Shown in pieces: positions 1 to 64,000 of a stretch of 64,000 nucleotides of DNA. Each line of letters starts with the position of its first letter. Positions within the stretch are counted from its first letter, which is position 1. The notes under the pieces are model-generated. The model saw nothing but the letters and a program-made list of their open reading frames with translations, did not search any database and was not told the DNA's origin. The position numbers and the translations under genes were made by a program. The stretch spans positions 1-64,000 of the forward strand of contig OV696605.1 in NCBI GenBank assembly GCA_927797885.1, read 5' to 3'. This stretch comes from Gloeomargaritales cyanobacterium VI4D9. Lineage in GTDB: Bacteria > Cyanobacteriota > Cyanobacteriia > Gloeomargaritales > Gloeomargaritaceae.

Positions 1-33
1 TCGTTCTCATATTTTGAATAAATAGAGGTGCCC
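1..33. mobile_element. End of an IS5-type element, cut by the window edge
   Basis: These 33 bases are the reverse complement of the left end of the IS at 14265-15507, base for base, including the terminal repeat AATAGAGGTGCCC that stops at 33. A second copy of this IS therefore lies just outside the window. Confidence 0.8.
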
Positions 34-315
34 TATTGTATAAGGCCGTAATAATAAACAATTGCTTGGATAGCACTACCCTTTTTTTGAAACAAATGCA
101 TTACTGGCAATGGCATTCATTCAGGGGATGGGAGCAGTTAAGAATTATAGTGATCGGGTATCATTGGGTTTCGTATTGCCCTGATTGTGAGGCATGGAAA
201 TAGATTGGCACGTCCTGGAATTAGGGATTTCTATGCGGGCACTTGGGCAGTATTCAGTAGGCAATTGTTACACTAAATTTATTCGCCAATATTGATTTTA
301 CTTGATGTCCTGCCG
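34..315. other. Intergenic region upstream of the cysteine desulfurase
   Basis: No convincing reading frame, RNA or repeat is visible between the IS end and the cysteine desulfurase start. The DNA is AT-richer than the genes that follow and presumably carries the promoter of that gene, but I cannot point to one. Confidence 0.4.
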
Positions 316-1464
316 ATGCGTCCCATTTATTTAGATTACCATGCCACGTCGCCGGTGGATGAGCGGGTTTGGCAGGCGATGATGCCCTATTGGCGGGAGA
401 TGTTTGGGAATCCGGCCAGCCGGGGGCATTCCTATGGTTGGGAGGCGCAGGCGGCGGTGGAATTGGCTCGGGAACAGGTGGCCGCCAGTCTGAACACCAC
501 GCCGGAGAGCATTATTTTCACCAGCGGGGCGACGGAGGCGAATAATCTGGCTATCAAAGGGGTGGCGGCGGCGCTCTACAGCCAAGGGCGACATATCCTG
601 ACCGTGCAAACGGAACACCGGGCGGTGCTGGAACCCTGCGGTTATCTGGAATCCCTGGGGTTTCGGGTCACCTATCTGCCGGTGGAGGCCGATGGGTTGG
701 TGGATGTGGAACGCCTGCGGGCGGCATTGCAACCGGATACGATTTTGGTCTCAGTGATGGCGGCCAATAATGAAATCGGGGTGCTTCAGCCTTTGGCGGC
801 CATCGGGGCGATCTGCCGGGAGCGGGGCATTTTATTTCATACGGATGCGGCGCAGGCGGTGGGGAAAATTCCCTTGGATATGCAGGCTCTGCCCATTGAT
901 TTGCTGTCCCTGACAGCCCATAAAATCGGTGGTCCCAAGGGGGTGGGTGCCCTGTTTGTCCGGCGGTCTGTCCCACTGGTGCCCCAATTGCACGGGGGCG
1001 CACAAGAACAGGGCTGGCGGGCGGGAACCTTAGCCGTTCCTTTGCTGGTGGGGTTGGGGGCGGCCTTGGCGTTGGCAACGGCGGAACGGGAGCGGGAACA
1101 GGCTCGATTGTTGACCCTGCGTACCCATCTCTGGCAGGAATTACAAAAGCTAGAGGATGTATTACTCAATGGGGTTTGGTCACCTCGGTTGGCGGGGAAT
1201 CTGAATGTGACATTTCTGGGGGTGAACGGGGCGGAACTGCATCGGCATTTACAACCTATTGTGGCGGTATCTTCCGGGTCGGCGTGTAGTACGGGGCAAC
1301 CCTCCCATGTGTTGCGGGCGTTGGGGCGGTCGGCGGCGCAGGCGGCAGGTTCCGTGCGGTTTGGCTTGGGGCGGGGAACTACGGAAACGGAAATTCAGCA
1401 GGTTGTCAATTATTTTCACGAAATCCTGCCCGGCTTGCGCCAGAAAAGTTATATTAGGACTTAA
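316..1464 (+). CDS. Cysteine desulfurase (IscS/NifS family)
   Basis: PLP enzyme that removes sulfur from cysteine to give alanine and an enzyme persulfide for Fe-S cluster and thio-cofactor assembly. Seen: the N-terminal IYLDYHATSP, the PLP lysine in SLTAHKIGGPKG near residue 205, and the catalytic cysteine in SSGSACSTG near residue 325. The length of 382 aa fits the IscS/NifS family. A TTG 24 bases upstream is in frame, but the ATG at 316 begins at the usual family N-terminus. The serine-flanked loop cysteine suggests the IscS-like group. It appears to be a single gene, so its in vivo partner is unknown. Confidence 0.93.
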   Translation: MRPIYLDYHATSPVDERVWQAMMPYWREMFGNPASRGHSYGWEAQAAVELAREQVAASLNTTPESIIFTSGATEANNLAIKGVAAALYSQGRHILTVQTEHRAVLEPCGYLESLGFRVTYLPVEADGLVDVERLRAALQPDTILVSVMAANNEIGVLQPLAAIGAICRERGILFHTDAAQAVGKIPLDMQALPIDLLSLTAHKIGGPKGVGALFVRRSVPLVPQLHGGAQEQGWRAGTLAVPLLVGLGAALALATAEREREQARLLTLRTHLWQELQKLEDVLLNGVWSPRLAGNLNVTFLGVNGAELHRHLQPIVAVSSGSACSTGQPSHVLRALGRSAAQAAGSVRFGLGRGTTETEIQQVVNYFHEILPGLRQKSYIRT

Positions 1465-1532
1465 TTGGACTTAATTCAAGACAAACTTTAAGTTTGGAAA
1501 TTGTTCTTCCCGATCCAGGTCTGGGGAAATGT

Positions 1533-1883
1533 ATGGTCAAACCGCCTGTATTAAATTACATGTTCCGCACCCGCCGGTATTGGGTGTTAGGGCTGTTGGT
1601 TTTGGCGGGGATGGCTTTGGCGGTGGGGTCGGGGGAGGTGCTGACGGGAAGTTCCGGTGGGATGCCCGTGACGACTTTGTTGGGCCTGTGGCCCCTGTGG
1701 TTGACTTTGGTACCGGCGGTGGCGGCGTTTGCCCTGGCGGCGAAGGGCATGGGTTGGGCACCGGATTGGGACGTTACCCTCGCTGGTCAGGCGTTTGTGG
1801 CCTACGGTTTGGTCGGGGCGGGGGTGCTGGGTTGGCTGTGGTATCGGCACCGGCAACGGCCACGGCGACCTCGGCAGGTGTAG
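1533..1883 (+). CDS. Small membrane protein, unrecognised
   Basis: About 116 residues with three hydrophobic stretches and a very basic C-terminus (RHRQRPRRPRQ), so probably a three-span inner or thylakoid membrane protein with a cytosolic tail. I do not recognise the family. The ATG at 1533 is preferred; another ATG lies at 1560 and a TTG at 1494. It sits between the cysteine desulfurase and the CHASE2 kinase on the same strand, 37 bases before the kinase start, so they may be co-transcribed. GC-rich DNA gives open frames by chance here, but the hydrophobic pattern favours a real gene. Confidence 0.5.
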   Translation: MVKPPVLNYMFRTRRYWVLGLLVLAGMALAVGSGEVLTGSSGGMPVTTLLGLWPLWLTLVPAVAAFALAAKGMGWAPDWDVTLAGQAFVAYGLVGAGVLGWLWYRHRQRPRRPRQV

Positions 1884-1920
1884 GATTGAGCCGCCAAGCG
1901 GTGGGGGGGGCGGCCTGGGG

Positions 1921-4059
1921 GTGAAACGAATTGACCGACAACATTGGCTGAGGGCGGGCTTGGCGGGCTTTATCAGCACCGCTCTGGTTCTCTTGGTGCG
2001 GGGGTGGGGCGGCTTAGAGGCGGTGGATTTGTGGAGCTATGACCTGTGGTTACGGGGGCAACCCGCACCCAGTCAGGATGAGCGATTCCTAGTGGTGCTG
2101 GTCACGGATGCGGATTTGGTGCGCTTGAAGCAGGATCAGGTCACCCTTGCCACGCTACAAACGCTGTTGTTCCGGCTGGCGGAACTGCGCCCCCGGGTGG
2201 TGGGGTTTGCCCTGGACACGGCATTCACGGTGCCCCAGGGGCAGACGGTGGCATCGGAATTGATGGCGGCGAATGTACCGGTGGTGGTGGGTTGCGCTCC
2301 GTCCGTGTCCTGGGAACCCTTCGGGACGCTGCCCACTTTGGTCACTCGCACGGGGGTGACCCAGACCGCCAGTACCTACCTGCCGGGGGATGGCCGCAGT
2401 GGGGTGGTGCGGCGTTATCCCTTGGGGGGCATCATCCCAGCGGGCAGTACCGTAGCTTGTCAACCCGGCCATTCCCTAGGGCTGTTGGTGGCGGCAAACT
2501 ATTTGGCACTCCAGGGCATCATCCCCCGGTTGGAGGGGCAAACCCTGCATTTGGGTCGGGGGCAGTGGCGACCGTTACAGGCTCATAGTGGTCCCTACCA
2601 AGGACGGCGGGTGCAGGGCTGGCAGATGCTTCTGCGTCCCGACCCCATTCCCCTGGAGGAAATCACCCTGTCCCAAGCGTTGCACACCCTCACCGCCGAC
2701 CAGGTGCAGGGACGGGTGGTGCTGGTGGGGGAGCAACTCGAGGCCAACGGGCAACCCTGGTTGCCAACCCCCAAGGGACAACGGCAACCCCAAATCCGTT
2801 TCCATGCCCAGGCGGTGGCGCAAATCCTGGATCAGGCCGTCAGTGGTCAGGGGGGGATTAACTATTTGTCGGAACCCTGGGAATCCCTGTGGATTGGGGT
2901 TTGGGGGCTTTTGGGGGTGGCACTGGTGGGGTATGGCCGCCGCATCCTCTGGCTGGGGATCGGGGGTACCGGGGTGATGGTTTTGGTGTGGGTGTTGAGC
3001 AGTGCCACCTGGCTACCCCTGGCCGCCCCTCTACTGGTGTGGGGCTTGGTTCTAAGTGCGGCTCCTTGGACTGCCCACCGGCGGCCTCCGTGTCCCGTTC
3101 CCCCACCCCCGGAGGGCACAACCCAACCGAGCATTCCCAGGGGAAATTTTGCCGATTCTGGGCAACAGTGGGAGGGAGTGGCGGTGGGGGAAGGCGGCCG
3201 CTATCTCCTGCAACGGCATTTGGGGGGTGGAGGGATGGGGGATGTATTTCTGGCCCTCGACCAGCATTTACGCAAACCGGTGGCGGTGAAAATCCTCACC
3301 CGTCTGCCCAAGGAAGCAACCCACGGGGAGCAGAGCATTCGTCGCTTCCAACGGGAAATTACCGTGACCGCCCAAATCAACAGCATCCACATCGTCCAGG
3401 TCAGTGACAGCGGGGTGATTCAGAATGAGGTGCCCTTCTACGTTATGGAATACCTGCGGGGGCAGAGTTTGGGAAGCCTCATTCGCCAGGAAGCACCCCT
3501 ACCGGTTTCCCGCACCGTTGCCATCTTGACCCAGGTGTGTGCGGGCTTACAAGTGGCTCATAGTCATAACATTGTGCATCGGGATTTGAAACCGGATAAT
3601 ATTTTTGTCCTCCCCGGTGCCTTGGGGGAAGAATTGGTGAAAATTTTGGATTTTGGCATCGCCCGGGTGATCCAGGAGACGGAATCCGCCACCCAACTGA
3701 CCGCCGTGGGCAGTTTTTTGGGCACCTACCGCTACGCCTCTCCGGAACAGTGCGATGGCCGGGCTCGCCTGGCCGACCAACGGGCGGACATCTACAGCCT
3801 GGGGTTGATTGCCTACGAAATGCTAACGGGCACCAACCCCTTCGGTGTCGGAGAAAACAGCCACCGCCAACAGTGGCTGAGGTGCCATGTGCAGATGGAG
3901 CCGATTCCCATCCTGAACCAACCCTTTGGGGGGCACATCCCGGCGGGTCTGGCCAAGGTAGTCATGGCCTGTCTGGCAAAAAAGCCCTCGGAACGTTACC
4001 CGGATGCGGGCAGTCTGGCACAAGCCCTCCAGGATTTTACCGAAGTATTCCAGCCCTAG
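1921..4059 (+). CDS. CHASE2-domain serine/threonine protein kinase
   Basis: Membrane receptor kinase of 712 aa. Residues 10-30 form a first membrane span, followed by an extracytoplasmic CHASE2 sensor region of about 300 residues (starts [15 protein letters not shown]), three clustered membrane spans (about 320-380), then a cytosolic Hanks-type kinase domain. Kinase motifs seen: glycine loop [13 protein letters not shown] lysine, HRDLKPDN catalytic loop, DFGIAR, and SPEQ in the activation region, so it should be active. The start is a GTG at 1921; the upstream in-frame stretch is shadow coding of the previous gene. The ligand is unknown. Its stop codon overlaps the proA stop on the other strand in a shared CTAG. 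Confidence 0.9.
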
Positions 4060-5351
4060 AGCGGCAAATCCCGATGGGTGAAACGTTTCGCCTGGGAACC
4101 ACTGTAGGTCGCCACCACCTGCCCATTCCCCCACAACCGATATTTATAGGTCACCAACCCCTCCAACCCCACCGGTCCCCGGGGCGGCAAGCGTTGGGTG
4201 CTGATCCCCACCTCCGCCCCAAACCCGTAGCGAAACCCATCCGCAAACCGGGTGGAACAGTTGTGATACACCCCGGCGGCATCCACCTCCGCCATAAACT
4301 GCGCCGCCGCTTGGGGGTTCGTGGTGGCAATCGCCTCCGTATGCCCCGAACCGTAGGTATTGATGTGGGCAATGGCCGCCTCCAGGGAATCCACCACCCG
4401 GATCGCCAGAATTAAATCCAGATATTCCGTGTGCCAATCCGCTTCCGTGGCCGGAGCGACGGGGATAATTTTTTGCGTGGCCTCATCCCCCCGCAGTTTC
4501 ACCCCCTTCGCCACCAGCGCCGCCGCACAGGGGGGCAAAAATTCAGCGGCAATCCCCCGATGCACCAGCAGGGTCTCAATCGCATTACAGGCCGCCGGGT
4601 ATTGGGTCTTGCTGTCCACCGCCAAAGCAATCGCCTGGGGAATATCCACTTGCTGGTCAATGTACAGATGGCACAACCCGTCCGCATGACCCAACACCGG
4701 AATCCGGGAATGTTCTTGAATATGGCGCACAAAGGCATTGGAACCCCTGGGGATCAACAGATTCACATAGTCATCCAAGGCTAACAACTGTTGAATTTCC
4801 GCCCTCGTGGTGAGCAACTGCACCGCTTGCGGGGGAATGGCCGTTCCCTCTAACCCAGCGTGAATCGCCCGCACCAACACCTGACAGGAATGGGTCGCCT
4901 CCTGCCCCCCCTTGAGGATCACCGCATTGCCCGACTTGAGTGCCAAGGCCGTAATTTGGATCACCGCCTCCGGGCGCGCCTCAAAAATCACCCCCACCAC
5001 CCCCAACGGACAGGTGACCCGCTCCAGGATCAAACCCGCATCCAATTCCCGATGCAGTTGCCGTTGCCCCACCGGGTCAGGTAAATTCCGCACATCCCGC
5101 ACCCCTTGGATATTGCTGGCTAATTTATCTGGGGACAATTTCAGCCGTTGCAACAACGCCGGTGCCAACCCTTCCTTTTGGGAACGCTCCATGTCCTCCC
5201 GGTTGGCCGCCAAAATTTCCGCCTGATGCGCCTGTAATGCCTCTGTGATCCCCACCAACGCCTGATTTTTCGTAGCCGTATCCAGCCTCACCAACCGTTG
5301 CGCCGCCTGACGAGCTTGCTGGGCAATCTGGAGCAATTCGGGAGCCACCAT
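4056..5351 (-). CDS. proA: Gamma-glutamyl phosphate reductase
   Basis: Second step of proline synthesis: NADPH-dependent reduction of gamma-glutamyl phosphate to glutamate semialdehyde. At 431 aa it matches the family length. The catalytic cysteine lies in [12 protein letters not shown], and the [16 protein letters not shown] and [18 protein letters not shown] blocks are typical of ProA. The ATG start at 5351 has only a weak ribosome binding site. No proB is adjacent, as is common in cyanobacteria. It converges on the CHASE2 kinase gene with a 4-base overlap of the stop codons. Confidence 0.95.
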
Positions 5352-5553
5352 AAGGAGAAGCTAACTTCAAGGTGATGCCATTTTAACAACAACCGCCTGG
5401 GGGGTCATCCTCAAAAACCTGATCTTGTCCTTAGAAATTTGCCCCAGAAATTATCATTGAAACTTAGAACAACGGTCGTATGGGGTATGAGCCGTCTTGG
5501 TTTTTGTAAACATTTATTTTGGTGATTGGGTGGGGGTGAAATGGTTTTCTTAG

Positions 5554-5640
5554 CACTTCTAAAAATGGAGCGCAGGGCACCGCCTCGTTCTTGGTTCTGG
5601 AGAATTGCGGTGCGTTGAATGCCTTCGGCACGCAGTTTAA
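5554..5640 (+). repeat. Degenerate copy of repeat family A
   Basis: Contains the family core: a CGCAGGGCACCGCC stretch, then a TTGGTTCTGG block and a GCCTTCGGCACGCA block, as in the better copies at 8404 and 48277. The terminal inverted repeats are not recognisable, so this is a decayed copy. A 68-codon frame across it on the minus strand is not believed to be a gene. Confidence 0.6.
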
Positions 5641-5757
5641 CGGGTAGGATTCCCCTATGGGCAACTTCAAAAATTACGTTGCAGGAGTGTAACCCCCGTC
5701 TTTAGTTCTCGATAGTATGAGGAGCGAGATAACCTTCCAGTGATGCCAATAAACGAT

Positions 5758-5876
5758 GGGCACCTTTGCTAATTCATGGCTATTGAGAATAACCCCCACA
5801 TTTGATAATTACCAGCGGGGGAATCTGGCTTTCAGACCCGCTGTGTAAGTACAAAAATCAACAAATGAAGGTGGCC
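5758..5876 (+). repeat. MITE of repeat family B (IS5-type ends)
   Basis: Begins GGGCACC and ends in a degenerate GGTGGCC. It holds the family core ATTCATGGCTATTGAGAATA and a GTGTAAGTACAAAAATCA block near the right end. The ends resemble the terminal repeat of the IS5-type element at 14265-15507. Its right end abuts the ndhL stop codon. Other copies: 36735 and 59557, with a right-end fragment at 48228. Confidence 0.65.
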
Positions 5877-6086
5877 TTAGGGCAAGGAACGGGGTTGATT
5901 CCGAAAATTGAGCAAGGGTCCCCACAGCAGTAAGCCGGGGAAAAAGAAAAACACCAGAAAATACATAAACGCCCGCTCCAAGGAACTGGCCACATACCAG
6001 CGTTTGTTGAGATAAAAATAAGTAGCCAGGGAGAATACCATTAAATAAGCAACAGCCAAACCACCGTACAAAATTAGGACATCCAT
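5877..6086 (-). CDS. ndhL: NAD(P)H-quinone oxidoreductase subunit L (NDH-1)
   Basis: 69-residue subunit of the cyanobacterial and plastid-type NDH-1 complex, which works in respiration and cyclic electron flow in the thylakoid. Two membrane spans flank the strongly conserved YFYLNKRWYVASSLERAFMY block, followed by a phenylalanine-rich span ending GPLLNFR. Length fits NdhL. Its start lies only 17 bases from the start of the divergent gene at 6104, so the two promoters must be very compact or overlap with coding DNA. Confidence 0.92.
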   Translation of the reverse strand: MDVLILYGGLAVAYLMVFSLATYFYLNKRWYVASSLERAFMYFLVFFFFPGLLLWGPLLNFRNQPRSLP

Positions 6087-6103
6087 CGCTTTACTCCACC
6101 CTA

Positions 6104-7450
6104 ATGTGTGTATCTAGGCTCTATCTTAATGCCTGCGTGGGCGCAATGCTGATTTGGGCTACCACCGCCCCACCCCTCCAGGGACAACCCCAACCCCTGG
6201 CCACCCAAGCCGCCCGTCAGGAGCAACTAGCACGGGAACGGCAACGCGTGCAACCCCAGCACTACGACCGCCGCCGTTACCCCCTCACGCCAGACTGGGA
6301 AACCCATTGGCGGCGACTCCTGTGGGCAACCGCTTTGCAACAACCCCAACACCCCGATGTCTTCCAGGCATTGCGTGACATTTTGGGACGTTCCCGGGCG
6401 CAACATCCCACCCCCACCGAAACCAAAATCATTACCCAAGCCCTGCAAGTCAGTAATTTGTACATCCGGCAGTATCCGGCGACCCGTCCCCAACTCCAAG
6501 CCAGTTTGACACAGGTGGTGCAGACCAGCCCCCATCCCCGGTGGGTAGCCCTGGCGTTGAATGCCCTCGTTCGCAGTGGTAGCCTCACCCCGGCGCAGAC
6601 CAGCCAATGGCTCGCCCAAACCCGCCAGCGGTTTCCCCAGCCTCCTGACCTGTTGGCAATCGTACTCCAAGAACTGGCGCAAACGCCGTTACCCCTGCCG
6701 CCCCTATCGGAACTCTTGGCCTGGCAAGCCCAACCCGGCGAGATGCAACTTTATGTATTTTGTCGCACCAATCGCTGGCAACCCTGTACCTTCATTGTCA
6801 AAGATTACCAGGGGGAATTTTATCGGGAAGGGGAGCAATTGTGGTCACGGCAACTCCTGTTGCAATCGGTGTATGGGTTGGATTGGGCGTTTACCTACGG
6901 CCAGACCCCCCAGGGTTTGCAACGGGTTGCAGGCTTTACGGCCACCCGTCCGGGAGAGCTATTTCGTGCCTACGGGCAGTTTCCCCTGGTGAAATTATTT
7001 TTACCGTTGGAGGCGGGCGCGCCGGAGTTTTTCCCTGGGGAACCGGCGCCGACCCTGGCGGCTTACCAGGAACGATTGCCCCCCAGTTGGCGGGATTATG
7101 CCCCGTTGCACCAGAGCTACTATGCGGGGCGGTTGGGGCGGGGGTTACTGCGGATTCATGGCACGGGGGATGCGCCGGAATTGTTCACCCGGCCGGCGGG
7201 GGTGGAGCACCAATGGAACCCGGCTTTGGGGTGTTTGACCGCCCTGGAATTGTACACGCCCCAAGGGGAATTGCACCGGGGGGATATGGGGGACATTCTG
7301 CGGGTGCTAGACCAGGCGAGTGGGGGCACCCGGTTGGGCTATCTGCTGGTGGTGGAACTGCCGGACTCGGTGCCGATGACTGCGGGAACCGGATGGTTGG
7401 ACGCTTATTTAGAGGGTTTAGCGGGACTGCCAGGGCGTGCCCGCCCCTAG
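6104..7450 (+). CDS. Exported protein, function unknown
   Basis: 448 aa. An N-terminal signal peptide (about residues 1-27, ending near LQGQ) implies export to the periplasm or lumen. The middle is helical and rich in Q, P and L. The C-terminal third has an IHGTGDAPELF segment and, further on, NPALGCLTALEL. The spacing of a His-Gly and a Gly-Cys motif is reminiscent of L,D-transpeptidase (YkuD) active sites, but the usual SxGC motif is altered, so this is only a hint. The ATG at 6104 is chosen because it gives a full signal peptide. It may be a conserved cyanobacterial hypothetical. Confidence 0.75.
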   Translation: MCVSRLYLNACVGAMLIWATTAPPLQGQPQPLATQAARQEQLARERQRVQPQHYDRRRYPLTPDWETHWRRLLWATALQQPQHPDVFQALRDILGRSRAQHPTPTETKIITQALQVSNLYIRQYPATRPQLQASLTQVVQTSPHPRWVALALNALVRSGSLTPAQTSQWLAQTRQRFPQPPDLLAIVLQELAQTPLPLPPLSELLAWQAQPGEMQLYVFCRTNRWQPCTFIVKDYQGEFYREGEQLWSRQLLLQSVYGLDWAFTYGQTPQGLQRVAGFTATRPGELFRAYGQFPLVKLFLPLEAGAPEFFPGEPAPTLAAYQERLPPSWRDYAPLHQSYYAGRLGRGLLRIHGTGDAPELFTRPAGVEHQWNPALGCLTALELYTPQGELHRGDMGDILRVLDQASGGTRLGYLLVVELPDSVPMTAGTGWLDAYLEGLAGLPGRARP

Positions 7451-7462
7451 CTTTATTTACAT

Positions 7463-8401
7463 TTGTTTACAATAGGGTTACAGAGGGTTACAATCACGCA
7501 ATCGGCGGGGTCGTTTGTGGTCTGGCGGGGGGAATGGGCGGCACTGGGGGCGGCGTTTCTGTGGGCTTGTATGTCCCGGATTTATGCCCGTTGGGGGAAG
7601 GTGTTTCCGCCCCTGTTGTTGAATTGGTTGAAGGGAATTTTGGCGTTGGGGATGTTTGCCCTCACCTTGGCGTGGCGGGGGGAATGGTGGCCGCCGGTGG
7701 GGGGGTGGCCGCTAGTGGGCTTGGCGTTGAGTGGCCTTTTGGGAATTGGGGTGGGGGATACGGCGTTTTTTGCCGCTTTGAATTCCCTGGGGGTGCAACG
7801 GACGCTCCTGATGGATACCCTGTCGCCCATGTTGGTGACGGTGTTGGCGTGGGTGACCCTGGGGGAAGATATTCAATTGGTGCAGTTGGGGGGCATGGTG
7901 CTGACGGTGACCGGGGTGGCGGTGGTGGTGACGGAACGCCCGGTGAGTGTGCGGGAGCGGTTTCACCTATGGCCGGGGCTGGGGTGGGGGGGAATTTTTG
8001 CCCTGTCCCAGGCGGCGGGGGTGGTGCTGTCCCGCTGGGCATTGGTGGATTCCCCGGTCACGCCCCTGTGGAGTACGACGATTCGCCTGTCGGCGGGGGT
8101 GTTGGTGTTGGGATTGGGGGTGACCCGCCCGGTGTGTCGTCCGGGTTGGCGGACGATTGTGCAGCAACCGAGTTGGCTGTGGGGTTTGGCGGGAACGGCG
8201 TTTTTGAGTACCTATGTGGGGATTTGGTTGCAACAAACGGCTTTGAAATGGGCACCGGCGGGGATTGCCCAAACCTTGAGTAGCACCAGTCCCCTGTTTG
8301 CCCTGTTGTTAGCGTACTGGGCGGGGGAACGGGTGAGCAGGCGGGCTTGGTTGGGGGTGGCGGTGGCGTTAATCGGTTGTTGGTGCCTGTTTCAGGTGTA
8401 G
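7463..8401 (+). CDS. EamA-family (DMT superfamily) transporter
   Basis: About 312 aa with ten hydrophobic spans in two homologous EamA halves. Typical features are GIGVGDTAFFAAL in the first half, and LSTYVGIWLQQTALK followed by SSTSPLFALLLAY in the second. Such proteins export metabolites or amino acids across the inner membrane; the substrate cannot be read from sequence. The start is uncertain: TTG at 7463, or GTG at 7517, which begins just before the first span. A family A repeat follows directly. Confidence 0.85.
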   Translation: MFTIGLQRVTITQSAGSFVVWRGEWAALGAAFLWACMSRIYARWGKVFPPLLLNWLKGILALGMFALTLAWRGEWWPPVGGWPLVGLALSGLLGIGVGDTAFFAALNSLGVQRTLLMDTLSPMLVTVLAWVTLGEDIQLVQLGGMVLTVTGVAVVVTERPVSVRERFHLWPGLGWGGIFALSQAAGVVLSRWALVDSPVTPLWSTTIRLSAGVLVLGLGVTRPVCRPGWRTIVQQPSWLWGLAGTAFLSTYVGIWLQQTALKWAPAGIAQTLSSTSPLFALLLAYWAGERVSRRAWLGVAVALIGCWCLFQV

Positions 8402-8403
8402 AT

Positions 8404-8528
8404 GTAAAAAATGGAACAGGGTCGCAGGGGCACCGCCCCCGTAAAAGAAGCACCTGCGGTGTATGGTTCTGAAAAATTTTTGTATGCCTACGGCACGCAA
8501 GCTAATGAAAATCAAGTAGGATTGCTAT
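8404..8528 (+). repeat. MITE of repeat family A
   Basis: Contains the GC hairpin core GGGGCACCGCCCCCG, a TGGTTCTG block, a CTACGGCACGCAAGCTAATG block, and the right end AGTAGGATTGCTAT. The left terminal repeat is eroded. The IS4-type element begins at the next base, so the IS probably landed at or next to the repeat end. Confidence 0.75.
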
Positions 8529-9636
8529 CAGAAGTGTTGAAAGGTAGGTAAAGGCAGAAAAAGAGGGGTCAAAATATGGTATTCTAATTCATATAAACCA
8601 AAACATGAAACAACTATGAAATTCAATTCTTTTCCCGGGATTGTCAAATTTTTACTCAAAGACCTGCCAACTAATGATTATCCAGTTCTAAATTCTCGCT
8701 TATTTTGTTCAATCTGGTTTGCTGGCATTTTAGACAAAGGAATCAACAGTTTACGGGACTTATTTTACCAATTAAATCATGCGGGCATTAAGGTTGACTT
8801 ATCCACGTTTTCTAAGGCGAACAAGACAAGAGACCCACAAATTTTTATGCATCTTTATCATAAATTATTGCATTATATTGAGGAAGCTCATCCTGAAAAG
8901 AGGTTGGTTTTATGTCCTTTTGATGCTACCGTAATACCGCTGATGAGTAAGTTATTTTGGCTCCAAGGCTATCGCCAAGTAAAGTTAATAACCACTTTGA
9001 ATCAAGATACGAAATCTACTGGTCATTTAATTGTTAGTCCTGGACAGGCACATGAGATTAATTTTGGTGAAGATATTGTGAAAATGCTACCGGAAAATGG
9101 AGTCGCAGTCGGGGATAGAGGGTTTTGCAGTCACAAAGTATTTGAACAATTTATCGAAAATGATGCCCTTTTTATTATCCGTATTAAGTCGAATTGGAAA
9201 TGGGATGAAAACTATCATATCACCACAGAACGAGGTAAGGCGAGAGTAGTTTGTTTTGGCAATGTTCAACAGAAAGTAGACTATTATTTAGCTACCAATA
9301 TTCCTGAGGATGTAATGAGTAATGAAGAGATAGGGGAAGCCTATAGACAACGCTGGGCGATAGAGGTACTATGGAAATTTCTAAAGATGAACTTAAAGCT
9401 CGATAAAATGATGAGTAAAAATTTGAATGGAATTACCATTCAAATTTATGTAATTTTAATAGTTTACTTGATATTGCAACTGTTAAAAGTTCCACGGATG
9501 TACGGAAGTAAATTGGCAGATAAGTTCCGATATATACAAATCTTAATACGGCAGGAGTGGAATTTTGTCCATTGGCTCAATCGGGTCGTCCCACGCCTAA
9601 ATATGTAAAGTTTTATTGCAGGATTCAACACTTGTG
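8529..9636 (+). mobile_element. IS4-family insertion sequence
   Basis: About 1.1 kb containing one transposase gene. The proposed ends are the inverted pair CAGAAGTGTTGAA (8529-8541) and TTCAACACTTGTG (9624-9636), matching at 12 of 13 positions. I could not find a convincing target duplication. The right end lies inside an attC site whose left half is missing, so the insertion or a later deletion removed the start of the cassette array. Confidence 0.6.
8616..9608 (+). CDS. IS4-family transposase
   Basis: 330-aa DDE transposase. Seen: the first aspartate in FDATVIPL, the second in AVGDRGF, and the glutamate in the IS4 signature Y-x2-R-x3-E-x6-K, present as YRQRWAIEVLWKFLK. It appears full length and intact. 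Its low GC and codon choice differ from the neighbouring backbone genes. Confidence 0.9.
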   Translation: MKFNSFPGIVKFLLKDLPTNDYPVLNSRLFCSIWFAGILDKGINSLRDLFYQLNHAGIKVDLSTFSKANKTRDPQIFMHLYHKLLHYIEEAHPEKRLVLCPFDATVIPLMSKLFWLQGYRQVKLITTLNQDTKSTGHLIVSPGQAHEINFGEDIVKMLPENGVAVGDRGFCSHKVFEQFIENDALFIIRIKSNWKWDENYHITTERGKARVVCFGNVQQKVDYYLATNIPEDVMSNEEIGEAYRQRWAIEVLWKFLKMNLKLDKMMSKNLNGITIQIYVILIVYLILQLLKVPRMYGSKLADKFRYIQILIRQEWNFVHWLNRVVPRLNM

Positions 9637-9639
9637 CCC

Positions 9640-9699
9640 AGTATTATATTCTGAGCAGTTTCTAAAGCTGTTGGTAGCAGGTGAGCTAAGCCGTTATGT
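9640..9699 (+). other. Truncated attC site (right half)
   Basis: Matches the right half of the 86-bp attC family: CTGAGCAGTTTC..., then GGTAGCAGGTGAGCTAAGCC and the core GTTATGT at 9693-9699. The left core is missing at the IS end. This is the first recognisable site of the array. Confidence 0.7.
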
Positions 9700-9792
9700 T
9701 GCCAGCGCCCAAGTCGTGCTTAGTCAAGGTTGTTGGTGAAGGGGCGCTGGAGTCGGTGGGTAGTGGAGGCGACCCGTACAAAAATTTACACA
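9700..9792 (+). other. ORF-less integron cassette body, copy 1
   Basis: About 93 bases between two attC sites with no reading frame. It begins TGCCAGCGCCC and has the complementary arm GGGGCGCTGG about 30 bases on, so a transcript could fold a long-range stem. Near-identical bodies occur at 12352-12444 (two differences seen) and 13391-13483. Confidence 0.7.
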
Positions 9793-9878
9793 ACATAACA
9801 AGTCGCTGCACCTGACCTGATGCTACACTTTGAGCAGTTTCCTAAGCTACTGGTAGCAGGTGAGCTTAGCCGTTATAC
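9793..9878 (+). other. attC recombination site
   Basis: 86 bp from the left core ACATAAC to the right core GTTATAC. Inner imperfect inverted arms are present: AGTCGCTGCACCTG on the left pairs with GCAGGTGAGCTTAG-type sequence on the right. This is the layout of integron cassette sites. Confidence 0.85.
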
Positions 9879-9949
9879 TGCTGGGCTGTCGGTAGGGCGC
9901 AGCCGCAAGGTTATCAGTTGGGCGATACAAGACTTAATCTAAAATCAGC

Positions 9950-9981
9950 TTGACATTGTACTTGGGTATAAGGTCTATCCT
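9950..9981 (+). promoter_or_regulatory. Candidate MerR-type promoter of the mercury cassette
   Basis: A -35 box TTGACA (9950-9955) and a -10 box TATCCT (9976-9981) are separated by 20 bases. Overlong 19-20 bp spacers are the hallmark of promoters activated by MerR proteins, which untwist the spacer. The spacer holds an imperfect dyad (ACTT...AAGGT). It lies 38 bases before the merR-like start. Confidence 0.6.
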
Positions 9982-10019
9982 TAGAGCATCCAGTTAATTG
10001 CATTGGTGGAGCATTTAGG

Positions 10020-10619
10020 ATGCTGCAAGTTGGCGAAGTCTCTCACAAGCTAGGACTCAATCCGCAAACTCTATATTTCTATGAGCGCATTGGATTAATT
10101 CCAAAGCCGAAGAGAACGGAATCAGGCTACCGCTTGTACGAGGAGCAAGACTTAGAGCGGCTAGCCTTTATTACTCGTGCTAAAGCATTAGGCTTGACCC
10201 TTGATGAGATCAAAGAGATTTTGTTACTTCAGAAGGGCGAAGTGCCGATTTGCCATGAGATTCATTCCAAGCTGGTGAGTAAAGTCAGCCAAATTGAAGC
10301 GGCGATCGCCCAGTTACAGGAATTGAAAAGTGAATTATTACCGCTAATTCAGCATTGTGAAAAAAACTTTTCTGAAACAGGAGAATCCGCAAACTGTATT
10401 GTTTTTCAGGACAAACCTCTATCATTTTGGGCGAGTGTATCAGGAACAGTCATAGTTGCTCTATGTTGTTTTACACCTGTCCTCGCTGTAACCCTAAGCG
10501 CAATTGGTTTAGGGGCTGTTGTCGGCTACCTAGATTATGTTTTGCTACCTGCTTTAGTTGTGATGTGTGTTGTCACATTTCTTTCCTATCGTCGATATCG
10601 TCGTTGTGACAAATGCTAA
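10020..10619 (+). CDS. MerR-type regulator fused to a MerF-like membrane domain
   Basis: 199 aa. Residues 1-70 are a MerR winged helix (GEVSHKLGLNPQTLYFYERI). Residues 75-126 are the dimer helix, with cysteines at 78, 113 and 126 placed much as the three Hg(II)-binding cysteines of MerR (82, 117, 126). Residues 135-199 are two membrane spans with a Cys-Cys pair in CCFTPVLAV, then GYLDYVLLPAL and a C-terminal CDKC, which is the MerF mercury-transporter pattern. I infer a membrane-tethered Hg sensor and transporter in one chain. The MerR and MerF domains read in one frame without a stop. It is first in the cassette, with merTP-like and CopZ-like genes behind it. Confidence 0.85.
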   Translation: MLQVGEVSHKLGLNPQTLYFYERIGLIPKPKRTESGYRLYEEQDLERLAFITRAKALGLTLDEIKEILLLQKGEVPICHEIHSKLVSKVSQIEAAIAQLQELKSELLPLIQHCEKNFSETGESANCIVFQDKPLSFWASVSGTVIVALCCFTPVLAVTLSAIGLGAVVGYLDYVLLPALVVMCVVTFLSYRRYRRCDKC

Positions 10620-10650
10620 TCATCACAGACATTGGTTTGAGGAAATTGAA

Positions 10651-11241
10651 ATGAAACGTCAATGGGAACTGATTGGAGCTTTTTTAGCGTCAATAACTGC
10701 TTCAGTTTGCTGTGTGATCCCCTCGCTTTTAGCAGGGTTGGGCATTGGTGGAGCATGGATTGCCTATTTGACAGCTTTTGCCCCTTATAGACTTATTTTT
10801 ATCAGTATTACTCTAGTATTTCTAGGGTTTTCATTTTACCGAGTTTATCGCCAGCCTCAAGATTGTTCTTCTGGAAGTTTATGTGCTAACCCTCAAAAAA
10901 ATCGAACAATGAAAAAGATTTTAATCGTCTCAACAGCTTTCATTCTGGGTTTACTTGCCTTTCCCTATGCAATCCCCTACGTTTTGGGGACAGCAGCTAT
11001 TAGTCAACGTCATGTACAGATGCAGCGGGTTGTATTGCAAGTGAGTAATATGACCTGTGCGTCTTGTTCTGTGAGCGTTAGAAATAGCTTGTTGCGAGTC
11101 CGAGGGGTTCAAGATGCGATTGTCACCTTCAACCCGCCAGAGGCTGTTATTGTCTATGCCCCTGCTCAGGCTTCTATCCAAGATTTGATCCAAGCGACGA
11201 CCAAGGCTGGCTATCCATCACGTATTAAAAGCACTAAATAA
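10651..11241 (+). CDS. Mercury transporter, MerT-MerP fusion
   Basis: 196 aa. The N-terminal half is MerT-like, with a first span carrying the vicinal pair SVCCVIPSLLAGLG, a second span, and a loop with two cysteines (DCSSGSLC). A third span follows, then an HMA metal-binding domain with MTCASC, equivalent to periplasmic MerP. It should capture Hg(II) outside and pass it across the inner membrane. The start ATG at 10651 follows a GAGGAAA site, 31 bases after the regulator. No mercuric reductase (MerA) is in the cassette or window. Confidence 0.88.
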   Translation: MKRQWELIGAFLASITASVCCVIPSLLAGLGIGGAWIAYLTAFAPYRLIFISITLVFLGFSFYRVYRQPQDCSSGSLCANPQKNRTMKKILIVSTAFILGLLAFPYAIPYVLGTAAISQRHVQMQRVVLQVSNMTCASCSVSVRNSLLRVRGVQDAIVTFNPPEAVIVYAPAQASIQDLIQATTKAGYPSRIKSTK

Positions 11242-11254
11242 AAGGAGTATAGTC

Positions 11255-11740
11255 ATGGGTGAATGCTCTAATCTATCATCATCAACTAAGAGGAATGAAG
11301 CTTGTTGGCAGCGTCTCTGTCCGCAGGACGGTACACAAGGAAAACCTGTCCAACTCATCACTCTAAAAAGCCTGCTAGTACCAGTTGCACTAGAGCAATT
11401 AAATCCAGCGAGTGCTTACGGGTTTTGTCCAAGTCCCAATTGCCTTGTTGTTTACTTTTCTGAGCAGGGACAAACTTTCGCATCTGCCGATCTGAAAGTA
11501 CCTGTTTTTCAGAAAAATGTCGATGAGAATGTTTTTGTTTGCTACTGTTTTGGTTGGAGTCGCCAACGCATTCGTGAAGAGCTGAACCAGTCGGGGAAGA
11601 GCAATGTTGTCGATAGGATTATGACTCACGTTAAAGCAAAACGTTGTGGCTGTGAAGTCAATAATCCTCAAGGCTCTTGCTGTTTAGAGAATGTCAGATC
11701 GGTGGTCAAACAAACAGTTGAAGCATTGGCTAGAGGATAG
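11255..11740 (+). CDS. CopZ-like [2Fe-2S]/zinc-binding metal chaperone
   Basis: 161 aa. It has cysteines spread through both halves: an N-terminal CSNL...ACWQRLC region and a middle SPNCLVVYFS block. The C-terminal VFVCYCFGWSRQRIREEL...KRCGC...GSCC module matches the BFD-like [2Fe-2S] domain of archaeal-type CopZ proteins. The start has a strong AAAGGAG site 8 bases upstream and lies 13 bases after the merTP-like gene, so it is in the same operon. A role in binding the incoming metal ion is inferred. Confidence 0.82.
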   Translation: MGECSNLSSSTKRNEACWQRLCPQDGTQGKPVQLITLKSLLVPVALEQLNPASAYGFCPSPNCLVVYFSEQGQTFASADLKVPVFQKNVDENVFVCYCFGWSRQRIREELNQSGKSNVVDRIMTHVKAKRCGCEVNNPQGSCCLENVRSVVKQTVEALARG

Positions 11741-11744
11741 TGCA

Positions 11745-11831
11745 GTATAACAACCCCAACGCAGCGGACGGACGAAAGCCGCTAGTGTTGAGTTCGATGC
11801 GATCTGCCGCTGCTGATTGGGAACGTTAGCT
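11745..11831 (+). other. attC recombination site of the mercury cassette
   Basis: 87 bp from GTATAAC to GTTAGCT. The arms AACCCCAACGCAGCGG and CCGCTGCTGATTGGGAAC are complementary apart from the extra bases typical of attC. The sequence differs from the 86-bp family of the neighbours, so this cassette has another origin. Confidence 0.8.
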
Positions 11832-12053
11832 GGCTCCGCACCGGGTCTTTGCGCTCGTTCTTCAGGGTTGCCTGTTTGTCCGAAAGCACCCAGGAAATGG
11901 TCGGTTGAGGCAGTGGTTTGAGGGTTATCTGTGGTAGCGAAAACGCCCAGGAGGTTATCGGTGAGGGCAGTCGCGAGGGGCGATCAGTAGTTCCGAAAAC
12001 ACTCAGGAGGCGATCGGTGAGGCGCGGTTGGGGTGGCGATCAGTGCGTGTTCC
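11832..12053 (+). other. ORF-less cassette body with tandem repeats
   Basis: Three imperfect tandem units of about 55-59 bases start at 11879, 11938 and 11992. Each begins CCGAAA or CGAAAA followed by a CNCCCAGGA-type block and ends in a GATCAG or TATCTG block. A frame starting at 11918 runs through the next attC site and is not accepted as a gene. Confidence 0.5.
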
Positions 12054-12138
12054 AGCTAACACGTCATTGGAGCGGACAAGTGAAAGCCCCTGGTGCTAAG
12101 TTTGAGTCCACGGTTGCCGCTCAATTGTGCCGTTATGT
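12054..12138 (+). other. attC recombination site
   Basis: 85 bp from AGCTAAC to GTTATGT. The inner arms ATTGGAGCGG and CCGCTCAAT are complementary with one extrahelical base. The inner sequence is of a different attC type from the 86-bp family. Confidence 0.75.
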
Positions 12139-12265
12139 TGCCAGCGCAATAGCGAGATGGTCGGCGGGGCGAGCTTCTAGATTTTCGGCTTCGTTGGTAG
12201 TTGGTGGGGCGACCCGTGCGCTGGAATCGGTAAAAGTCTGGGGCGATAGGCGTAGAAGTTACACA
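12139..12265 (+). other. ORF-less integron cassette body
   Basis: 127 bases between attC sites. It starts TGCCAGCGCAA and carries a later GCGCTGGAA arm, so it has the same hairpin design as the other ORF-less cassettes but a different sequence in between. No believable reading frame. Confidence 0.6.
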
Positions 12266-12351
12266 ACATAACAAGTCGCTGCACCTGACCTGATGCTACA
12301 CTTTGATCAGTTTTCCAAGCCCCTGGTGGCGGGTGAGCTTAGCCGTTATGT
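12266..12351 (+). other. attC recombination site
   Basis: 86 bp from ACATAAC to GTTATGT. Same family as 9793-9878, with the right arm GGTGGCGGGTGAGCTTAGCC. Confidence 0.85.
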
Positions 12352-12444
12352 TGCCAGCGCCCAAGTCGTGCTTAGTCAGGGTTATTGGTGAAGGGGCGCT
12401 GGAGTCGGTGGGTAGTGGAGGCGACCCGTACAAAAATTTACACA
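12352..12444 (+). other. ORF-less integron cassette body, copy 2
   Basis: Nearly identical to 9700-9792 (two single-base differences seen), with the same hairpin arms. The cassette has been duplicated within the array. Confidence 0.7.
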
Positions 12445-12530
12445 ACATAACAAGTCGCTGCACCTGACCTGATGCTACACTTTGCGCAGTCCTCCAAGCC
12501 CCTGGCGACAGGTGAGCTTAGCCGTTAGAT
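12445..12530 (+). other. attC recombination site
   Basis: 86 bp from ACATAAC to GTTAGAT. 86-bp family, with the right arm GGCGACAGGTGAGCTTAGCC. Confidence 0.85.
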
Positions 12531-12585
12531 TGCAAAACAGACTGAGTGGTAGAATAATTGTGTACCTCTACAATGTGAACTAGAC

Positions 12586-12813
12586 ATGACCAGTCTCTTG
12601 CAAAAAGCATTTACAGAAATCCAGAAACTACCAGACTCACTTCAAGATGAACTTGCTCAGCAATTGCTGAAAGATGTTGAAAGTGAATTAAAATGGCAGG
12701 AAAGCCTTTCAGACGAGGATATTGAACTGGGAAATTTAATAACAATGGCACAAGAAGCCTTAATGGAAGAGCGGGAGGGAAGAACGGAAGATAAAGGCTT
12801 TGGAGAAGAATGA
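12586..12813 (+). CDS. Antitoxin of a RelE/ParE-type pair (putative)
   Basis: 75 residues, acidic, with an N-terminal helix of LLQKAFTEIQKLPDSLQDEL type and a disordered acidic C-terminus, as seen in many cassette-borne and cyanobacterial antitoxins. No DNA-binding fold is obvious. It is called antitoxin by its position: its ATGA overlaps the start of the toxin gene by four bases, and both lie alone in one attC-flanked cassette. Confidence 0.75.
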   Translation: MTSLLQKAFTEIQKLPDSLQDELAQQLLKDVESELKWQESLSDEDIELGNLITMAQEALMEEREGRTEDKGFGEE

Positions 12814-13085
12814 GGTCATCCAGAACCAAGAAATTTCATGACCTTTTTCTAAGTTTGCCCCAAAGAGTACAAGAGACAGCAAAGAAAAACTACAAAATTT
12901 GGAAAGAGAATCCATTTTATCCAAGTTTAGAATTCAAAGAGGTGAAACCAAGAGAAAGAATATGGTCAGTCAGAGTTGGTATCGGATGGCGAGCTTTAGG
13001 AATCATGAAGCCAGATGAAGAAAAAATAGTGTGGTTCTGGGTTGGATCACACTCCGAGTATGACAAGATTCTAAGCAAAAATTAA
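12810..13085 (+). CDS. RelE/HigB-type toxin (putative)
   Basis: 91 residues. The central ERIWSVRVGIGWRALGI strand pattern and the C-terminal IVWFWVGSHSEYDKIL are typical of cytotoxic RelE/HigB-superfamily mRNA interferases. Basic N-terminus, length as expected. It is translationally coupled to the antitoxin at 12586. Toxin-antitoxin cassettes are common stabilisers of large integron arrays. Confidence 0.82.
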   Translation: MRSSRTKKFHDLFLSLPQRVQETAKKNYKIWKENPFYPSLEFKEVKPRERIWSVRVGIGWRALGIMKPDEEKIVWFWVGSHSEYDKILSKN

Positions 13086-13090
13086 GAGCA

Positions 13091-13176
13091 ATCTAACAAC
13101 TCACTGCACCCGTCCTGATGCTAAACTTTAAGCACTACCCAAAACTACTAGTGGCGGGTGAGTTCAACCGTTATGT
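13091..13176 (+). other. attC recombination site of the toxin-antitoxin cassette
   Basis: 86 bp from ATCTAAC, which matches RYYYAAC exactly, to GTTATGT. 86-bp family. It starts six bases after the toxin stop codon. Confidence 0.85.
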
Positions 13177-13314
13177 TGCCAGCGCAACAAGGTTATCTGT
13201 GGGGTTCAGTCGAGAAGTTTTTAGCTATGTTGGGAGATGGTTGGCGTATCGGCGCTGGCAGTTGCACTTAGTGAGAAACTTATTAGCGATCGCCCCACAA
13301 AGAGAGATAACAAA
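13177..13314 (+). other. ORF-less integron cassette body
   Basis: 138 bases. It has the 8-base arms GCCAGCGC and GCGCTGGC, as in the other ORF-less cassettes, and one GCGATCGC octamer (HIP1) at 13286. No credible reading frame. Confidence 0.6.
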
Positions 13315-13390
13315 TCATTGGAGCGGACTGAAAAGTGATATTTTGGTGATAGGCAAGAGTTATCTCAGCCGCTCAATTCAGCCGTTATGT
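13315..13390 (+). other. attC recombination site
   Basis: 76 bp from AGATAAC to GTTATGT. The inner arms ATTGGAGCGG and CCGCTCAATT resemble those of the site at 12054. The left core deviates from RYYYAAC at its second and third positions. Confidence 0.7.
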
Positions 13391-13483
13391 TGCCAGCGCC
13401 AGGGATATGCCTAGTCAAAGTTGTTGGTGAAGGGGCGCTGGAGTCGGTGGGTAGTGGAGGCGATCGGTACAAAAATTCACACA
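13391..13483 (+). other. ORF-less integron cassette body, copy 3
   Basis: Third copy of the cassette at 9700 and 12352, more diverged in its first 25 bases but with the same GGGGCGCTGGAGTCGGTGGG stretch and downstream part. Confidence 0.65.
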
Positions 13484-13569
13484 ACATAACAAATCACTGC
13501 ACCCGACCTGATGCTATACTTTAGTCATTACCCAAAACCTCTGGTGGCGGGTGAGTTCAACCGTTATCT
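13484..13569 (+). other. attC recombination site
   Basis: 86 bp from ACATAAC to GTTATCT. 86-bp family, with the left arm AATCACTGCACCCGACC and the right arm GGTGGCGGGTGAGTTCAACC. It marks the left border of the Argonaute cassette. Confidence 0.85.
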
Positions 13570-13630
13570 CTACAAGAATGGGTATCAATCTTCACCGCTG
13601 CTATAGTTGTTAACAATTTCGTACCTCACC

Positions 13631-14341
13631 ATGAATCCCTTGACAAAACTTGAACAAACCTCGGTAGTACTTAATCGCTACTTAGTAAGACCTCTAGAGG
13701 AAAGAGATTTGACAATTCATGAGTATCAATGTCATTTTGATCAACTCCCACAGCAAGGCGATGAACAAAGAGCAATTTCTAGTATTTGTTACAAACTAGG
13801 AGTCACTGCGGTTAGATTAGGCAGTCGAATTATCACTAGAGAAGAAGTTAGTCCTACAAAGATGAGGAGCGATGATTGGAAGTTATCTAAGATAGCTACC
13901 CGAAAATTAGACTGTAGTAATACTTACGAAAGAAAAGCTTTGGAAAGCCTTGAGCGTAGGGTTTTAGAGCAAAGACTAAAAAATTCCTTTAATAAAACTG
14001 AGATTGAAAGAGACTCAGAAGGTGGACTGATTTGGTGGATTACAGGTCATGAGGGTGCAGAGAAATGTGGAGATGGTTGGGAAGTACACAGAGGGAGAAG
14101 AATAGATGTCGTTATTGACTCAGATGGCAACCTCTACCTAGAAATCGACATACATCATCGATTCTATACACCTTGGACACTCCATCAATGGCTAGAAGAG
14201 TATCCTGATATACCTATCAGTTATGTTAGGAACACATATAAAGATAAAAACAATAATTACATTAGGGCACCTCTATTTATTCAAAATATGAGAACGAAAC
14301 ACAAAAACAGCATAGCATTGCTCAGTACTTTTTTGTACTAA
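13631..14341 (+). CDS. Argonaute N-terminal fragment (N, L1 and part of PAZ)
   Basis: The first 211 codons are native Argonaute sequence, starting MNPLTKLEQTSVVLNRYLVR; the last 25 or so residues are read out of the IS left end and stop at 14339-14341. It lacks MID and PIWI, so it cannot bind the 5' end of a guide or cleave. A TTG at 13607 is in frame upstream, but the ATG is preferred. Confidence 0.8.
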   Translation: MNPLTKLEQTSVVLNRYLVRPLEERDLTIHEYQCHFDQLPQQGDEQRAISSICYKLGVTAVRLGSRIITREEVSPTKMRSDDWKLSKIATRKLDCSNTYERKALESLERRVLEQRLKNSFNKTEIERDSEGGLIWWITGHEGAEKCGDGWEVHRGRRIDVVIDSDGNLYLEIDIHHRFYTPWTLHQWLEEYPDIPISYVRNTYKDKNNNYIRAPLFIQNMRTKHKNSIALLSTFLY

Positions 14342-15507
14342 GATGACTGGGTTTTATAGATTGCTGTAGATATGATTGAAAAGAGACTTAGTAGGGGGTC
14401 AAAACTCACAGATTATCGGCCAGGGACTGCCGCTCCCAAAACGCATAACGGCGGAAATTATAAGCCAAATTTTTCAACCCAATTGCCGCTTCTACTCTGG
14501 TTTTACCAATCAGACGCATGAATTTACCCCCAAGACACATCACCCACTGACCAAATACGTGTTCCACCTTGGCTCTCACTTGAGATTTGATGCGATTCTT
14601 TTCATTTTGCTCTGCGGTTAGGGGCTGATTTCGGTAGCCTTTTTCATGGATGTGACTGGTAAATCCAATCCTGGCTAACGTCCATTCTAAATCCGTGCTG
14701 TGATAGGCACTATCTCCCCAGATTTCCGACCCATCAATATCCACCAGTTGACTGAATACTTGTGAGTCATGCACGGAGGCATCCGTGACCACATAATGAC
14801 GCACAAAACCATATTTTACATCCACACTGATATGATTTTTATAGCCAAAATAGCTGACACCATTTTTCTTTACCCAACGGGCATCTCTATCCTTTTGCCG
14901 TAAAACCTGGGGTTTTTCCTCCCATTGCTTAGGAATTTTCCCTTCCTTTACTTCTTGATTTTCTTGCCGAGTATTTCGTTGGACTGGCACGGGAATGAGA
15001 GTGGCATCCACAATCTGACCAACTTCGACAATATATCCTTTTTCTCTCAGGTAATTATCAAAGTGAGCAAATACTTCTTTGACTAGATCGTGCTTGGCGA
15101 GATTATCCCGAAATAGCCAGACCGTTTTGGCATCAGGGATAGCGTCTTCGATACCCAATCCTAGGAATTCCATGAACGAGATACGGTCATTCACTTGAAA
15201 CTCGAGTTCATCGTCACTAAGGGCATACATTTGTTGGAGAATCAACAATTTAAACATCACAATGACGTCGGTGGGTTTTCGACCCGCATTACTCTTTCTT
15301 TCCTTGTCATATATGGTTTCTAATATGGGTCGGAAATCTTCCCAGTTAATATTTTCATTGAGCCACTTCAGCATGGGCTTTTTCTGATTGAGTTTTTCCC
15401 GCCGCTCTTGCTCATCCCAAAATCCTTTTTGACCCATTTTCCCTCTCCACGTCGTTAATACTAATTATCTCACAAATCCCTCCCAAAATCAATTAATAGA
15501 GGTGCCC
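14265..15507 (-). mobile_element. IS5-family insertion sequence inside the Argonaute gene
   Basis: 1,243 bp with perfect 13-base terminal inverted repeats, GGGCACCTCTATT and AATAGAGGTGCCC, and a 4-base target duplication ATTA at 14261-14264 and 15508-15511. It carries one intact transposase on the minus strand. The ends are confirmed by the exact rejoining of the Argonaute frame and by the identical IS end at 1-33. Confidence 0.95.
14406..15437 (-). CDS. IS5-family transposase
   Basis: 343-aa DDE transposase. It has an N-terminal DUF772-like region (GRKPTDVIVMFKLLILQQMY), then catalytic-core motifs QIVDATLIPVPV, IWGDSAYHS and the glutamate in KSQVRAKVEHVFGQW. The start ATG has a GAGAGGGA site a few bases upstream. 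No frameshift, so the element may be active. Confidence 0.93.
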   Translation of the reverse strand: MGQKGFWDEQERREKLNQKKPMLKWLNENINWEDFRPILETIYDKERKSNAGRKPTDVIVMFKLLILQQMYALSDDELEFQVNDRISFMEFLGLGIEDAIPDAKTVWLFRDNLAKHDLVKEVFAHFDNYLREKGYIVEVGQIVDATLIPVPVQRNTRQENQEVKEGKIPKQWEEKPQVLRQKDRDARWVKKNGVSYFGYKNHISVDVKYGFVRHYVVTDASVHDSQVFSQLVDIDGSEIWGDSAYHSTDLEWTLARIGFTSHIHEKGYRNQPLTAEQNEKNRIKSQVRAKVEHVFGQWVMCLGGKFMRLIGKTRVEAAIGLKNLAYNFRRYAFWERQSLADNL

Positions 15508-17079
15508 ATTAGTTGGCAGTATGAAGGAGTATCTGACCAATTGCCAGAACAAGTCATGATAGAAGGGTTGGGTGTCAGTCTAGCAGATTACCATCGTAAC
15601 AATGGAGCTACTGACGCAGAAATAAATAATTCTCGTGTTGTGCTTGTTAAAAGAGCCAATGACTGGAAAGCAAAGCCTGTAGCACATCTATCTCAAAGAC
15701 TATCACCAAGCTTAACAATGGAGATGCTGGCAAACATTGCTGAAAGTGGAAAAGAAAGTAATGAAATCAAAGAAGTTTTTGGGTTCATTAGAAAAAGTTT
15801 AGATGTTCGCATAAAGGAATCCAAAGAGACCGCACAGACAATCCTTAAGGAGATTTATAGAATTTCCCGCAAAGCTGAAGCTACAAGGGTAGATGGATAT
15901 ATTTTGCCAACAGTCAAACTACTGGCATTTAACGATCAGCAAGTAGATAAGGTTGCTAAAGTCCGATACAAGGGATGTGCCAGAGTAGGTGAAACAAAGT
16001 TTGGCTGTCTTAATCTTTACAATGAAAAGTACCAATATCCTGAAGAAGTGCGTAAATGTTTGTTGGAAATTGCAAACAATAGCAACACGACGATAGGAAT
16101 AGACTCCTATCGTGCACAACAAGATATTCCTGAGAGTGAACTAGACCAACAAATGTTCTGGCAAAACTGGTCTGATGAAGGCATTAAAACAGTTTTAGTG
16201 GTAATGCCATGGTCACCCAATGAGCGCAAACAAAAAATTCGGGTGCAAGCACTTCAAGCAGGAATAGCTACTCAGTTCATTGTGCCTAAGCCAAGAGCTG
16301 ATCAATATAAAGCCTTAAATGTTGTTTTAGGACTTTTGTGTAAAGCTGGTTGGCAACCCATACGCCTAGAGCCTTTGGATCATCCTGATTGTGCTGATCT
16401 AATTATTGGTTTTGATACAGGAACCAATCGAGAGCTTTATTATGGCACTTCTGCATTTGCAGTCCTTGCGGACGGGCAAAGCTTAGGATGGGAGTTGCCT
16501 GATGTTCAACGAGGAGAAACCTTTTCTGGAAAAGCGATTTGGCAAACGGTATCAAAGCTAGTTCTTAAATTTTATGACAATTGCAAGCGTTACCCCAAAA
16601 AACTACTTCTGATGAGAGATGGATTAGTTCAGGAAGGAGAATTTCAGCAAACTATAGAAGAGCTTGCAAAGAAAAATATAGCTGTTGATGTTGTTGGAGT
16701 CCGCAAAAGCGGTGCTGGAAGAATGGGGAAAGAGGATATTAATGCAAATGGGGAAGTGGTATACCGTGATGCCAAAATTGGTACCGTCATTTTTACTCCA
16801 AAAGAAAAGTCATTTACTTTAGTAACCAGTCAACCAGTTAATCAGAATATTGGCAGTGTAAGACCCCTTCGGGTAGTTCATGAATACGGCAATACATCTC
16901 TGGAAATGATTGCTTTGCAAACTTACCATCTATCTCAGCTGCACCCTGCTAGCGGGTTTCGCTCCTGTCGCTTACCTTGGGTATTGCATCTTGCAGACAG
17001 AAGTAGTAAAGAGTTTCAACGCATAGGGCAGATTAGTATTTTGCAAAATATCAGTCGTGAAAAATTAATTGCTGTCTGA
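15502..17079 (+). CDS. Argonaute C-terminal fragment (L2, MID and PIWI)
   Basis: From 15511 the sequence is native Argonaute, 522 residues to the stop. It holds the MID domain and a complete D-E-D-D PIWI site. An in-frame GTG lies inside the IS inverted repeat at 15502, but no good ribosome binding site precedes it, so translation is doubtful. If expressed it would resemble a PAZ-less Argonaute. Confidence 0.8.
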   Translation: MPISWQYEGVSDQLPEQVMIEGLGVSLADYHRNNGATDAEINNSRVVLVKRANDWKAKPVAHLSQRLSPSLTMEMLANIAESGKESNEIKEVFGFIRKSLDVRIKESKETAQTILKEIYRISRKAEATRVDGYILPTVKLLAFNDQQVDKVAKVRYKGCARVGETKFGCLNLYNEKYQYPEEVRKCLLEIANNSNTTIGIDSYRAQQDIPESELDQQMFWQNWSDEGIKTVLVVMPWSPNERKQKIRVQALQAGIATQFIVPKPRADQYKALNVVLGLLCKAGWQPIRLEPLDHPDCADLIIGFDTGTNRELYYGTSAFAVLADGQSLGWELPDVQRGETFSGKAIWQTVSKLVLKFYDNCKRYPKKLLLMRDGLVQEGEFQQTIEELAKKNIAVDVVGVRKSGAGRMGKEDINANGEVVYRDAKIGTVIFTPKEKSFTLVTSQPVNQNIGSVRPLRVVHEYGNTSLEMIALQTYHLSQLHPASGFRSCRLPWVLHLADRSSKEFQRIGQISILQNISREKLIAV

Positions 17080-17100
17080 CAATTGCAATCAGTTGAGTAG

Positions 17101-17186
17101 AGATAACAAATCACTGCACCCGACCTGATGCTATAATCCAACCATTATCCAAAACTACTGGTGGCGGGTGAGTTCAGCCGTTAGCC
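17101..17186 (+). other. attC recombination site of the Argonaute cassette
   Basis: 86 bp from AGATAAC to GTTAGCC. The inner sequence is of the 86-bp family (AATCACTGCACCCGACC and GGTGGCGGGTGAGTTCAGCC). It starts 21 bases after the Argonaute stop codon, as expected for a cassette's own attC. Confidence 0.85.
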
Positions 17187-17203
17187 CGCTTGGGAGAACA
17201 CAG

Positions 17204-18118
17204 ATGCAGCAACAAGACCGTTTCCGTGGGTGTCTTCTCGGTCTTGCCGTTGGGGATGCTATCGGCACTACCGTTGAGTTTCGCCCACGGGGAAGCTTTA
17301 CACCGCTGACGGATATGGTCGGTGGAGGTCCATTCCATCTCCGTGCAGGCCAGTGGACTGATGATACTTCCATGGCGCTTTGCCTGGCAACCAGCCTTGT
17401 TGAGTGCAACGGGTTCGACGCTCATGATCAAATGAGGCGTTATTGCAAGTGAGCCGAGACGGGTTACTTGAGCAGCACTGGGACATGTTTCGACATAGGT
17501 TCTACGACCGCCTCTGCATTGCGCAGGTTTCGCCAGACAGGAAACCCCTTTGCCGGGTCAAGCGATCCGCGCTCAGCCGGCAATGGATGCATTATGCGGT
17601 TAGCGCCGATTCCCATGTTCTTCTTCCCGGACCTGGGAGCGGCAGAACGATTTGCAGCGGAGAGTTCCCGAATTACTCACGGTGCGGCGGAATGCCTAGA
17701 CGCTTGTCGTCTTTTGGCGCGGATCATTTGTCGGGCATTATCTGGCAGCTCAAAGGATGAGGTTGCCCTGGGTGACAGCCAGACATTCGTGGGGGCCGAG
17801 AAGATCGTTGCGATTGCCCGTGGAGCCTACCGTCAAAAGCCGGAAGATGAGATTCGCGGCTCCGGGTATGTGGTGGACAGTCTGGAAGCGGCGATGTGGT
17901 GTTTCGTTCGTTCCCACAGTTTTGAGGAAGCGGTCCTCATGGCGGCAAATCTGGGCGACGATGCCGACACAACCGCTACGGTATGTGGGCAAGTGGCAGG
18001 AGCGTACTATGGTGTACAAGGAATTCCTGTCGCCTGGCTAGAACGGCTTGCGTTACATTTGGAGATTACGGAGCTCGCTGACCGGCTGTACAGCGCGAGC
18101 AAGAAGAGAGCGGGCTAA
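17204..18118 (+). pseudogene. ADP-ribosylglycohydrolase with an in-frame stop
   Basis: ADP-ribosylglycohydrolase family (DraG/ARH-like), which removes ADP-ribose from proteins or other targets. The frame is continuous from the ATG at 17204 to 18118 except for a TGA at 17450-17452, where the family usually has tryptophan (YCKW), so a single TGG-to-TGA change fits. Metal-site motifs are intact: [30 protein letters not shown], and NLGDDADTTATVCGQ near the C-terminus. The start lies 17 bases after the attC core with a GGGAGA site, typical of a cassette gene. GC-rich, unlike the Argonaute cassette. Confidence 0.85.
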
Positions 18119-18177
18119 CCCGCCGCTCCAGCCGACGCCGCCTTCGGCGGGCGCGGCTGAGCGGCAAACCGTTATGC
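18113..18177 (+). other. attC recombination site of the glycohydrolase cassette
   Basis: 65 bp from GGCTAAC to GTTATGC. The arms CCGCCGCTC and GAGCGGC flank an inner GC-rich stem. This short, GC-rich type resembles attC sites of gammaproteobacterial environmental integrons. The stop codon of the preceding gene lies inside the left core. Confidence 0.82.
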
Positions 18178-18253
18178 TGCAAGTCCTGCGTGAAGACAGC
18201 AGCCTCAAAGTATCTGTTAGCATTCAAGACTAAGAGTTTCTGAGAATTTGTTC

Positions 18254-18265
18254 TGACTTAAGTCA
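18254..18265. promoter_or_regulatory. Perfect palindrome resembling a CRP/FNR-type site
   Basis: TGACTTAAGTCA, a perfect 12-base palindrome with TGAC-N4-GTCA half-sites, about 190 bases upstream of the DUF3386 gene. The spacing fits the CRP/FNR family; the regulator is not known and the match may be chance. Confidence 0.35.
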
Positions 18266-18421
18266 AAGCATTTCACTGGAGTGTCACCTATCCCAGAAAG
18301 GGTAATTGTTCAGAACCCATGCAACAGAGCAATGGGCTGGGATTGCGCTCGAAAATCTGCCTATAAATATTAAAAAAAACCTGAAATTCAAGGGTCAGCC
18401 ATCAGGCTCCACTAGGATGTA

Positions 18422-18440
18422 ATTAAGAATAATTCTCATT
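18422..18440. promoter_or_regulatory. Candidate Fur box
   Basis: The reverse complement reads AATGAGAATTATTCTTAAT, close to the classic 19-base iron box built from AATGAGAAT-type arms. It lies immediately before the ribosome binding site of the gene at 18453, so a bound repressor would block that transcript. Iron control is an inference. Confidence 0.5.
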
Positions 18441-18452
18441 AAAGGAGGAGTT

Positions 18453-19091
18453 ATGACAACCCTACAACAAGCCACAGCTCAAGAGCTGTTCAAGGAAGCA
18501 TTTGAGAATCGCTACACCTGGGACAAGGATTTTCCTGGCTATAGAGCTGAGATCACCTACTTTCCCAAGGAAGATGAAGGTGATGTATCCTTCTCAGGCA
18601 TTGTGAGCATTGACCGAAACATGAAAATTGATGTGGTGAGTATCGAGGAGGAGGCAATCCGTCAAACAGTACGAGAGCAGATGTGGGAAATTATGGTGCA
18701 TCGCGTTCGTCATTCTTTTGATGAAGAACATGGTGCGCATACCTTTGCTTATGGAGAACCGCCAGCACCTGATGTTGTTGAAGTTCTCGTTGGCGGACCA
18801 TCTGCAACCGATCGCTATTGGGTCAAAGATAAGCACATTCAAATGGTGCATCGTCACTTTACCAATCGAGCAGTTAGAATTTTGGTTCAGGAGTTTGATG
18901 ACACAGGCGAAGGCTACCTACCCATGCACTACACTGCTGAGTACCACAGTTTAGAGAGTGGGGAAAGACTGGGAGCGAAACTGACCTATGAAGATCGCCA
19001 CCAAAAGCTAGGTTGCTACTGGCTCCTCGTAGAGCGGAGAATCTGGGAAGAGCAAGGTGGAGAAAAAAGTTCATCTCCTCATCTCTTCTGA
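18453..19091 (+). CDS. DUF3386 family protein
   Basis: 212 aa, soluble, no signal peptide. It matches the cyanobacterial DUF3386 family in length and layout: N-terminal AQELFKEAFENRYTWDKDFPGY, then DDTGEGYLPMHYTAEYH and the C-terminal LVERRIWEE. Function unknown. It has a very strong AAAGGAGGAG ribosome binding site and a Fur-box-like sequence directly upstream. It is followed by a methyltransferase, cupin and YwiC-like gene on the same strand, after a 159-base gap. Confidence 0.75.
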   Translation: MTTLQQATAQELFKEAFENRYTWDKDFPGYRAEITYFPKEDEGDVSFSGIVSIDRNMKIDVVSIEEEAIRQTVREQMWEIMVHRVRHSFDEEHGAHTFAYGEPPAPDVVEVLVGGPSATDRYWVKDKHIQMVHRHFTNRAVRILVQEFDDTGEGYLPMHYTAEYHSLESGERLGAKLTYEDRHQKLGCYWLLVERRIWEEQGGEKSSSPHLF

Positions 19092-19250
19092 TTTTCCGAT
19101 CTGGAATCTTTAAACACCTAGGGCACCGATTCCATGCTTCTGCTCTGTCGCTATGAGCATCTCAACTTGTGGGAACTTTAGCTACTGAAAGCAATGAAAT
19201 GCTTATAGCTTCCTCAAAATCACGGACTATAGCAATTTTTGGAGGTACCC

Positions 19251-20027
19251 ATGCCTAAGTTGGATTTGAAAAATGCTCCTGGTCACCAGGTGCTGGCTGC
19301 AGCAGGTAAAAAAGCACTTCGCCCTGGAGGTTTTGGGGCGACTGACCAGCTCTTAACGTTTGCCAACTTTCAACCAAGAGAAACGGTTTTAGAGCTTGCG
19401 GCAAGTTTTGGCGATACCGCTATTAGATTAGCAAAACAATATGGAGTACGTGTTACTGGTATAGAGAAAAATCCCGACAGCGTTGCGCGTGCTCAAGTCA
19501 ATGTTGCTACGGCGGGGTTAACCCAACAGGTGCAAATTATTCAAGGCGACATCTTTCACCTAGAACAAATCTCAGAGCAGTTTGACTATGTTTTGGCTGA
19601 AGCCATTTTGACTATGCAAACGGACGCAGGAAAAGCCAAGATTCTGAGGGGAATTTATGATCGCCTCAAGCCAGGTGGTCGGTTTCTTAGTCACGAACTA
19701 CGAGTTGAAGGTGCTAATGCTGATACCATTCGCCGTGAATTATCGGCTACGATTCGCGTCAACGCCGCACCCTTGTCCCAAGATGGCTGGATAAGGCTTG
19801 TTGAAGAAGCAGGGTTTGTTGTTGAAAGTTATGACATTGGATCGATGACCCTGCTCAACCCCAGTCGTATTGCTCAAGAAGAAGGGGTGCAGACACTCCT
19901 GACGATCGCCTGGAATATGTTCACTCGACCAACTATCCGACAGCGTATCCTTTCTATGCGAGAGACCTTTGTTTGCTACCATAGCGACCTTGGTTACATT
20001 GTATTGACAGCAAGAAAGGGAAATTGA
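19251..20027 (+). CDS. SAM-dependent methyltransferase
   Basis: 258 aa class I Rossmann methyltransferase. Motif I is TVLELAASFGDTAIRLA, the acidic residue after it is in VTGIEKN, and motif III is LKPGGRFLSHEL. The substrate is unknown. The N-terminal APGHQVLAAAGKKALRPGG block is found in a group of cyanobacterial methyltransferases. The ATG at 19251 follows GGAGG by five bases. The cupin gene starts at the base after its stop codon, so the two are translated together. Confidence 0.82.
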   Translation: MPKLDLKNAPGHQVLAAAGKKALRPGGFGATDQLLTFANFQPRETVLELAASFGDTAIRLAKQYGVRVTGIEKNPDSVARAQVNVATAGLTQQVQIIQGDIFHLEQISEQFDYVLAEAILTMQTDAGKAKILRGIYDRLKPGGRFLSHELRVEGANADTIRRELSATIRVNAAPLSQDGWIRLVEEAGFVVESYDIGSMTLLNPSRIAQEEGVQTLLTIAWNMFTRPTIRQRILSMRETFVCYHSDLGYIVLTARKGN

Positions 20028-20372
20028 ATGATGTCTATCGCTCTTATTTCTCCTGAAACCACTTTTCTGCAATTGAAAGATCATCTCGTTTATCCAGAAG
20101 CGGGTGTACTGAGCAAAGTGATCTGGAAAAGTGAAGTATGCCAATACAGCTTGTTTTGTCTGGTTGCAAACACGGAAATTTCAGAACACACTTCCACTCG
20201 TCATGCTACAGTGCAGGTGATAGAAGGGACTGGTTCACTGACGCTAAACAGCGAACAGATTCCGCTGACCCCAGGCGTATTTATCTTTATGGAAGCCAAT
20301 GCTCCCCATTCCTTAGTGGCGACCTCCAATTTGGCTTTTGTACTAACGCTATCGAGTGTAAGCCAATCATGA
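20028..20372 (+). CDS. Small cupin-domain protein
   Basis: 114 aa single cupin barrel. The metal-site motif is seen as EHTSTRHATVQVIEGTGSL and the second cupin motif as PGVFIFMEANAPHSLVA, which contains the usual histidine. The role is unknown; in this operon it may sense or bind a small ligand. Two start codons are in tandem (20028 and 20031). Its stop overlaps the start of the next gene (ATGA). Confidence 0.8.
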   Translation: MMSIALISPETTFLQLKDHLVYPEAGVLSKVIWKSEVCQYSLFCLVANTEISEHTSTRHATVQVIEGTGSLTLNSEQIPLTPGVFIFMEANAPHSLVATSNLAFVLTLSSVSQS

Positions 20373-21169
20373 CTACAGCTACTTCCCAACAGTTCGCTCC
20401 TCCTGGCAAGTCTTGGTATGTACCCACTTTTTCCCCAGAACATGGCGTTTATGTGGTGTTGTTGGTGTCCTTTCTCACGGGTGCCGCTGCTACCCAGCAA
20501 TGGACTTGGACAACGACTCTGGCACTCATGTGTGCCTTTGCGGGGTTTCAAGCTGAGCATCCCCTGACGCTCCAGATTAAGCAACGCCGAAGCTGGAAAC
20601 CGCGATTTTTGGTGTGGGGAGGGTTGTATGCAGGCATTGCTTTAGGTATTGCAGGGTATCTATCCTTGCAAAGGCCAATGTTGCTTTGGTTATATCTGGG
20701 AGCGATCGCAGCTTTTCTGGTTGATAGCGTGGCGGTGCTTTACCGCAGACAAAAATCAATTTGGAATGAATTGGTTACCTTTGCGGCTGTATGTTTAGCG
20801 GCTCCCTTGGCGGCGATCGCCACAACAGGAACAGCACCGATTACGCTGTTGGGCTTATGGCTCCTGAATACCCTGTTTTTCAGTAGCGCCATTTTCACAG
20901 TGAAATTGCGTAAACCCAAGACCCAATCACCAGTCCTTAATCTAGTTTATCATGGCACTGCCACGCTGATAGTCTTGGGCTTATGGTATGTTGGATGGCT
21001 GACTGGATTAACGGCGATTGCCTTTGGTGTCGTGTTGCTCAAGTTTGGGTTCATTCTTTGGCAATTAGAATGGTATAAAACGACTGATATTGAGAATGTA
21101 GCCTTTCTGGAAACCTTCTCCGCTATTTTGTTTTTGATCCTAATTGCGATATGTTGCCAGCCCTGGTAG
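20369..21169 (+). CDS. YwiC-like membrane protein
   Basis: 266 aa with seven to eight hydrophobic spans and the N-terminal PTFSPEHGVYVVLLVSFLTG typical of the YwiC-like family (PxEHG motif). Function unknown; in Bacillus ywiC lies beside fnr and narK, which hints at a link to nitrogen oxides or low oxygen. It carries two HIP1 octamers (20702, 20813). Its last residues (CCQPW) are encoded by TGTTGCCAGCCCTGG, which looks like the start of an ORF-less cassette, so the C-terminus may have been replaced during cassette insertion. Confidence 0.78.
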   Translation: MTTATSQQFAPPGKSWYVPTFSPEHGVYVVLLVSFLTGAAATQQWTWTTTLALMCAFAGFQAEHPLTLQIKQRRSWKPRFLVWGGLYAGIALGIAGYLSLQRPMLLWLYLGAIAAFLVDSVAVLYRRQKSIWNELVTFAAVCLAAPLAAIATTGTAPITLLGLWLLNTLFFSSAIFTVKLRKPKTQSPVLNLVYHGTATLIVLGLWYVGWLTGLTAIAFGVVLLKFGFILWQLEWYKTTDIENVAFLETFSAILFLILIAICCQPW

Positions 21170-21250
21170 ATTGCGGGTGATTGGGTCAAAGGATCCCTGG
21201 AGGGCTGGTCACTGAGGCTCCGGGTAGATCTCGGTAGAGAGAGTCGCCCA

Positions 21251-21337
21251 ACATAACAAGTCACTGCACCCGACCTTGGGGTAGATTGTTGGCTGGGATC
21301 CCAGATTTAGAGTGGCGGGTGAGTTCAGCCGATCATG
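21251..21337 (+). other. Damaged attC site at the array's right edge
   Basis: The left core ACATAAC, the arm AGTCACTGCACCCGACC and the right arm GTGGCGGGTGAGTTCAGCC belong to the 86-bp family. The right core reads GATCATG instead of GTTATGT: homology stops right after the G at which integron integrases cut. It is joined there to the inside of a tnpB gene. Confidence 0.65.
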
Positions 21338-22216
21338 CGCTCTGATCTGCCTAAGTGGGTAAAGGATGCACCATGTCATATCAGACAGAATGCGATCATA
21401 GAAGCGTGGGAAGCATTTGGCAAAAGCCCACAAGCCAAATTTCGCAGTGCGAGGTCTCCTTCCCATACATTGCAATTCAACAACACTAATTTCAGCAACG
21501 GAACGTGGTATCCACGATTGACGAAAGGTTTGTTGTTTAGTGCAACGGAGGACATTCCATCTTCCTGTGAATACGGAACAGAGTTGATACGGGTGAAAGA
21601 CCGCTGGTATGCGATTTTTCCAGAGCCCGTCAATGTGCAGTGTACGTTAGCTGAGGGGGTGATTGCTCTTGACCCTGGGGTAAGAACGTTTTTAACAGGG
21701 TTTGACGGGGATAGTTTTGTAGAATTGGGCAAGGGTGATTTTGGTCGAATCACCCGCTTGTGCCAATCCTTGGACAGCCTCATATCTAGGATGTCTAAGG
21801 TGAATGCCAGACGCAGACGTAGGATGCGGATGGCTGCTTTTCGACTGCGACAGAAAATCAGGAACTTGATAGACGAGTGCCACCGGAAGGTAGTAGCGTT
21901 CCTAACGGATAACTACCGGGTGATCTTTCTGCCAACTTTCGAGTCTGCCGACAGCCAAAGCAAAGCGGAAAATCGGTAGTAAGACGGCTAGGGCGATGCT
22001 GACTGGGCACACTATCGGTTCAAAAGGTTCTTGAGGTTTGTAGCGCAGAAGAAAAACGTGACGGTGGTAGAAGTTTCTGAAGCCTATACCAGCCAAACCT
22101 GCACCAAGTGCGGGCATATCCATTCTGGTTTAGGCGGTCATCGGGTGTTCCGATGCCCAGTATGTAAACATCGTCTGCCACGGGATTGGAATGGTTATGT
22201 ATACTCCATATCGTAA
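21335..22216 (+). pseudogene. tnpB: IS605-family TnpB remnant
   Basis: RNA-guided nuclease TnpB of an IS200/IS605 element, inactivated. The N-terminal region is missing and the sequence begins MRSDLPKWVKDAPCHIRQ at the attC junction. Seen: RuvC-I ALDPGVRTF, RuvC-II VIFLPTFES, zinc finger CTKCGHIH...CPVC, and RuvC-III-like LPRDWNG. The frame shifts twice, near 21965 and near 22003: the middle piece RKIGSKTARAML and the following WAHYRFKRF are each in another frame. After RDWNG the family sequence stops, next to the Tn554-like operon. Confidence 0.85.
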
Positions 22217-22244
22217 AAGTCTTGTATAGCCTAAAGAATAGTCT

Positions 22245-23165
22245 CTATCTTCCACGACGTAGCCCCTTTTGATGCTCTCTAGCCTCCCTCCAGGGCATGA
22301 CTTGATAGCCCTCAGAACGGCTCTTATCCACGACCTTGACCAAAGGCTCCGTTCCCATCGTGCTTAGGTAGCGGCGGGGGATGTCAAGGCAGAATCCCTG
22401 AGCAATGGCCTCAGCGTACCAGCGGTCAAACTCATCCATCTCAGGTACGGGTGCCTCCAAGGGTACATTCGGTTCCGCCCCATCTCGAATCATCTGTAGG
22501 AGGCAACCCGCAGGGTTCTCCACCACATGTTGCGAGCGGTACTGTTCAAAGGCTGCAATCGCCAGCATGACCTTTTCGGGCTTGTGTTGTTTAATCTCAC
22601 ACTGGAGGCGCACACCTAGCTTTACACCCAAAGTTTCCAGCTTCTGTACAATGTCTGGATCAATGTCTGAGGCGGTGCTGGGGGCTACCGCTTGGAGTGC
22701 CACAACCTTGGAGGTGGGGCGAGGTTCAGTGAACTGCCGCAACAACTCCCGCAAGCGTTCTATCTCATCGCGTAACTCGAAGACCTCAGCGACATGCCCT
22801 CGGTACTGTTCGTTCTGGCGTTTTAGCTCTTGAATCTCAGCCTCTAGCTCCTTGATGCGCTTACGGGCAACCTCATGCAGGGTCTTGAGGCTGTAAGACC
22901 CAGGCTCAGGCTCTGGTGGTAAAGGCGCAAGCTGCCGGGATTGTTCCTCGCGGAGGGACTGAATGTAGTCCTTGACCTCCGGCCATTTGTAGAGATAGCT
23001 GATAGAGACTTGCGCCACACGAGCAACCGCTGTAAAGGTGATAGGTTTACCCTGTTGTTGGAGCGCCCGTACCGCCGCAAACACCTGCTGCTGCTTCTGC
23101 TCTTTGCGGTGCTGTTGTGCCTGGCGGAGCGTTTCCGTCTGCTTCTCACGATTGGCTCTAACCAT
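22245..23165 (-). CDS. TnpC-like protein of a Tn554-type element
   Basis: 306 aa. The N-terminus is a basic helix followed by a helix-turn-helix (ITFTAVARVAQVSISYLYKW), then a long coiled coil (about 95-145, ARKRIKELEAEIQELKRQNEQ). This is the layout of the DUF6262/TnpC accessory proteins found behind the two large recombinases of Tn554-type transposons. It is the last gene of a four-gene operon, its start overlapping the previous gene by 8 bases. Confidence 0.75.
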   Translation of the reverse strand: MVRANREKQTETLRQAQQHRKEQKQQQVFAAVRALQQQGKPITFTAVARVAQVSISYLYKWPEVKDYIQSLREEQSRQLAPLPPEPEPGSYSLKTLHEVARKRIKELEAEIQELKRQNEQYRGHVAEVFELRDEIERLRELLRQFTEPRPTSKVVALQAVAPSTASDIDPDIVQKLETLGVKLGVRLQCEIKQHKPEKVMLAIAAFEQYRSQHVVENPAGCLLQMIRDGAEPNVPLEAPVPEMDEFDRWYAEAIAQGFCLDIPRRYLSTMGTEPLVKVVDKSRSEGYQVMPWREAREHQKGLRRGR

Positions 23166-24969
23166 TGGCCACCTCCCTGAGTTGTGGTAGCCACTGCTTC
23201 ATCGCTTCCACAGTCGCTTTAGCCTCCTCGTAGGCCAGCTCCGCGCCTGCCATCTGTGCTTGTTCCATACGCTGTACTTCGTTTTGGTACTGCCGCTCGT
23301 AAAGGGACAGCTTGCCAGTGCTGGGTCGGAAACTACTACAGCCGTAGCACTTGGGGTAAAGGTTGTGAGGGCAGGGGGTCTTGGGGTCAAGGGCGCAATG
23401 GCCGTAGACCGTAAGACGCGGGTTTATCTCAATGTCTAACTCGTGGGCTTTAGGGTTTTTCAGCAGGCTCTCGGGCAGGGATTGCCAGGGCAGGAACTTG
23501 TTGTCGGGGTTAAGAAGTAGCTCTTGGAAGGGGAGGTCAGCCGTTGCAACCTGCTCACGAGTGGGTGGGGCGTAGTGCTGAAAGGTTGTTGTGCTGGAAA
23601 CGTGGTCGGCGTAGAGCTGAGCTGCTTCTATCCCGTGCTTGACCCGTATCTCTTGGAGGCGACTAGGGCGGGTGATTCGACCCGTGAAGTGGGGCTGTTG
23701 TCCGTTGCTGTCGCGGATGTCCTCTGCTTCAATGAGGTAGCGAATCGCTCGTACCATTGGGTTATCATCAGCGTCCGGCTTAGGTGGTTCTGGGAGAGGT
23801 TTAATGCTTATGAATTTGGGGTAAGAGTCCTTTCTGAAAGACCTGAAGTGGCAGAACAAGTAATTGTAGTTTGTGCCTAGAGTCTCCTGTATCCAGGTTT
23901 GTTGGGCTTCGATTGTGCGCCGGATTTCCCGTGTAGCAGGTAACCGATGCCAACGCTTGGTTTTCTGCTGAAAGAAACGGATGTACCACTTACCGTTTTC
24001 CTCAACGAGGCAGTCGAATTGCATCTGGCAGACATCACCAGGCCGAGCAGCCGTATACTCCTGTATTAAGTAATGCCTTGCTAGTGGCTCAGGTAGTTTG
24101 TGCAGGTGTGTCTTGATAGCAGAACGAGTGGGTTCATCCAACCATACGGGGTCATCATGGCGGATTTTAGGTAAGTCTCTTCGTTTGACTAAGGTTTCAG
24201 CCTCAAGTCCAGCCCAACTCAAAAACTCCTTCAGTAAATAGAGTTTTGTGTATACTGTCTGCCCCTTCATGCCTTTCCAAACATCAATCAGGCTCAGAAT
24301 ATCACTACGCTTGATGTCTTGCAGTGATGAACATTTTCTTTGCTTAAGCACTTCGCCCAACTGTCCCAGCACAGCACGGATGGCACGGATTTGGGATGTT
24401 GAAGAATACACTTGAGCTTTGAGTAGGTAGTGTAAATACTGTTTTGCCTGCAAGCAGAACCAATCAGGTTCAATGCCATCGAAGGTAAGGAGTCGGTTGT
24501 AGGGTCTGTCGTAGAAGTGCCGTAAGTCCCAGGTACTAGCGTCAAAGTCAAAAGGAAGCAGTTCTTGCGACTTCTGCCTACCCTGCCAGCTTGTTTGAGC
24601 GTTACATGAAGGCTTAAAAATTGTATTGCAATAGCGACATCTGCCGTACCCTAAATCGTTACATTTGTAAATCCATCCCCTTTGACCTCTTGGACCAATG
24701 CCAGTACAAAGAGGGTTAGGGCATTCCAAGTCTGCTTGATAGTTGTAGATGTAAGTAGGATTTTCACATGAAAGGAAAGTGTGCTGACTGCAGGAGTCGC
24801 ATCCAAGACGGACACCATTACTATGAACTGAGAAATAAGCCTTAGTAAGTCTTCCTTGATTGCACTGTGGGCAGGTAAACTCGCCTTTGTAGTCTTGAAG
24901 CCAATTCACTTCAAGAATCCCGTTGAGTGTTTGATGCCTTGAAATTGGTAGGTGTTTACGCTGACTCAT
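23158..24969 (-). CDS. TnpB-like tyrosine recombinase of a Tn554-type element
   Basis: 603 aa. The N-terminus has zinc-ribbon-like pairs (CPQC, CDSC, CRYC), and a catalytic-domain core follows: arginine in TAARPGDVCQM and a C-terminal DHVSSTTTFQHYAP that supplies the late His and nucleophile Tyr. The usual HxxR box is not recognisable; RITRPSRLQEIR stands in its place. A cysteine cluster (CPHNLYPKCYGC) follows. It overlaps the neighbours by 14 and 8 bases. It probably acts with the two other recombinases. Confidence 0.78.
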   Translation of the reverse strand: MSQRKHLPISRHQTLNGILEVNWLQDYKGEFTCPQCNQGRLTKAYFSVHSNGVRLGCDSCSQHTFLSCENPTYIYNYQADLECPNPLCTGIGPRGQRGWIYKCNDLGYGRCRYCNTIFKPSCNAQTSWQGRQKSQELLPFDFDASTWDLRHFYDRPYNRLLTFDGIEPDWFCLQAKQYLHYLLKAQVYSSTSQIRAIRAVLGQLGEVLKQRKCSSLQDIKRSDILSLIDVWKGMKGQTVYTKLYLLKEFLSWAGLEAETLVKRRDLPKIRHDDPVWLDEPTRSAIKTHLHKLPEPLARHYLIQEYTAARPGDVCQMQFDCLVEENGKWYIRFFQQKTKRWHRLPATREIRRTIEAQQTWIQETLGTNYNYLFCHFRSFRKDSYPKFISIKPLPEPPKPDADDNPMVRAIRYLIEAEDIRDSNGQQPHFTGRITRPSRLQEIRVKHGIEAAQLYADHVSSTTTFQHYAPPTREQVATADLPFQELLLNPDNKFLPWQSLPESLLKNPKAHELDIEINPRLTVYGHCALDPKTPCPHNLYPKCYGCSSFRPSTGKLSLYERQYQNEVQRMEQAQMAGAELAYEEAKATVEAMKQWLPQLREVANG

Positions 24970-26395
24970 GCTGATTTTCCTCCCGCATTTTTTGTAGCTC
25001 AGCCAATCCCCGCAGACGATTGTTCACATGAATCTCGGTTACGCGCCGCTCTTGTTGAGCTATTTGGGCACGTTCAAGGTCAAGCTCCATTTGTTGCTTA
25101 TCTGCCTCTAGTTGTGGAATGTCTGCTTCTGTAACTCGGTGATGGGTGCAACTTAGGCAGGCGTAGCGGTACTGGCAATCGCCCAACATACTGGGGCGAT
25201 GGCACTCACCAAGGGGAGTCGTAACCTTCATCAGGTCAGCTAACTTTTCGTAGCGTTGCTTGCGGGGCTGCCCGTACATATCCACGTAGCCCTTGGTTTC
25301 TGCCTGTTTCTCTAGCCGCTCCAACGACCGCTTACGGTAGTGAGGCAACATGTCGAGAGAGCCATGCCCTAAAACCGCAGCAATGTACTCGTCTTTAACT
25401 TCGCAGTACGCCATCACACTAGCCTTGGTACGACGAAACATGTGGCTGGTGAGAGGAAAAGGCTTGCCCTGCTTGTCCTTGAGATTGGCAACTTCCCTGA
25501 ACGCTTTGAGCCATAAGTGAATTACCGTAAACGACAAGGGGCTAGGCTCATAAACAGGCTCAACTTGAAAACGCCCTCCCACGACTGCCCCGTCCCTAAG
25601 TGCTGTGGATGCTTTACAGAAAAGTCTGTTGAACTTAGAGTCCTTGCCAAACTGTTCGTCCAAAAAACGTTGTTGCTCTTGCACTAACTCGGCAACCAGA
25701 GGATGCACCTGGAAATAACGCCAGTGTTTACGTTTGGCTACCCAGCGTAGTAAAAACCAGTGCTCTCCTTCCTGCTTGAGGCAATGGCGTGGCATGAGTA
25801 GCATTTCGTTGATGCGGCACCCTAAAGCAGTTTGTAACCGAAACAAGCGTTCCAAGGGCGCAGGAAAAAGGTCAAGTTGCTCGTAGATTTGGTGCAACAC
25901 CTCTTCAGGAATAGTCTCAACCTTGGGTGTCGGCTTCCTCATTCGCATAGGAGTGAATGGCAGCGTCAACCAGCCCTCCTCTGTCCAAAGGCGTGTTGCA
26001 AATACCAAGGTGCTGTGCCGATGCCCCTTGTTAGCCTCTGAGATGAACGTTTTCAGGAGACTGTCTGTGATGCCTATGGGTTGGCTGTAACCATGAGCTA
26101 GCAAAAACTCATTGAGGTGGGCTAAGCAGAGGGTATCGGTAATGATTCGGCTGGCTGAACACTTCTCTCGCACCCGCGCCTTCGCCGTAAGTTTGGCTAA
26201 ATAATTCAGCCAAGGAAGCGTAATGCGCGTGAAATGGACGTTCTTTGCGCCGTGAACACAACACTGTTCCTCGTCAAATCCCAAGGCTGTGAGCGGCCAA
26301 ACATCTTGTTGCATCAGCGGGTCATTGCACCACTGACTACCTAGCTCTGATTGCTTAACTCGCTCATGCAGGTCAGCTAAGGGTAAAGCACTCAC
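24956..26395 (-). CDS. Tyrosine recombinase, second of three
   Basis: 479 aa. Tyrosine-recombinase catalytic set: R in LGCRINEMLL, HxxR as HMFRRTKAS, H in VLGHGSLDML, Y in PHYRKRS. The C-terminus carries a Cys/His cluster (CQYRYACLSCTHH) and a coiled coil. The catalytic residues look complete. The start overlaps the previous gene by 4 bases. Confidence 0.85.
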   Translation of the reverse strand: MSALPLADLHERVKQSELGSQWCNDPLMQQDVWPLTALGFDEEQCCVHGAKNVHFTRITLPWLNYLAKLTAKARVREKCSASRIITDTLCLAHLNEFLLAHGYSQPIGITDSLLKTFISEANKGHRHSTLVFATRLWTEEGWLTLPFTPMRMRKPTPKVETIPEEVLHQIYEQLDLFPAPLERLFRLQTALGCRINEMLLMPRHCLKQEGEHWFLLRWVAKRKHWRYFQVHPLVAELVQEQQRFLDEQFGKDSKFNRLFCKASTALRDGAVVGGRFQVEPVYEPSPLSFTVIHLWLKAFREVANLKDKQGKPFPLTSHMFRRTKASVMAYCEVKDEYIAAVLGHGSLDMLPHYRKRSLERLEKQAETKGYVDMYGQPRKQRYEKLADLMKVTTPLGECHRPSMLGDCQYRYACLSCTHHRVTEADIPQLEADKQQMELDLERAQIAQQERRVTEIHVNNRLRGLAELQKMREENQHESA

Positions 26396-27504
26396 TGGTC
26401 TTCCTCCTCATCCATAAAACTTTCTAAACTCATCTCATCGAGAACATGGCTGTAGATGTCTTTGGTGGTGCTGATGGAACGATGGCCAAGCAATTGCTGC
26501 ACATACTGGTCGGGGTAGCCTTTCTGGAGCATTCGTGTGGCAAAAGTGTGGCGGAACAGATGTGGGTGCGCTTTGATGCCAGTACGACTGTGCAATTCTT
26601 CAAAGAGCTTGTTCAGTCGCACAAGGCTCATGGGCTGGCCGCGTTGCTCCCCCTCTAAGGAGACAAACAGCATGCCATGACCAAGCTGTTCTGCTTCGGG
26701 CGGATACTCCTCTAGCAGGTAAGAACGCAACACCTCTTGCACAGTGCGACGGTTGTGCAGGATAGGCACAACTCGCTCAGTTCCTTTCGCCCAAGCACCG
26801 TTGGGATTATCACGCCGGACAACACGCAACCGCCCTGTCACATCCACATCCTGAACATCAATCAGATGCAACCCCAGTAGCTCTCCACGGCGCAGACCCG
26901 TCTCACGTAAGAGCATCACAATCAGCTTGTCGCGGTAGCAGAGGCAACCTTCAACCAGGCGCACGACATCCGCATCACTGAGGCAACCAGGAAAGACCTT
27001 GGGTTCTTTGAGCTTGAGCCGCTTACGACGCTCCGGCCCGCTCTTGACGATGCCCCGCAGAAAACCACCACGTTTGCCCCAGCCGTGAGCTAGCTTGATA
27101 AATCGCTTATCATCAATCCGCCCCTCCGCCGCATGAAACTCATACAACCCTTGAATGGCGGTCATCGCCTGGTTGACTGTCTTGGGGCTACGCTTGGAAA
27201 CTCGCTCCCTTGAGGACTCGTGGATAACCTCTACATCACCCCCGAGCAAATACCAGTTTACGAAGTCGGCCAACTCATCTAGTCCAACACCATCCCAGCT
27301 CAAGGCTTTGTACTCCAGCCACCGCCAGTAATCCACCAAGCGGTAAGCGTAGGTTTCGACCGTGTTGGCCGCTAACCCTCGCTTCCGGCAGTAGTTCAGA
27401 AATCTCTGAATTGGTTCAACGGGCAAACAGGTCTTGGAGTCAAACACGCAACGAAAGTGCTCACCTGTGGCGGGGTCAATCGCTGTCTCTACGGTCACAC
27501 TCAT
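26392..27504 (-). CDS. TnpA-like tyrosine recombinase, first of three
   Basis: 370 aa. N-terminal SAM-like core-binding domain (FLNYCRKRGLAANTVETYAY) and catalytic domain with R in TGLRRGELLGL, HLFRHTFATRML, LLGHRSISTT and DIYSHV. All R-H-R-H-Y residues are present. It is first in the four-gene minus-strand operon; the promoter should lie within 27505-27700. It lacks the extra helix expected of an integron integrase, so it is not proposed to move the cassettes. Confidence 0.88.
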   Translation of the reverse strand: MSVTVETAIDPATGEHFRCVFDSKTCLPVEPIQRFLNYCRKRGLAANTVETYAYRLVDYWRWLEYKALSWDGVGLDELADFVNWYLLGGDVEVIHESSRERVSKRSPKTVNQAMTAIQGLYEFHAAEGRIDDKRFIKLAHGWGKRGGFLRGIVKSGPERRKRLKLKEPKVFPGCLSDADVVRLVEGCLCYRDKLIVMLLRETGLRRGELLGLHLIDVQDVDVTGRLRVVRRDNPNGAWAKGTERVVPILHNRRTVQEVLRSYLLEEYPPEAEQLGHGMLFVSLEGEQRGQPMSLVRLNKLFEELHSRTGIKAHPHLFRHTFATRMLQKGYPDQYVQQLLGHRSISTTKDIYSHVLDEMSLESFMDEEEDQ

Positions 27505-27739
27505 TACACGTCAAAGAATCTAAGACACATATAACTTAGCACATAAAACCCCGTTGTTGTTGTTCTTTTTTCTTTGTTGTGGAGTAAGATATAGGGGTCT
27601 ATAGAAGAACGGAGTTCTGGGAATTTTTCTCAGAGCATTGCGGGATACCGCCGTTCTGTTCAGAAATCAACAGAATGCTATCGCTTCAGTGCGGAGGAGC
27701 AATATTCAGCAGTGTTCAGCGTAAATGTATCAGCATCGG
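27505..27739. other. Intergenic region at the right side of the Tn554-like element
   Basis: AT-rich DNA between two minus-strand genes. It should contain the promoter of the recombinase operon and the right end of the element. Tn554-type elements leave no inverted repeats or duplications, so I cannot fix the boundary. Confidence 0.35.
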
Positions 27740-28495
27740 CTACAGATTACCAGCAAAGGGTTCTTGAGCCACCCGCTCCAAGCCTTCAAACTGTAACAAA
27801 GATGTCCAATCCGCTTGCAGGCTGGCATTGTTGGGTTGACTTTGGCGCAATTCCATCAGAGAAGTCAGAGTTTCATGCCACAGACCCGCCTTGGCATACA
27901 GGTACGGACGGTCAGCTACCGGAGTTTTTGCCAGTTGTTGCCGTAGGTTTTCCGCCAGAGCCACCCGCTGCACCCAACCACCCACATGTAAACTGGCACT
28001 GCTATCATTCGGGTCACAAATAATTGACAAGTACCAGCGATAGGTTTCTCCCACCTTCAGTTCCGGCGCATGGCTCGGTAAATCCACCCGCACCAACCCA
28101 ACTTTGTTGGTCTGAAAGCTGGAAAGATGTAAGACGTTACCCTGGGCATTTTGCAACATCAGTTCCACCGGACGATTCCCCGTTGGGGGCAGATACGCAA
28201 AAAAGCTAGGACGAGCCGCCGTCGTTAGTCCCAGGGATGAGCTAGGCAAAAGGGCAGTCAACCGTTGCGGAGTCACAGGGCACATACCACCCCGAGCAGA
28301 CCCCCCCTCCCGATTAGCGGGCAACCCCCCCGTAGGCGGAATAAAACCCACAGTAGTAACCGTGTTTACGGGTCGCTTTTTAGCCCAGTCCAACAGGCGA
28401 CCTGTCCATGCTTGGAGCGGGTTAGCCTGAACGGGAGATGCAAACAGCGCACTACTGCAAACGCCGAGCACAACCAGTAATCTGGGGGGAAACAT
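27740..28495 (-). CDS. DUF928 family exported protein
   Basis: 251 aa. Signal peptide at residues 1-24 (cleavage near SPVQA). The mature part matches the cyanobacterial DUF928 family: GGMCPVTPQRLTALLPSSSLGLT, then RPSFFAYLPP, LKVGETYRWYLSIICDP and GGWVQRV. Periplasmic, function unknown; in cyanobacteria DUF928 genes are often near CHASE2 genes, but here the CHASE2 kinase is 24 kb away. The gene is intact, so the neighbouring element inserted outside it. Confidence 0.85.
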   Translation of the reverse strand: MFPPRLLVVLGVCSSALFASPVQANPLQAWTGRLLDWAKKRPVNTVTTVGFIPPTGGLPANREGGSARGGMCPVTPQRLTALLPSSSLGLTTAARPSFFAYLPPTGNRPVELMLQNAQGNVLHLSSFQTNKVGLVRVDLPSHAPELKVGETYRWYLSIICDPNDSSASLHVGGWVQRVALAENLRQQLAKTPVADRPYLYAKAGLWHETLTSLMELRQSQPNNASLQADWTSLLQFEGLERVAQEPFAGNL

Positions 28496-28701
28496 ACGGC
28501 TTGAACTCCTGAGGGAAACGATGATGTAGGATCGCGGACGCTGGGCTAGGAACTGTTTTTTATTCCTAAGTATATATTAAACAACCTCTAAAGGAGGTCA
28601 AGTGATGCGCTTGGTAGTCAATCTGTGATCTACCCCACAAGGAGCAGGATTGCATCCAATTAAAGTTGTTTCTATGAATCATAAAAAGGTTAAGCCATTG
28701 A

Positions 28702-28818
28702 TACAGTCTTTTGAGTGGTTATGGGATACAGTTGAACCCCACTTGCCGCAGGTCAATCGTGGTAAGCCTTTAGGATCATCGAGGCTTTTTGTATTCTTTA
28801 ATTGATGAATAGGCTGTA
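28702..28818 (+). repeat. Repeat family D
   Basis: Begins TACAGTCT-like and ends AGGCTGTA, giving imperfect inverted ends. The core GTTATGGGATACAGTTGAAC and the GGTCAATCGTGGTAAGCC block recur at 50266-50375, and a third copy starts at 63969. It lies in the gap 28496-28850, where I see nothing else. Confidence 0.65.
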
Positions 28819-28850
28819 CTTCCAAGGAATTTCAGAGGCAAAGCTCCCTG

Positions 28851-29879
28851 CTACAACTGCACCCGGGGGTCAATGAAGGCGGTTAATACATCAATGAGAA
28901 TGCTCAAAACCACCACCACCACTGCCAAAAACACCACAATTCCCTGCACGGTGGGATAGTCCCGCAGATTGATCGCCTCATACAAACGATTGGCCAACCC
29001 CGGCCAGGAAAATGTCACTTCCGTAACAATCGCCCCCCCCAGCAGGGAAGCCAAGGTCAATCCCAACAGGGCAACCACCGGAATCAGGGCATTGGGTAAT
29101 ACATGATGCCCCAGCAGCCACCGGACGGGAATGCCCCTCGCCCGAGCCGCTTCGACGTAATCCCCCCGCCACTGCGCCCGCACCTGCACCCGCACCATCC
29201 GTTCCAGCAAACCGCTCAAGACTACGCCCAAGGTCAAACTCGGTAGGGCTAAGTGATGCAGGGCAATTCGCAACTGCCGCCAATTACCAGCCAGCAGACT
29301 GTCCAGCACATATAACCCGGTCGCTCCCGCCGGGGGCATCTCCTGCACCGGAAACCGCACCCCCAAGGGAAACCACCGCCAATTCACACTCAACCACAAC
29401 TGCAACAGCATCCCCAGCCAAAACAGGGGCACCGCATAGCTCACCAAACTAAATACCTTACCCCCAATCGCCAAAGGGCTAGACTCCGGGCGACTGCCAG
29501 TCATTAACCCCAGTCCCACCCCCAGCCCCGCCGCCACCAGAAACCCCGCCAGCCCCAATTCCACCGTAGCCGGGAGGTACGCCCCAATAATTTCCCCCAC
29601 CGAGCGCCCCGGTTCGGTCAGGGAGGTGCCCAAATCCCCCCGGAGCAATTGCCCCAGGTAAGCCAGGTATTGCCCCCACAACGGCTGATCCAAGCCCAAC
29701 TGGACCCGCAGAGCTTCCTTCACCGGCGCTGGTGCCCGCCCCCCGTAAATCGCATCCACCGGGTCCCCCGGCGTTGCCCGCAATAGCAGGAACACCAACG
29801 TCACCACCGTCCAGAGCATCACCGGTGCCAGGAGCAAACGCACCAGCACATAATTGCGTATCTGTTGCCACCGCCCCAC
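28851..29879 (-). CDS. ABC transporter permease (DppB/OppB type)
   Basis: Inner-membrane permease of a dipeptide, oligopeptide or nickel-type importer, about 343 aa from the GTG at 29879. It has six spans, an N-terminal RLLLAPVMLWTVVTLVFLLL span, FRATPGDP-like LLRATPGDPVDAIYG, and the cytoplasmic EAA loop DYVEAARARGIPVRWLLGHH. It could start further upstream (ATG at 29945), which would overlap the divergent gene by two bases. No partner ATPase or binding protein is nearby, common for cyanobacteria where these genes are scattered. Confidence 0.88.
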   Translation of the reverse strand: MGRWQQIRNYVLVRLLLAPVMLWTVVTLVFLLLRATPGDPVDAIYGGRAPAPVKEALRVQLGLDQPLWGQYLAYLGQLLRGDLGTSLTEPGRSVGEIIGAYLPATVELGLAGFLVAAGLGVGLGLMTGSRPESSPLAIGGKVFSLVSYAVPLFWLGMLLQLWLSVNWRWFPLGVRFPVQEMPPAGATGLYVLDSLLAGNWRQLRIALHHLALPSLTLGVVLSGLLERMVRVQVRAQWRGDYVEAARARGIPVRWLLGHHVLPNALIPVVALLGLTLASLLGGAIVTEVTFSWPGLANRLYEAINLRDYPTVQGIVVFLAVVVVVLSILIDVLTAFIDPRVQL

Positions 29880-29943
29880 CAGGCTTACCCCAAACAGGTC
29901 ACAATAGAAAGAATACCCAAACTTAGTCCCCGTAACCGTTGCC

Positions 29944-30336
29944 ATGATGTCCATTGATTGGGCGGAACAAATCCGTTGCATTGATGAAAATCTTTCCAAA
30001 CGCCACCTCGACCTGGACCCGGCGGGTTATTTCATTATCTACATTGACCCCCAGGAGGGCTACATCTACGCCAAATGGTTCACCACCGCCATTGACGCGC
30101 GGGGCTTAGCCGTTGACCCCGATACCGGCCGACCCATCCCCGCCCGGGGGGGAGTCAAACGGGAACCGAGCCATATCTTTCGGGGACGCACCGCCAAAGA
30201 ACTCTGTGTGCAGATTTTTGAAGAATGCCAAACCTTGCAGCCGGTCAGCCAACTCAGCCATGCGGCCTATCTCGGTCGGGAATTTCTGCGGGCGGAAATG
30301 GCTTTGGTGCGGGGCGAACCCTATATCCAGGATTAA
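29944..30336 (+). CDS. DUF4346 family protein
   Basis: 130 aa, soluble. It matches the cyanobacterial DUF4346 domain: LDPAGYFIIYIDPQEGYIYAKW, the GLAVDPDTGRPIPARGGVK block, and FRGRTAKELCVQIFEE. Function unknown. Tandem start codons at 29944 and 29947. Divergent from the ABC permease. Confidence 0.82.
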   Translation: MMSIDWAEQIRCIDENLSKRHLDLDPAGYFIIYIDPQEGYIYAKWFTTAIDARGLAVDPDTGRPIPARGGVKREPSHIFRGRTAKELCVQIFEECQTLQPVSQLSHAAYLGREFLRAEMALVRGEPYIQD

Positions 30337-30434
30337 AAAGATTAAATAAATAGGATTAAGGGTGCTTCTAAAAATGGGTCGCAGGGGCATAGCCCCCGTC
30401 TGTGGTTCTGGATAGTATGGGTATTCCAGCGAGA

Positions 30435-30551
30435 TATAGTCGTTTCACAAGAAAATGCAACACTTTGAGGCACTGGTAATCACTGTATCCCCTTCTAGGA
30501 CAGGGTTTGTAGGTAAAAGCGAATGTCGCAAACCTGTTTGAAATTACTATA
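30435..30551 (+). repeat. Repeat family C
   Basis: The ends TATAGTCGTTTCA and TGAAATTACTATA are imperfectly inverted. The inside has a TGCAACACTTTGAGG block and a GGGTTTGTAGGTAAAAGCGA block. It is shared with 46486-46604. It overlaps the left end of the family A copy that follows. Confidence 0.55.
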
Positions 30552-30648
30552 GCAATCCTAAATGAGAATAGAACAGGGGTCGCAGGGGCACCGCCCCCGT
30601 ATTTGGTTCTGGAGCATTTCTGTTTGTAAATCAAGTAGGATTGCTATA
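30548..30648 (+). repeat. MITE of repeat family A
   Basis: Clean copy: left end TATAGCAATCCTA, hairpin GGGGCACCGCCCCCG, TTGGTTCTGG, right end TAGGATTGCTATA. A partial second core (GGTCGCAGGGGCATAGCCCC) lies just upstream at 30375-30395. Confidence 0.8.
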
Positions 30649-30702
30649 TAACTTTCTGGTAATGCAAATAATAGGATAGAGGTGCCCTATAAGGATTAAA
30701 TA

Positions 30703-31383
30703 ATGGCGGTGGCCATCCTCCTCACCAACGACGACGGCATTGATGCGCCGGGATTGCACATTCTCACCCAGGTACTCCCAAACGCCTTGGTGGCCGCTCC
30801 CCATACCCAGTTTTCCGGCTGTGGTCACCAGATCACCACCCAACACCCCATCCCCGTCGAACCCCGTTCCCCCCACCGCTACGCCGTCCAAGGCACCCCG
30901 GTGGATTGCGTGCGCCTCACCCTCGCCCACTGGCAACCGGACACCGCCTGGGTGATCGCCGGGGTAAACCAGGGAGCCAATCTGGGGGTGGACCTCTACC
31001 AATCGGGCACCGTGGCCGCCGTGCGGGAAGCGGCTTTGCATCGCGTGCCCGCCATTGCCCTGTCCCAGTACCAGCAACGGGGTGAGGCTATTGACTGGCA
31101 ACGCACCCAACGCTGGAGTGAACACGTCCTGCAGATTTTATTACAAAAGCCGGAACCGGGCAGTTTTTGGAACGTGAATTTTCCCCACCTGCCCCCCACC
31201 GCCCCGGAACCGGAAGTGGTTTTTTGCCCCCCTTGCACCCAACCCCTGCCCATCCGGTACACAGCCACCCCCCAGGGATTTCTCTATCAAGGGGTGTACC
31301 AACAACGTCCCTACGATCCGGCAGCGGACGTAGCCGTGTGCTTTGGGGGAAAGATTGCCATCAGCCAGATTTGGGTGTGTTAA
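30703..31383 (+). CDS. surE: 5'/3'-nucleotidase SurE
   Basis: 226 aa metal-dependent nucleoside monophosphatase. The signature LLTNDDGIDAPG is at the N-terminus, with SGCGHQITTQ and GVNQGANLGVDLYQSGTVAA further on. Cytosolic; recycles nucleotides and short polyphosphate or exopolyphosphate substrates. The stop codon overlaps that of the convergent glgP in a shared TTAA. Confidence 0.93.
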   Translation: MAVAILLTNDDGIDAPGLHILTQVLPNALVAAPHTQFSGCGHQITTQHPIPVEPRSPHRYAVQGTPVDCVRLTLAHWQPDTAWVIAGVNQGANLGVDLYQSGTVAAVREAALHRVPAIALSQYQQRGEAIDWQRTQRWSEHVLQILLQKPEPGSFWNVNFPHLPPTAPEPEVVFCPPCTQPLPIRYTATPQGFLYQGVYQQRPYDPAADVAVCFGGKIAISQIWVC

Positions 31384-33938
31384 CTGCCCCAGTGGATCAA
31401 GCCCAATTCAAAGGGGTTCGCCAAGTCCGGGTGATGGGGCAACAACCGCACCGCAAACCCCTGCAACCCACTGTTGGGGTAACTCACCTCCCCCGTGTAG
31501 GTGTAACTGCCATCGCCAGTTTGTCCTTGACAGGTCATCGGCACCACCTGCCCGACGGGGATATGCCCGGTGGCATCCACCTCCCCCTGGTACAGTTGCA
31601 CCTGCACATCCTCGGGGGTCAAGGCTCCCAGGTCAATTTGCGCCGTCACCCCAATTGGGTCGTACACCCGCACCTCCTTGGGGGCTTGCGCCGTCACCTC
31701 CCGAATTTTGATGTCGTACCAATGCTGAAACACCCGCGCCTTCCAGTCCGCCAACCCCTGCGCCTTGGCATAGCCCTGGGCTGATAAATGGCTCCAGCGG
31801 TCACTCACCGGGAAATAGGCTTCCCGGGCGTACTGTTGCACCATTCGCTCCGTATTGAAAAACGGGGTATTGATCCGAATCGCCGCCTTCATTTTTGCCA
31901 ACCAGCCCCGGGGCAGTCCCTCCGCATCCCGCTGGTAGTATAAAGGCAGGACATCTTCCTCAAGGGTTTGGTACAGGGCATTGGCATCCAACTCATCCTG
32001 AAGTTGGGTATCCGTGTACTCTTCACCCCGACCAATCGGCCAGCCCGTCTGCAGGTAATCCGCCTCCGCCCACCAGCCATCGAGGGTACTCAGGTTGGGC
32101 ACCCCATTCATCGCCGCCTTCATGCCACTGGTGCCCGAGGCTTCCCGGGGACGGCGGGGATTATTCAGCCACACATCGCACCCCGCCACCATCAACCGGG
32201 ACGTATTGATGTCGTAGTTGGGCACAAACACGATCTGCCGCTCCAACCCATGTTCCTTGGCAAAATGAATAATCTCCCGGATCATTTCTTTGCCTGGGTG
32301 ATCCTTGGGATGCGCCTTCCCCGCAAACACAAACTGGATGGGGCGTTGCCGGTCCGCCAACATTTTCAACAACCGCTCCGGCTGGGCTAAAAACAAATTC
32401 GCCCGCTTGTAGGTGGCAAACCGCCGGGCAAAACCAATGGTCAACGCCTCCGGGTCCAGCACCTCCCGGGTTTTGAGAATTTCCGCCTGGGATGCCCCCC
32501 GCTCCTCCAACGCCCGCCGCAGTCGTTCCCGCACGTAGAGGATCATCTGCATCTTGGCTCGGTCATGGATGCGCCACAATTCCTCATCCGGGATCGCCTC
32601 CACCCGTTGCCACTCCGGGGCTTCCGCTGGCAATGCCCACCAATCCGGGCTGATATAGCGCTGGTAGAGATTCTGGGTCGCCGGTGCCACACAACTGCGC
32701 CCATGCACCCCATTGGTAATCCCCCGAATCGGCACCTCCCCCTCCGGGGTCAACCCCCACAGGGAGCCAAACATCTGCCGACTCACCCGGGCGTGCAGTT
32801 GACTCACCCCATTGACCAAACTCGCCATCCGAATCGCAAAAATCGCCATATTAAACGAGGCTTGAAAATCCCCGGTCTGCTCCCGACCCAAGGACAAAAA
32901 CTCCTGCTCCGAGAGACCAAAAATTTCCCGATACCGCCCCAGGTAGTAGAGAATTTTATCCGGCGGAAACAGGTCAATCCCCGCAGGCACCGGCGTATGG
33001 GTGGTAAACACCTGACTCGCCTGCACCGCCTCCTTCGCCGCCGCAAACGCCAACCCCTGCTCCACCATCAACTCCCGCATCCGCTCCAGGGACAAAAACG
33101 CCGAATGCCCCTCATTCATGTGATAGACCGTCGGCTGGAGACCCAACGCCCGCAGTGCCTTAATCCCCCCAATCCCCAACATCATCTCCTGGTGAATCCG
33201 CACATCCAAATCCCCACCGTACAACTGATCCGTAATATCCTGGTCGTAGGAATTATTCGGGGGAATGTTCGTATCTAATAAGTACAGCGGCACCCGTCCC
33301 ACATCCACCCGCCAAATCCGGGCATACACCACCCGCTGGGGAAAAATCACCTCAATCCGCAGTTCCGACCCATCCGCCTGCCGCTCCAAATGCAACGGCA
33401 AATTGTAAAAATCATTAATCGGATAACGCTCCTGTTGCCAGCCATCCGCCGTCAGATACTGTTGAAAATAACCCTGTTGGTACAACAGCCCCACACCCAC
33501 CAATGGCAAACCCAAATCACTGGCGGATTTCAGGTGATCCCCCGCCAATACCCCCAACCCTCCGGAGTAGATGGGCAATGCCGTCGTCAAGCCAAATTCC
33601 GCCGAAAAATAGGCATAGCATTCCTGGGTATGCGTCCCCCGGTGCCGCTGATACCAACTGCGTTCCTGCACATAGTCCTGCAATTCCCGTTCCGCCCGCT
33701 CCAGGTGCGCCAAAAACCCATCATCCGTACTGGCTACCTGCAACCGCTCCTGGCTGATCGTCCCCAACATCAACACCGGGTTCTGACGGCTCTGTTCCCA
33801 CAAATCCGGGTCTAACCGGCGGAACAGTTCCTTCACCTCATCGCTCCAATCCCAGTACAGGTTGTAAGCCAAAGCCCGCAGGGGTTCCAACCGGGGCGGC
33901 AACGCAGGAGATACCTTAAACGTGCGAATTGGGCGCAT
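31380..33938 (-). CDS. glgP: Alpha-glucan (glycogen) phosphorylase
   Basis: 852 aa. Phosphorolysis of glycogen to glucose-1-phosphate in the cytosol. It belongs to the shorter, DUF3417-type phosphorylase group: N-terminal LRALAYNLYWDWSDEVKELF, then YFSAEFGLTTALPIYSGGLG, and the PLP-lysine region EASGTSGMKAAMNGVPNLS. Length fits. Its 3' end touches surE, and its 5' end is followed upstream by the manganese transporter on the same strand. Confidence 0.93.
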   Translation of the reverse strand: MRPIRTFKVSPALPPRLEPLRALAYNLYWDWSDEVKELFRRLDPDLWEQSRQNPVLMLGTISQERLQVASTDDGFLAHLERAERELQDYVQERSWYQRHRGTHTQECYAYFSAEFGLTTALPIYSGGLGVLAGDHLKSASDLGLPLVGVGLLYQQGYFQQYLTADGWQQERYPINDFYNLPLHLERQADGSELRIEVIFPQRVVYARIWRVDVGRVPLYLLDTNIPPNNSYDQDITDQLYGGDLDVRIHQEMMLGIGGIKALRALGLQPTVYHMNEGHSAFLSLERMRELMVEQGLAFAAAKEAVQASQVFTTHTPVPAGIDLFPPDKILYYLGRYREIFGLSEQEFLSLGREQTGDFQASFNMAIFAIRMASLVNGVSQLHARVSRQMFGSLWGLTPEGEVPIRGITNGVHGRSCVAPATQNLYQRYISPDWWALPAEAPEWQRVEAIPDEELWRIHDRAKMQMILYVRERLRRALEERGASQAEILKTREVLDPEALTIGFARRFATYKRANLFLAQPERLLKMLADRQRPIQFVFAGKAHPKDHPGKEMIREIIHFAKEHGLERQIVFVPNYDINTSRLMVAGCDVWLNNPRRPREASGTSGMKAAMNGVPNLSTLDGWWAEADYLQTGWPIGRGEEYTDTQLQDELDANALYQTLEEDVLPLYYQRDAEGLPRGWLAKMKAAIRINTPFFNTERMVQQYAREAYFPVSDRWSHLSAQGYAKAQGLADWKARVFQHWYDIKIREVTAQAPKEVRVYDPIGVTAQIDLGALTPEDVQVQLYQGEVDATGHIPVGQVVPMTCQGQTGDGSYTYTGEVSYPNSGLQGFAVRLLPHHPDLANPFELGLIHWGS

Positions 33939-34019
33939 ACTTTCACCGACAGTGCATTGGCTCCCAGTGTAACCTCCCCCGCCCGATCCGCAACATTTTT
34001 TAACCCCAATTTCCAGTTC

Positions 34020-34859
34020 TTAACCGGAGCGTCTCCCCCCTCTGAATAAACCGTACTTCGGTGCCCCAACCATCGCCAGGAAAAACAACAGCGTTTGTAC
34101 TAATACAATACAGCCCCCCGTCGCCGCATCCAGGTAATAGCTTAAATAGGTGCCTAACCCACTGGCTCCCAGCCCCGAAAGCACCGCCAGAATTAACATC
34201 CGGTCAAAGCGATCCGTGAGCAAATAAGCCGTCGCCCCCGGCGTAATCAACATCGCCACCACCAGCACAATTCCCACTGTCTGCAATGCCACCACAATCG
34301 TCAAAGACAAAAGCGTTAATAACAAATAATGTAACCCCGTGATATTAATCCCAATTGAACGGGCATGGGTGGGGTCAAAACAAAACAAAAGCAAATCATT
34401 CTTGAACACCAAAAGCACCCCCAAGGTCAAGCCGCCCATTACCAACGTTTGCACCATTTCCCAGGTGGGAATGCCCAGCACATTGCCAAATAAAATATGC
34501 AAAAAATCCACATTACTTGGGGTTTTAGAAATCAGCACCAACCCAAGGGCAAACAATCCCGTAAACACCACACCCATCACCGCATCTTCCCGAATCCGGG
34601 TTTGCTTTTGAATCCACCCCATCAACCACACGGAACCCACCCCAAACACGAACGCCCCCACCGCCAAAGGCAGATTCAACACATAGGCTAAAACCACCCC
34701 AGGGGTCACCGCATGGGCAACCGCATCCCCCATCAACGCCCAACCCTTAAGCGTCATATAGCAGGACAAAACCCCACACACCACCCCCACAAAACCACTC
34801 ACCAGCAGGGCTTTGACCATAAATTCATACTGCAAGGGTGCTATCAACCAATCCCACAT
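34020..34859 (-). CDS. mntB: Manganese/zinc ABC transporter permease
   Basis: 279 aa, eight to nine spans, ABC-3 permease family (ZnuB/MntB). Typical segments: GALMGDAVAHAVTPGVVLAY, and DPTHARSIGINITGLHYLLL before the late spans. It is the third gene of a binding protein, ATPase and permease operon; Mn is favoured over Zn by the resemblance of the set to cyanobacterial mntCAB. Confidence 0.88.
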   Translation of the reverse strand: MWDWLIAPLQYEFMVKALLVSGFVGVVCGVLSCYMTLKGWALMGDAVAHAVTPGVVLAYVLNLPLAVGAFVFGVGSVWLMGWIQKQTRIREDAVMGVVFTGLFALGLVLISKTPSNVDFLHILFGNVLGIPTWEMVQTLVMGGLTLGVLLVFKNDLLLFCFDPTHARSIGINITGLHYLLLTLLSLTIVVALQTVGIVLVVAMLITPGATAYLLTDRFDRMLILAVLSGLGASGLGTYLSYYLDAATGGCIVLVQTLLFFLAMVGAPKYGLFRGGRRSG

Positions 34860-34897
34860 AAATACCAGCCTTTAATTGTCAATAAATTAACCATTTG

Positions 34898-35638
34898 CTA
34901 GGGAATGATTCCCGGCAAGGGAACCCCAAACGTCCGGTTGAGATTTTCGGGGGTAAACACCTCTTGCGTCGCTCCATACGCCAAAATGGTTTGGTTGATA
35001 AAAATAATTTGGTCACAAAAGGTGGAAATCCCGCTTAAATCGTGACTCGAAACCAAAATTGTATGCCCCGCATCCCGCAACTGCATTAGTAATTGAATGA
35101 TTTCCCGTTCCGTTTTCATATCCACCCCATTAAAGGGTTCATCGAGGAGTAAAATATGCGCCTGTTGTGCCAAAGCTCGTGCCAGAAAAGCCCGTTTTTT
35201 TTGCCCCCCCGATAGTTCCCCAATCTGCCGGTTTTTCAGAGGTAACATATCCACTTGCCGGAGACTCATTTCCACCATGCGCCGGTCAATCGGGCGAGGA
35301 ATTCGCAACCAATTTATATAGCCGTAGCGACCCATCATCACCACATCCTGCACGCTCACCGGAAATTGCCAATCCACCTGCTCACTTTGGGGAATGTAGG
35401 CGACCCACCCCTGTTTTTGCGCTTGATGAATGGGCAACCCCTCAATCCACACCCGCCCGGTTTTGGGTGTAATAAAGCCCATAATCGTCTTAAACAGCGT
35501 GGATTTGCCACTGCCATTCATACCCACCAAACCCACAATGGTGCCCGGTGGTAGTGCTAAATTGATTCCGTGTAATGCCACCTGGTCGTGATAGGTAACC
35601 GTAACATTTTCTAAGGCAATACTTGGGGGTTGACGCAT
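34898..35638 (-). CDS. mntA: Manganese/zinc ABC transporter ATP-binding protein
   Basis: 246 aa ATPase. Walker A is GMNGSGKST, the Q loop is in YIPQSEQVDW, the signature is LSGGQKKRAFLARALAQ, Walker B is ILLLDEPFNGVD, and the H loop is in VSSHDL. It lies 4 bases after mntC and 38 bases before the permease, so it is one operon. Confidence 0.92.
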   Translation of the reverse strand: MRQPPSIALENVTVTYHDQVALHGINLALPPGTIVGLVGMNGSGKSTLFKTIMGFITPKTGRVWIEGLPIHQAQKQGWVAYIPQSEQVDWQFPVSVQDVVMMGRYGYINWLRIPRPIDRRMVEMSLRQVDMLPLKNRQIGELSGGQKKRAFLARALAQQAHILLLDEPFNGVDMKTEREIIQLLMQLRDAGHTILVSSHDLSGISTFCDQIIFINQTILAYGATQEVFTPENLNRTFGVPLPGIIP

Positions 35639-35642
35639 GGTT

Positions 35643-36554
35643 TTAACTCCTAGAATTGACGGGATTTTGCAACCCTTGAATCAGGGTATTGACGTTGTGT
35701 TCTAAAAGGCGTAAATAAGTAGGGGCAGAACCTCCTGGTGGCGTTAGGGAATCCACATAAAAAATCCCTCCAAATCGAACCTTAGCTTCCTTAGCAACCT
35801 GCCTTTGCGCCTGGTCATTCACGGTACTTTCACAAAACACCGCCGGTACTTTGCTGGCACGTACCTGCTCAATCGTGCGGCGAATTTGTTGGGGTGTGCC
35901 CTGCTGTTCTGCATTGATCGTCCAGAGATAAATCTCCTTGAGTTGGTAATCCCGTGCCAAATAACTAAATGCCCCCTCACAGGAAACCAAAACCCTTTGG
36001 GAAGTGGGAATGACGCTCAAAGATTGCCGTAATTTTTGGTCTAATTGTTGAATTTTTTGTTGATATTGTCGGGCATTTTGAGTATAAATAGCTTCATTGC
36101 TAGGGTCAAATTCTACCAGAGCTTGGCGGATATTTTCCACATAAATTAACGCCAGTTTAGGGGACATCCAAGCATGGGGATTGGGTTGGTTTTGGTACGC
36201 ACCCGAACCGATGGGAATCGGCGTAATCCCCTGGCTCACCGTCACCCTAGGCACACCCCGCAGATTGCTATAAAATCGCTCCGCCCACCGCTCTAAACCC
36301 AAACCATTTTCCAAAATCAAACTGGCTTTTTGGGCACGGGCAATGTCCATCGGCGTGGGTTCGTAGCCGTGAATTTCTGCCCCCGGCTTGGTGATGGATT
36401 CCACCCGCACCCGCTCCCCAGCCACATTCCGGGTCATGTCCGCCAGTACGGTAAAGGTGGTTAAAATCACCTGTTCCTGCACCTGGGGCGGCGGCGAAGT
36501 CCCCTGACACCCCCCGACCAGCAGTCCCAACCCCCAAACCCACCAAACCCGCAT
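35643..36554 (-). CDS. mntC: Manganese-binding lipoprotein of an ABC transporter
   Basis: About 303 aa periplasmic cluster A-I binding protein (ZnuA/MntC/PsaA). Lipobox LVGGC near residue 15. Metal ligands expected from the family are visible: His in EIHGYEPTP, His in NPHAWMSP, Glu in SCEGAFSYLA, Asp in IFYVDSLTPPGG. Glu rather than His at the third site is the pattern of Mn-type proteins. Start at the ATG 36554; a GTG two codons upstream is possible. Confidence 0.9.
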   Translation of the reverse strand: MRVWWVWGLGLLVGGCQGTSPPPQVQEQVILTTFTVLADMTRNVAGERVRVESITKPGAEIHGYEPTPMDIARAQKASLILENGLGLERWAERFYSNLRGVPRVTVSQGITPIPIGSGAYQNQPNPHAWMSPKLALIYVENIRQALVEFDPSNEAIYTQNARQYQQKIQQLDQKLRQSLSVIPTSQRVLVSCEGAFSYLARDYQLKEIYLWTINAEQQGTPQQIRRTIEQVRASKVPAVFCESTVNDQAQRQVAKEAKVRFGGIFYVDSLTPPGGSAPTYLRLLEHNVNTLIQGLQNPVNSRS

Positions 36555-36560
36555 CGACAC

Positions 36561-36626
36561 TTTTCATAATGTTTTCATAATGACCAGCATACCATTGGGA
36601 CAGGTTAGTTTTCATGGTCTTTTCAT
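36561..36626. promoter_or_regulatory. Paired direct repeats TTTTCAT upstream of mntC
   Basis: Four copies of TTTTCAT at 36561, 36572, 36609 and 36620. Within each pair the spacing is exactly 11 bases, one helical turn, and the two pairs are 48 bases apart. This is the pattern expected for cooperative binding of a response regulator. Mn starvation control (ManSR-like) is an inference. One pair overlaps the region of the start codon. Confidence 0.5.
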
Positions 36627-36734
36627 TTTTGTTAATCTTTTGTAATATATAATTTATTTCATAGACATATGCCAGGGTAACAGAATATGTATTGAGCAAG
36701 GAAAATTTGCGTCCATATTTAATTTATTTTATTT

Positions 36735-36858
36735 GATAAATAGACTGTAATTCACGGCTATTGCGAATGACCCCTGGGTTATTGATAATTGCTAACGAAA
36801 GAATGGGGCTTCCGAGCCTGTCATGTAAGTACAAAAATCAATAAGTAGAGGTTCTCTA
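36735..36858 (+). repeat. MITE of repeat family B, degenerate
   Basis: Core TTCACGGCTATTGCGAATGA, ATTGATAATTGC, and a right part with GTAAGTACAAAAATCAATAA then GTAGAGGTTCTC, a damaged IS5-type end. It lies in the long gap between mntC and queE. Confidence 0.6.
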
Positions 36859-36873
36859 ATATCTATGAACATC

Positions 36874-36974
36874 TATAGCAATCCTACTTGATTTACAAAC
36901 AAGAATTTTCCAGAACCAAGGACGGGGGCGGTGCCCCTGCGACCCCTGTTCCATTCTTATTTAGGATTGCTATA
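36874..36974 (-). repeat. MITE of repeat family A, inverted
   Basis: Reverse orientation: TATAGCAATCCTA, later CCAGAACCAA, CGGGGGCGGTGCCCC and TTAGGATTGCTATA. It is followed at once by GAGGTGCCC, the outer part of an IS5-type end. The remaining gap to 37081 has nothing I can assign. Confidence 0.78.
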
Positions 36975-37081
36975 GAGGTGCCCAAAAATCAAATGGGATT
37001 GCCATAGAAGGGGTAAGAGGGATTAAGAGTGTCCATAGCATGGCTGAAGCTATAAAAGGGTCTCGTTTTCTTCTGAAATCA

Positions 37082-37837
37082 CTATAACTGTCCCAACAGG
37101 GGATGGGTTTGGGGAATGACGCGCACTTGTTGGATATAATCTTGGGCAAATTTCTGCCAAGCCAGTACCTGGGCGGGGGTGGGCGCCGGACTGGTAGGAC
37201 GGGGAGTAACGGGTTGCAAAATGACCAAAATCCCTGGATCAATCGCTTGAATCATCCCCAACGCCTCGCCTAGTTCTGAGATTTGGGTGTGCTGATCCAC
37301 AATAATTTTCACGAAAGTTTCCACCCCTGCCCCTACCGCTTGGGTGAGAAATGCTTGATGGGCATGGTGATGATTTTCACCGCTGACACTGGGCAGTTTG
37401 TAGTCCATTGCAATGACATGCACCCAAGGCAACACCTGGGCTAATTCCTGGGGGCGATGTCCCCCCGTTTCCAAATAGATGGGCAGGGGAATCTGAGCAG
37501 TTAGTTGGGGTAAAAATTCGGCTAAAAAATCCGCCTGGAGCAGGGGTTCCCCACCGGTAATGCTGATCGCCTGATGCCTGAGTCCCTGGGCTTGGCGGGA
37601 CAACCAGGCAAGCATTTGCGCCCCGGTCACTGGATTGGTAACCGGCTGAAAATCCCGCTCACCGGGGGTAACCTCCACCCGCCCCTGCCCCTGGGGTCGC
37701 CAGGTGTGGGCACTATCACAAAATCGGCATCGCAGGTCGCAACCGCCCAGGCGGAGAAAAATCTGGCGTTCCCCCAAGTACGAACCTTCCCCCTGGATGG
37801 CGGAGAAAATCTCGACGAGGTTGGCGGTTTGGCTCAT
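37082..37837 (-). CDS. queE: 7-carboxy-7-deazaguanine synthase
   Basis: 251 aa radical-SAM enzyme of queuosine/7-deazaguanine synthesis that contracts 6-carboxytetrahydropterin. The N-terminus has EIFSAIQGEGSYLGERQIFL and the cluster CDLRCRFCDSAHTW (CxxxCxxC). It ends with QPVTPRPT and a C-terminal helix. It overlaps the upstream gene by 4 bases. Confidence 0.92.
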   Translation of the reverse strand: MSQTANLVEIFSAIQGEGSYLGERQIFLRLGGCDLRCRFCDSAHTWRPQGQGRVEVTPGERDFQPVTNPVTGAQMLAWLSRQAQGLRHQAISITGGEPLLQADFLAEFLPQLTAQIPLPIYLETGGHRPQELAQVLPWVHVIAMDYKLPSVSGENHHHAHQAFLTQAVGAGVETFVKIIVDQHTQISELGEALGMIQAIDPGILVILQPVTPRPTSPAPTPAQVLAWQKFAQDYIQQVRVIPQTHPLLGQL

Positions 37838-38739
37838 TTGCGGACGAGAAACTCCGCTTCACACCCCTGGGTGACCCAAATGCCCTGGTTGTCAAAACCC
37901 CAGGTTTGATTTTGGCGGCAGGGACGGTTGGTGAGTTGCCGTTGTAGGAGTACCCCCCGACGGGTATTGGCGGGACAACGGACGTAGGTGCCATTGCGGG
38001 AGCGGCACACCACTAGGGCATCCGTCGGCGGAATGTCCGTATTTCCTTTGGCAACCAAAAACTCGCCCCGACAGCCGCTGGTGACCCAGATGCCCCGGTT
38101 GTCATAGCCCCAGGTGCGATTTTGCAGGCAGGCCGCCCCACTCAACTGCCGCCGAAGGGTGACGGTCGCTTGGCGGGTATTGATCGGACAGTCCACCCGG
38201 CGGTTATTGGTGGATTCACAGCGCACCACCTGCTCCTGTTGGGCGGGCGGTTGGGGGATGCTGGGGGTGCCGGAACCGATGCCCACCAAAAATTCGCCAG
38301 CACAGCCCTTGTCCACCCAAATCCCCTGCTTTTCGACCCCCCAGGTGCGATTTTCGATGCAACGGGTGTCGCTGATTTGCCGGGCAAGGCGCACCCCACC
38401 CCGAGTGTCAATCTGGCAAAACTGATATTTGAAATTCAGGGAACGGCAGGTGAGGGTGGTGGGTCCGGCGGCAACGCTGAAAACTGCCCGACAGCCCCTG
38501 TCCACCCAAATCCCCTGGTCATTCACTCCCCAGGTGCGATTTTCCACACAACGGGCATCGCTCAACTGACGTTGCAGCGTCACCCCCCCACTGGTATCGG
38601 TCATGCAGGTGGTGTAACGGTTGTTCTGCGACTCACAGGTGATGGTGCGGTTGGATTGGGCAACCGTTTCAGTGGGCATGAAAAACATCTGCGTCCCGGT
38701 AAAACCCGCCATCAGTGCCAGCGATAGCCACGTTCTCAT
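37834..38739 (-). CDS. Exported protein with four DUF3011 repeats
   Basis: 301 aa. Signal peptide (RTWLSLALMAGFTGTQMFF...VAQS), then four repeats of about 60-65 residues. Each has a first Cys, a second Cys before a GV-L-RQLS block, a third Cys, WG-GIWV and a final GC-EF-V. The four cysteines per repeat suggest disulfides, hence a periplasmic or lumen location. Function unknown. The ATG at 38739 follows an AGGAGGG site; a GTG upstream is in frame but less likely. Co-transcribed with queE by overlap. Confidence 0.85.
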   Translation of the reverse strand: MRTWLSLALMAGFTGTQMFFMPTETVAQSNRTITCESQNNRYTTCMTDTSGGVTLQRQLSDARCVENRTWGVNDQGIWVDRGCRAVFSVAAGPTTLTCRSLNFKYQFCQIDTRGGVRLARQISDTRCIENRTWGVEKQGIWVDKGCAGEFLVGIGSGTPSIPQPPAQQEQVVRCESTNNRRVDCPINTRQATVTLRRQLSGAACLQNRTWGYDNRGIWVTSGCRGEFLVAKGNTDIPPTDALVVCRSRNGTYVRCPANTRRGVLLQRQLTNRPCRQNQTWGFDNQGIWVTQGCEAEFLVRK

Positions 38740-38861
38740 CCTCAGCCCTCCTAAAAACACATCATCAGTTTACATAATTCATCTCGCCGGAGAATTGAAG
38801 TATAGAAAATATACGGAAATCTTAAACAATTGGCTCTCCTGGGTTTCTGGTACGAATGGTA

Positions 38862-38963
38862 TATAGCAATCCTAAATGAGAATGGAACAGGGGGTCGCAG
38901 GGGCACCGCCCCCGCATTTGGTTCTAAAAAATTTTTGTTTGAAAATCAATTAGGATTGCTATA
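38862..38963 (+). repeat. MITE of repeat family A
   Basis: Clean copy with ends TATAGCAATCCTA and TAGGATTGCTATA and the hairpin GGGGCACCGCCCCCG. Confidence 0.8.
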
Positions 38964-38992
38964 GATTCGGATGTCAATGAACTTTCCTGTTG

Positions 38993-39108
38993 CTACAGCA
39001 ATGCTAAGTAAGAATGGACTAGGAGTTGCAGGGCACCGCCTCCGTACCTAGTTCTAAGGAATTTCTGCTTGTGAAATGCCTCCAGCACGCAGGCTAACGA
39101 GCAATGGT
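38993..39108 (+). repeat. Degenerate copy of repeat family A
   Basis: CAGCAATGCTAAGT at the left, GCAGGGCACCGCCTCCG core, TAGTTCTAAGG, and CCTCCAGCACGCAGGCTAACG. Right terminal repeat lost. It lies upstream of petN. Confidence 0.6.
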
Positions 39109-39154
39109 TACAGTTAAATTAAAATAGAAAGGCGTTTTTAGGCAGGAACTGGTT

Positions 39155-39244
39155 ATGGACATTATTTCCCTGGCGTGGGTGGCGGTGATGGCGAGCTTTA
39201 CCTTCTCCATTGCCCTGGTGGTCTGGGGTCGCAACGGGTTCTAG
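39155..39244 (+). CDS. petN: Cytochrome b6f complex subunit VIII (PetN)
   Basis: 29 residues, one transmembrane helix: starts [14 protein letters not shown] and ends [10 protein letters not shown], the highly conserved PetN C-terminus. Structural subunit needed to assemble the thylakoid b6f complex. The stop lies 14 bases before the next start, so it may be co-transcribed with the TPR gene. Confidence 0.95.
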
Positions 39245-39258
39245 GCACCCCTGCCCCC

Positions 39259-39720
39259 ATGTCGGATCGGTACCACGAGGGTCTGCGGGCGATGGAATCC
39301 GGGCGGTACCGGGAAGCGGTGGCGGCGTTAGAATCTGCCCGGGTTAGCCGTCCCCACGACCCCCAGGTGAAGCTCTGGTTGGTCATGGCGTATGAAGCCA
39401 ATCAACAGCGGCAACTGGCACGTGACCTATGCCGGGAACTGACCAGCCACCCCGACCCGCAAATTCGCCAACAGAGCCAACGGGTGCTGTACATTCTGGA
39501 GGCGCCCCAACTGCGGCGGCGGGCGGAATGGCTCAATGAAATTCCCCCCATTACCGACGATGCCCTTCCAAGTTTCACCTTGGGTAGGCCGAAAGTTCAA
39601 CCATTGCCCCTGCCCCCTGAGCCACCAAAGACATTTACTACAGTACAAAATAATTATTTTATTCCCATTGCCCTGGTGGGAATTTCCCTGGGATTACTGG
39701 TCTGGGCGGGTTGGGGCTAG
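39259..39720 (+). CDS. TPR-like protein with a C-terminal membrane anchor
   Basis: 153 aa. Residues 1-75 are two TPR-type helix pairs (YHEGLRAMESGRYREAVAALESA, then VKLWLVMAYEANQQRQLARDL). A proline-rich linker (about 110-128) leads to one C-terminal span (FIPIALVGISLGLLVWAGWG). Probably a tail-anchored scaffold facing the cytosol. Located between petN and cobI; partners unknown. Confidence 0.8.
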   Translation: MSDRYHEGLRAMESGRYREAVAALESARVSRPHDPQVKLWLVMAYEANQQRQLARDLCRELTSHPDPQIRQQSQRVLYILEAPQLRRRAEWLNEIPPITDDALPSFTLGRPKVQPLPLPPEPPKTFTTVQNNYFIPIALVGISLGLLVWAGWG

Positions 39721-39722
39721 GG

Positions 39723-40427
39723 GTGTTTGGCAAACTCTACGGCATTGGCTGTGGTCCTGGTGACCCGGAGCAGATCACCCTACAAGCCTGGAACATCCTC
39801 CAGCGGGTGCCGGTGGTGTGTGTGCCCCAAGGTCGTCAAAATGCCCCTGGGGTCGCCGCCCAAATCATTCAGCATCATGTCCCGGACACTACCCGGATTT
39901 TGCCCCTGGCGTTTGCCTTTTGCCATGACCCAGCCACCACTACCCGGCTCTGGCAACGGGCAGTCCAAGAGATATTAATCCCCCTAAAGCAGGGTTTGGA
40001 TGTGGCGTTTGTCTGTGAAGGGGACAGTAGTTTTTACAGTACATTTACTTACATTGCCCAGGGGTTGTCCGCCCATCCTGAGATTGAAATTCAGGTGATT
40101 CCGGGGGTGTGTTCCCCCTGTGCGGCGGCGGCGGCGGCGGGGTTGCCCCTGGTGCAACAAACGGAACGGTTGCTGGTGCTGCCGGCGGTGCAGGGTTGGG
40201 AACCCCTAGAGGCGGCTTTGCCCCACGCTGAGGTGATTGTGGTGCTGAAAATGGCGAGACATTACCCGCAACTGTGGCGGGGATTAAAGAAACACAATTT
40301 ACTAACAACGAGCTATGTGGTGGAGTGGGTTGGTTGGCCGCAGCAAAGGATTTATCGGAATTTAGAAGCCTATCCCGATTTGCAATTATCCTACTTTTCG
40401 CTCATGGTGGTGCGTCCCCAGGGGTGA
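39723..40427 (+). CDS. cobI: Precorrin-2 C20-methyltransferase
   Basis: 234 aa SAM-dependent methyltransferase of the corrin ring (CobI/CbiL), cobalamin synthesis. N-terminal GKLYGIGCGPGDPEQITLQA and FVCEGDSSFYSTFTYI are family signatures; IQVIPGVCSPCAAAAAAGLPL follows. The GTG start at 39723 begins at the expected N-terminus. The 3' end overlaps the convergent IscA-type gene by 26 bases. Confidence 0.92.
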   Translation: MFGKLYGIGCGPGDPEQITLQAWNILQRVPVVCVPQGRQNAPGVAAQIIQHHVPDTTRILPLAFAFCHDPATTTRLWQRAVQEILIPLKQGLDVAFVCEGDSSFYSTFTYIAQGLSAHPEIEIQVIPGVCSPCAAAAAAGLPLVQQTERLLVLPAVQGWEPLEAALPHAEVIVVLKMARHYPQLWRGLKKHNLLTTSYVVEWVGWPQQRIYRNLEAYPDLQLSYFSLMVVRPQG

Positions 40428-40758
40428 TGGCAAAGGAATGCCCGCAACTACAGGTCTGGTGCGCCTGCGGATTGTTGAAACGAAAACTCCCCCCCACCAG
40501 GTCCTCGGTGTAGTCCAGGGTTAAGCCGGATAAAAGCTCCTGCTGGTGTGTGGGGATCACCACGGTCACCCCCATCGTGTCGGTGGTTATGTCTGATTCG
40601 GGATTAATTTTATCCATATTTTCTAAAGACAATGTATAGGAATAGCCCGCACAGCCGCCGGGGGCAACCCCCAACCGGAGATGGGTGTGTTCCTGACCCG
40701 TGCGTCGCTGCCAATGGTGAATGGCACCAACCGCCGCCGGAGTAAGACGAATAGTCAT
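40402..40758 (-). CDS. IscA/SufA-type iron-sulfur assembly protein
   Basis: 118 aa HesB/IscA family A-type carrier. Conserved cysteines: GGCAGYSY and the C-terminal TCSCGHSF. It delivers Fe-S clusters or iron to target proteins. Its start overlaps the upstream tldD-like stop by 4 bases, so the two are one operon. Confidence 0.9.
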   Translation of the reverse strand: MTIRLTPAAVGAIHHWQRRTGQEHTHLRLGVAPGGCAGYSYTLSLENMDKINPESDITTDTMGVTVVIPTHQQELLSGLTLDYTEDLVGGSFRFNNPQAHQTCSCGHSFAITPGDAPP

Positions 40759-42050
40759 GGGGTGGTTTGGCTGGTGATGGTCACTTGGTCAATGATAATC
40801 CCTGGGGTGAAACTGTCCCCCTGCCAGGTGGCATTCGCTCCCAGGAGGATTTCCCCTTGCAGTATATCGTACACATTGCCGCTGATCATGGTGTCCTTCA
40901 CCCGCCCTTGGATGTCGCCCCCCCGTACCCAGTAGCCCAAATCCACATTCACCGAGAAATCCCCGGAAATGTCCGCACCGCCCCCCAGCACCTGATCCAC
41001 CACCAACCCCGTATCCAACTGGCGCAGAAGTTCCGGTTCACTTAGGTCACCGGGCTGTACCCACCAATTTACCAGACTGGGGAAGGGGGCGCGGGTCAAC
41101 CCAGGGCGAAACCCGTTGCCACTGCTGGCTTCCCCCCACTGACGGGCGGTGTACTGGTCGGTGTAAAAGCGGGTCAGCACCCCCTGGTCAATCAGGGTCA
41201 AGGGTTGGGTCAGCACCCCCTCGTCATCAAAAGGACAGCCGTGCAGGGGGACATGGGGTTCCTGGCGGCAGGTGAGATGGGGATGGGCGACCCGTTCGCC
41301 CCGCCGCTGTACCCAGGGGGACGCTCCCTCCAGGACTTGACGACCATTCAGGGCGGCTTGGATGGGTTCCCAGAGCAAATCGGCGGCTTTAGGGGTGAGC
41401 AGTACCGGCCAGCGACCGGGGGGAATGGGGACATTCTGTTGCGCCCAGGTGAGGGCTTGGCACAGGCGAGTGACCAGGGGTTGGGGGTCAAAATCCGCCT
41501 GGGTACGGGTGTGTTCGGCAACGGCGAGGAAGTCATCTCCCCGCACCCATTCACAGGCCATGCCCACCTCCAGGGCGGTGGTGCGATAGGTGTAGTCCAA
41601 CCCCTCCGAGGTGACCAAGCGGGTCAGGGACTCCTCCCAGCTCAAGCCCCCCTGGCAGAGGACTTCGGGAAACGCCCGGCGGATTTGGGCAATCATCTCC
41701 AGCCCCCAGGGGATCAATACCTCTGGTGCCAGGGGCGGGTGGATTTCTGCAAATTCTCGTACCCCGCCAGCGGGCAACTGCACCGGTTCTGGGGGATGTA
41801 AGTCCGCCACCGCCAAGGCTTTTGCCACCAACGCCTCCGGGGAAACCGCCCCTGACCCTACCGCCACCCCCGGTTGTCCTTCCCGCCACAGCCAGAGGGC
41901 AACGGTTTGGGATTGGGTACGTTCGATGGACTTGAGCCGGTTCGCCTCAAAATTCACCGGTTGGGAGCGGTGCGCCTCCACCTGCACCTGCACCTGGGTT
42001 GCCCCCGCGGTTTGGGCTTGGGTCATTAACTCCCTGAGCGTTTCCTCCAT
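40755..42050 (-). CDS. TldD/PmbA family metalloprotease-like protein
   Basis: 431 aa. TldD/PmbA family, whose E. coli pair forms a Zn-protease processing modified peptides. N-terminal domain with NFEANRLKSIERTQSQ; C-terminal domain with ASSGNGFRPGL and SGDFSVNVDLGYWVRGG. It lacks an obvious HExxxH motif, which places it closer to PmbA. A partner TldD is not in the window. The start is the ATG at 42050. Confidence 0.88.
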   Translation of the reverse strand: MEETLRELMTQAQTAGATQVQVQVEAHRSQPVNFEANRLKSIERTQSQTVALWLWREGQPGVAVGSGAVSPEALVAKALAVADLHPPEPVQLPAGGVREFAEIHPPLAPEVLIPWGLEMIAQIRRAFPEVLCQGGLSWEESLTRLVTSEGLDYTYRTTALEVGMACEWVRGDDFLAVAEHTRTQADFDPQPLVTRLCQALTWAQQNVPIPPGRWPVLLTPKAADLLWEPIQAALNGRQVLEGASPWVQRRGERVAHPHLTCRQEPHVPLHGCPFDDEGVLTQPLTLIDQGVLTRFYTDQYTARQWGEASSGNGFRPGLTRAPFPSLVNWWVQPGDLSEPELLRQLDTGLVVDQVLGGGADISGDFSVNVDLGYWVRGGDIQGRVKDTMISGNVYDILQGEILLGANATWQGDSFTPGIIIDQVTITSQTTP

Positions 42051-42166
42051 CCCCCAATTGCTCCTGCACCGGTTCCGCATGGCATAATTTTAAGCAGAAA
42101 AGCCGCTGGAAATGCGGTACAGTAAAAATCCCTACCTGCGCTGGTTTATCTGGGAGTCCGCCCTCC

Positions 42167-42529
42167 ATGCCGAAAAAAGAGCTTTCCCTTGACCAGTTGG
42201 GTATCCAAGAAGGAGACCCGGTGTGGTTTCGCAATGAAAAGGGAGCCAAATTCATCTTCACGGTCAAATCCCTCTACATCAAGTCCAACGGTCAACCGAT
42301 GGCGACCCTGAGTTGTCGCAAGGCTTGGGGAGATGAACAGTACGCTCTGCCCGCCCTCCTGCTGGAAAAAGTCCCCCAGGAAGTTTTGGACAAAATTGCC
42401 CAGGCACGGGAAGCGAGAAAGGCCGCCGAGGCCGCCCAGGCCAGCCGCAGTGATACCCCCGAACCGCCCGAGCGACCCCTCCCGGACAAACCCGCCCGTC
42501 CCCGCAAATTTAACTTTGACCGCCGCTAG
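42167..42529 (+). CDS. Conserved small protein, function unknown
   Basis: 120 aa, soluble. It has an N-terminal beta-type domain (residues 1-65, GDPVWFRNEKGAKFIFTVKS, YIKSNGQPMATLSC), then an Ala/Arg helix (about 75-95) and a proline-rich basic tail ending FNFDRR. I do not recognise the family. Its last 20 bases overlap the end of the convergent histidine kinase gene. Confidence 0.65.
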   Translation: MPKKELSLDQLGIQEGDPVWFRNEKGAKFIFTVKSLYIKSNGQPMATLSCRKAWGDEQYALPALLLEKVPQEVLDKIAQAREARKAAEAAQASRSDTPEPPERPLPDKPARPRKFNFDRR

Positions 42530-43625
42530 TCTGCCCCTTCTCCGTTCCGGGAAGCCAAACCTCCATCCGGGTGCCAGGGGGGCTGATCAGGGTAATCCGC
42601 CCGCCCATCTGATGCACCAGTTCTTTCACCACCGCCAACCCCAATCCATCCCCAGGGGTGGTAGCCGCCGTCTGTGCCCCCCGGTAGTGCCGTAAAAAAA
42701 CCTGCTCCTGTTCCGCCGGGGGAATCCCTGGCCCGTTATCCTGCACCCAAATCAGCACCCCGTCGGCAGTGGCACGGGTACCCACCTCGATATGCCCCCC
42801 CTTGGGCGTGTATTTGAGGCTATTGTCCAACAGATTGCTCACCACCTCCCGCAGAGCCTTGGCATCCGCCTGGGCGATGGGGCTAGGAACGGGTGGGTCG
42901 TAGCTGAGGGTCAACCCCCGCTCCTGGGCGGTCAACTGCGCCGCCATCACCAACGGGGTGAGAACCTCCACCACCGCCACCGGCTCTTGGGTCAATCCCG
43001 GCAAGAGTAGGGGTACCGTGCCTCCAGGTAAAAGCGGCTGGGGCGTGCTGGGTTCCAACCGGTGCAGGAGTTCAGCGATCCGTTCCGTCTGCGCCAACAT
43101 CCCTGCGAGTACCTCCTGGTTGGGGGTTCCCGCCAAACGTTTATAGAGCAATTTGGCAAAGGTTTTGAGGGCGCTGAGGGGACTGCGGAGTTGGTGGAGG
43201 ATCGTAGCTAACAATTCCCGGTGCTGTGCCTGTCCCAGGGTGAGGTTTTGGGCTTGGGTTTGCCAGTTCTGCCGCTGTTGTTCCAACTCCCAAGCCAGCA
43301 CCAACGTCTGCGCCGCCCGGTGGAGTTGCTCCTGCTCCCAACCGCTCCACAACATCCCCGGACGCAACAACACCAACAGCCCCAGCAACACCTCCCCCTG
43401 CACCAAGGGCAACACCAATTGATCCGGTTTGGCATTGGTCAACCAGGGACTACCGGGCAGGGCGGCTTGGTTTTGGGGATAGGTGGCTACCGGGGTAAAT
43501 GACCAGCGTTCTGCCGATTCCCGTAAGTACATAGTACAGTGGGAAACCTGCAATAACTGCCCCAAAAGTTCCAGTTGCGCCTGACAGAGGGTGACAAATT
43601 CTGGACTCCAGGGAGGGGATGTCAT
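42510..43625 (-). CDS. GAF-domain sensor histidine kinase
   Basis: 371 aa, cytosolic. Residues 1-120 form a GAF-like sensor domain without membrane spans. The H box is ILHQLRSPLSALKTFAKLLYKRL (His near residue 143), the N box VVSNLLDNSLKYTPKGG, the G1 box DNGPGIP and the G2 box GDGLGLAVVK. The layout resembles the soluble cyanobacterial Hik2 / chloroplast sensor kinase group, which reports plastoquinone redox or salt, but that assignment is tentative. No response regulator nearby. Confidence 0.88.
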   Translation of the reverse strand: MTSPPWSPEFVTLCQAQLELLGQLLQVSHCTMYLRESAERWSFTPVATYPQNQAALPGSPWLTNAKPDQLVLPLVQGEVLLGLLVLLRPGMLWSGWEQEQLHRAAQTLVLAWELEQQRQNWQTQAQNLTLGQAQHRELLATILHQLRSPLSALKTFAKLLYKRLAGTPNQEVLAGMLAQTERIAELLHRLEPSTPQPLLPGGTVPLLLPGLTQEPVAVVEVLTPLVMAAQLTAQERGLTLSYDPPVPSPIAQADAKALREVVSNLLDNSLKYTPKGGHIEVGTRATADGVLIWVQDNGPGIPPAEQEQVFLRHYRGAQTAATTPGDGLGLAVVKELVHQMGGRITLISPPGTRMEVWLPGTEKGQTSGGQS

Positions 43626-43705
43626 GGTTAAGAGGGGCGGGGTGGGGGGCGGGTCACTTGCTCTCAGCCCCAGTATTGGTTATTTTATGATCCAAACCCT
43701 TTGGC

Positions 43706-45322
43706 GTGCATCAGTCTTTGGCGGGAACCGGTCTGTACGGGGATATTCGGGGCTTGAAACCGGCTCAGTTGCGCCAGTTGCAACGGTTGTACCGGCTCCG
43801 TTTGCCCCAGGATGTGTTGATCACGCCGGAACTGGGACAGCGGTTGTGGCAGATTACGCTCCTGATTGAAGCCCCGGTGTGCCTCTACGTCAACCGGCGG
43901 GGGCAAATCCTGCGGGTGGCGGTGGGAACCCCGGAAACCACTCGGGTGCCTCTGTATGAATTACCCCGTCACGGAGCGGGGCGGTTATCGGGCTGGCGAT
44001 GTCTCAGTACATCTTTGTACCCGGATGCCCCGAGCCATGCGGATTTGACCACCTTGATGGAGCAACGGTGGGATGCCCTGGTCACGGTGCATGGACCGCA
44101 AGCCTATTGGGCGTATCCCGGCAGTACGACTTGGGTGTTATCGGCATCTTTGCCCCTCCCTGCCCTGGCGCAATTGGACTGGTTGACCCAATTACAACAG
44201 GCGGAACAGGAGCGTCACCCCGTCACGGTTTCCACCAGTACCCCGGACACCCAAGGGGTGATTTTGGTGGGCACCCGACCGACGACCCTTTCCCTGAGTG
44301 CCTTTCAGGCGGGCTTACAGGAAATGGCATTACTCATCGCCAGTGCCGGGGCAGAGGTGGCGGCGACGGTGGTACAAACCCGGGCGCAGGGGTTGGGAGC
44401 GGGGAAAATCCAGGAGATACGCCGGTTGGGGCGACTCCAGGGGGTGAATGTGGTGGTATTCAACGGAGATTTGTCTCCAGCACAGGTACGCAACCTGGAG
44501 CGGCAGTTGGAAATGCGGGTGGTGGACCGCACGGAACTGATCCTGGATATTTTTGCCCAGCGTGCCCGTTCCCAGGCGGGTAAATTGCAGGTGGAATTGG
44601 CGCAATTGCAGTACCGCCTCACCCGCTTGACGGGACAGGGGCAGGCACTTTCCCGATTAGGGGGTGGGATTGGCACCCGGGGACCGGGGGAAACCCGTTT
44701 GGAAACGGAACGCCGCACCATTCAACGGCGGATTGCCCATTTGCAAAAACAGGTGGAGCAGTTGCGGCAACATCGGGCACGCCTACGTCAGCAACGGCAG
44801 AGGCGGGAGGTGCCCACGGTGGGTTTGGTGGGATACACCAATGCGGGCAAATCCACGTTGTTTAATGCCCTCACCCGGGCGGAGGTGTATGCTTCCGATC
44901 AGTTGTTTGCCACCCTCGACCCCACCAGCCGCCGGTTAGTTTTGGGGAATAGTCCCCAGCCCATAGTTTTAACGGATACGGTGGGATTTATCGAAAACCT
45001 GCCGCCGCCCCTGTGGTCTGCCTTTCGAGCGACCCTGGAGGAACTGACCGAGGCGGATTTATTGCTCCACGTGGTGGATTTATCCCATCCCGATTGGCAG
45101 GCGCAAATGCAGGCGGTGGAAGCCTGTTTAGCCCAGATGTCCCCGGTGCCCGCTCCCGCGTGGCTGGTGTTTAATAAACTTGACCAGGTGGATAGTGAAA
45201 CCCTACGGCAGGCGCAACGAACCTATCCCCAGGCACTCTACATCGCCGCCCGGGAGCGGATTGGCTTGGATACCCTCCGGCGAGCCTTGGTGGGGTGGTT
45301 AAACCATGCCCTTGCCAGCTAA
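43706..45322 (+). CDS. hflX: GTPase HflX
   Basis: 538 aa ribosome-associated GTPase that splits stalled ribosomes. After an N-terminal extension of about 180 residues (typical of cyanobacterial forms) comes the HflX domain (GAGKIQEIRRLGR, ERQLEMRVVDRTELILDIFA) and a G domain: G1 GYTNAGKST near residue 380, G3 DTVGFIENLP, G4 NKLD. The start is GTG 43706. Confidence 0.92.
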   Translation: MHQSLAGTGLYGDIRGLKPAQLRQLQRLYRLRLPQDVLITPELGQRLWQITLLIEAPVCLYVNRRGQILRVAVGTPETTRVPLYELPRHGAGRLSGWRCLSTSLYPDAPSHADLTTLMEQRWDALVTVHGPQAYWAYPGSTTWVLSASLPLPALAQLDWLTQLQQAEQERHPVTVSTSTPDTQGVILVGTRPTTLSLSAFQAGLQEMALLIASAGAEVAATVVQTRAQGLGAGKIQEIRRLGRLQGVNVVVFNGDLSPAQVRNLERQLEMRVVDRTELILDIFAQRARSQAGKLQVELAQLQYRLTRLTGQGQALSRLGGGIGTRGPGETRLETERRTIQRRIAHLQKQVEQLRQHRARLRQQRQRREVPTVGLVGYTNAGKSTLFNALTRAEVYASDQLFATLDPTSRRLVLGNSPQPIVLTDTVGFIENLPPPLWSAFRATLEELTEADLLLHVVDLSHPDWQAQMQAVEACLAQMSPVPAPAWLVFNKLDQVDSETLRQAQRTYPQALYIAARERIGLDTLRRALVGWLNHALAS

Positions 45323-45350
45323 GGTGAAAGGGTATTTTTGTGTAACCATC

Positions 45351-45461
45351 ATGGAACAATGGACACCGATTTTGGTGGCAATGGGGTTAACCATCCTCCT
45401 GCTGGTGCTGATCCCTTGGGTGCTGACGGATTGGCTGGTGCTGAGCCGCCGCCGGTATTAA
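45351..45461 (+). CDS. Possible 36-residue membrane peptide
   Basis: Starts MEQWTPILVAMG, then one hydrophobic span and a basic end LSRRRY. Size and layout are like small thylakoid subunits, but it matches none I know. It lies in another frame over the first part of the following gene, whose alternative N-terminal reading here is Gly/Ala/Pro-rich and shadow-like. Confidence 0.4.
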   Translation: MEQWTPILVAMGLTILLLVLIPWVLTDWLVLSRRRY

Positions 45462-45469
45462 CCTGGCAC

Positions 45470-45976
45470 ATTTCCGCTTTGGTGCGCTATCCCTTGTATG
45501 GACTGTATGGGGTTTTATTGGCACCCCTACCATTTTTAGCCCGGATGCAGGGGCACATGCTCGGGGTTTGGCTGTTGGGACTGGGGTTCATCGCTGGTTT
45601 TGTCCTGTTGTCTGGTCTGCTCAGCCAACGGGTACTGGCGGATGATACCGGGTTACAGGTGGTCTATCCCGGTTGGGTGCCCCTGGCGCAGGGGTGGCGA
45701 GTTAATTGGCAGGACATTGTACGAATTACCACCCGTCCGACCGGGCAGGGGGGGCGAGTCCATTACCTGGTCACCACCGATGGGCAGGGTTATTTAATTC
45801 CCATGCGCATCAGCGGGTTTAGCCGTTTGCTCGACACGATTACCCAGCGCACTGGACTGCCCACCCAAACCATCAAACCCCTGGCGCAACCCTGGATGTA
45901 TGCGGCCATCGGGCTATGTGTATTGATTTTGCTCCCGTTTGACCTCTGGCTGATCGCCCAAACCTGGCGGGGTTAG
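45470..45976 (+). CDS. Membrane protein with a PH-like domain, unrecognised
   Basis: Two hydrophobic spans (LYGLYGVLLAPLPFLA and LGVWLLGLGFIAGFVLLSG), then a beta-rich domain (DDTGLQVVYPGWVP...WQDIVRITTRP...YLVTTDGQGYLIPM) like bacterial PH domains, and a C-terminal span. The start is unclear: the frame is open from 45338 with an ATG at 45359, but a start near 45470, before the first span, is likelier. Function unknown. Confidence 0.6.
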   Translation: MSALVRYPLYGLYGVLLAPLPFLARMQGHMLGVWLLGLGFIAGFVLLSGLLSQRVLADDTGLQVVYPGWVPLAQGWRVNWQDIVRITTRPTGQGGRVHYLVTTDGQGYLIPMRISGFSRLLDTITQRTGLPTQTIKPLAQPWMYAAIGLCVLILLPFDLWLIAQTWRG

Positions 45977-46230
45977 GCAGGTTCCCAAATGGCAGGCTTG
46001 GGCTGAGCGGGCGTGCGGAACTGTTGACCCACCCAGAATCCCAGTGCCGCCCCCAGTTCTCCCCCCAATAGGGAACCGAGCAGAGAGCCAGTCAGGGAAC
46101 CCACCAAGCTACCCCACAGGGGTTCGACCAGCAGACCAAGCACACCGCCACCGACGGCACCTACCAGGGAACCCACGAGGGAACCGAGGAGAGAGCCGGT
46201 GTATAGACAAAAGCCAGTTAAACTTGTCAT
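45973..46230 (-). CDS. Glycine-zipper small membrane protein (putative)
   Basis: 85 residues dominated by GSLVGSL-type repeats and GxxxG motifs (GAVGGGVLGLLV, GSLLGGELGAALG). Such glycine-zipper proteins insert in membranes. The stop overlaps the convergent gene by 4 bases. Low-complexity coding could also be chance, so confidence is moderate. Confidence 0.5.
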   Translation of the reverse strand: MTSLTGFCLYTGSLLGSLVGSLVGAVGGGVLGLLVEPLWGSLVGSLTGSLLGSLLGGELGAALGFWVGQQFRTPAQPKPAIWEPA

Positions 46231-46297
46231 AAATTTACCCCGTACAACTTGGCTACAATTGTAAACTTTAGAATGTCTGTCATACCCAGGCCATCCA

Positions 46298-46370
46298 GCC
46301 GTAGTAGCTCAGGGGATAGAGCACCCGCCTTCTAAGCGGTCGGTCATAGGTTCAAATCCTATCTACGGCG
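46298..46370 (+). tRNA. tRNA-Arg (anticodon UCU)
   Basis: 73 nt cloverleaf: acceptor GCCGTAG/CTACGGC, D arm with AGCTCAGGGGATAGAGC, anticodon loop CTTCTAA (anticodon TCT), T loop GGTTCAAATCC. The discriminator base is G and the CCA end is not encoded. Confidence 0.93.
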
Positions 46371-46485
46371 TACCCAATTACCACCGGACTTTCCCCGATT
46401 TTACGGTACTTACAAGATTTCCCCCATTAGTACACCAAAGCTAGGGATTAGTACAGAAACATAGCAAAATATCCAAGTTTAGATG

Positions 46486-46604
46486 TATAGTCATTCCGTT
46501 TTAGAATGCGACACTTTTTAGGTATTTGCAATCGCTCTATTCCTTTCCAGGAGAGGGTTTGTAGGTGAAGGCGAATGTTGCAAACTTATTTGAAATGACG
46601 ACAC
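46486..46604 (+). repeat. Repeat family C
   Basis: Same layout as 30435-30551: TATAGTCATTCCGTTTT at the left, GGGTTTGTAGGTGAAGGCGA inside, TTGAAATGACGAC at the right. The gap between tRNA-Arg and the IS200 remnant (46371-46740) has nothing else I can assign. Confidence 0.55.
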
Positions 46605-46669
46605 ACCCCGGATTCTGCCAAACGGATTATGGTGACATAATTGCTTAGTTTAACTCAATTAATTGCCTT

Positions 46670-47215
46670 CCATATCTTTAATCTCTTGGGTAAATTCCCC
46701 GCCGCTTGCGTCGGCTTTGAGAGTGGTGTAGCCTTTAGACGATGAGCGAGTACATCCAGTCATAATGTAACAATTTTGTTGTACCACTTAGCGTTTCCAG
46801 TCAACTATCGACGGGTTGTGTTTGACGAGCCGGTAGATGAGGTTCTACGGGAGATTTGCTTGGAGATTCAAAAGCGTTATGAGGTCAAGTTTGTCGAAAT
46901 TGGTGTGGATAAAGACCATGTCCATTTTCTCGTCCAATCTGTGCCAACCTATAGTGTGACCAAGTTGGTGACGATGATCAAGAGCTTGAGTGCAAAAGAA
47001 GTGTTCAAGCGCTGTCCTCACGTGAAACGAAAGCTATGGGGGGAGAGTTTTGGAGTGATGGTTATTTTGCGAGCACGGTTGGTAAATACGGAGATGAAGG
47101 CATGATTGCGAGGTATGTCAAGAATCAAGGCAATGAATATCTCCAGTTACACAGACATGAGCAACTTACTCTTTTTTGATTCTGATACCCCGTCCGCTTG
47201 CGGCGGGGTAGTTCA
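46670..47215 (+). mobile_element. IS200/IS605-type element, decayed
   Basis: A TnpA remnant flanked by subterminal hairpins: CCGCCGCTTGCGTCGGC at the left and CCGTCCGCTTGCGGCGG at the right. Such hairpins are what Y1 transposases recognise. Exact ends are approximate. Inserted downstream of tRNA-Arg. Confidence 0.65.
46741..47180 (+). pseudogene. tnpA: IS200-type TnpA (Y1 transposase), frameshifted
   Basis: The HUH motif is seen as DKDHVHFLVQ; the N-terminal HNVTILLYHLAFP is in another frame from the start MSEYIQS. A run of seven G near 47037 shifts the frame, so the C-terminal GGEFWSDGYFAST... and YLQLHRHEQLTLF lie in a different frame. Two shifts make the gene inactive. Confidence 0.8.
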
Positions 47216-47322
47216 TTATATTATATCAACTAGCTAATAGAATTACAAGGACTAGATAGACAGATTATCTTATAGCTAGTATGATATTCCATTGGTTGTA
47301 CTTATCGTGTAGCTAGTTGGTG

Positions 47323-47658
47323 ATGGCAATCAATAAAAAGTCGTTAGAAAATCTACGTCCGAAGGTTGCCCCTGATCGTCCCGGTGAAGGGCGATCTGTT
47401 GGGATCTGGCTTAGGACTGATCAGATAAACGCCTTAGATACCCTAGAAGGCGGTAGGGCATTCCATGTAAGAAAAGCACTGGATGCTTACTTGGGGACTG
47501 TCAGGGAAAATCAAAACCCCCCGGCGGTACCACCTAACCCCCCCTTGGATGCAGATAGCTTGGTGCAGGTGCTGACTGAAGTTTTAGTAATGCCCCGATT
47601 GCCAGCGACCGCTAGGGCAAAGTTGCAGGAACTACTGGAGCGACTGACTGGCCAATAG
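47323..47658 (+). CDS. Small protein, unrecognised
   Basis: 111 aa, soluble. The N-terminus is basic (NKKSLENLRPK) followed by GRSVGIWLRTDQINALDTL and HVRKALDAYLG, which resembles ribbon-helix-helix-type sequences of plasmid or mobile proteins. The rest is proline-rich then helical. The ATG at 47323 is chosen; TTG and GTG lie just upstream. It lies beside the IS200 remnant and may be part of acquired DNA. Confidence 0.6.
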   Translation: MAINKKSLENLRPKVAPDRPGEGRSVGIWLRTDQINALDTLEGGRAFHVRKALDAYLGTVRENQNPPAVPPNPPLDADSLVQVLTEVLVMPRLPATARAKLQELLERLTGQ

Positions 47659-47699
47659 CCTTAGAGTGGAAATACCAAAGTTGATAGCACTGGTTTTTC

Positions 47700-47954
47700 A
47701 TGCAATCCGAATTACCGCCCCAAGACTTCCAAGCCCAGGTGTTGGCAGAGCTACGCAACATCACTACCCGGCTTGACAAATTGGAAGTAGATCAGCGGGA
47801 GACCAAAGAGCAAATATCCCGTATCCGTTTTGAGATGGAAGCCTCCCAGAAAACTGGGGAACGCCTAGAGCGACTCGCAACTTCCCTGATCGCCGGTGCC
47901 ACTATTGCCGTTATCGCCGGGGTAGTCCTCACCATCATTAGGAGCGGGGGATAG
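47700..47954 (+). CDS. Coiled-coil protein with a C-terminal membrane anchor
   Basis: 84 aa. Residues 10-60 are heptad-rich (VLAELRNITTRLDKLEVDQR) and residues 62-81 form one span (TSLIAGATIAVIAGVVLTII). Similar small proteins occur next to mobile DNA and in phages. Function unknown. Confidence 0.65.
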   Translation: MQSELPPQDFQAQVLAELRNITTRLDKLEVDQRETKEQISRIRFEMEASQKTGERLERLATSLIAGATIAVIAGVVLTIIRSGG

Positions 47955-48276
47955 CCAACATTTAACCCCAATTATAAAAATGGGGTAGTGCTATCCAAGT
48001 AATTGTTTATTATTACAATTTTATTACAATTATTATCATGTCTTCCCAAAGGAGTGGATGCCATTCCAGACGATAGGCTCTCTAAGTTCTCGGTAGTTAA
48101 TTCCCGGCAAGCCCTATCTCATGGGTATTTGAGCAATGTCTCATCCACCATTCACCCATAACGCTTCTGCTTAGAGAGGCAAAGCCACCGACCTAACGGC
48201 GAATCCTTGTGACCATTTCTTGAGCATTACAAAGATAGCGCTACCAGCCTGCCGTGTACGTACAAAAATCCATAAA
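47955..48276. other. Intergenic DNA with a repeat B fragment
   Basis: No gene seen. 48228-48276 looks like the right part of repeat family B (GTGTACGTACAAAAATCCAT). The rest is unassigned. Confidence 0.4.
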
Positions 48277-48398
48277 TATAGCAATCCTAAATGAAAATAG
48301 AATAGGGGTCGCAGGGGCACCGCCCCCGTCCTTGGTTCTGGAAAATTCTTGTATGCCTACGGCACGCAAGCTAATGCAAATCAAGTAGGATTGCTATA
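48277..48398 (+). repeat. MITE of repeat family A, longest form
   Basis: The most complete copy, 122 bp: TATAGCAATCCTA, GGGGCACCGCCCCCG, TTGGTTCTGG, CTACGGCACGCAAGCTAATG, TAGGATTGCTATA. Confidence 0.82.
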
Positions 48399-48490
48399 GA
48401 TGTGCCTTTTGACAAAATATCCATGATAGTCATGAGTTCCATAAGCCAAGGATCAACCCCAGGATGTCCCCCGGGGTCAATCCAAATGGT

Positions 48491-49849
<1,359 letters not shown>

Positions 49850-49883
49850 TCATCCGCAAAATCCGCACGAAAACCATTTGCCT

Positions 49884-50096
49884 CTATTCCATAAGCCCTT
49901 TGAGAAGCAGGCTTCTACTTCCCCCGCCCTCACGGGGTAGGGGTTTTAGAATTTGGAAAATGCGGAAATACCCATCGCCTGGGTATCCTTTGGGAATCTG
50001 ATCAAGCACCAACTTTCTGATCGCCCTATTCAATTCGGAGCGAATTGGGATAGCTAGAGCTATGGCAACCCTAACTGAGTTTAGAGTAACGGTCAC
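49884..50096 (-). CDS. Possible small protein next to the orphan attC
   Basis: 70 aa, GTG start. Begins MTVTLNSVRVAIALAIPIRS, then ELNRAIRKLVLDQIPKGYPG. Not recognised. Its end overlaps a hairpin (CCCCGCCCTCACGGGG) of IS605 type near 49920. It lies just downstream, in attC orientation, of the orphan attC at 50148, so it could be a cassette gene. Confidence 0.3.
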   Translation of the reverse strand: MTVTLNSVRVAIALAIPIRSELNRAIRKLVLDQIPKGYPGDGYFRIFQILKPLPREGGGSRSLLLKGLME

Positions 50097-50147
50097 AACA
50101 GGGACATCACCTTGGCTGTATATCCGTTCGCCAATCGAGTGGGATTG

Positions 50148-50233
50148 CTATGTCGGTTGAACTCACCCGCCGTCATTCACTTTGGATGATGCGAATAGCC
50201 TACCATACGGTCGGGTGCAGTGATTTGTTAGAC
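50148..50233 (-). other. Orphan attC-like site, reverse strand
   Basis: Read on the minus strand: left core GTCTAAC, matching RYYYAAC exactly, then AAATCACTGCACCCGACC, and 86 bases on GGCGGGTGAGTTCAACCG with a decayed right core GACATAG. Clearly the same family as the sites at 13484 and 17101, 29 kb away. Confidence 0.75.
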
Positions 50234-50265
50234 AGCATTGGGGTTGTCTAAGATACATTCTTCTA

Positions 50266-50375
50266 AGTTAAGTGGTTATGGGATACAGTTGAACCCCACT
50301 TGCCGTAGGTCAATCGTGGTAAGCCTCTAGGATAATCGAGGCTCTTTGTGTCCTTTAATTGATGAATAGACTGTA
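50266..50375 (+). repeat. Repeat family D
   Basis: GTTATGGGATACAGTTGAAC, GGTCAATCGTGGTAAGCC and the end AATAGACTGTA match the copy at 28702 closely. The left terminal repeat is degraded. The rest of the gap from petH to the phosphatase holds the orphan attC and otherwise nothing I can assign. Confidence 0.65.
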
Positions 50376-50490
50376 AGTAAGTATAAAATTCTTACTCACA
50401 TTTCCAATGCGATTGCTAGATTTTTATCCCAATTTGGTGCTTATTGCAATGTTATCCTGATGCCTTGCTAGTATCTGTCCAATTCTTTCG

Positions 50491-51102
50491 TTAATTTCTG
50501 AGATAACTTGTATCCCCGGCACGCAGTAACTCCCAGCCGGTGGGGGTTTGGCGGATTTCAATGATTGCTCCTAGGTCACACTGAATTTCCGGGTGGTCGG
50601 GGACAATGCCCCAAGTTGCCCCCCACACGGAAGCCCCATGTCCGACCATCAATAGGTTGCCTGGAAATTCCTGAACCAATTGGGCGGCGACCTGGCTTGC
50701 CCGGGCGATGGCCGCTAAATCCTCTTCTGGAAATACGGGGGTCAAGCGGGATTGGTAGTCCGGGTCAATCAGGGGAAAGCGCTGGGCAATGGTGGTGCGG
50801 TCGTGGCGTTGCGGGGGGGTGGGAAAGGTTTCGATGTTGAGAAATTCCCCCAGGCCGTTTTCGAGTTTGATGGGTAATTGCTGGCGTTGGGCGACGGGCC
50901 AGGCGGTGCTGATCGCCCGCAAAAAGGGGGAAGAGAAGATGTGGTCTAATGGATGATTTTCAAAAAATTGCCCCAACCGTTGCGCCTGCTCATGCCCCTG
51001 GGGGGACAGGTCAGGGTCGTCCGGGTAGGTGGCCTGGGTGCGCCAATGGGGGTTGCCCGTGTCTTGCCGGTGCATATGACGGACAATCCAAATGGTACGC
51101 AT
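50491..51102 (-). CDS. Histidine phosphatase family protein
   Basis: 203 aa phosphoglycerate-mutase-like phosphatase. The catalytic His is in IVRHMHRQ (RHG varied to RHM), LSPQGHEQAQ and SSPFLRAISTA follow, and the second His is in MVGHGASV. The substrate is unknown. Confidence 0.88.
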   Translation of the reverse strand: MRTIWIVRHMHRQDTGNPHWRTQATYPDDPDLSPQGHEQAQRLGQFFENHPLDHIFSSPFLRAISTAWPVAQRQQLPIKLENGLGEFLNIETFPTPPQRHDRTTIAQRFPLIDPDYQSRLTPVFPEEDLAAIARASQVAAQLVQEFPGNLLMVGHGASVWGATWGIVPDHPEIQCDLGAIIEIRQTPTGWELLRAGDTSYLRN

Positions 51103-51264
51103 TTCCGGCTCCCGGCGAAAAATCTCTTTACTGAGGGAATCAATTCTTAGACATTCAACCCGTATGTTACCTTGACCGAGAAATGAATGAATTAAATGAA
51201 TCCCTGGTGATCCAGGCCAATTTAGGCTACACTCTCACCCAGTAATGTGTTCCAGGGGATGATC

Positions 51265-52611
51265 ATGCCAATTCTAGCGACTGCGCCGGTGTCAGCCGAT
51301 CCGACGGCGGTTTTGATCGCTGTTTTGTTGAGTTTGGCGGTCATCTACCTGGCGAGTCGGTTGGGGGGGGGCCTTTGCGCCCGGTTTGATTTGCCGCCGG
51401 TGTTGGGGGAATTGCTGGCGGGTTCGGTGGTGGGGATTTCGATTTTGCATCTGCTGGTGTTTCCTGAAGGGGGGGCGACGGCGCAGGATTCCCTACTGAT
51501 GCAGGCGGTACAGCCCTTTTTGCACCTGTCCCCGGCGGTGTGGGAAGCCACTTTTGATGCGGAAGGGGAAGTGGTGTCGGTGCTGTCGGAGTTGGGGGTG
51601 ATTATTCTCCTATTTGAAATTGGTTTGGAATCTAATTTACAGGAACTCCTGCGGGTGGGGGCGCAGGCGGCGATTGTGGCGGTGATCGGGGTGACGGTGC
51701 CCTTTGTGGCGGGAACCCTGGGCTTGATTTACCTATTCCATGTGCCGACGATTGCTGCTATTTTTGCGGGGGCGGCTCTGACGGCGACCAGTATTGGCAT
51801 CACGGCGAAGGTGTTGGCGGAACTGCAACAGTTAAGTTCCTCGGAAGGGCAGGTGATCCTGGGGGCGGCGGTTTTGGATGACATTTTGGGGATTATTATC
51901 CTGGCGGTGGTGGCGAGTTTGGTGAAAACCGGGGAAGTGGAACTCAGCCGGGTGGGGTATCTGATTGTGGGAGCCGCCGTTTTTTTGGTGGGTTCGGTGC
52001 TGGTGGGGCGATTGCTCAGCCCTTGGTTTGTGGGGCTGGTGAATAATTTGAAAACCCGGGGCAGTTTGCTGATTTTGTCCCTGGTACTCATGCTGATCCT
52101 GGCGGTGATTGGGGCGGCGATCCAGTTGGAGGCGATTTTGGGGGCATTTACGGCGGGATTGATTCTCTCCGAGACGGATAAACAGCAGGAATTGGAAGAA
52201 CAGGTGATGCCGTTGGCGGATTTTTTTGTGCCAATTTTCTTCGTTTGTGTTGGGGCAAAAACGGATTTCAGTGTGTTCAACCCGGCGATCCCGGCGAATC
52301 GGGAGGGGTTGGTGCTGGCGGGGTTTTTGGTGGTGGTGGCGATTGTCGGTAAGGTAGCGAGCGGGTTGGGGGTGGGTTGGGGCGGTGAAAAACTCAACCG
52401 GCTGGCGGTCGGGGTGGGGATGATCCCCCGGGGGGAAGTGGGGCTGGTGTTTGCGGCGGCGGGTTCCAGCAGTGGTGCCCTGAGTGAAGCCCTGGATGCG
52501 GGGATTGTGGTGATGGTGATTTTAACCACCTTCCTGGCACCTCCCCTGTTGCGGTTTGTGTTTCCCAGCCGCAGTGCCACCCCTGTCGCAACCCCGGAAC
52601 CCCATGTTTAA
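51265..52611 (+). CDS. CPA2-type Na+(K+)/H+ antiporter
   Basis: About 448 aa with 12-13 spans. Kef/NapA-type motifs: FDLPPVLGELLAGSVVGIS, LGVIILLFEIGLESNLQEL, GAAVLDDILGIIILAVV (the Asp pair of the transport site) and MIPRGEVGLVFA. It exchanges monovalent cations for protons. No TrkA domain. The ATG at 51265 has AGGGG six bases upstream; GTG 51247 and ATG 51259 are alternatives. The next gene overlaps its end by 8 bases. Confidence 0.9.
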   Translation: MPILATAPVSADPTAVLIAVLLSLAVIYLASRLGGGLCARFDLPPVLGELLAGSVVGISILHLLVFPEGGATAQDSLLMQAVQPFLHLSPAVWEATFDAEGEVVSVLSELGVIILLFEIGLESNLQELLRVGAQAAIVAVIGVTVPFVAGTLGLIYLFHVPTIAAIFAGAALTATSIGITAKVLAELQQLSSSEGQVILGAAVLDDILGIIILAVVASLVKTGEVELSRVGYLIVGAAVFLVGSVLVGRLLSPWFVGLVNNLKTRGSLLILSLVLMLILAVIGAAIQLEAILGAFTAGLILSETDKQQELEEQVMPLADFFVPIFFVCVGAKTDFSVFNPAIPANREGLVLAGFLVVVAIVGKVASGLGVGWGGEKLNRLAVGVGMIPRGEVGLVFAAAGSSSGALSEALDAGIVVMVILTTFLAPPLLRFVFPSRSATPVATPEPHV

Positions 52612-53125
52612 CGCCAGCGAATCCGATCTATCCGAGTACGACCGTCTGAAACTCTGGCTGGTGCGGGTGACGCTTCTGCTGAGTTGGGGCACGTTTGCCC
52701 TGTGCTGGTGGGTGTATGGACTGAACGTGGCGGTGAGCTACCTGTTGGGGGCAATGGTCGGGCTGATTTACCTGCGGTTGCTGGCACGCAGTGTGGGGAA
52801 TCTGGGCGTGGCTGGACGCACTCCCTTTGTGTCTTCCCGGCTGTTGCTGGTGGTGGCTTTGTTTATCCTGGTGGTGCGCTGGCCGAGCTTGCAACTCCTG
52901 CCCGCCATCCTGGGGTTTTTGACCTACAAGTTAACTATTTTGCTGTACACCATTCAGACGACCCTAGGGGGAGGACAACAGCAGGGTGGGGGAACTCCCA
53001 TTACTCCCATTCAACACCAACCCCCGCAACCAGCGGCTGATAAACCGCTCACTCCAGCGGCGGGCAACGTACTGGGCGAATTGGCCCGTCTCAGGGCGGA
53101 ACACCATTTGGGAGACGAGGGGTAA
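52604..53125 (+). CDS. atp1: ATP synthase protein I (Atp1)
   Basis: 173 aa. Four spans in residues 15-120 with YLLGAMVGLIYLRLLARSVGNLG and LLPAILGFLTYKLTILLY, matching cyanobacterial Atp1/CGL160, an assembly factor for the FoF1 c-ring. Usually it heads the atp operon; here it follows the antiporter and no atp genes are near. The Gln/Pro-rich tail beyond residue 120 overlaps the 3' end of the UbiB-like gene on the other strand by 162 bases. Confidence 0.85.
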   Translation: MFNASESDLSEYDRLKLWLVRVTLLLSWGTFALCWWVYGLNVAVSYLLGAMVGLIYLRLLARSVGNLGVAGRTPFVSSRLLLVVALFILVVRWPSLQLLPAILGFLTYKLTILLYTIQTTLGGGQQQGGGTPITPIQHQPPQPAADKPLTPAAGNVLGELARLRAEHHLGDEG

Positions 53126-54832
53126 AAACCGGCGGGGTTCAAATCCCGGCACGCCCTGCAAAATCCCCCACAGGGAACGCAAATGCTCCCAACTGGCGGG
53201 TACGGTGGCGGTGGGGTGATGCCCATTGGGCAGGAATTGTTGCCAAACATTTTGTCCCCATTGGTCTAACCCCAAGGCTAATTCTTCCGCCAATTTCTCC
53301 CGGATAAAGCGACCCCGCTCGGAAAAGAGAAAATCCCCCACCTGCACCATCACTTTTTCCAGGTCAAAATCCTCACTGTGGGCGGCATTTTTGATCAGAT
53401 TTTCCAGGCGATTCCAGCGGAAGGTGCCGTCTTTGAAAAGTAAATCCTTGAGGGATTGGCGCAATTCCGGAGCCGGGTCGGTCAGCAATCGTTTCGCCAC
53501 GTAGGGATAGGCTAAATTCAACACCTTAAACTGGGGGTCAATGGTAATCGCAATCCCCTCCAAAGTCACCAGGGAACGAATGATTAACGCATAGTAAGCA
53601 GGCACTTGAAAAGGATATTCATACATCATTTTGGAGAGCTTGTCGGTGATATTTTTAATATTCAATTGGGACACACTGGCGGACAAGGCTCCCGCTGGCC
53701 CTAAAATTTCCGTAAACACCTGATTCAACGCCGGTTTAATCGGAGTTAAATCCGTGTCCGGGGTGAGAAATCCCAACTCCACATAGTCCTGCGCCAGGGC
53801 TTCGTAATCCCGGTTGACCATGTGGACAATGGCGGTGATCAGCCCATACCGCTGTTGGGGATTCACATAGCTCATCATGCCAAAATCCAAGTAGGCCAAC
53901 TGACCCCCGGGCATGGCCAAAAGATTACCGGGGTGGGGGTCAGCATGGAAAAACCCGTGTTCTAACAACTGCCGGAGCGAACACTGTACCCCAATTGCCA
54001 CCATGTGTTTGGTATCCAAACCCGCCTGCGCCATTTTCTCCACATCCGTCAGTTTGATCCCCGCAATCCACTCCATCGTCAGCACCCGGCGCCCGGTGAA
54101 ATTCCAGTAGATTTTCGGGACATAAATATCGGGAATATGCCCGTACAATTGGGCGAACTTTTCGGCGTTTAACCCCTCCTGGGTGTAGTCCATTTCCTCG
54201 TACAACCGGGTGGCAAATTCATCCAAAATGGCCACCAAATCACTGCGAATCCGTTTGACCCGCCCTTTCACCCAGGCCATCAAATGCCGCAGGATGTAGA
54301 TGTCCAAACTAATTTGCTCCACCAAACCGGGGCGTTGCACCTTCACCGCCACCCATTCCCCGCTGTGCAGTTGCCCCTTATAGACCTGCCCCAGGGAGGC
54401 CGCCGCCACCGGCTGGGGGGACAATTCCGCAAAAATCTGTGCCGGGGGTCGCCCCAATTCCTCCTTGATAAACTGGTAGGCTACCGCATTCGGGAAAGCG
54501 GGCAGTTGGTCTTGCAAAAGCGTTAATTCCTCCAGATAAGTCGGTGGCACCAAATCGGGACGAGTGGACAGGGCTTGCCCAATTTTGATCGCTGCTGGTC
54601 CCAAATCCGTGAGCAGTTGGCGAAATTCCTGGGCACGGCGGGCTTCATGAGTAGCCAAACGCCCCGTCAATCGGTCGGTGACCAACTTCAGTACAAACAG
54701 CACCAGCGGCCAGAGGATTGCCAATGCCCGCCGCCACACCCGCACGGACTGGGCATCATACATACGGGCAATCGCCTGGGGGTCGTACTGCCCCGCCCCG
54801 ACCACCGTCCCCGGTAACAATGCAGTTTCCAT
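52964..54832 (-). CDS. ABC1/AarF (UbiB-like) atypical kinase
   Basis: 622 aa. ADCK/UbiB family, linked to quinone or lipid metabolism in plastids and cyanobacteria. Motifs: GPAAIKIGQALSTRPDLVP (KxGQ), VAVKVQRPG, ADPHPGNLLA and YLDFGMM. Ends in two C-terminal helices. The 3' end overlaps atp1 convergently by 162 bases. Confidence 0.9.
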   Translation of the reverse strand: METALLPGTVVGAGQYDPQAIARMYDAQSVRVWRRALAILWPLVLFVLKLVTDRLTGRLATHEARRAQEFRQLLTDLGPAAIKIGQALSTRPDLVPPTYLEELTLLQDQLPAFPNAVAYQFIKEELGRPPAQIFAELSPQPVAAASLGQVYKGQLHSGEWVAVKVQRPGLVEQISLDIYILRHLMAWVKGRVKRIRSDLVAILDEFATRLYEEMDYTQEGLNAEKFAQLYGHIPDIYVPKIYWNFTGRRVLTMEWIAGIKLTDVEKMAQAGLDTKHMVAIGVQCSLRQLLEHGFFHADPHPGNLLAMPGGQLAYLDFGMMSYVNPQQRYGLITAIVHMVNRDYEALAQDYVELGFLTPDTDLTPIKPALNQVFTEILGPAGALSASVSQLNIKNITDKLSKMMYEYPFQVPAYYALIIRSLVTLEGIAITIDPQFKVLNLAYPYVAKRLLTDPAPELRQSLKDLLFKDGTFRWNRLENLIKNAAHSEDFDLEKVMVQVGDFLFSERGRFIREKLAEELALGLDQWGQNVWQQFLPNGHHPTATVPASWEHLRSLWGILQGVPGFEPRRFLPLVSQMVFRPETGQFAQYVARRWSERFISRWLRGLVLNGSNGSSPTLLLSSP

Positions 54833-54945
54833 CCCTTGCTCCCGAATTTGTAACGGATTGTAACAATCATAGCCTGTGGCAAGCCAGAATCGGCGGGATT
54901 GCCTTCTAACGGTACAATAAAACCCGTTACCCCGAAGCAGGCGCT

Positions 54946-55503
54946 ATGATTTCCAGCAACGATTTTCGACCCGGTGTCACCATTGAACTCGACGGCAGTA
55001 TCTGGCGGGTGGTGGAGTTTTTACACGTCAAACCCGGGAAGGGGTCAGCCTTCGTGCGTACCAAGCTCAAAAATGTGCAAACGGGAGCGTCCCTGGAGCG
55101 CACCTTCCGGGCGGGGGAAATGGTGCCCCAGGCGATTTTGGAAAAACGCACCATGCAACACACCTACAAAGAGGGTGACCAATACATTTTTATGGATATG
55201 GAAACCTACGAAGAACGCCGGTGTTCGCCAAAGGAAGTGGGGGACCGGGCTAAATATTTGAAAGAGGAAATGGAAGTCAATATCGTCACCTGGAACGACC
55301 AAATCCTGGAAATTGAACTGCCCAATACGGTGGTCTTGACCGTCATCGAAACCGACCCCGGCGTGCGGGGGGATACGGCGACCGGCGGCACCAAACCCGC
55401 CATCCTCGAAACCGGTGCCCAAATTCAAGTCCCCCTATTTATCAACACCGGCGAACGTATCCGGGTGGATACCCGCACCGATAGCTATCTGGGACGGGAA
55501 TAG
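54946..55503 (+). CDS. efp: Elongation factor P
   Basis: 185 aa, three OB-type domains. Relieves ribosome stalling at polyproline. The modification-site loop reads [10 protein letters not shown], and the C-terminal signature is [14 protein letters not shown]. It is directly followed by accB, a conserved cyanobacterial pair. Confidence 0.96.
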
Positions 55504-55505
55504 CG

Positions 55506-55949
55506 GTGGAATTAACCTTCCAACAACTCCAGGAATTGCTTCTGGTACTCCAGCAGACGAGCATCACTACGTTTCACTTAAAAAGTGATGCTTTTGAACT
55601 GACATTAGAGCAAGGGCAAACGGGTGTCATATCCCCGGTCAGCCCGTCCGTAACCCCGGTGGTTTCCCCCGGCGAAAGACCTACCCCGGAGTCCAAGGAA
55701 ACCAGAAGAGGGATCGAAGTCACCTCCATGATGGTGGGCACCTTTTATGCGGCACCGGCACCGGGAGAACCCCCCTTTGTGCAGGTGGGGGACCGGGTGC
55801 AGGCGGGACAAACCCTGGGCATCGTGGAAGCGATGAAAACCATGAACGAAATCGAGGCACCTGCCAGCGGGGAAATTATCGAAATCAGCGTGGAGAATGG
55901 TCAACCCATCGAGTTTGGGCAGGTATTGATGCGTCTGCGCCCGGAGTAG
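55506..55949 (+). CDS. accB: Biotin carboxyl carrier protein of acetyl-CoA carboxylase
   Basis: 147 aa. Carries biotin on the lysine of EAMKTMNEI near residue 112; first step of fatty acid synthesis. N-terminal helical domain, Pro/Ser linker, then the biotinyl fold. GTG start at 55506, 2 bases after efp stops. The 3' end overlaps the convergent PPTase gene by 65 bases. Confidence 0.95.
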   Translation: MELTFQQLQELLLVLQQTSITTFHLKSDAFELTLEQGQTGVISPVSPSVTPVVSPGERPTPESKETRRGIEVTSMMVGTFYAAPAPGEPPFVQVGDRVQAGQTLGIVEAMKTMNEIEAPASGEIIEISVENGQPIEFGQVLMRLRPE

Positions 55950-56634
55950 CCCCCCAACACACGGCTCCTACATAGTTCTGCCCGACGCTAAAGTGCTGGA
56001 GATGGGCAGACCAACCCCCTGGTGGGGCAATGCGGGTCTGGTTCAGGGTATGCAGATTGGCAAATTCCCCCAACATCCCCGTTAGACCCGTTCCTAACGC
56101 CTTGCTGTAGGCTTCCTTGGCGACCCACAGTTCCAAAAAGTACTTTTGTCGTGCCTGGGGTGGCAGGCGTTGCCAGTGGGTTTGTTCCCCAAGCGTGCCA
56201 TAGCGTTGGATCAGGCGATGGGGGCATTGCAACGGGCGAATTTGCTCCACATCTACCCCCACCGAGTAACCCTCCCCCAGGGCAAATACCAGGGCAGAAC
56301 CACTGTGGCTCAAGTTAAATTGCAAACCATAATTCACCAGATATAGCTTACCCCAGGGATTGGTTTTGAACTGAAGTTCCGTCGGTTTAACCCCTAAAAA
56401 ATGACTTAGCAATACCCGCAATAATCCCCGGCTTAAAATTAATCGCTCCCGGATTTTGGGCTGAGAGAAATAGTTAATTTTTGCCCAGTCTTCAGGGGTT
56501 AAAATTTTACGCAGTTCTCGGAGAAATGCACCGGTTAAATTCCCTGTTTCCACCCGGTATAAATTAATTTCAGAGTCGTTGGCGGGAATGGGAATAAAAT
56601 TAGAAATTATATCGCCATCCATGCAAGAGATCAC
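55885..56634 (-). CDS. 4'-phosphopantetheinyl transferase (Sfp/HetI type)
   Basis: 249 aa. Activates acyl or peptidyl carrier proteins by adding the CoA arm. Motifs: NLSHSGSALVFAL, GVDVEQIRPL (Mg site), ELWVAKEAYSKALG. The start may be GTG 56634, whose GTGA overlaps the pxcA stop, or ATG 56622. Confidence 0.9.
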   Translation of the reverse strand: MISCMDGDIISNFIPIPANDSEINLYRVETGNLTGAFLRELRKILTPEDWAKINYFSQPKIRERLILSRGLLRVLLSHFLGVKPTELQFKTNPWGKLYLVNYGLQFNLSHSGSALVFALGEGYSVGVDVEQIRPLQCPHRLIQRYGTLGEQTHWQRLPPQARQKYFLELWVAKEAYSKALGTGLTGMLGEFANLHTLNQTRIAPPGGWSAHLQHFSVGQNYVGAVCWGATPGADASIPAQTRWVDHSPR

Positions 56635-57860
56635 TGATTCATTTTTTCTAAAACCGCCACCGAAGAAGGAGACGAGCGGGACAGATAATTAAAAATCCAG
56701 AATTTAATCGCCGAATCCAAAATCACCGGCACCGTAGCAATAAACGCATAAATCGCCGAGCGGTTAGGCGTAAAACCAAAATGTTCCGACAAGGTTTCCA
56801 ACAGCACCTCCCACCCTTCCGCCGAGTGAAACCCCACAAATAAATCCGTCACTAGAATAAAAATAAATACCTTTGTAGGGTCGTTCAAACCCCGAAAAAA
56901 CCGGTCAACAAATCCCCATAAAACCGGGAACTGATTCTTACCGAATTGAGCCACCATCAAAAAAGCTAATAACCCACTCAAATCGGCAAGTAAATTGGCT
57001 AAACCATCCACCGCCCGATAGGCATTTTTCTTGAAAATTTCCAGAGCTTTTTCTTGCAATGCTTCCTCCCGCTTGGTAGAAAACTCCGGGTTAAGACCAA
57101 TCAAATGGGTAAATTCCATCGCTTCTTTATAACGCACAAACTCATCAATCGCTTCTTGACGGATTTCATCCCGCAAAAAAGGGCGGGCATACTCAGGATT
57201 AACATTCACAAAATAGTCTAAAAATGGGGTAAAAATAATATGTTTAGTGAGAATTTGGGTGAGCAGTGGCACGGTCAATAAAATTACGAGAAATCGAATT
57301 GCTCTTTTGCCCTGTTGTCGAAACAAACGGATTTCTTGAACAACCTGTTCCTCGTAACCTGGGCGCAATTCCCGTCCAATTTCTTTCACGGTGGCGATGA
57401 ATGAGCCATTCGCTTGGTTCGCCCGCCGGGATGGGATGGCTTCGTTGGCGGGTACCTCCTCATTGACATCATCAAAAAGTATGCTTTTTATTGATTTCGT
57501 TGATTTCGTTGGGGGTTCCTGCTGACGATAGGGAGCAATCATTTTTTCAATAAAAGCTACTTTCTGTAAAACTTCTTCCTCCTCTTCCCAAGGCAACTCA
57601 TCGTGGTCTGCTAAGAAATTAAAGAATTGAAACTGCATCATATTCATCCGAATTGTGAGCAATTGCCGGTCTAAAATTCCCTGGATATAACGGGCTTGGG
57701 CTGGATCAGCCGGAAGGGAGCGATGCAGGGGATGACCATACCGTTCTTCTAAGGTTTTGAGACGCTGGGCGGCACGGTAGGCTCGTTTCAGGCTTTGGCA
57801 CGCCCGGTCAATCAACCAACCCTGCCAGCCAGTAGCACCCTTTCTGGAAGAATCAGTCAT
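56631..57860 (-). CDS. pxcA: Proton extrusion protein PxcA (CemA homologue)
   Basis: 409 aa. Inner-membrane protein for light-induced proton extrusion, important for CO2 and pH adaptation. Long soluble N-terminal part (about 200 residues) then four spans including FLVILLTVPLLTQILTKHII, and the conserved LVTDLFVGFHSAEGWEVLLE and PVILDSAIKFWIFNYLSR. Co-transcribed with the PPTase by overlap. Confidence 0.93.
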   Translation of the reverse strand: MTDSSRKGATGWQGWLIDRACQSLKRAYRAAQRLKTLEERYGHPLHRSLPADPAQARYIQGILDRQLLTIRMNMMQFQFFNFLADHDELPWEEEEEVLQKVAFIEKMIAPYRQQEPPTKSTKSIKSILFDDVNEEVPANEAIPSRRANQANGSFIATVKEIGRELRPGYEEQVVQEIRLFRQQGKRAIRFLVILLTVPLLTQILTKHIIFTPFLDYFVNVNPEYARPFLRDEIRQEAIDEFVRYKEAMEFTHLIGLNPEFSTKREEALQEKALEIFKKNAYRAVDGLANLLADLSGLLAFLMVAQFGKNQFPVLWGFVDRFFRGLNDPTKVFIFILVTDLFVGFHSAEGWEVLLETLSEHFGFTPNRSAIYAFIATVPVILDSAIKFWIFNYLSRSSPSSVAVLEKMNQ

Positions 57861-57912
57861 TGCCTAGAAAATTCACGTTGCCGCTATTTTAGCTCACTGC
57901 CCCAAAAACCCG

Positions 57913-59322
57913 TTAGTCCTGCGCCCATTTGCCGTGAAAACCAAAGGGAACAATTGCCGGTAAGCGCAGTTGGCAACAGGGACCATCGGTAAATTGTGCC
58001 GCCGGAAATATCCATAATTCGCTCTGTTCCTGATGACTATTAAAAATCAAATTGATCAAATAATTCCCCTCGGAAACATACACCGGTTCCATACAGTAAT
58101 ATCCCACCCCACAATCAAATTCTTGCCAGGTTTGGGTCTGTTGGTCGTAGCAACCCATGACACTATCAATTTCCTTGACCACATTGGCTCCCGCCCGCTT
58201 CATGGAACAGTAGGTATAACGCCAGGATTGCCCCACCTGGGTATCAGGAACCACCGGAAATTCGCAGTCCCGTTCCGTGAGTTGTGTTTCTCGCTCCAAA
58301 TGTCCTGTTTTTATATTCAATTCCATTTCCCACAAATGCCCTGGGGCTTCCGTGACGGGGTTACCAGCACTCACTTCCCGCAGGTATTCATTCGTGGCAA
58401 AATCCGCATAACGCACCAGTTGGCAACGGATTAAATCTGGGGTAATTTCGCAAGCATTGGCAAAGTGCCATTGAAACCAGGCGGGTGCCTCGCCCTGCTG
58501 AACCATTGCTAAATTCTCCCGGTCAATGATTAACAGTTTTGTGCCTAAATCCGGTTGCCATTCCAGGGCTTCGCTGTAACTTTTTAAGTTGAACATCAGG
58601 GGTAAAATATTCAATCGCACCGGCGGAATCATAAATACCAAATACCGACCCGCCATCACAAAATCATGGATTAAGGGCAATCCCTCCAACGCCACATCCA
58701 CCCGTTTTTTAATCACACCATTGGGGGCACTGCGATAGAGATGTAAGGTGGCATGACGACCTAAACTCACGCCAAAATTATAAATCTCTCCCGTTTGTGG
58801 GTCCCGCTTGGGGTGGGCAGAATAGGGGGTAGTAGAGGTTAAACTCCCCAAAGTATCTAAACCCAAAGTCTGCAACGATTGCCGGTCTAACTGGTGGGGT
58901 GCCCCTCCCTCCCACAGGGCGAGCAGTCGATCTGCCAAGGGCAAAATCGAGGTATTGGCGCAGTTTTTCACATTTTTACCAAACAGCCGCTCCCACAGAG
59001 GCCCCGGTGTGGTCATCCCGTAGTTGGGAAACAGATACCGCCCCGCCCGCTCTTCCGCCTGATAGCCTGCCGTTTGTACATAGCGCAGAAGTCCTTGGGC
59101 ACTTCCGTCCTGAAAATGTACTGCTAAAATTGCCCCATCCCCATCAAACCAATGCCCGACCCGCTGATTGCCCCGTTGTAAACGCCCTGGCCCATTCCGG
59201 TAAAAGGTACCCCGCAAACCCGCAGGGATGGCACCTGTCAGCACCGTCAACGGCTCCGGGCCAAATTCAACAGCGGTGGTGAAAATCGCTTTTTGCCAGG
59301 GGTAACGAGGGGCGACAACCAT
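57913..59322 (-). CDS. Carotenoid cleavage oxygenase
   Basis: 469 aa beta-propeller non-haem iron dioxygenase close to the apocarotenoid-15,15'-oxygenase of Synechocystis, which makes retinal-type products. Iron-binding His residues appear in YSAHPKRDP, LIHDFVM, WFQWHFANACE and the C-terminal FGFHGKW. The substrate may be an apocarotenal. Confidence 0.9.
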   Translation of the reverse strand: MVVAPRYPWQKAIFTTAVEFGPEPLTVLTGAIPAGLRGTFYRNGPGRLQRGNQRVGHWFDGDGAILAVHFQDGSAQGLLRYVQTAGYQAEERAGRYLFPNYGMTTPGPLWERLFGKNVKNCANTSILPLADRLLALWEGGAPHQLDRQSLQTLGLDTLGSLTSTTPYSAHPKRDPQTGEIYNFGVSLGRHATLHLYRSAPNGVIKKRVDVALEGLPLIHDFVMAGRYLVFMIPPVRLNILPLMFNLKSYSEALEWQPDLGTKLLIIDRENLAMVQQGEAPAWFQWHFANACEITPDLIRCQLVRYADFATNEYLREVSAGNPVTEAPGHLWEMELNIKTGHLERETQLTERDCEFPVVPDTQVGQSWRYTYCSMKRAGANVVKEIDSVMGCYDQQTQTWQEFDCGVGYYCMEPVYVSEGNYLINLIFNSHQEQSELWIFPAAQFTDGPCCQLRLPAIVPFGFHGKWAQD

Positions 59323-59437
59323 TGCTCAAGTATCCACGTAGTCCTCCCAGCTTAACAAAACAGTTACCAAGAAACTGGGTCTAAAGCCCCGCCCCAATGC
59401 CTACGGCACGGCTAACGCCTAGAGGGCGGCTTTTATC

Positions 59438-59538
59438 TATAGCAATCCTAAATAAAAATAGAATAGGGGTCGCAGGGGCACCGCCCCCGTCCTTGGTTCT
59501 GGAAAATTCTTGTTTGTAAATCAAGTAGGATTGCTATA
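59438..59538 (+). repeat. MITE of repeat family A
   Basis: Clean copy: TATAGCAATCCTA to TAGGATTGCTATA, with the GGGGCACCGCCCCCG hairpin. A further partial block (ATGCCTACGGCACGGCTAACG) lies at 59397. Confidence 0.82.
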
Positions 59539-59556
59539 TGACAAGGAAAGAGTAAT

Positions 59557-59686
59557 GGGCACCTCTATTACCTCTATTAATTCATAGCTATTGAGAATGA
59601 CCCCTACGTTATTGATAATTGCCGATGAGAGAATGGGGTTTCCGAGCCTTCCGTGTAAGTATAAAAATCAATAGATGGAGGTGCCT
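59557..59686 (+). repeat. MITE of repeat family B (best copy)
   Basis: Starts GGGCACCTCTATT, the same 13 bases as the IS5-type end, and finishes ATGGAGGTGCCT. Core TTCATAGCTATTGAGAATGA and GTGTAAGTATAAAAATCAAT. 130 bp, too short for a gene. Confidence 0.75.
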
Positions 59687-59769
59687 TTACATAAGATTAA
59701 CACGGCTTGGAGATACCCATCAAAAATTAACCCTATCCCTGACCTCGTTCCCGCTGGGACAGGGGGTAT

Positions 59770-62019
59770 CTAGGCTTCCAAACGGCGCGGGAAACAATTA
59801 GCCCAGGCGTGGTGCATATCGGCAACGGGCAGGTTCACAATTGGGTCATGGGCGGTCTGAATCACCAGAGCATCGCCGCCGGTTACGCCCCAAAATCCCC
59901 AAGCACCCGGCAATTCTTCCGTGAGATAGCTTTCCCAAACCGAACGGTACTCCGGCACAACCGTCACCCAAATCCGACTGCCACCCTCTGCAAAAAGAAA
60001 TTCATCCCAACGGGTTTCTAGCGGTACATTGATAGTAATCTGTACACCACAATCCCCAGCAATCGCCATCTCTGCTAAAGCAATCAAAACACCCCCATCA
60101 CTGACATCGTGCGCCGCCTGCACCCAGCCCTGGGCAATCCCCGTGCGGCAGATGCGCTGTACCCGTTGTTCCTGCGCCAAATCCACCGCTGGCGGACGAC
60201 CCGTGACCAACCCATGAATGGCAACCAGATATTCCGACCCCCCCAGCCCCACCGTTGGGGAATCTTGCCCCCAGGGGACACCCAACAAGTACAAACATTG
60301 TCCTGCTTGCCACTGCATCGTACAGCGACGGCGAATATCCGCCACCCGCCCGACCATGCCAACCACCGGGGTGGGATAAATCGCCTGCCCTTGGGTTTCG
60401 TTGTACAGGGAAACATTGCCGCCGGTGACGGGAGTGCCCAGTGCCCGACACGCCTGCACCAACCCCCGACAAACCATCGCCAATTGCCAGTAAATTTCCG
60501 GCTTTTCCGGGGAGCCAAAGTTGAGGTTGTCCGTCACCGCCAGGGGTTCTGCCCCCACACAACTGAGATTCCGGGCGGCTTCCGCCACCATCGCCATTGC
60601 CCCCCGCTCCGGGTCGAGCCAGACCCAACGACCATTTCCATCCATCGTCGCCGCCACCCCCAACTGCCCCCGCACCCGCACCACGGCGGCATCAGCGCTC
60701 CCCGGCAGGATTACCGTGTTGTTTTGCACCTGCTGGTCGTACTGGCGATAGATCCAACGCTTGCTCCCCAGGTTGGGTTGGTCGAACAGCGTTAGGACAA
60801 TATCATTCCAACTGCGCCCCAAAATACCCGCTGGTGTAGCTGGTGGCAGGGATGTGGGTTGCCATTGCCAGTGGGTTTGGACGGCGAGGGGCGGCTCCAG
60901 CAAAATTTCCCGCTCATAAATGGGTGTGTTCTCAGTCAACGCAACGGCGGGAATCTGCGCCACCATCTGCTGTTTGTAGATAATTTGGACTTCCGGTTCG
61001 GCAATCACTTCCCCGGCGATGACCGCTGCCAATCCCCAGCGGTGAAAAATTGGCAAAACCTCCGCTTCTCGTCCCCGTGCCACCACCAACAGCATCCGTT
61101 CCTGGGACTCAGAAAGCATAAATTCCAGGGGTTGCATCCCGGTTTCCCGCACCGGAATCGCATCCAAATCCAGGCGTATCCCGACCCCTCCCTTCGCCGC
61201 CATTTCCGAGGTGGCACAGGTCAACCCGGCAGCCCCCATGTCCTGGCACGCCACTACCGCTCCGGTGGCAAAGGCTTCCAGACAGGCTTCAATCAGGCAT
61301 TTTTCCAAAAAGGGGTCGCCCACCTGCACCGCCGGTCGTTGGGCTTGGGTATCCTCCGCCAATTCCGCACTGGCAAAACTGGCACCCCCGATGCCATCCC
61401 GCCCGGTCGTCGCCCCCACATACACCACCGGATTGCCGACCCCCCGTGCCGCCGCGGGCATCACCTGCGGGGTGGGCAGAACCCCCAACGCCATGACATT
61501 CACCAAAGGGTTGCCATTGTACACCGGGTCGCAGTACACCTCCCCCCCCACCGTCGGCACACCCACGCAATTCCCGTAGTGGCTGATCCCCGCCACCACC
61601 CCGGCGAGCAATGCCCGGTTACGGGGCACATGCAGGTCGCCAAAGCGCAGGGAATTCAACAGGGCAATCGGTCGTGCCCCCAGGGTAAAAATGTCCCGCA
61701 AAATGCCGCCTACCCCCGTCGCCGCCCCCTGAAACGGTTCCACCGCCGAAGGATGGTTGTGGGATTCCACCTTAAACGCCAGGTACACCCCGCCCAGGTC
61801 AACCACGCCCGCATTTTCCCCCGGACCCACCACCACCTGCGCCCCCTGGGTGGGCAATTGCCGCAGGAAGGGTTTGGAATTTTTGTAACAACAATGTTCA
61901 GACCACATCACCCCAAACATCCCGAGTTCCAAGCGGTTGGGGGGACGGTGCAATTGCTCACAAATCCAGGCGTACTCCTGGGGGGTCAGCCCGGTGCGTG
62001 CCAAATCCGGGGGGGTCAT
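59770..62019 (-). CDS. purL: Phosphoribosylformylglycinamidine synthase subunit PurL
   Basis: 749 aa small-type PurL. ATP-dependent step from FGAR to FGAM in purine synthesis, working with PurQ and PurS. Motifs: [48 protein letters not shown], and [11 protein letters not shown]. It overlaps the upstream kinase gene by 4 bases, so the two are co-transcribed. Confidence 0.96.
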
Positions 62020-63509
62020 GGGGTTTCTTTCTTATAGACTTTGCCCCGGTAGGTGTAGGACTTGCCCTCCTTGGCATCCTTGCCCTCCGGCGGGGGTTGC
62101 CCCTCCGCCCGGGTACTGGGATTCATCACCCCCGTTTCATAGGTGCGCCCCCGGTAGTGGAACCGCATCCCCGTCGCCCCCGACAATTCCACCGATTGCG
62201 CCACCCGCTCCACCGGCTGGTACACCTGTCCCCGATAGGTGCGTAATTGTGCCACCGATTGCGGCTCATGCAACGTCACTACATCATCTTGATAAAAACG
62301 GTACAAAAAATAGCCATCCCGGAAGGCTTGGTCATCGGTAACGTGGTGAATGATGTTGCGTGCCACCAGGGTTTGCCCCAGTTGAATCGCCTGTTGCCGC
62401 CCGACCCCCAGGTTTTTCATCAACCAGGTCACCAGTTCGGAACCCACAAAACAGCGGGGATAAACCCGCAAAAGATAGCGGCGGTCCCGAATGTCCAGTC
62501 CCCCTTCCCCCCGCAACCGTTGCAGTAATTCATCCCCGTCCAGGGTGGGGAGACCCGTATCGCCCCCCGTTGGTGCCATCAGGGCTTCCAAGTCATTCAG
62601 CACCGCATCCGCATCCGGGTACCGTTCATCCAAAGCGGGCAGCAACATCCGGTCAATGATCCGTGCCAACCCATCGCTCACGGTGGTAAAGGAACGCCAT
62701 TGCCAGCAGTGGCGACCGGGGTCAATCAGTTTTTGGGGGGGGCAACCGGTCAACAACACCGCACAGGTGGCTCCCAGGGCGTAAATATCCGAAGCAGGCA
62801 CCGCCTGCAACCCGTAGGTTTGTTCCGGGGGGGAATAAATCGGACTGCCGATATTGGTCAGGTCAACCTGGGTGTTTGGCGAATGCACCGCCTGCTTCAC
62901 CGCCCCAAAATCCAGGAGATACAACGTGCCGTTTTCGTGGCACATGATATTGGCTGGTTTAATATCCCGATGCACCACATTGTGCCGATGAATAAAGGAC
63001 AAAACCCCCAAGATGGAGCGCAAAATTTCCGTCACTTCCGTTTCGTTCAACCGCCCCTGCCGCCGCACCACCTTATCCAAATCTTCCCCCGGAATGTACT
63101 CCTGCACCAGATAAAAATATTCCTCCTCCTGTGCCCCATTGGTTGACGGTACACTCAAGTCAAAAGAAGCAAATAAATAGGGAATTTGCGGGTGGGTTCC
63201 CAGGGCTTCGAGTACCTCCGCTTCCCGATGAAATAATCTCTGCGCCGTTTCCAGGTCGGTACTGTCAAATTTCGCCGTCCGCAATTGTTTCACCACACAG
63301 AGCCGTTGGGCTGGCGTGAATAGGTCTTTCGCCAAATAGGTGCGACCAAATCCCCCCTGGGCAAGCAGTTTTTGGGGTAAATAACGACCCAACAGCACCA
63401 AAGGCATCCCACAACTGGCACAGGTCAGGTTGAGCAGTTCATTGCGCTCCACCGTCTCCAGGCGATTTTGGGGTTGGCTACAGGTGGGGCGGGTGCAATA
63501 GGCATCCAT
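62016..63509 (-). CDS. Ser/Thr protein kinase with DEP domain and DUF4278 repeats
   Basis: 497 aa, soluble. N-terminal zinc ribbon (CTRPTC...CASCG), then a Hanks-type kinase (about 40-310): [37 protein letters not shown] domain follows (about 330-415, [20 protein letters not shown]), for membrane or protein docking, then two or three YRG-Y repeats of DUF4278 type ([32 protein letters not shown]). The unusual domain set suggests a regulator specific to cyanobacteria; the target is unknown. Confidence 0.9.
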
Positions 63510-63867
63510 AGGGACGAGACGGCATAAACAATACTTAATTTATTATATTGGATTGTATCGGCTCCTCCATCTCCAGGCTGTAGTAATTACACTTCAATTG
63601 TGAACAAGATTTTATATTTGAAAAACAAGGGTTGCAGGGCAGAATCTTGGTTCCAAATGACCTTATTATTCACATTCTTTACAAGGATTTTCTATGACTG
63701 CCATGTTTTGGGGTTAGCTACAGGTCGGGCAAGTGCAATGGACATCCACAGGGATAACGACCTCAATCACCTGCTGCGGATAACCCCGAACTGACGACCG
63801 ATAACCTCTCAACGGTTGGGTGCATTGGGTCATGCCACAAGTGAGGATTTGCGCCAAAATGTACATC
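63510..63867. other. Intergenic DNA upstream of the DEP-domain kinase
   Basis: No convincing gene. A stretch near 63701-63745 (TTTTGGGGTTAGCTACAGGT, then a GGGCAAGTGCAATGG-type block) resembles the first codons of the kinase gene on the opposite strand, as if a small duplication of that region had occurred. Confidence 0.3.
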
Positions 63868-63970
63868 TATAGCAATCCTATTTGATTAAAAAACAGAAAT
63901 TTCCCAGAACCAACGATGGGGGCGGTGCCCCTGCGACCCCTATTCCATTTTGATTTAGGATTACCATATA
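63868..63970 (-). repeat. MITE of repeat family A, inverted
   Basis: TATAGCAATCCTA at the left, CAGAACCAA, GGGGGCGGTGCCCC, right end TTAGGATTACCATATA with one change. Confidence 0.75.
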
Positions 63971-64000
63971 CAGTCTTTTATGCTATTATGGGATACAAAC
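63969..64000 (+). repeat. Repeat family D, cut by the window edge
   Basis: TACAGTCTTTTATG followed by TTATGGGATACA matches the left end of the copy at 28702. Confidence 0.5.

Follow-up and report, generated by a model that had tools for sequence, protein, structure and literature searches.

A MerR-type regulator fused in frame to a MerF-like membrane transporter on an apparent integron cassette of a Gloeomargaritales cyanobacterium

Promoters under the control of MerR-type regulators usually have a long spacer of 19-20 bp with an operator dyad, and all MerR-family metal sensors known to us are soluble proteins. MerF transporters are membrane hairpins for which a cytoplasmic location of both ends is established, and the membrane-bound one-component regulators of the ToxR/CadC type consist of a single span and a periplasmic sensor. 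Transport of Hg by MerF requires its CC pair (PMC5500634). Cyanobacteria have been reported as a phylum without mer operons (PMC6741143), MerA and mer operons being all but absent from them (PMC8261052, PMC6741143), and in Synechocystis a mercuric reductase of a different type, Slr1849, is functional (PMC6741143). Here, we describe a cyanobacterial locus at which a MerR-type regulator and a MerF-like transporter are encoded by one gene; it lies in a contiguous stretch of 64,000 nucleotides, hereafter called the window.

The initial annotation of this DNA had claimed a frame of 199 amino acids that joins the two domains. This claim was borne out exactly, as positions 10020-10619 of the forward strand form a single open frame of 199 codons from ATG to TAA with no internal stop (Table 1). 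Domain searches, proposed there as a check, matched both families strongly. In Pfam, MerR_1 covers residues 4-68 (E 1.3e-18) and MerR-DNA-bind residues 45-107 (E 3.4e-16), with scores in the regulator half of 67 bits for PF13411, 61 for PF00376 and 60 for PF09278, while Transport_MerF (PF11431) covers residues 152-195 (E 1.5e-17, 63.7 bits against a cut-off of 24.3). The Pfam matches for the MerR helix-turn-helix, the MerR DNA-binding/dimerisation region and MerF thus all exceed their gathering scores, and the NCBIfam model trans_MerF (NF033565) spans residues 137-192 with 82.3 bits against a curated cut-off of 50. Among PDB sequences, the first 120 residues match 4ua1 (MerR of B. megaterium), 5gpe (PbrR691), CadR and CueR, and residues 136-197 match the NMR structures of MerF (2m67/2moz, 2h3o and 2lj2). 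Judged by these matches, the order of a MerR followed by a MerF domain is far beyond chance and both halves appear intact and essentially full length. We consider it very likely that the fusion is real in the sequence.

Table 1. Coordinates of the features at and around the fusion gene in the window.
Feature	Position	Strand	Characteristics
attC-like repeat, left edge of cluster	9788..9876	+	repeat families D2/D3; core GTTAT at 9872
MerR-type operator-promoter	9950..9981	+	TTGACA, 20-bp spacer, TATCCT
MerR domain of fusion, codons 1-131	10020..10412	+	winged HTH, dimerisation helix, three-Cys metal site C78/C113/C126; Pfam/NCBIfam, PDB relatives, AF2/Foldseek
Fusion joint, codons 132-135 (KPLS)	10413..10424	+	DNA alignment with locus L121
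MerF domain of fusion, codons 136-199	10425..10616	+	two-helix membrane hairpin, CC pair 149/150, C-terminal CDKC; NF033565, PF11431, NMR structures, hydropathy
MerT-MerP-like fusion protein	10651..11241	+	MerT domain 5-110 (Pfam, 97 bits), HMA domain 128-188 (39 bits)
CopZ-type zinc/[2Fe-2S] metallochaperone-like protein	11255..11740	+	NF047645 127.5 bits, above cut-off of 100; zf_CopZ 70.8 bits
attC-like repeat, beyond right edge of cluster	12261..12349	+	further GTTAT cores at 12132, 12345 and 12524

An AF2 model of the monomer, computed with an alignment of MerR sequences only, consists of the MerR fold followed by the helices of a hairpin. Its pLDDT lies at 85-96 for most of residues 1-120, dips to near 75 at residues 71-80 and is 54-69 in the tail, which is helical at low confidence, and Foldseek matched the model to CadR, CueR, PbrR691 and MerR. 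The two membrane spans that had been proposed coincide with hydropathy segments at about 138-162 and 167-190, the first of which carries the vicinal cysteines C149 and C150. The second, C-terminal cysteine pair has the form CDKC (CxxC) and is not a vicinal CC as in characterised proteobacterial MerF. Since the MerF of a cyanobacterium of a different family (G406) has no cysteine at all at this position, a second CC pair is not universal in the MerF family. The C-terminal RRYRR and the hydropathy of the MerF half fit a hairpin with both termini inside. From this arginine-rich end, read by the positive-inside rule, and the MerF literature, we infer that the N-terminal MerR domain would lie on the right side of the membrane to meet DNA, and the anatomy of the protein points to a membrane-tethered regulator.

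The three cysteines that had been assigned to the metal site are located, as in the metal-responsive branch of the MerR family, where the dimerisation helix begins and in the loop towards the C-terminus. A comparison of 30 cyanobacterial homologues shows that they are conserved: C78 and C113 never vary, and C126 is retained in at least 90%. The initial annotation was right about a MerR-MerF fusion with intact domains; its view of the protein as a mercury sensor was not established, as the score of 91.2 bits with the Hg-specific MerR equivalog TIGR02051 falls below the cut-off of 150.85. The NCBIfam models for Zn, Cd/Pb, Cu and Hg regulators score nearly equally (91-97 bits), all under their cut-offs, with those for Zn, Cd/Pb and Cu slightly above that for Hg. 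Many of the closest MerR homologues adjoin genes for ArsE-like thioredoxins, SaoE/SO_0444-like permeases or the arsenite pump ACR3, and some adjoin genes for CopZ-like proteins. Hg(II) appears plausible as the ligand of the MerR half.

Upstream of the fusion gene, the operator-promoter contains the dyad ACATTGTAC-TTGG-GTATAAGGT at 9953-9974. A TTGAC-N-TANNNT layout is found 55-76 bp upstream of merR in 46 of 65 further cyanobacterial homologues, as counted by hand from the listed upstream regions, and most of these 46 promoters carry a ACCTTATAC/GTATAAGGT dyad. The operator-promoter is intact in the window; G406 lacks both the -35 box and the left operator half. This architecture implies that the fusion gene regulates itself and the genes behind it. 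An operator of the form TTGACCTTATAC-NNNN-GTATAAGGT with a 20-bp spacer is common to merR homologues of a wide cyanobacterial set (L003-L074), whose neighbours include genes for ArsE-like thioredoxin/permease and fatty-acid-desaturase-like proteins as well as others.

The gene directly behind the fusion encodes the MerT-MerP-like protein, which reaches 98.6 bits with the MerTP_fusion model, below the cut-off of 180. The NCBIfam model nearest to this protein describes a MerT/CopZ fusion-like selenoprotein (151 bits, also below the cut-off). No MerA above the cut-off was found anywhere in the genome, the best match to TIGR02053 scoring 309 bits against 454, and a paralogue of this best match with a like score occurs in both genomes of the same genus that were tested.

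The origin of the fusion can be traced by comparison with G406, which at locus L121 has separate merR and merF genes overlapping by ATGA. Its proteins are 86% (MerR) and 70% (MerF) identical to the corresponding halves in the window, and the DNA alignment is free of gaps up to the end of merR. At the junction, G406 reads CAGGACAAATTGCCATGAAGTCCAAAGTTACGTTTTGGGC, in which the TGA stop of merR and the ATG of merF overlap, and the window reads CAGGACAAACCTCTATCATTTTGGGC, which is 14 bases shorter. This gap falls between about 10422 and 10423. With it, both the stop of merR and the start of merF are gone, and merF, which in G406 is read in frame +2 relative to merR, comes to lie in the same frame. 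MerR is shortened by only a few residues at its end and MerF by six at its beginning, and no conserved residue is lost. An ancestral merR-merF pair probably became a translational fusion through a 14-bp deletion across the ATGA overlap. Overlaps of the -4 type couple translation according to a general finding (PMC10666635), and by analogy the overlap in the ancestor would already have coupled translation of merR and merF.

No ATG, GTG or TTG occurs in the MerF frame of the window from codon 102 to codon 175. Since MerF in the window thus lacks a usual start codon, a one-base sequencing slip cannot account for the fusion. The concern that a frameshift between codons 126 and 140 had been overlooked was thereby settled, the difference from G406 being 14 bp and no one-base correction restoring two ordinary genes. 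Between the window and G406, dN/dS is low, at 0.23 for merR, 0.38 for merF and 0.22 for copZ, so that the three genes were under constraint. As these values sum the two branches and may for the most part be older than the fusion, the constraint cannot be dated to the period since the fusion, and as the fusion occurs in one genome only, selection on the fused state is not demonstrable.

We then asked how widespread the arrangement is. MerF is present in 18 of 390 genomes of the class and in 5 of 386 genomes of the phylum, together about 20 distinct genomes, and only the source genome has MerF inside a MerR frame (215 codons). A six-frame search across all compared loci recovered both domains in one frame only in the window's own copies, and no close copy was found in the other seven genomes of the order, which counts eight with the source genome. 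The survey of other genomes that the initial annotation had suggested thus found the same fusion nowhere else among the MerF-carrying cyanobacteria sampled. Searches that included tblastn against plasmids found merR and merF adjacent or near each other, yet separate, on plasmids of Stanieria and Gloeocapsa, and the same holds for Enterococcus, Bacillaceae and Vibrio. Plasmid hits in one piece in Caballeronia, Phaeobacter and Streptomyces were rejected as fusions, since sequence or annotation revealed separate genes or read-through alignments. IMG/VR yielded distant MerR hits only, and searches of the literature turned up neither a MerR-MerF fusion nor a MerR tethered to the membrane. The fusion is a novel arrangement of two known families and not a new kind of system.

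The region looks like an integron cassette. The attC-like repeat has 7 near-matches in the window, where 0.00 are expected. In an alignment of the window with locus L073 of another cyanobacterium, identity rises from random to about 93% exactly at the GTTAT at 9872, a breakpoint as would be expected of a cassette inserted at the core site. We use the label attC-like because folding of the repeats as DNA was no better than that of shuffled sequences; the claim rests on the repeats and the breakpoints. Repeats of the form AACAAGTCGCTGCACCTGACC ... GGTGAGCTTAGCCGTTAT occur at 9645-9881, 12105-12540, 13089-13578, 17099-17195, 21231-21276 and 50209-50229 (reverse strand). They probably form an array of integron cassettes that lacks a complete integrase; the integrase matches in full in G406 (374 bits) and partially in the source genome, as a fragment of IntI at G000:C1:953111-953470.

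Several further observations concern these cassettes. In L073 (3853-4204, a Leptolyngbyaceae MAG), the same cassette starts exactly at GTTAT, and its merR is cut by unrelated sequence after about codon 68. At locus L160 of G406 (6933-8605, reverse strand), merR-merF-copZ lies beside an arr gene that encodes a rifampin ADP-ribosyltransferase and is bounded by GTTAGGC/GTTAGAC cores, so that a metal cluster and a resistance-type cassette stand side by side in a cyanobacterium. Toxin-antitoxin pairs between attC-type repeats are typical of cassette arrays, and a small gene pair at 12586-13085 in the window, the second member of which has a ParE-like toxin domain, is likely to be such a pair between attC-like repeats. 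A frame of 244 amino acids at 13607-14341, whose terminal part weakly matches an Argonaute PAZ domain below the cut-off and which is followed by a transposase gene, is possibly a truncated gene.

The reading that we favour, at a probability of just under one half (about 0.47), is a membrane-tethered, autoregulated sensor that was born by deletion and has kept its importer function. What can be read from the DNA is the intact fused frame with its domains and ligand cysteines, the operator and operon, and the deletion relative to G406. The DNA-binding domain would be cytoplasmic and held at the membrane by a joint of less than 10 residues behind the metal ligand C126. A dimer of the fusion would sit on its own operator (Table 1) and repress or hold the promoter until a thiophilic ion bound to C78/C113/C126 switches it on; for this, the dimer would have to reach and bend the DNA while anchored by two short tethers. 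The ion could reach these cysteines from the CC pair of the same protein, and the fusion would control not just its own synthesis but also how much MerTP-like importer and CopZ-like chaperone is made. The location in the membrane, the dimer on DNA, the transfer of the ion and Hg(II) as the ion are what we infer from this anatomy. That sensing and import may be coupled in one protein is a fair hypothesis. In its strongest form, a one-protein metal circuit in which the hairpin hands the ion directly to the fused, membrane-anchored activator and which arose in one step by the 14-bp deletion in a mobile cassette, we find it somewhat unlikely.

Other explanations overlap in part with this reading and with each other, the question of the ion being independent of the rest, and the weights that we attach to them do not sum to one. 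The same tethered regulator might be tuned to As(III), Cd/Pb or Cu instead of Hg(II). With near-equal scores below the cut-off for the Zn, Cd/Pb, Cu and Hg models, an ArsE-like thioredoxin, SaoE/SO_0444-like permeases and ACR3 next to the closest homologues and no MerA above the cut-off in the genome, this has a fair chance of being true, if less than one half, even though MerF- and MerTP-like proteins, both typical of Hg transport, are its partners in the operon and three conserved cysteines suit Hg(II) as well. Import of Hg without MerA would seem harmful, which counts against the explanation that we favour. Alternatively, the fusion may be real and nevertheless a fresh lesion in a weakly selected cassette, with one function (normal regulation being the likeliest) or both already gone and decay under way. 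Its occurrence in one of the eight genomes of the order and in none of the other approximately 20 MerF-carrying cyanobacteria sampled, the transposases and repeat remnants in the region, the truncation of the same cassette at codon 68 in L073 and the fragmentary IntI match of the source genome all argue for decay. On the other hand, no other damage is seen, since the operator, MerTP and CopZ are intact, as are the frame and its metal cysteines, and no conserved residue was lost where the deletion fused the two frames; we regard a lesion as somewhat unlikely.

The two halves could also work separately as in the relatives, if a membrane or housekeeping protease cut the short joint or if MerF started at the ATT of codon 127. 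The joint IVFQDKPLSF is indeed short and predicted as coil at low confidence by AF2, and the ATT is present, but ATT seldom serves as a start, no Shine-Dalgarno-like sequence is well placed in the 18 bases upstream (GGAGAATCCGCAAACTGT; a GGAG ends 14 bases off), and there is no known protease site. Such separate forms are improbable. Least credible of all is a sequencing or assembly artefact concealing two truly separate genes. Although the fusion is known from a single genome assembly, this genome is a single contig and 99.91% complete, the 14-bp gap involves no homopolymer, and no single-base error would suffice given that MerF lacks a usual start codon.

If the tethered form that we favour works, bending of promoter DNA by a MerR dimer is possible at the membrane, and the protein offers a testable case of direct hand-over of an ion from importer to sensor. 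The unfused G406 and the fused source genome form a clean before/after pair for how the loss of a few bases at an ATGA overlap fuses two genes. Moreover, mer-type transport genes under a MerR-type promoter of their own are seen here on apparent integron cassettes in cyanobacteria.

Compared with known systems, the protein resembles the MerR-family metal regulators (MerR of Tn501 and B. megaterium, PbrR691, CadR, CueR and ZntR) in its helix-turn-helix, dimerisation helix and three-cysteine site as well as in the long-spacer promoter with a dyad and the autoregulated operon, but whereas these are soluble and end soon after the metal loop, it runs on into a membrane hairpin. With the MerF transporters (2m67, 2h3o, 2lj2), it shares the two-helix hairpin, the CC pair in helix 1 and the GYLDYVLLPAL motif; it differs in that its MerF lacks a start codon of its own, carries a DNA-binding domain of 131 amino acids at the N-terminus and has its second pair as CxxC in place of CC. 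The merR-merF pair of G406 (L121/L160) has the same gene content and the same CopZ-like gene, but there the two genes overlap by ATGA, no MerTP-like gene lies in between, and the -35 box and left operator half present in the window are missing. Finally, ToxR/CadC-type regulators likewise combine a cytoplasmic DNA-binding domain with a C-terminal membrane anchor, yet they belong to an unrelated helix-turn-helix family and have a single span and a periplasmic sensor, whereas in the window protein the sensor would be cytoplasmic and a transporter would serve as the anchor.

Follow-up and report, generated by a model that had tools for sequence, protein, structure and literature searches.

An integron gene cassette with a long prokaryotic Argonaute, split by an insertion sequence, in a cyanobacterium

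The cassette array and its split Argonaute gene

The window analysed here is a stretch of 64,000 bases from contig OV696605.1 of the Gloeomargaritales cyanobacterium VI4D9. It holds an array of gene cassettes, one of which (13564-17180) has a long prokaryotic Argonaute (pAgo) as its sole recognised native gene. In the list below, closure is the number of bases over which the start of a cassette complements the R'' box of the attC site that the same cassette carries. Bit scores come from an attC covariance model, R1; both sites flanking the Argonaute cassette are among the 17 used to build it, so the scores of these two arise by construction.

9694-9872, +: short cassette without assigned gene; closure 9
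9873-11825, +: mercury-gene cassette (MerR+MerF-like fusion, MerT/MerP-like, CopZ-N-like); closure 10
11826-12132, +: cassette without assigned gene; closure 9
12133-12345, +: short cassette without assigned gene; closure 9
12346-12524, +: short cassette without assigned gene; closure 9
12525-13170, +: cassette with a probable toxin-antitoxin pair (gene 2 ParE_like, gene 1 without family match); closure 10
13171-13384, +: short cassette; start agrees with R'' box over 5 bases only
13385-13563, +: short cassette immediately 5' of the Argonaute cassette; closure 9
13488-13565, +: attC of that short cassette, core AAC...GTT; 98.7 bits (by construction)
13564-17180, +: Argonaute cassette, 3,617 bp including the insertion sequence; closure 11
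13631-14264, +: long Argonaute, N-terminal piece (PADLOC); open frame continues into the insertion sequence to 14341
14261-14264: ATTA target-site duplication, left copy
14265-15507, -: insertion sequence, 1,243 bp, with inverted ends, splitting the Argonaute inside PAZ
14406-15437, -: transposase of the insertion sequence, 343 aa (DDE_Tnp_1 and DUF772)
15508-15511: ATTA target-site duplication, right copy
15511-17079, +: long Argonaute, C-terminal piece (most of PAZ and the region aligning with MID-PIWI of TtAgo)
17105-17182, +: the Argonaute cassette's own attC, core AAC...GTT; 95.5 bits (by construction)
17181-18171, +: ADP-ribosylglycohydrolase cassette, two open reading frames; closure 11
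21255-21333, +: degenerate attC; 57.1 bits (model R1)
50152-50229, -: degenerate attC; 75.9 bits (model R1)

Both pieces of the Argonaute match the PADLOC pAgo profile PDLC02387 (N-terminal piece, profile positions 2-192, 263.7 bits; C-terminal piece, 189-672, 765.3 bits), and an intact Argonaute matches the whole profile at 1013.8 bits. The Pfam PAZ_3 domain is divided between the pieces (1-26 and 23-88), its first part scoring 26.3 against a cut-off of 27. Neither the two pieces (E<=0.01) nor an intact relative (E<=0.001) gave a Pfam Piwi match. With NCBIfam, the Argonaute model reached 18.6 bits, far below its cut-off of 700. The domain search proposed in an earlier, sequence-only reading of this DNA thus bore out PAZ and the pAgo match, and gave no Pfam Piwi match. 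The MID-PIWI assignment is based on PADLOC and on the alignment with the Argonaute of Thermus thermophilus (TtAgo), the best solved relative, at 203.1 bits over PAZ-MID-PIWI.

The same reading had joined the two frames into 733 codons. This agrees with an intact Argonaute of 733 aa in assembly UBA999, to which the pieces align at residues 1-212 and 210-733 with no stop. The tetrad that it had called complete (D513, E547, D581 and D707, in its numbering) is indeed present, is invariant across the rows of alignment A2, and aligns with TtAgo D478, E512, D546 and D660 (counted along the alignment), which we take to be the catalytic tetrad of that enzyme. Judged from its sequence, by N-PAZ-MID-PIWI length and homology and by these residues, the protein is a long, TtAgo-like pAgo with all four catalytic residues. 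A structure prediction for the intact UBA999 protein, from a six-row alignment, had a mean pLDDT of 49.7 and was set aside.

The element that splits the gene encodes a DDE transposase, has inverted ends (the first 17 bases, with one difference) and is bordered by a short target duplication; its family is presumably IS5 (IS5-like). The C-terminal open reading frame, as listed, runs from a GTG start within the end of the insertion sequence (15502-17079, 525 codons) and keeps the four catalytic residues, so that the split gene might still work as two pieces, with the rest of PAZ, MID and PIWI translated from 15502. We consider this very unlikely, as the break falls inside PAZ and the gene is whole in three other hosts of the cassette. 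Those whole frames, and the lack of any further stop in the window's pieces, also favour the earlier suggestion that this copy was inactivated after its capture.

Cassette ends and attC sites

The cassette had been placed at 13570-17186; the unit itself stands, with a small correction of its limits to 13564-17180. The GTT of the attC at 13488-13565 is the recombination point that opens it. Cassettes of integrons end at the 3' side in an attC, an imperfect palindrome that has R and L boxes as well as an extrahelical base; by covariation and by the model, the cassette's own attC, with the R'' box GTAGAGATAAC ending at 17107, is such a site. Upon closure of the circle, the start of the cassette completes the R box of this site over 11 bases.

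Closure recurs along the array. Across ten cassettes, in order, it extends over 9, 10, 9, 9, 9, 10, 5, 9, 11 and 11 bases, and thus over at least 9 bases in nine of the ten. The sum of 92 compares with a shuffled mean of 57, and was reached by 8 of 200,000 shuffles. For the subset of five whose starts differ from one another, 120 pairings are possible, and the true one alone attains its closure sum. When starts and sites of the ten cassettes are wrongly paired, 17 of 90 cases also agree over 9 bases, since the short cassettes have ends in common.

The attC sites belong to several sequence types, all on one AAC...GTT plan. A search of 230,619 bases with model R1 returned 15 matches at E<=0.1, 11 of them in the window. 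The attC of the cassette at 11826-12132, which lies at 12058-12134 and is of a divergent type, scored 34.3 bits. The model missed the attC of the mercury cassette (11749-11827) and the short attC of the ADP-ribosylglycohydrolase cassette (18117-18173), both of which were placed by eye. A 28-base attC motif, with up to three mismatches, occurred seven times in the window and never in 100 shuffles.

The two flanking sites have a common, covarying fold of attC type. In a structure drawn from the same related sites on which it was tested, 97.1% of 238 cells were paired and five of 14 pairs had changed on both sides; none of 500 shuffles did as well on either measure, and slid controls were paired in at most 49.2% of cells. 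The number of pair types was unremarkable (341 of 500 shuffles were as high). Folded as single-stranded DNA, the upstream site forms R and L stems (z -1.33) and the downstream site an L stem only (z -0.96), and many shuffles were equally good; sites from G007, a genome of the same genus, and from UBA999 gave z values of -0.13, -3.95 and -5.19. Inverted-repeat searches with a minimum arm of 12, then 7, found no arms within the attC stretches. The consensus of the integron core site is GTTRRRY, to which the GTTATCT found here is a partial fit only.

The same cassette in other genomes

The check suggested earlier, a search of related genomes for a copy without the insertion sequence or at another place in the array, succeeded in three. 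The cassette ends, with an uninterrupted gene, recur in G007 (locus L056) and in the metagenome assemblies UBA999 (L023) and M98_K2018_005 (L024; hereafter M98). In closure tests that left out loci L050 and L051 and covered L054 once, all three showed the identical 11-base closure. The unit has other neighbours on both sides in L023 and L024; in L056, a similar short cassette precedes it and a different cassette follows. In L024, the attC that follows the Argonaute gene is truncated. dN/dS between cassette copies was 0.13-0.38. A model search found no attC of this type near the Argonaute relatives at L026-L028 and L050-L055; cassette carriage holds for one clade of Argonautes, and the idea that Argonautes at large travel as cassettes is not supported.

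In UBA999, the Argonaute cassette adjoins sequence homologous to a putative attI beside the intact integron integrase of that genome (TIGR02249, 467.9 bits; cut-off 265). The region just before the cassette and that just upstream of the integrase gene are 75% identical over 92 bp (E 1.4e-11), with homology that stops at the crossover; this putative attI is defined by two sequences from one assembly. The stretch with the UBA999 Argonaute also contains an integrase piece, in neither the usual place nor the usual orientation. Together with the covariation of the attC sites, the closure and the same ends in three further genomes, this arrangement upholds the original proposal that the Argonaute is carried as a cassette.

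The window's own genome has no complete integron with an intact intI and attI. Its integrase is a fragment (200.8 bits, model positions 195-314) beside another insertion sequence, and consequently the array is probably stranded. None of the eight genomes of the order had an intact integrase above the cut-off, with G006, partly masked, not judged.

Promoter scans returned none in the window at 13400-13700, and in L023 at 7150-7420 none on the + strand and one on the - strand, where 1.2 were expected. By eye, TTGCGT-N17-TATAAT lies upstream of the UBA999 integrase and TTGCGT-N17-GATAAT before the Argonaute gene; we do not claim these as promoters.

The C-terminal piece is 87.4% identical to the Argonaute of UBA999 and 82.0% identical to that of M98, while PurL of both assemblies is only 64% identical to that of the window's genome. 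The Argonaute therefore appears to have moved between lineages. Tree paths from the window are 0.14 to UBA999 and 0.24 to M98 for Argonaute, and 1.01 to M98 for PurL. From the anatomy of the sites and this contrast with core genes, we infer integrase-mediated spread. An alternative is that these cyanobacteria inherited the Argonaute vertically and acquired the attC flanks later, around a cassette that never moved. The gene is present in two of the eight genomes of the order, and the Argonautes of the window and G007, which belong to one genus, group together in the tree (97/97). Within the genus, inheritance of the cassette may indeed be vertical, because the two share the short upstream cassette. 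As an account of all four copies, however, it has very little probability in view of the identities given above, of the genes next to the Argonaute on the very stretches that bear it (TruB in UBA999 and LpxB in M98, with 42% and 55% identity to the window's genome), and of the differing neighbours and the UBA999 copy at a putative attI. It is scarcely credible that the attC-like sequences are a genus-specific dispersed repeat, unrelated to integrons, that flanks an ordinary chromosomal Argonaute by chance: such sites are scattered in genomes (22 in G000, 27 in G006), yet closure is specific to each cassette, several sequence types follow one plan, in UBA999 a homologous site lies next to an intact integron integrase, and the cassette ends are identical in four genomes.

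We thus hold it very probable that this is an integron cassette with one long pAgo, spread by integrase and later broken by an insertion sequence in an array that is now stranded. Integron integrases would cut the cassette out by way of its attC, folded as a single strand, and place it at attI or attC sites; as a unit of one gene, the Argonaute could so pass from one cyanobacterial lineage to another. Where the gene is whole, its product would be a nuclease that guides direct against DNA entering the cell. The window's genome shows a later step, in which a DDE insertion sequence broke the gene inside PAZ; reduction of the integrase to a fragment beside another insertion sequence would have left the array stranded.

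Known systems and possible significance

Integrons, both chromosomal and mobile, are already known to carry anti-phage cassettes (Darracq 2025, Getz 2025 and Kieffer 2025, as described in the reviews PMC12409362, PMC12926258 and PMC13064858). These cassettes resemble the present case in that a defence gene lies between attC sites in an array, and differ in that the host here is a cyanobacterium and the cargo a long pAgo of ~2.2 kb. Among these reviews, integron defence genes are described as streamlined to small size, and the accessible parts of their text name no pAgo cargo. No Argonaute cassette is reported in the available portions of PMC12342005, PMC8352920, PMC3710099, PMC6352166, PMC4176335 and PMC10653904, nor did the partial coverage of open-licence PMC literature that was searched hold any report of a long Argonaute as cassette cargo. 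Within that literature, it is the Argonaute cargo that appears new, not defence cassettes as such.

The attC sites of cyanobacterial chromosomes are already recognised as a class and have one of 11 taxon models, according to the part of PMC8352920 that was available; the sites described here are likened to that class by description alone. A cyanobacterial pAgo nuclease, SeAgo of Synechococcus elongatus, is described in the available text of PMC10653904 as preventing RSF1010 maintenance and lowering transformation, with ago mutants arising under plasmid selection; its likeness to the present protein, as another cyanobacterial pAgo, is likewise by description alone, and the word integron is absent from the main text of that paper. 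A parallel to the broken gene is TTP0026 of T. thermophilus HB27, a pAgo inactivated by the insertion sequence ISTth7, whose loss is linked to higher transformability (PMC6352166, in part); unlike here, no integron is described in that text.

Argonautes of the same kind are rare and patchy (8 of 386 genomes drawn from the phylum), and a cassette is one concrete means of transport, open to test, by which such a distribution could arise. Broken here and whole in three other cyanobacterial genomes, the Argonaute cassette points to a possible route between distantly related hosts. Directly behind the Argonaute cassette in G007 is an 8.9-kb interval with a three-gene Druantia-like system, which looks like one cassette. 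With the ~2.2-kb Argonaute, it makes us lean towards the view that cyanobacterial integrons are vehicles for large antiviral systems. If so, an integrase could assemble a defence island one cassette at a time, contradicting the view that integron defence systems are necessarily small. A pattern scan of IMG/VR found no relative. The plasmid-borne relatives that were found come mostly from Thermus (33 of 45 records), and each is less than 60% identical.

An Argonaute gene and its insertion sequence

The sequence-only reading had described a prokaryotic Argonaute (pAgo) carried as an integron gene cassette and split by an insertion sequence (IS). This was right, as judged by a PADLOC profile match, the fold of the flanking attC sites, cassette closure, and an IS with an ATTA duplication. 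Integron defence cassettes and pAgo are each already known. As far as the open-access literature searched shows, what is new is a pAgo as an integron cassette, a large single-gene cargo in cyanobacteria, with a probable three-gene cargo beside it. The window derives from a genome (G000) in one contig of 3.16 Mb, which encodes the photosystem I proteins PsaA/PsaB (locus L029), and the nearest named Argonautes have cyanobacterial hosts. Both points mark it as a cyanobacterium, presumably of the Gloeomargaritales.

Features of the Argonaute cassette
13564-17180 (+): whole cassette
13631-14264: Argonaute N-terminal piece, PDLC02387 (PADLOC pAgo profile), 263.7 bits
14265-15507: IS, 1,243 bp, inverted ends and ATTA duplication
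Minus strand of the IS: transposase, DDE_Tnp_1/DUF772
15511-17079: Argonaute C-terminal piece, PDLC02387, 765.3 bits

The two pieces cover consecutive parts of PDLC02387, and the IS splits Pfam PAZ_3 in two, its first part falling slightly below cut-off. Thermus thermophilus Argonaute is the best solved relative (203.1 bits). The Pfam Piwi model was reported neither for the window pieces nor for an intact relative, and the NCBIfam Argonaute model scored below its cut-off. Aligned to the uninterrupted UBA999 protein (733 residues), the two pieces span 1-212 and 210-733 (86 and 87% identity) and contain no stop. The four catalytic positions named earlier are present, and invariant across the Argonaute alignment. 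Homology predicts that intact copies encode guide-dependent nucleases directed against incoming DNA.

The inverted ends of the IS have one mismatch within their first 17 bases, and its end sequence recurs at other G000 loci. Since the Argonaute frame is unbroken in G007 (same genus as the window), UBA999 and Thermosynechococcus sp. M98_K2018_005 (M98), insertion most simply postdates cassette capture. In T. thermophilus HB27, higher transformability is reported alongside an IS that interrupts Argonaute (PMC6352166), and a Synechococcus elongatus Argonaute, SeAgo, is reported to prevent RSF1010 maintenance, with plasmid selection yielding ago mutants (PMC10653904). By analogy, selection may likewise have favoured Argonaute loss in the window's genome.

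Cassette ends and the surrounding array

A genuine cassette begins with bases that complete the R box of the attC it carries. This closure, counted as bases in agreement with the R'' box, extends over 9, 10, 9, 9, 9, 10, 5, 9, 11 and 11 bases in the ten cassettes at 9694-18171, of which the Argonaute cassette has 11. Of 200,000 shuffles of the ten, 8 attained the observed sum. In the full set of 90 mispairings, 17 match over 9 bases because the short cassettes share ends. With five distinct starts, 44 of the 45 mispairings agree over at most 6 bases and one over 9, and only the true pairing out of 120 attains the sum observed for these five.

A 28-base attC motif matched the window seven times and 100 shuffles not once. 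Seventeen of 20 listed sites (six from the window, seven elsewhere in G000, four from three relatives) align without gaps over 78 columns; two degenerate sites (21255, 50152) and one of 51 bases in locus L032 were dropped. In the named structure (R box, spacer, L box, one extrahelical base), 97.1% of cells pair across the 17 sites and 5 of 14 pairs show changes on both sides. None of 500 shuffles did as well on either measure; slid controls paired at 49.2% or less, a comparison that favours the structure, which was drawn from the sequences tested. The number of additional pair types did not rise above the shuffles, 341 of 500 of which reached it. When the bottom strands of five attC sites were folded as single-stranded DNA, z was -1.33, -0.96, -0.13, -3.95 and -5.19. 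The first two values belong to the two window sites, whose folds are matched by many shuffles, and covariation is consequently the better evidence.

The Argonaute cassette is bounded at each end by a site of R1, the covariance model built from these 17 sites. Sites at 11749, 12058, 13309 and 18117 were placed by eye. R1 recovers 12058 and 13309; its search did not recover 11749 and 18117, so closure of the cassettes touching them is less independent. R1 finds attC in five of eight genomes of the order (22 sites in G000, 27 in G006), counts that may be low, with at most 150 candidates scored per genome.

Among the neighbouring cassettes, five short ones within 9694-13563 (179-214 bp) have no assigned gene and each begin GTTATGTTGCCAGCGC. 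Of the ten cassettes, only that at 13171-13384 has a start at odds with its R'' box, which matches the beginning of the Argonaute cassette over 9 bases; this cassette is perhaps a recombinant. A mercury-gene cassette (9873-11825) encodes, among others, a fusion of a MerR regulator with a MerF-like membrane segment. At 12586-13085, a ParE-like gene following a small ORF without family match forms a probable toxin-antitoxin pair. The ADP-ribosylglycohydrolase of the next cassette (17204-18118) is spread over two ORFs, possibly a broken gene.

Copies in other lineages

Argonaute relatives at E<=1e-20 occur in 8 of 386 drawn genomes of the phylum, the window's own included, and a search for related loci found six. 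The UBA999 and M98 copies (L023, L024) start GTTATCTCTACAAGAAT with 11-base closure, and the G007 copy has attC on both sides and closure. From end to end, the G007 cassette measures 2,371 bp and that of UBA999 2,359 bp. Upstream lies a short cassette in the window and G007, an attC of another type in M98 (67 of 78 columns as in a G000 attC), and an attI-like region in UBA999. Closure of at least 8 bases is absent in L026, L027, L028, L052, L053 and L055, and R1 found no attC in L026-L028 or L050-L055, the latter extending at most about 1.5 kb per side. A second M98 copy (L025), with an identical 2,181-nt ORF, has lost the cassette start and was left out as a further case. It lies about 13.8 kb from the first on one contig, with a replaced 5' end, reflecting either duplication or assembly error.

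The window pieces share 90.0 and 92.7% identity with G007 Argonaute; for the C-terminal piece, identity is 92.7% to G007, 87.4% to UBA999 and 82.0% to M98. PurL (AIRS and FGAR-AT linker domains) is 96% identical to G007 and 64% to UBA999 and M98. A phosphorylase shows 99% identity to its G007 counterpart and 62% to that of M98; in UBA999 nothing matched it at E<=1e-50. On the Argonaute tree, the path from the window to UBA999 measures 0.14 and that to M98 0.24; the PurL path to M98 is 1.01, UBA999 not being among the five nearest rows listed. The four cassette Argonautes form one clade in a midpoint-rooted tree (support 91/92, below the tool's star limit), with dN/dS of 0.13-0.38 between copies. 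The UBA999 and M98 stretches are not contamination from the window's genus, because TruB (next to the UBA999 copy) and LpxB (next to the M98 copy) are 42% and 55% identical to the window's genome. The proposed interpretation, spread by cassette exchange and inactivation after capture, is supported.

Integrases and a Druantia-like neighbour

The attI-like region of UBA999, 92 bases that lead up to the Argonaute cassette, shows 75% identity (E 1.4e-11) to the sequence immediately preceding an intact integron integrase (TIGR02249, 467.9 bits, cut-off 265) on a different contig, and the similarity ends at the crossover. By anatomy, the cassette occupies the first integron position. The layout is unusual: some 5 kb upstream of the Argonaute, on the same strand, there is a separate N-terminal piece of an integrase.

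G000:C1:953111-953470 (L029 about 15112-15471): G000 integron integrase fragment

This fragment retains only model positions 195-314 (200.8 bits). It lies before the PsaA/PsaB gene and directly after a transposase ORF whose DNA is identical to window 8616-9608. In G007, positions 224-314 remain, adjoining the same PsaA/PsaB gene. None of the order's eight genomes in the collection has an integrase above cut-off, G006 not being judgeable. The window array can therefore probably no longer rely on an integrase of its own.

G007:C1:1731475-1740407 (L056 11475 to L087 5410): 8,933-bp interval after the G007 Argonaute cassette, closure 10

The interval ends in an attC (81.7 bits) and is probably one cassette with a three-gene Druantia-like system. 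Its ORFs are DruF-like (86.9 bits) and DruL-like (43.3), both modest scores, and DruE-like (1,433.5); together they fill it, leaving about 50 bases free after its start and about 36 in front of the attC. The interval and the Argonaute cassette have 9 opening bases in common, so that closure separates the two by a single base. On the other side are type I-D cas genes.
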